From Pseudomonas sp. (GTDB taxonomy: Bacteria; Pseudomonadota; Gammaproteobacteria; Pseudomonadales; Pseudomonadaceae), in NCBI GenBank assembly GCA_029239415.1, contig JAQZAY010000186.1, positions 1 through 7,327 of the forward strand: a DNA stretch of 7,327 bases, given 5' to 3'. Shown here piece by piece: positions 1-7,327 of this stretch (position 1 is the stretch's first letter; each line of letters begins with the position of its first letter). A program made the translations under genes and the position numbers. The notes below the pieces were generated by a model. The model searched no databases. It saw only the letters and a list, made by a program, of their open reading frames with translations, and had not been told where the DNA came from.

Positions 1-1053
1 GCACGCAGCGTGGCGGAAATGCGCGACATCTACCTGCACGTGGAAAAGGAAACGGACGCCGGCATCATCGTGCGCGGCGTGAAGATGGTGGCCACCAGCG
101 CGGCCTTGTCCAACGCCACCTTCGTGGCGCAGAACAGCGCCACGCAGTACCGGGCAGGCGCCGAAGAAGACTTCGCCCTGTGCTTCATTCTGCCGATGAA
201 TGCGCCCAACCTGAAGATCATGTGCCGCCGCTCCTATGAAGCCGCGGCCTTGAGCCCGTTCGACAACCCGCTGTCCAGCCGCTTCGACGAGAACGATTCG
301 GTGCTGATCTTCGACGGCGTGCTGGTGCCGTGGGAAAACGTCCTGATCTACCGAGACGTCGAGCGGGCACGCAGTTTCTACGCCGCGTCAGGCTTCCTGA
401 ACCGCTACCCGTTGCAATCCGGTACCCGCCTGGCCGTCAAGATGGATTTCATCTGCGGGCTGCTGGCCAAGGTCCTGGCGTCCAACGGCTCCTCGGAGTT
501 CCGAGGCGTGCGCACGCGGCTGGCGGACATCGTGGCCCTGCGCAACATGCTGTGGACGTTGACCGAAAACCTGTGCCAATCGCCCGAGGTCCGGCAGGAC
601 GGCTCGGTCGTGCCACGGCTCGAGGCGGCCGCCACCGTGCGCTACTTCGGCACCCAGATGATGAGTCAGCTCAAGCCGGTCTTCAACACGATCCTTGGTG
701 GCTCGCCGATCATGCAGGTGTCCAGCTGGCTGGACATGGCCGACCCCCAGACCCGTCCGCTGATCGATGACTACTACCAGGGCACGAACCAGACGGCTTC
801 CGAGCGCATGAAGCTGATCAAGCTGCTGTGGGACGCACTGGGCAGTGAGTTCGCCGGCCGCCATGAACTCTACGAGAACAATTACGCCGGCAACAACGAG
901 CAGGTTCGTCTGGACATGCTGCGCCATTGCGAAACCGCTGGTGTGATGGACCAGTGCACGTCCCTGGTCGACCAGTGCCTGGGTGACTACGACGAGACTG
1001 GCTGGGCAGCGCCAGGCTGGCGGTTCGAACCGCGCCACCCCGAAATCCGCTGA
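1..1053 (+). CDS. HpaB/PvcC-type FADH2-dependent aromatic monooxygenase (5'-truncated by window edge)
   Basis: The reading frame is open from base 1 to a TGA at 1051-1053, giving 350 residues. HpaB-family enzymes are about 480-520 residues, so roughly the first 150 are missing to the left; the GTG at 10 is internal and not a real start. Family signatures seen in the fragment: HVEKETDAGIIV (residues 13-24), SRFDENDSVLIFDGVLVPWE (about 93-112), and near the C-terminus FAGRHELYENNYAGNNEQ followed by a MDQC...YDETGW tail. Known members (HpaB, PvcC) are two-component enzymes that use FADH2 from a separate reductase to hydroxylate phenols ortho to the OH. The usual substrate-binding residues of the N-terminal domain lie outside the window, so the substrate cannot be judged. 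It is the first visible gene of the run, 70 nt before the Rieske gene. The context of amino-acid-tailoring genes argues against plain 4-hydroxyphenylacetate catabolism. Family assignment is sure; substrate unknown. Confidence 0.93.
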   Translation, partial: ARSVAEMRDIYLHVEKETDAGIIVRGVKMVATSAALSNATFVAQNSATQYRAGAEEDFALCFILPMNAPNLKIMCRRSYEAAALSPFDNPLSSRFDENDSVLIFDGVLVPWENVLIYRDVERARSFYAASGFLNRYPLQSGTRLAVKMDFICGLLAKVLASNGSSEFRGVRTRLADIVALRNMLWTLTENLCQSPEVRQDGSVVPRLEAAATVRYFGTQMMSQLKPVFNTILGGSPIMQVSSWLDMADPQTRPLIDDYYQGTNQTASERMKLIKLLWDALGSEFAGRHELYENNYAGNNEQVRLDMLRHCETAGVMDQCTSLVDQCLGDYDETGWAAPGWRFEPRHPEIR

Positions 1054-1070
1054 TCGTTGATCCGTGAAAA

Positions 1071-1088
1071 CGATGCCCTCGGGCATCG
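1071..1088 (+). promoter_or_regulatory. Intercistronic hairpin followed by a T-rich run (possible attenuator or processing site)
   Basis: A perfect 7-bp stem (CGATGCC / GGCATCG, loop CTCG) sits 17 nt after the HpaB-like stop codon. It is followed 6 nt later by CTTTCTTT (1094-1101). This is the only gap over 30 nt inside the gene run. The stem is short and the T run is not directly at its base, so it is a weak terminator at best; partial attenuation or a stop for 3' exonucleases is equally possible. An alternative pairing of ATCGTT (1053-1058) with AACGAT (1069-1074) would compete with it. Confidence 0.3.
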
Positions 1089-1112
1089 ACGGCCTTTCTT
1101 TGCCTGAAAAAC

Positions 1113-1117
1113 AGGAG
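1113..1117 (+). promoter_or_regulatory. Shine-Dalgarno AGGAG fixing the Rieske gene start at 1124
   Basis: AGGAG lies 6 nt before the ATG at 1124. An in-frame GTG at 1064 would add 20 residues but has no such site and would place the hairpin at 1071-1088 inside the coding region, so the ATG is preferred. The SD overlaps a weak 4-bp stem (CCTG 1103-1106 with CAGG 1112-1115). Confidence 0.75.
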
Positions 1118-1123
1118 ATACCG

Positions 1124-2167
1124 ATGGTCTACACCGGTGAATGGAATCGTGACGAAGTCGACTACAAGGCGCTGGCGGGGCAATGGCATGTGCTGTGCCG
1201 CAGCGAGGATGTCGGTGCGCAGCAACCGCTGGCCGCCAAGCTGCTGGGCGAAGACCTGGTGCTGTGGCGAGACGAAGCAGGCCAGGTCCATGCCTGGAAA
1301 GACTACTGCGGCCATCGCGGCGCACGCCTGTCACTGGGCTGCGTCAAGCAAGGCGAAATCGAGTGCCCCTACCATGGCTGGCGCTACAACGCCCAGGGGC
1401 AGTGCACACGGGTACCCGCCCACCCGGAGCGCAGCGGGCCGGCCTCGCACCGCCTGGTGTACCGGCATCATGCGCAGGAGCGCTACGGCTACGTGTGGGT
1501 CAGCCTGGAAGCACCTCAGCGGCCCTTGCCCGAGCTGCCGCAGTGGGAGGACGACAGTTATCGGAAGGTCTACGCCGGTCCTTACCACTACAAGGCCAAC
1601 GCGCTGCGGTCGCTGGAGAACTTCATCGACGCTTCGCACTTCCCCTTCGTCCATGCTCACCTCAACGGCCTGCCGGACGCACCGGAACCGCTGAAGAAGT
1701 ACAGCGTGCACGAGGACGAGCGTGGCCTGCATTCGTCGGAGATCACCGTGTTCCAGCCCTTCGGCGATCACCGTGGCATACCGGTCAACGCTCGCTACAC
1801 CTACTCGGTGCTCAACCCCACCACCGCCTACTTCATGAAGAAGACCGGCGAAACCGAACGTTTCTGCACGTTCTTCAACGCCACACCGGTGGATGAGGCC
1901 GAGTGCATCATCTGGCTGATCGTGGCCATCAACTTCGGCCCCGAGCTGACCCTCGAGCAGATCCTCGCCCGTCAGAACACCGTGTTCGAACAGGACCGGC
2001 GCATCGTCGAGTCCCAGCGTCCCGCCCGCCTGCCACTGGACCCCCGTGCGGAAATGCACGTGGTCAGCGACCGCATGGGCCTTGAATACCGCCGCTGGAT
2101 CCAGACCCTGGGCCAGCGTGCGATCCATCAGAAGCAGGACTCCACCATCGCAACGGTTTCCCTTTGA
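1124..2167 (+). CDS. Rieske non-heme iron oxygenase, VanA/DdmC-like alpha subunit
   Basis: The product has 347 residues, typical of single-component-type Rieske monooxygenases such as vanillate O-demethylase or dicamba demethylase (about 340-350). The N-terminal Rieske [2Fe-2S] domain shows C62-x-H64 and C81-x2-H84. The catalytic domain has N166-x2-D169-x2-H172-x4-H177, and the likely third iron ligand is D291 in the VFEQDRR segment. All metal ligands expected from the family are therefore present. Such enzymes use O2 and electrons from a reductase/ferredoxin to demethylate, hydroxylate, or in cases such as PrnD and RohS oxidise amines to nitro groups. No reductase partner is encoded in the window, so electrons must come from elsewhere. 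It is followed 14 nt later by the aminotransferase. It probably tailors a small nitrogenous or aromatic product made by the neighbouring enzymes; the actual substrate cannot be read from sequence. Confidence 0.93.
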   Translation: MVYTGEWNRDEVDYKALAGQWHVLCRSEDVGAQQPLAAKLLGEDLVLWRDEAGQVHAWKDYCGHRGARLSLGCVKQGEIECPYHGWRYNAQGQCTRVPAHPERSGPASHRLVYRHHAQERYGYVWVSLEAPQRPLPELPQWEDDSYRKVYAGPYHYKANALRSLENFIDASHFPFVHAHLNGLPDAPEPLKKYSVHEDERGLHSSEITVFQPFGDHRGIPVNARYTYSVLNPTTAYFMKKTGETERFCTFFNATPVDEAECIIWLIVAINFGPELTLEQILARQNTVFEQDRRIVESQRPARLPLDPRAEMHVVSDRMGLEYRRWIQTLGQRAIHQKQDSTIATVSL

Positions 2168-2168
2168 C

Positions 2169-2174
2169 AAGGAG
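2169..2174 (+). promoter_or_regulatory. Shine-Dalgarno AAGGAG fixing the aminotransferase start at 2182
   Basis: AAGGAG begins 2 nt after the Rieske TGA and lies 7 nt before the ATG at 2182. A TTG at 2164 is in frame but overlaps the upstream stop and would put the SD inside the coding region, so it is rejected. Confidence 0.8.
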
Positions 2175-2181
2175 TGTCCTC

Positions 2182-3552
2182 ATGACCCCGAACGCTTTGC
2201 ACATGCTGGCCACGCGAGAATCCAATGCCCGTACGTACGCCAGGAACATTCCAAGAATCCTGAGCCACGGCCAGGGTGCCGAAGTCATCGACAGCGAAGG
2301 TCGGCATTACCTGGACTGCCTGGCCTGCGCAGGCGCGCTGCCCCTGGGCCATAACCACCCGTTCGTTCGCGACCGGGTGATCGCCTTTCTTCAATCGGGG
2401 CAGTTGCAGCAGGCGCTGGACATCGCCACCCCCGCCAAAGTCGATTTCATCGAGGAACTGTACCGCGCGCTTCCCGCCGAATTCGCCGCCAGCGCCCGCT
2501 TCCAGCTCTGCGGCCCTACGGGCGCGGATGCCGCCGAGGCGGCCCTCAAGCTGTTCAAGACCGCCACCGGACGGCGTCCGGTCATCGTGTTCCAGGGTGC
2601 CTACCATGGGATGACCCACGGGACGCTGGGCATGATGGGCAACCTGGCGCCCAAGCAGGCGATCAGTGGGTTGCCCGGCGAAGTGCAGTTTGTGCCCTAT
2701 CCGTATGCCTTCCGCAGTCCGTTCGGCGCGGGCATGGACGCGGCGGACACCGATACGTTGAGCCTGGCGTGCCTGGACAACCTGCTCAGCGACCCTGAAA
2801 GCGGCGTGGGCAAGCCGGCCATGGTGTTGCTCGAAGCCATTCAGGGCGAGGGGGGCTGCATTCCCGCCAGTGCCCAGTGGCTGCGTCAGGTACGCGAAAT
2901 CACCACGCGCCATCAGGTCCCGCTGGTGATCGACGAGATCCAGAGCGGGATTGGCCGCAGTGGCGACATGTTCGCCTTCGAACACGCCGGCATCACCCCG
3001 GATGCCATCCTGCTCTCCAAGGCCATCGGCGGTGGCTATCCCCTGTCGGTACTGGTCTATCTGGAGCAGTACGACCTGTGGAAACCCGGCGCGCATGCCG
3101 GCACCTTCCGGGGTAACCAGATCGCGCTGGTCAGCGGCGCCGCTACCCTGGAGTACATTCGCCAGGAGGGTCTGCTCGAGCATGTGCGTCAGGTAGGCGC
3201 TCAACTGCGCGAAGGCCTGCTTCGGCTCCAGCAGCAGCATGCCTGCATCGGCGATGTCCGGGGGCGCGGCCTGATGCTGGGCATGGAACTGGTCGACCCG
3301 GAAGGTGCGCTGGATGCCCAAGGTCATCGCCTGGCTGCCGGCGAACTGGCCACACAGGTGAAGCGGGCCTGCCTGGACGAGGGCCTGCTCATCGAGACAG
3401 GCGGGCGGCACGGTGCGGTGCTGCGGTTCCTGCCGCCGCTGGTGATCACCTGCGCACAGGTGGAGCAGATCCTGCAGCGCCTCGGCCGCGCCCTGCAGCG
3501 CACGCGGGCTCATGCGCCGCAGGTGGTCCCGACACTGGAGGCGCAGGCATGA
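2182..3552 (+). CDS. Class III PLP aminotransferase, diaminobutyrate--2-oxoglutarate type
   Basis: The 456-residue product is a fold-type I, class III (omega) aminotransferase. Visible landmarks are GPTGADAAEAALKL (111-124, phosphate-binding loop of the Dat/EctB type), GAYHGMTHG (139-147), the cofactor-contacting VIDEIQSGIGRSG (249-261), the Schiff-base lysine K280 in LLSKAIGGGYP, and GTFRGNQ (307-313). The GPTGADA segment is characteristic of diaminobutyrate aminotransferases, which move an amino group from glutamate to aspartate semialdehyde to give L-2,4-diaminobutyrate. Ornithine or diaminopropionate-type specificity cannot be excluded. Its stop overlaps the start of the N-hydroxylase (ATGA), so the two are probably translated in a fixed ratio, which suggests that the diamine made here feeds the hydroxylase. 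There are no EctA/EctC, NRPS or decarboxylase (Ddc) neighbours, so it is neither an ectoine nor a norspermidine gene. Class is very sure; substrate moderately sure. Confidence 0.92.
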   Translation: MTPNALHMLATRESNARTYARNIPRILSHGQGAEVIDSEGRHYLDCLACAGALPLGHNHPFVRDRVIAFLQSGQLQQALDIATPAKVDFIEELYRALPAEFAASARFQLCGPTGADAAEAALKLFKTATGRRPVIVFQGAYHGMTHGTLGMMGNLAPKQAISGLPGEVQFVPYPYAFRSPFGAGMDAADTDTLSLACLDNLLSDPESGVGKPAMVLLEAIQGEGGCIPASAQWLRQVREITTRHQVPLVIDEIQSGIGRSGDMFAFEHAGITPDAILLSKAIGGGYPLSVLVYLEQYDLWKPGAHAGTFRGNQIALVSGAATLEYIRQEGLLEHVRQVGAQLREGLLRLQQQHACIGDVRGRGLMLGMELVDPEGALDAQGHRLAAGELATQVKRACLDEGLLIETGGRHGAVLRFLPPLVITCAQVEQILQRLGRALQRTRAHAPQVVPTLEAQA

Positions 3553-4850
3553 ACCGGACCTCGTCTATCGTCGACGTACTGGGCATCGGTTTCGGTCCAG
3601 CCAACCTGGCGCTGGCCATCGCGCTCGAAGAACTGGCGCCTCATCTGGACGTGGCATTTCTGGAACGCCGCCTGGGACCACTCTGGCAACCCAACATGCT
3701 ACTGCCCGGCTCGGACATCCAGAACCATCCGTTGCGTGACCTGGTGACGCCGCGCAATCCACGCAGCCGCTATGGCTTCACCAACTTTCTCTTCGAGCAA
3801 GGCCGTCTCTACGAGCACCTGAACCTGCCGCTTCATTATCCGCTGCGCGAGGAGTATGCCCAGTACGTCACCTGGGTCGCCGGCTTCTTCGCCGACCGCG
3901 TGCAGTATGGCTGCGAGGCGCAGAGCGTGGCGTTGGTCGACGACGCCGGGGATGGGCGCCACTACCAGGTCACCTGCACCGACGGCCGTGTCCTGCGCGC
4001 ACGTGCCCTGGTCCTTGCACCTGGACGCACGCCGCATGTACCGGCGCCGTTTGCCGGGATCAGCGACGCCCGTATTCGCCACCTGAACGACTACCTGCCG
4101 GCACTGGCCGAAAGCATCGCGGCGACGGGCGGCCAGTCCCGGGTGGCGGTGATCGGTGGCAGCCAGAGCGCTGTGGAAATCCTGCTCCATGCCAGCGACC
4201 AGTCGGGCGTCCGGGACGTGGTGGGCTTCACACGCAACTTCGGCTACCGGCAAAAAGACACCAGTCCGTTCTCCGATGAGGTCTACTTTCCCGCCTTCGT
4301 CGACACGTTCTATCGCGCGGACCCCGACCAGAAGGCGCGGTTGCGCCGCGAGCTGGTGCACACCAACTATTCGGCGGCCGATATCGACGTCCTCAACCAG
4401 TTGTACGTGCGGCGTTATGAGCAGTCCTTGCGCGGAGAAAGCCGGCTGCAGTTGCGCACGTGCGAGGAGATCCAGGCCTGTCGACCGTCGGCCGCCCAGG
4501 TGGAAATAGAAAGCCGGCACGCCCTCGAAGGCCGTCATCATCGTCAAGGGTTCGACCTGGTCATCCTGGCCACGGGTTTTCTCGACCTTGGGCAAGGCGA
4601 ACGGCAGGAGCCTGTGCCACCGCTACTGGCGGCGTTGGTCGGCGAGCATGCGCGCGAGGGGCTGTCGGTCCAGCGCGACTACCGTATCGAGCTGGGGCAC
4701 GCCTTGCCGATCTACCTGAATGGCCTGTGCGAGTCCACGCATGGGATGGGCGATGCCGGCTCCTTCAGTTTGCTGGCGCTGCGCGCCCAGTCCATCGTCG
4801 AGTCGCTGACCGCAGGCCTGGCAGCTTCAGAGCCCGTCGATCATGCATAG
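3549..4850 (+). CDS. Flavin-dependent amine N-hydroxylase (ornithine N5-/lysine N6-monooxygenase family)
   Basis: The 433-residue product is a class B N-hydroxylating monooxygenase like PvdA, SidA, IucD and KtzI, which use FAD, NADPH and O2 to hydroxylate a side-chain amine. Motifs: FAD-binding GIGFGPANL (12-20), NADPH-binding GGSQSAVE (203-210), HTNYS (271-275) and the late ATGF (341-344). Two positions known from PvdA/SidA to bind ornithine seem changed. The Lys of the usual LKDLVT is R63, with Q58 kept five residues earlier, and the Asn of the usual SPFVNE is D243, exactly 30 residues before the conserved N273. This hints at a substrate other than free ornithine. Start is the ATG within the ATGA overlap, with GGAG at 3537-3540. 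No acyltransferase or formyltransferase follows, as would be expected for a hydroxamate siderophore, so the hydroxylamine may instead be passed to the PaiB/KtzT-like protein. Confidence 0.93.
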   Translation: MNRTSSIVDVLGIGFGPANLALAIALEELAPHLDVAFLERRLGPLWQPNMLLPGSDIQNHPLRDLVTPRNPRSRYGFTNFLFEQGRLYEHLNLPLHYPLREEYAQYVTWVAGFFADRVQYGCEAQSVALVDDAGDGRHYQVTCTDGRVLRARALVLAPGRTPHVPAPFAGISDARIRHLNDYLPALAESIAATGGQSRVAVIGGSQSAVEILLHASDQSGVRDVVGFTRNFGYRQKDTSPFSDEVYFPAFVDTFYRADPDQKARLRRELVHTNYSAADIDVLNQLYVRRYEQSLRGESRLQLRTCEEIQACRPSAAQVEIESRHALEGRHHRQGFDLVILATGFLDLGQGERQEPVPPLLAALVGEHAREGLSVQRDYRIELGHALPIYLNGLCESTHGMGDAGSFSLLALRAQSIVESLTAGLAASEPVDHA

Positions 4851-6099
4851 CCCCGGTTTGCGCGACCTGCTGATGGCGCCCTCCTGCTGGCAGGCCCAGC
4901 TGACCTGCCGCCAGATCCACACCGCGCCCTTGCCGCTGGAAACCGATGTCGCCGTCATCGGTGCCGGCCTTGGCGGCCTGGCCGCCGCGCAGCGGGCGCT
5001 CGAGGCCGGGCTGTCCGTCACGGTACTGGAGGCGAACCAGGTCGGCAGCGGCGGCAGCGGGCGAAATTCAGGTTTCGTGGTCCCCGTCCCTGCTCGTCAC
5101 ACGCCAGACTCATTGAGTCGATGCGCAGGCAGTGGCACCGGCGCATTGATGGCGGCGCTTCAAGAGGCCGTTCATGACGTGTTCGAGCAGGTGCCGAGCA
5201 CGCCTCGGCGGGGTTGGCTGCAACCGTTCACGTCGGCGGCGTCCACCCAGGCACGGACGCTGGCCACCGGTTGGCGCGCCCTGGGCGTGGAGGTCGCCGT
5301 GCTCGAAGGCGAGGCCTTGGCGCACGCGATCGGCACCTCTCGCTACACGACGGCCCTGCACTTTCCAGGCGGCGGCGCCATCGACCCCATGGCCCTGCTG
5401 CAACAGCTGACCCATGGGATCTATCACCAGGGTGGCTCGATCATCGAGCACTGCCCGGTCGAACGGATCACCCCCAAGGGCCCTGGGTTCACCTTGGAGA
5501 CGCCAGCAGGCTGCTTGAATGCACGTCGTGTCTTCATCGCCGGCAATGCCTACGGCACCGGCGCCAGCCGGATGACCCGTCGCACCGTAGGGCCGCTTTC
5601 GCTCACCTTGGCCACCTTCACCCTGCCACGCCCTGCCGCATCCAGCCCGCTGCCTTTTTCCGACACGCACAAGGACATGTGGTTTGCACGCTGGCTGGAC
5701 GCCCGTACGGTCCTGACCGGGTGTTTCGCCCTTCCGCTGCAGCGCTCGCCGAAAGCCTGCAGCGATCTGTTGCAGGCGCGCCTGGAGGGTCTGTATGGCC
5801 ACCGCCCCGCGGCACCGCGCCAACAGTGGGCCGGTTGGGTGGGGTTGACGCCTGATGGCCTGCCCAAGGTCCACGACGACAGGGGACGGATCCTCAGCTG
5901 GAGTGGCTGCAACGGCCGCGGTATCGCCCTGTCGCTGATGATGGGCCGAACCCTGATGGACCAGCTGTGCGGGCTGTCCGGGCCACGCCTTCCCCTGGCC
6001 GGGCCGGGCTGGCAACCAGGCAACGTGCTGGCCTGGCTGGCGCAGGCCGTCATCGCTCGAGACCGTTACCGACAACGCCGCGCCCTGCTGGCGTCCTGA
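4843..6099 (+). CDS. FAD-dependent amine/amino-acid oxidoreductase (DAO family, PuuB/DadA-like)
   Basis: The 418-residue product has the D-amino-acid oxidase fold: dinucleotide-binding VAVIGAGLGG (36-45) ending at acidic E63, the second FAD loop GSGGSGRNSG (68-77), TPDGLP (336-341), and the C-terminal flavin-contact segment SWSGCNGRGIALS (352-364). The short N-terminal PSCWQAQ segment before the Rossmann motif and the GSG-SGRN loop resemble gamma-glutamylputrescine oxidoreductase (PuuB, about 426 residues). The family oxidises C-N bonds of amines or amino acids to imines. Its ATG overlaps the end of the N-hydroxylase by 8 nt, with no good SD, so it probably depends on coupled re-initiation. 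No membrane segment is apparent. In this setting it could desaturate a cyclic or hydroxylated amine intermediate rather than catabolise putrescine; no puu genes are nearby. Family sure, substrate unknown. Confidence 0.9.
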   Translation: MHSPGLRDLLMAPSCWQAQLTCRQIHTAPLPLETDVAVIGAGLGGLAAAQRALEAGLSVTVLEANQVGSGGSGRNSGFVVPVPARHTPDSLSRCAGSGTGALMAALQEAVHDVFEQVPSTPRRGWLQPFTSAASTQARTLATGWRALGVEVAVLEGEALAHAIGTSRYTTALHFPGGGAIDPMALLQQLTHGIYHQGGSIIEHCPVERITPKGPGFTLETPAGCLNARRVFIAGNAYGTGASRMTRRTVGPLSLTLATFTLPRPAASSPLPFSDTHKDMWFARWLDARTVLTGCFALPLQRSPKACSDLLQARLEGLYGHRPAAPRQQWAGWVGLTPDGLPKVHDDRGRILSWSGCNGRGIALSLMMGRTLMDQLCGLSGPRLPLAGPGWQPGNVLAWLAQAVIARDRYRQRRALLAS

Positions 6100-6126
6100 G
6101 TCCCCTTTTCTGCCTGAGAGTCCACC

Positions 6127-6756
6127 ATGAGCGCCTGTCCCTTTCATTATTCGCAGTACCGCGCCACCTCACCTGAACTGATCGATCGCTTCATCGACGC
6201 TTTCCCCTTGGCGATTCTCACCTCGCACGCAGAGGGACGTTTCTGTTCCAGCCACATTCCCCTGCTGCGCCAGGCGGACGGTTCGCTGTTCGGTCATGTG
6301 GACGGGGGCAACCCCCAGTTTCGTGGACAGGACGAAGTCCATTGCCAGATCATCTTCATGGGGCCGTCTGCCTACATCCCGCCTGAGGCGTATGTCTCCT
6401 CGCAGCTACCGACCTGGAATTACCTCGCCGTGCACATGCAGGCCACCGTCCGCGTGTCCGAGAACGCCCACCAGAACCTCGAGATCCTGAAACAGACAGC
6501 GCAGCGACTGGCAACCAGCGAGCGGAGCTACCACGTCGATCCTGCCGATCCCAGGGTGCTGAAGAACCTGCCCCATATCCTCGGCCTGAGCATTCACCCG
6601 CTTTGCGTGGAGGGGCGCTTCAAGCTGTCCCAGGACAAGACCGCGCCCGACGCTTTGGCTGCGCTGAACCATCTGCTGTCCCAAGGCCTCGACAGGCACC
6701 ATGACTTGCTGGCCGACCTGCTGACCCCTGCCCCCTTGCATCCCATTGAGGCCTGA
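6127..6756 (+). CDS. PaiB/KtzT-family split-barrel protein; candidate heme-dependent N-N bond-forming enzyme
   Basis: The 209-residue product matches the PaiB family (usually annotated FMN-binding negative transcriptional regulator). Motifs: FGHVDGGNPQ (55-64), MGPSAYIPP (78-86), PTWNY (95-99) and FKLSQDK (165-171). There is no helix-turn-helix, so a DNA-binding role is unsupported by sequence. Piperazate synthase KtzT is a heme-dependent member of this family that forms the N-N bond of piperazate from N5-hydroxyornithine. Here the gene shares an operon with an amine N-hydroxylase, the same pairing as KtzI/KtzT. H57 in the GH-x3-GNP segment is a candidate axial heme ligand (inference; needs alignment to KtzT). 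The neighbouring residues also fit ordinary PaiB proteins, so sequence alone does not prove the enzyme role. A start at ATG 6127 follows a modest GAGAG (6116-6120) after a 27-nt gap. Family very sure; N-N synthase role plausible. Confidence 0.9.
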   Translation: MSACPFHYSQYRATSPELIDRFIDAFPLAILTSHAEGRFCSSHIPLLRQADGSLFGHVDGGNPQFRGQDEVHCQIIFMGPSAYIPPEAYVSSQLPTWNYLAVHMQATVRVSENAHQNLEILKQTAQRLATSERSYHVDPADPRVLKNLPHILGLSIHPLCVEGRFKLSQDKTAPDALAALNHLLSQGLDRHHDLLADLLTPAPLHPIEA

Positions 6757-6758
6757 CC

Positions 6759-7148
6759 ATGCCCATCGTGCGTATAGAAGACCCCGTACAGCGAACGCCT
6801 GAAACACGTCAGGCGGTCATCGAGACGGTTTACCGTTGCCTGCGACACGTCTTCAAGGTGAGCGACGAGGAGCTGCAAGCGCGTTATCACACCTACGCCC
6901 CTCAGGACTTTCGCAGCCCAGGGGACTGCGAGGCCTTCATTCAGGTCGAGATCACCGTCTTCAAAGGGCGCACCCTGGAAACCAAGCGTCGGTTGTACCA
7001 GGCCCTCAGCCAGGCGTTGTCGGAGCAGCTTCACCTGCCGATGGAGGCGGTGCTGATCCTGCTCGACGAGCGTGAGGGTGAGAACTGGGGCATGCGCGGC
7101 GGCATACCCGCCTGCGAGATCGACTTCGGGTATGCCATCGACATCTAG
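6759..7148 (+). CDS. Tautomerase-superfamily protein (Pro-1, MSAD-like length)
   Basis: The 129-residue product begins Met-Pro-Ile, so after Met removal it carries the N-terminal catalytic proline of the tautomerase/4-oxalocrotonate superfamily. Its length and layout fit the malonate semialdehyde decarboxylase (MSAD)-like, two beta-alpha-beta unit group: VFKGRTLETK (67-76) sits where MSAD has its R-P-R segment, and NWGMRGG (109-115) resembles the Trp-containing C-terminal region. The first MSAD arginine appears to be K69, the second R71 is kept. Known members isomerise enols, hydrate unsaturated acids or decarboxylate beta-keto acids. The ATG lies 2 nt after the PaiB-like stop, with GAGG at 6748-6751, so it is tightly coupled to that gene. 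It may move a double bond in an imine, hydrazone or enol product of the neighbouring oxidases; this is inference. It is the last gene before the terminator. Confidence 0.88.
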   Translation: MPIVRIEDPVQRTPETRQAVIETVYRCLRHVFKVSDEELQARYHTYAPQDFRSPGDCEAFIQVEITVFKGRTLETKRRLYQALSQALSEQLHLPMEAVLILLDEREGENWGMRGGIPACEIDFGYAIDI

Positions 7149-7177
7149 TCTCGAGACGACCCTGGCTGGAGCGGCAA

Positions 7178-7209
7178 ACAGAAACGGCGCCCGAAGGCGC
7201 CGTTTCTGT
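7178..7209. terminator. Bidirectional intrinsic terminator between the cassette and rho
   Basis: A perfect 14-bp stem (7178-7191 with 7196-7209) with a 4-nt loop contains the GC core GGCGCC flanked by AAAC/GTTT. On the minus strand the loop reads C-UUCG-G, the extra-stable tetraloop, and the stem is followed by further Ts (GTTTCTGTTT), so it is best fitted to end rho mRNA. On the plus strand the inner hairpin is followed by GTTTCTGT, so it can also end the cassette, whose last stop is at 7148. Confidence 0.88.
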
Positions 7210-7221
7210 GCGAAGCGCTTG

Positions 7222-7327
7222 TTACTTGCGCTTCATCGACAAGAAGAACTCGTCGTTGGTCTTGGTCTGCTTGAGCTTGTCGACCAGGAACTCGACGGCA
7301 GCGATCTCGTCCATCGGGTGCAGCAGC
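7222..7327 (-). CDS. rho: Transcription termination factor Rho, C-terminal 34 codons (cut by right edge)
   Basis: On the minus strand the last 34 codons are visible, ending in TAA (complement of 7222-7224). The peptide contains [15 protein letters not shown] and then [10 protein letters not shown], with the end MKRK. E. coli Rho ends in a closely similar KLAMTKTNDDFFEMMKRS, so identity is clear despite the short length. Rho is the essential hexameric RNA helicase that ends transcription at Rho-dependent sites. It is convergent with the seven-gene cassette, and only 73 nt separate the two stop codons. It serves as the chromosomal anchor for this locus and indicates a pseudomonad or related gammaproteobacterium. 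Confidence 0.95.

What the first reader, a model, noticed from the sequence alone, without database searches (positions are those of the whole stretch)
3549..6756. Candidate N-N bond-forming cassette: amine N-hydroxylase plus PaiB/KtzT-family protein
Seen: an ornithine/lysine-type N-hydroxylase (3549-4850) and a PaiB-family protein (6127-6756) in the same tight gene run. Established: in kutzneride biosynthesis KtzI makes N5-hydroxyornithine and KtzT, a PaiB-family heme enzyme, closes the N-N bond to give piperazate. Inference: the PaiB annotation here hides an N-N-forming enzyme, in a pseudomonad and next to an unusual set of oxidases. The characterised examples I know are from actinomycetes, so a Gram-negative version with no NRPS beside it would be worth knowing.
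Basis: partly seen in the sequence, partly recalled or inferred. Interest (0 to 1): 0.78.

Follow-up and report, generated by a model that had tools for sequence, protein, structure and literature searches.

The report
Diaminobutyrate N-hydroxylase plus heme PaiB-like enzyme
This operon in a pseudomonad looks like an undescribed assembly line that turns a small amino acid into an N-hydroxylated form and then hands it to a heme enzyme that may join two nitrogen atoms, which would be a new natural route to a nitrogen-nitrogen bonded ring.

Summary
The two genes are real, at the stated places, in a tight operon. They stay together: 26 of 79 fetched PaiB loci carry the N-hydroxylase close by, in ten proteobacterial genera, and in a Streptomyces relative the two are fused. 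(1) The hydroxylase is not of the ornithine/lysine type: it has Arg and Asp where PvdA/KtzI have Lys and Asn; a diaminobutyrate-type transaminase lies beside it in 25 of 25 non-fused loci, and relatives in Xenorhabdus and Vibrio share a cluster with EctB and a MetRS-like, possibly hydrazine-forming, protein. Best substrate: L-2,4-diaminobutyrate. (2) The PaiB-like protein is neither a PaiB regulator nor a KtzT-type piperazate synthase: AU tests reject both placements; it keeps the heme His and Thr-Lys dyad but has Asp-Leu-Arg where synthases have Asn-Ala-Tyr. Best explanation: N4-hydroxy-diaminobutyrate is closed to pyrazolidine-3-carboxylate, then oxidised by the Rieske, HpaB and FAD enzymes. 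A NohD-like dehydratase role is the main rival. New variant of a known kind.

The parts
1..1053 (+). 3' part of an HpaB-type flavin-dependent phenol hydroxylase (whole gene 508 aa at L003:12005-13531)
   Evidence: PF03241/PF11794; full protein TIGR02310 560 bits, below the 885 cut-off; best solved relatives HpaB 6b1b and 6qyh. Present in 21 of 26 loci with the hydroxylase
1124..2167 (+). Rieske non-heme iron oxygenase (VanA/SxtT-like)
   Evidence: PF00355, PF19112; best solved relatives SxtT and SxtDIOX, E about 1e-61; present in 25 of the 26 loci that hold the N-hydroxylase
2182..3552 (+). L-2,4-diaminobutyrate:2-oxoglutarate transaminase family (Dat type)
   Evidence: TIGR00709 dat 479 bits over the 401.6 cut-off; best solved relative diaminobutyrate transaminase 6rl5
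3549..4850 (+). FAD/NADPH N-hydroxylase, proposed diaminobutyrate N4-hydroxylase; Arg63 (3735-3737) and Asp243 (4275-4277) replace the Lys and Asn of ornithine/lysine hydroxylases
   Evidence: PF13434; residue tables; a class III transaminase beside it in 25 of 26 loci (not the fused L030), 8 of 8 sister places and 4 of 5 plasmid loci (not L106)
4843..6099 (+). DAO-family FAD oxidase, nearest curated model L-pipecolate oxidase (far below cut-off); accessory, found in 17 of 26 loci
   Evidence: PF01266 141 bits; NF050086 AmaA 137 bits, cut-off 600; presence table
6127..6756 (+). PaiB-fold (FMN_bind_2) proposed heme enzyme of a third lineage; His57 6295-6297, Asp59 6301-6303, Leu94 6406-6408, Thr96 6412-6414, Arg143 6553-6555, Lys166 6622-6624
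6759..7148 (+). 4-oxalocrotonate-tautomerase-like protein
   Evidence: PF14552/PF01361; a relative in 20 of 26 loci, none in the three Photorhabdus loci

Best explanation
The operon makes a small N-N bonded ring acid from diaminobutyrate. Step 1: the transaminase makes L-2,4-diaminobutyrate from aspartate-4-semialdehyde (inferred from family, strong). Step 2: the flavin N-hydroxylase makes N4-hydroxy-L-diaminobutyrate (inferred from gene pairing and substrate-site residues, fairly strong). Step 3: the PaiB-fold heme enzyme binds the hydroxylamine on heme (His57 as ligand, Thr96-Lys166 dyad), expels water and lets the alpha-amine attack the N4 nitrogen, giving pyrazolidine-3-carboxylate (5-aza-proline) (inferred). 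Step 4: the pipecolate-oxidase-like FAD enzyme where present, the Rieske oxygenase and HpaB oxidise and hydroxylate the ring towards a pyrazoline or hydroxypyrazole carboxylate; tautomerase and TauE exporter finish and export it (speculative). Nothing here has been shown biochemically.
For: Pairing: 26 of 79 PaiB loci hold the hydroxylase, 25 of these 26 also the transaminase and Rieske gene; fused in Streptomyces sp. TSRI0281 (L030) and, by eye on the residues before the PaiB part, in P0082, P0083, P0086, P0087 of the neighbouring clade. Substrate: two diaminobutyrate-transaminase lineages accompany one hydroxylase family (Dat type here; EctB above its equivalog cut-off in L094, L098, L031, L044, L105, L107). 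In Xenorhabdus plasmid pXT29 (L105) and a Vibrio halioticoli plasmid (L108) that hydroxylase and EctB share a cluster with a MetRS-like protein and a cupin. PMC2922099 (passages) describes MetRS paralogues always found with a cupin and an L-lysine 6-monooxygenase, some with diaminobutyrate transaminase; the review PMC11705231 says Apy11 hydroxylates diaminobutyrate for the hydrazine synthetase Apy9 (passage), and that KtzT (slightly) and PAI2 turn N4-hydroxy-diaminobutyrate into the pyrazolidine amino acid. Logic: mere dehydration of N4-hydroxy-diaminobutyrate would give back aspartate semialdehyde. Heme His, Asn62, Thr96, Lys166 are the same in 41 of 41 aligned clade rows.
Against: At three sites mutated in NohD crystal structures (A59N, V96A, R144Y; titles; the new letters are the synthase ones, so I take them as a swap towards the synthase) the window has Asp, Leu, Arg: none is the synthase residue, and Arg is the NohD residue. 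51 of 79 loci with related proteins have no N-hydroxylase in the held DNA (7 of the 51 hold under 12 kb), so the lineage is not tied to hydroxylamines everywhere. PipS only dehydrates some non-native hydroxylamines. The MetRS-like protein of L105 passes NCBI's methionine--tRNA ligase cut-off (671.6 over 553), so its hydrazine-synthetase role is an inference from neighbours. Leisingera L106 has the hydroxylase without a transaminase hit. HpaB and Rieske need substrates that this route supplies only after further unproven oxidation. In Denitrobaculum (L044) the set lies with PobA and PcaHG genes, unexplained.
Confidence: 0.48

Rival explanations
1. N-hydroxylamine dehydratase, as in NohD: the PaiB-like protein removes water from the hydroxylamine to give an imine, so that hydroxylase plus PaiB oxidise an amine to an imine/aldehyde for the Rieske/HpaB steps.
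Against: AU test rejects one clade with NohD (p 0.0008, one NohD row). Asp59 and Leu94 differ from NohD Ala59 and Val96. If the substrate is N4-hydroxy-diaminobutyrate the product is aspartate semialdehyde imine, which undoes the transaminase.
Confidence: 0.25
2. A true piperazate pathway: ornithine to N5-hydroxyornithine to piperazate.
For: Same superfamilies and same heme ligand and dyad as KtzI/KtzT-type pairs. The review reports didomain NMO-PZS enzymes that make piperazate, and fused NMO-PaiB proteins lie near the window protein in the tree.
Against: Hydroxylase has Arg with Asp or Glu, not Lys/Asn, in all 26 cluster rows aligned (24 with Asp, plus L031 Asp and L044 Glu); diaminobutyrate-type transaminase beside it; PaiB-like protein outside the PZS clade (AU p 0.0007) and without the PZS residues; no NRPS seen. 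Whether the reported didomain enzymes belong to the L030 type was not established.
Confidence: 0.07
3. Other heme chemistry on a hydroxylamine or oxime, for example aldoxime to nitrile, or N-O or C-N ring closure.
For: Pairing with the hydroxylase is well supported while the pocket type (Asp-Leu-Arg) is uncharacterised; the review cites a report, which it calls in need of proof, that PAI2 forms a C-N bond.
Against: No nitrilase or amidase family among the seven window genes; no nitrile formation by this fold in the passages read.
Confidence: 0.13
4. An ordinary PaiB-type heme-binding regulator that happens to sit in the operon.
For: Pfam family and the regulator names that the named hits carry. 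PaiB 9vyc binds heme without N-N activity (PMC13274692, passage).
Against: Own lineage (AU p 0.0085 and 0.016), steady place downstream of the hydroxylase in 25 of 26 loci (upstream in L044), fusion to hydroxylases in related proteins and to an MFS transporter in Bradyrhizobium; the same genome has a separate PaiB-like paralogue.
Confidence: 0.07

Closest known systems
KtzI-KtzT / PipS piperazate synthesis (actinomycetes)
   Same: Flavin N-hydroxylase plus PaiB-fold protein; heme His, Asn, Thr-Lys dyad
   Different: Separate PaiB lineage (AU p 0.0007), Asp-Leu-Arg instead of Asn-Ala-Tyr, hydroxylase of another type, diaminobutyrate-type transaminase present, no NRPS seen, extra Rieske/HpaB/DAO/tautomerase genes
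NohD N-hydroxylamine dehydratase (PDB 9oqs and mutants; only PDB titles and printed sequence pieces seen, no paper found)
   Same: Nearest solved sequence, same fold, Arg at one of three switch sites, Thr-Lys dyad
   Different: Ala59/Val96 in NohD are Asp59/Leu94 here; not one clade (AU p 0.0008, one row)
Fused NMO-PaiB proteins (L030 type)
   Same: Near neighbours in the tree, Asp-Leu and mostly Arg pocket, partner N-hydroxylase
   Different: The L030 hydroxylase part is PvdA/KtzI-like (Lys/Asn), fused, beside an adenylation/NRPS-like ORF (by eye); function of this very type not verified here
Apy9/Apy11-type hydrazine synthetase pathways (actinopyridazinone)
   Same: N4-hydroxy-diaminobutyrate as activated precursor (review); relatives of the window hydroxylase occur with MetRS-like and cupin genes
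   Different: The N-N former there is a MetRS-cupin enzyme acting between two amino acids; here a PaiB-fold protein, ring closure within one molecule proposed. Apy sequences were not compared
PaiB of Bacillus stearothermophilus (2ol5, 9vyc)
   Same: Fold, heme His, Asn, Thr, Lys
   Different: Different clade, pocket Ala-Val, Asn after KLSQ

Membership tests
Piperazate synthase (KtzT/PipS) | Heme-ligating His in GHMNRANP and following Asn | tested here: met
   His57 and Asn62 in 41 of 41 clade rows, aligned with 121 of 121 PZS-set rows
Piperazate synthase (KtzT/PipS) | Thr-Lys catalytic dyad | tested here: met
   Thr96 and Lys166 in 41 of 41 rows
Piperazate synthase (KtzT/PipS) | Synthase residues Asn63, Ala100, Tyr150 (SbPZS numbers) and Met before FKLSQ | tested here: not met
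   Window Asp59, Leu94, Arg143, Arg164; PZS set (9qlk plus 120 hits to PipS, not all proven synthases) N 121/121, A 120/121, Y 121/121, M 118/121
Piperazate synthase (KtzT/PipS) | Groups with known synthases in a tree | tested here: not met
   AU p 0.0007 against one clade with 7 PZS rows; groups were named after the tree was seen
Piperazate synthase (KtzT/PipS) | Partner is an ornithine N5-hydroxylase | tested here: not met
   Sequence test only: Lys to Arg63, Asn to Asp243, Ser site replaced; activity not assayed
Piperazate synthase (KtzT/PipS) | Makes an N-N bond | not testable with these tools
   needs an enzyme assay
NohD N-hydroxylamine dehydratase | Same clade as NohD | tested here: not met
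   AU p 0.0008; only one NohD row, a printed fragment
NohD N-hydroxylamine dehydratase | Ala59/Val96/Arg144 pocket | tested here: not met
   Asp59/Leu94/Arg143: one of three shared
PaiB regulator | Groups with Bacillus-type PaiB or the Pseudomonas PaiB-like paralogue | tested here: not met
   AU p 0.0085 (2 rows) and 0.016 (4 rows)
Ornithine/lysine N-hydroxylase (SidA, PvdA, KtzI, MbtG) | Lys and Asn that bind the substrate (SidA Lys107, Asn293) | tested here: not met
   Arg63 and Asp243 against Lys/Asn in PvdA, MbtG, KtzI; role of Lys107/Asn293 from passages of PMC7347517 and PMC10696468; that these SidA numbers are the same columns is my reading of the printed alignment to a fungal-type ornithine hydroxylase
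Diaminobutyrate transaminase family (TIGR00709) | Score over the curated cut-off | tested here: met
   479.1 bits, cut-off 401.6
HpaB 4-hydroxyphenylacetate 3-monooxygenase (TIGR02310) | Score over the curated cut-off | tested here: not met
   full protein 560 bits, cut-off 885; same superfamily

The most novel reading that the evidence does not exclude
A third, uncharacterised lineage of the PaiB fold (pocket Asp-Leu-Arg) is a heme N-N synthase for N4-hydroxy-diaminobutyrate, giving nature's dedicated route to pyrazolidine-3-carboxylate and, after Rieske/HpaB/FAD oxidation, to free pyrazole-type acids, in Gram-negative bacteria and without NRPS.
Probability: 0.38. Interest if true: 0.85.

Novelty: new variant of a known kind. 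Interest (0 to 1): 0.62.

Why it matters
Few enzyme classes are known to join two nitrogens. Here a conserved operon in ten proteobacterial genera, annotated as siderophore-type hydroxylase plus 'transcriptional regulator', pairs a diaminobutyrate-type N-hydroxylase with a probable heme protein that is neither the known synthase nor the known regulator. It gives a cheap, direct test of how one fold is tuned between N-N bond formation and dehydration (three switch residues of a third type), and it may uncover a family of small pyrazoline/pyrazole acids that genome mining for NRPS clusters would miss.

Tried and rejected
Rejected: membership in the KtzT/PipS clade, in NohD and in PaiB (AU tests; that tree held seven PZS, one NohD, two Bacillus-type PaiB and four PaiB-like rows, some of them fragments as printed by the PDB search; the groups were named after the quick tree had been seen, so the p values are somewhat flattering).

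Rejected: the 3,6-dihydroxy-1,2-benzisoxazole cluster of Photorhabdus/Chromobacterium (PMC11481567; abstract, passages and section 6 seen): its genes (DhbBC ring-hydroxylating dioxygenase, DhbD, DhbF) do not match these.

Led nowhere: paper searches for this gene combination and for NohD listed no description of either; the library holds open-licence papers only, so absence there is weak. Hu et al. 2019 on didomain enzymes is not held, so whether its didomain proteins are of the L030 type is open; the search did not settle it. A class-wide sample (369 genomes) had PaiB (E <= 1e-30) and hydroxylase (E <= 1e-80) matches only in the window's own genome: the cluster is rare and patchy.

Considered: HpaB as evidence for an aromatic pathway (its RTPDY and NH motifs match HpaB; that these are the catalytic residues is recalled, not looked up). 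It is missing from L006-L008 and from the whole genomes G122 and G188 at E <= 1e-150, so it cannot define the core.

Weak points told: the genome-contig scan used QLPTWNY as one of three patterns, which favours Leu94 in those loci; the protein searches behind most residue counts did not, but 9 of the 63 Asp-Leu rows are loci from that scan (L015, L018, L022, L023, L026, L028, L029, L031, L044), and the fused L030 is another. Rows chosen: 41 of the 80 hits for A1, 24 hits plus the window and 7 loci as 'cluster', 30 of the 120 hits listed (24 stand-alone, 4 fused, P0131 and P0155), all 120. P0078-P0080, L056 and L072, which were in the tree, were left out of the counts. P0131, a hit, fell with the PaiB-like proteins and is counted there.


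Full report
What is there. The window (G000:C62:24478-31804; two base differences to the held genome) carries seven same-strand genes with overlaps of up to 8 bp or gaps of up to 27 bp by the start codons chosen here, except 70 bp between HpaB and the chosen Rieske start: HpaB-type hydroxylase (3' part), Rieske oxygenase, class III transaminase, N-hydroxylase, DAO-type FAD oxidase, PaiB/FMN_bind_2 protein, tautomerase. Upstream in the same genome lie a TauE/SafE exporter, an AFG1/ZapE-like ATPase and a PEP-mutase/methylisocitrate-lyase-like protein and a divergent LysR-like gene (named by eye; no profile was run on it).

Do the two genes belong together? A scan of one genome per species with a 41-row alignment of the PaiB clade gave 79 loci. 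26 of 79 hold the N-hydroxylase within the held DNA, 2 (L010, L014) begin at a contig end inside the oxidase gene, and 51 have none (7 of these 51 hold less than 12 kb). The 26 are from Pseudomonas, Chromobacterium, Photorhabdus, Azohydromonas, Paraburkholderia, Caballeronia, Mycetohabitans, Stenoxybacter, Bradyrhizobium, Denitrobaculum and one Streptomyces. 25 of the 26 (all but Streptomyces) also hold the Rieske and transaminase genes; HpaB is in 21, the window-type oxidase in 17, the window-type tautomerase in 20 of 26. In 25 of 26 the PaiB part follows the hydroxylase; in L044 it precedes it. In Pseudomonas, a sample of 249 genomes had window-type PaiB (E <= 1e-30) in 4, and the same 4 had the hydroxylase at 70% identity or more, on the same contig strand within about 1.3 kb by coordinates; two of them were also fetched (L102, and L103, which is the same record stretch as L013). 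In a sample of 369 genomes of the class only the window's own genome had either.

Which lineage is the PaiB-like protein? In a careful tree of 46 rows the cluster proteins form one clade (99/94 support, 18 rows); a quick tree of 89 rows agrees. AU tests reject holding them together with piperazate synthases (p 0.0007), with NohD (0.0008), with Bacillus-type PaiB (0.0085) and with the PaiB-like paralogues including the one of this genome (0.016) (groups named). Their neighbours are stand-alone proteins, many from Flavobacteria, and a group containing proteins fused to N-hydroxylases (L030, P0082, P0083, P0086, P0087); the fork that unites them has support 93 and is not starred.

The partner hydroxylase. 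It matches PvdA best among solved structures, but at the substrate site 24 aligned rows of clusters have Arg and Asp where PvdA, KtzI and MbtG have Lys and Asn; L031 has Arg/Asp, L044 Arg/Glu, and the eight sister places Arg with Asp (3) or Glu (5). Of the plasmid relatives, L104 has Asp, L106 and L108 Glu, L107 Ser, all with Arg (L105 was not in that residue table). In SidA, Lys107 pairs with the substrate carboxylate and Asn293 helps bind ornithine (passages of PMC7347517 and PMC10696468). The fused Streptomyces hydroxylase has Lys/Asn and groups with PvdA, KtzI and MbtG, away from the window type (long branches). The PaiB lineage has therefore been paired with two different hydroxylase types.

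The substrate. Sister hydroxylases (47-53% identical) in 7 further Pseudomonas genomes (8 places, all fetched as L094-L101) have no window-type PaiB, but each of the eight lies beside a class III transaminase. The two of these eight that I tested (L094, L098) and those of L031, L044, L105 and L107 score above the EctB diaminobutyrate-transaminase equivalog cut-off, whereas the window, L018 and L104 transaminases belong to the other, Dat-type diaminobutyrate family, above its subfamily cut-off. Two lineages of diaminobutyrate transaminase with one hydroxylase family is strong context for L-diaminobutyrate. Relatives on plasmids of Xenorhabdus sp. TCT-1 (L105) and Vibrio halioticoli (L108) lie in clusters with a MetRS-like protein, cupin, GNAT, adenylation domain and EctB; in Leisingera (L106) with a cupin and a MetRS-like piece of 91 aligned residues, but no transaminase hit. 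The L105 MetRS-like protein passes NCBI's methionine--tRNA ligase cut-off, so it is a hydrazine synthetase only by context: PMC2922099 (passages) describes MetRS paralogues that occur without exception with a cupin and an L-lysine 6-monooxygenase gene, some with diaminobutyrate transaminase, and the review PMC11705231 reports Apy11 as a diaminobutyrate hydroxylase feeding Apy9 (passage). Thus the family's product appears to be a nitrogen donor for N-N bonds elsewhere.

Mechanism proposed. Diaminobutyrate, N4-hydroxylation, then ring closure on heme to pyrazolidine-3-carboxylate. KtzT (slightly) and PAI2 do this reaction on N4-hydroxy-diaminobutyrate as a side activity (PMC11705231 section 13, first of two parts read), and PMC12150314 (passage) says the range of such synthases is limited to five- and six-membered hydrazino acids. 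The dehydratase alternative would regenerate aspartate semialdehyde. The later oxidations are guesses: the FAD enzyme's nearest curated model is L-pipecolate oxidase (far below cut-off), the Rieske enzyme's nearest solved relatives are SxtT/SxtDIOX, HpaB keeps motifs of phenol hydroxylases. Shown: genes, synteny, lineage, residues, predicted fold. Inferred: heme binding, substrates, N-N closure, product, export.

Against. Arg143 is the NohD state; none of the three synthase switch residues is present; related PaiB proteins without hydroxylases nearby are common (51 of 79 loci); L044 contains PobA and PcaHG genes beside the set; I found no biochemical datum for this lineage. I therefore give the N-N reading 0.48 and a NohD-like reading 0.25.

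Comparison and verdict. It works like a KtzI-KtzT pair but is not a member of the KtzT family by tree and residues; the hydroxylase is not an ornithine/lysine hydroxylase by residues. I found no description of this gene set in the searched library. New variant of a known kind, interest 0.62.

Noticed in passing
L105:3518-15880 (Xenorhabdus sp. TCT-1 plasmid pXT29) and L108:3661-14572 (Vibrio halioticoli plasmid): Plasmid-borne clusters with MetRS-like, cupin, GNAT, adenylation, DAO, N-hydroxylase and EctB genes: possibly hydrazine-synthetase pathways built on N4-hydroxy-diaminobutyrate in Gram-negative bacteria.
   Followed up: partly
L094-L101 (eight places in seven Pseudomonas genomes): Transaminase plus N-hydroxylase operons without window-type PaiB; profiled examples carry GST and EamA exporter genes (L094) or GNAT and LysE exporter genes (L098). 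Look like producers of a small N-hydroxy amino acid.
   Followed up: partly
L031:10013-12025 (Bradyrhizobium sp. BR 10289): PaiB-like domain fused to an MFS transporter (670 aa) next to the N-hydroxylase.
   Followed up: no
L044:13087-17125 (Denitrobaculum tricleocarpae): Protocatechuate 3,4-dioxygenase subunits and a 4-hydroxybenzoate hydroxylase (beta subunit and PobA over their equivalog cut-offs) interleaved with Rieske, PaiB, N-hydroxylase and EctB genes; unexplained.
   Followed up: no
L003:9956-11098 and counterparts in 20 of the 26 loci with the hydroxylase: An AFG1/ZapE-like ATPase gene travels with the operon, either upstream of TauE or just after PaiB; role unknown, perhaps self-protection.
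   Followed up: no
L067:6376-10240 (P. fluorescens PS910): AFG1 and TauE relatives and a partial PaiB match without hydroxylase in the held DNA: looks like a decayed cluster.
   Followed up: no
G000:C57:171508-172062 (L002): The genome has a second PaiB-like gene (about 30% identical) that falls with ordinary PaiB-like proteins.
   Followed up: yes
window 2719 and 2728: Window and held genome differ by C/T and G/A in the transaminase gene, changing two residues (Pro/Ser and Ala/Thr).
   Followed up: partly
L104:4074-12451 (Mycetohabitans rhizoxinica HKI 454 plasmid pBRH01): The cluster (without the DAO gene) lies on the megaplasmid; 9 Mycetohabitans plasmid records hold the hydroxylase.
   Followed up: partly
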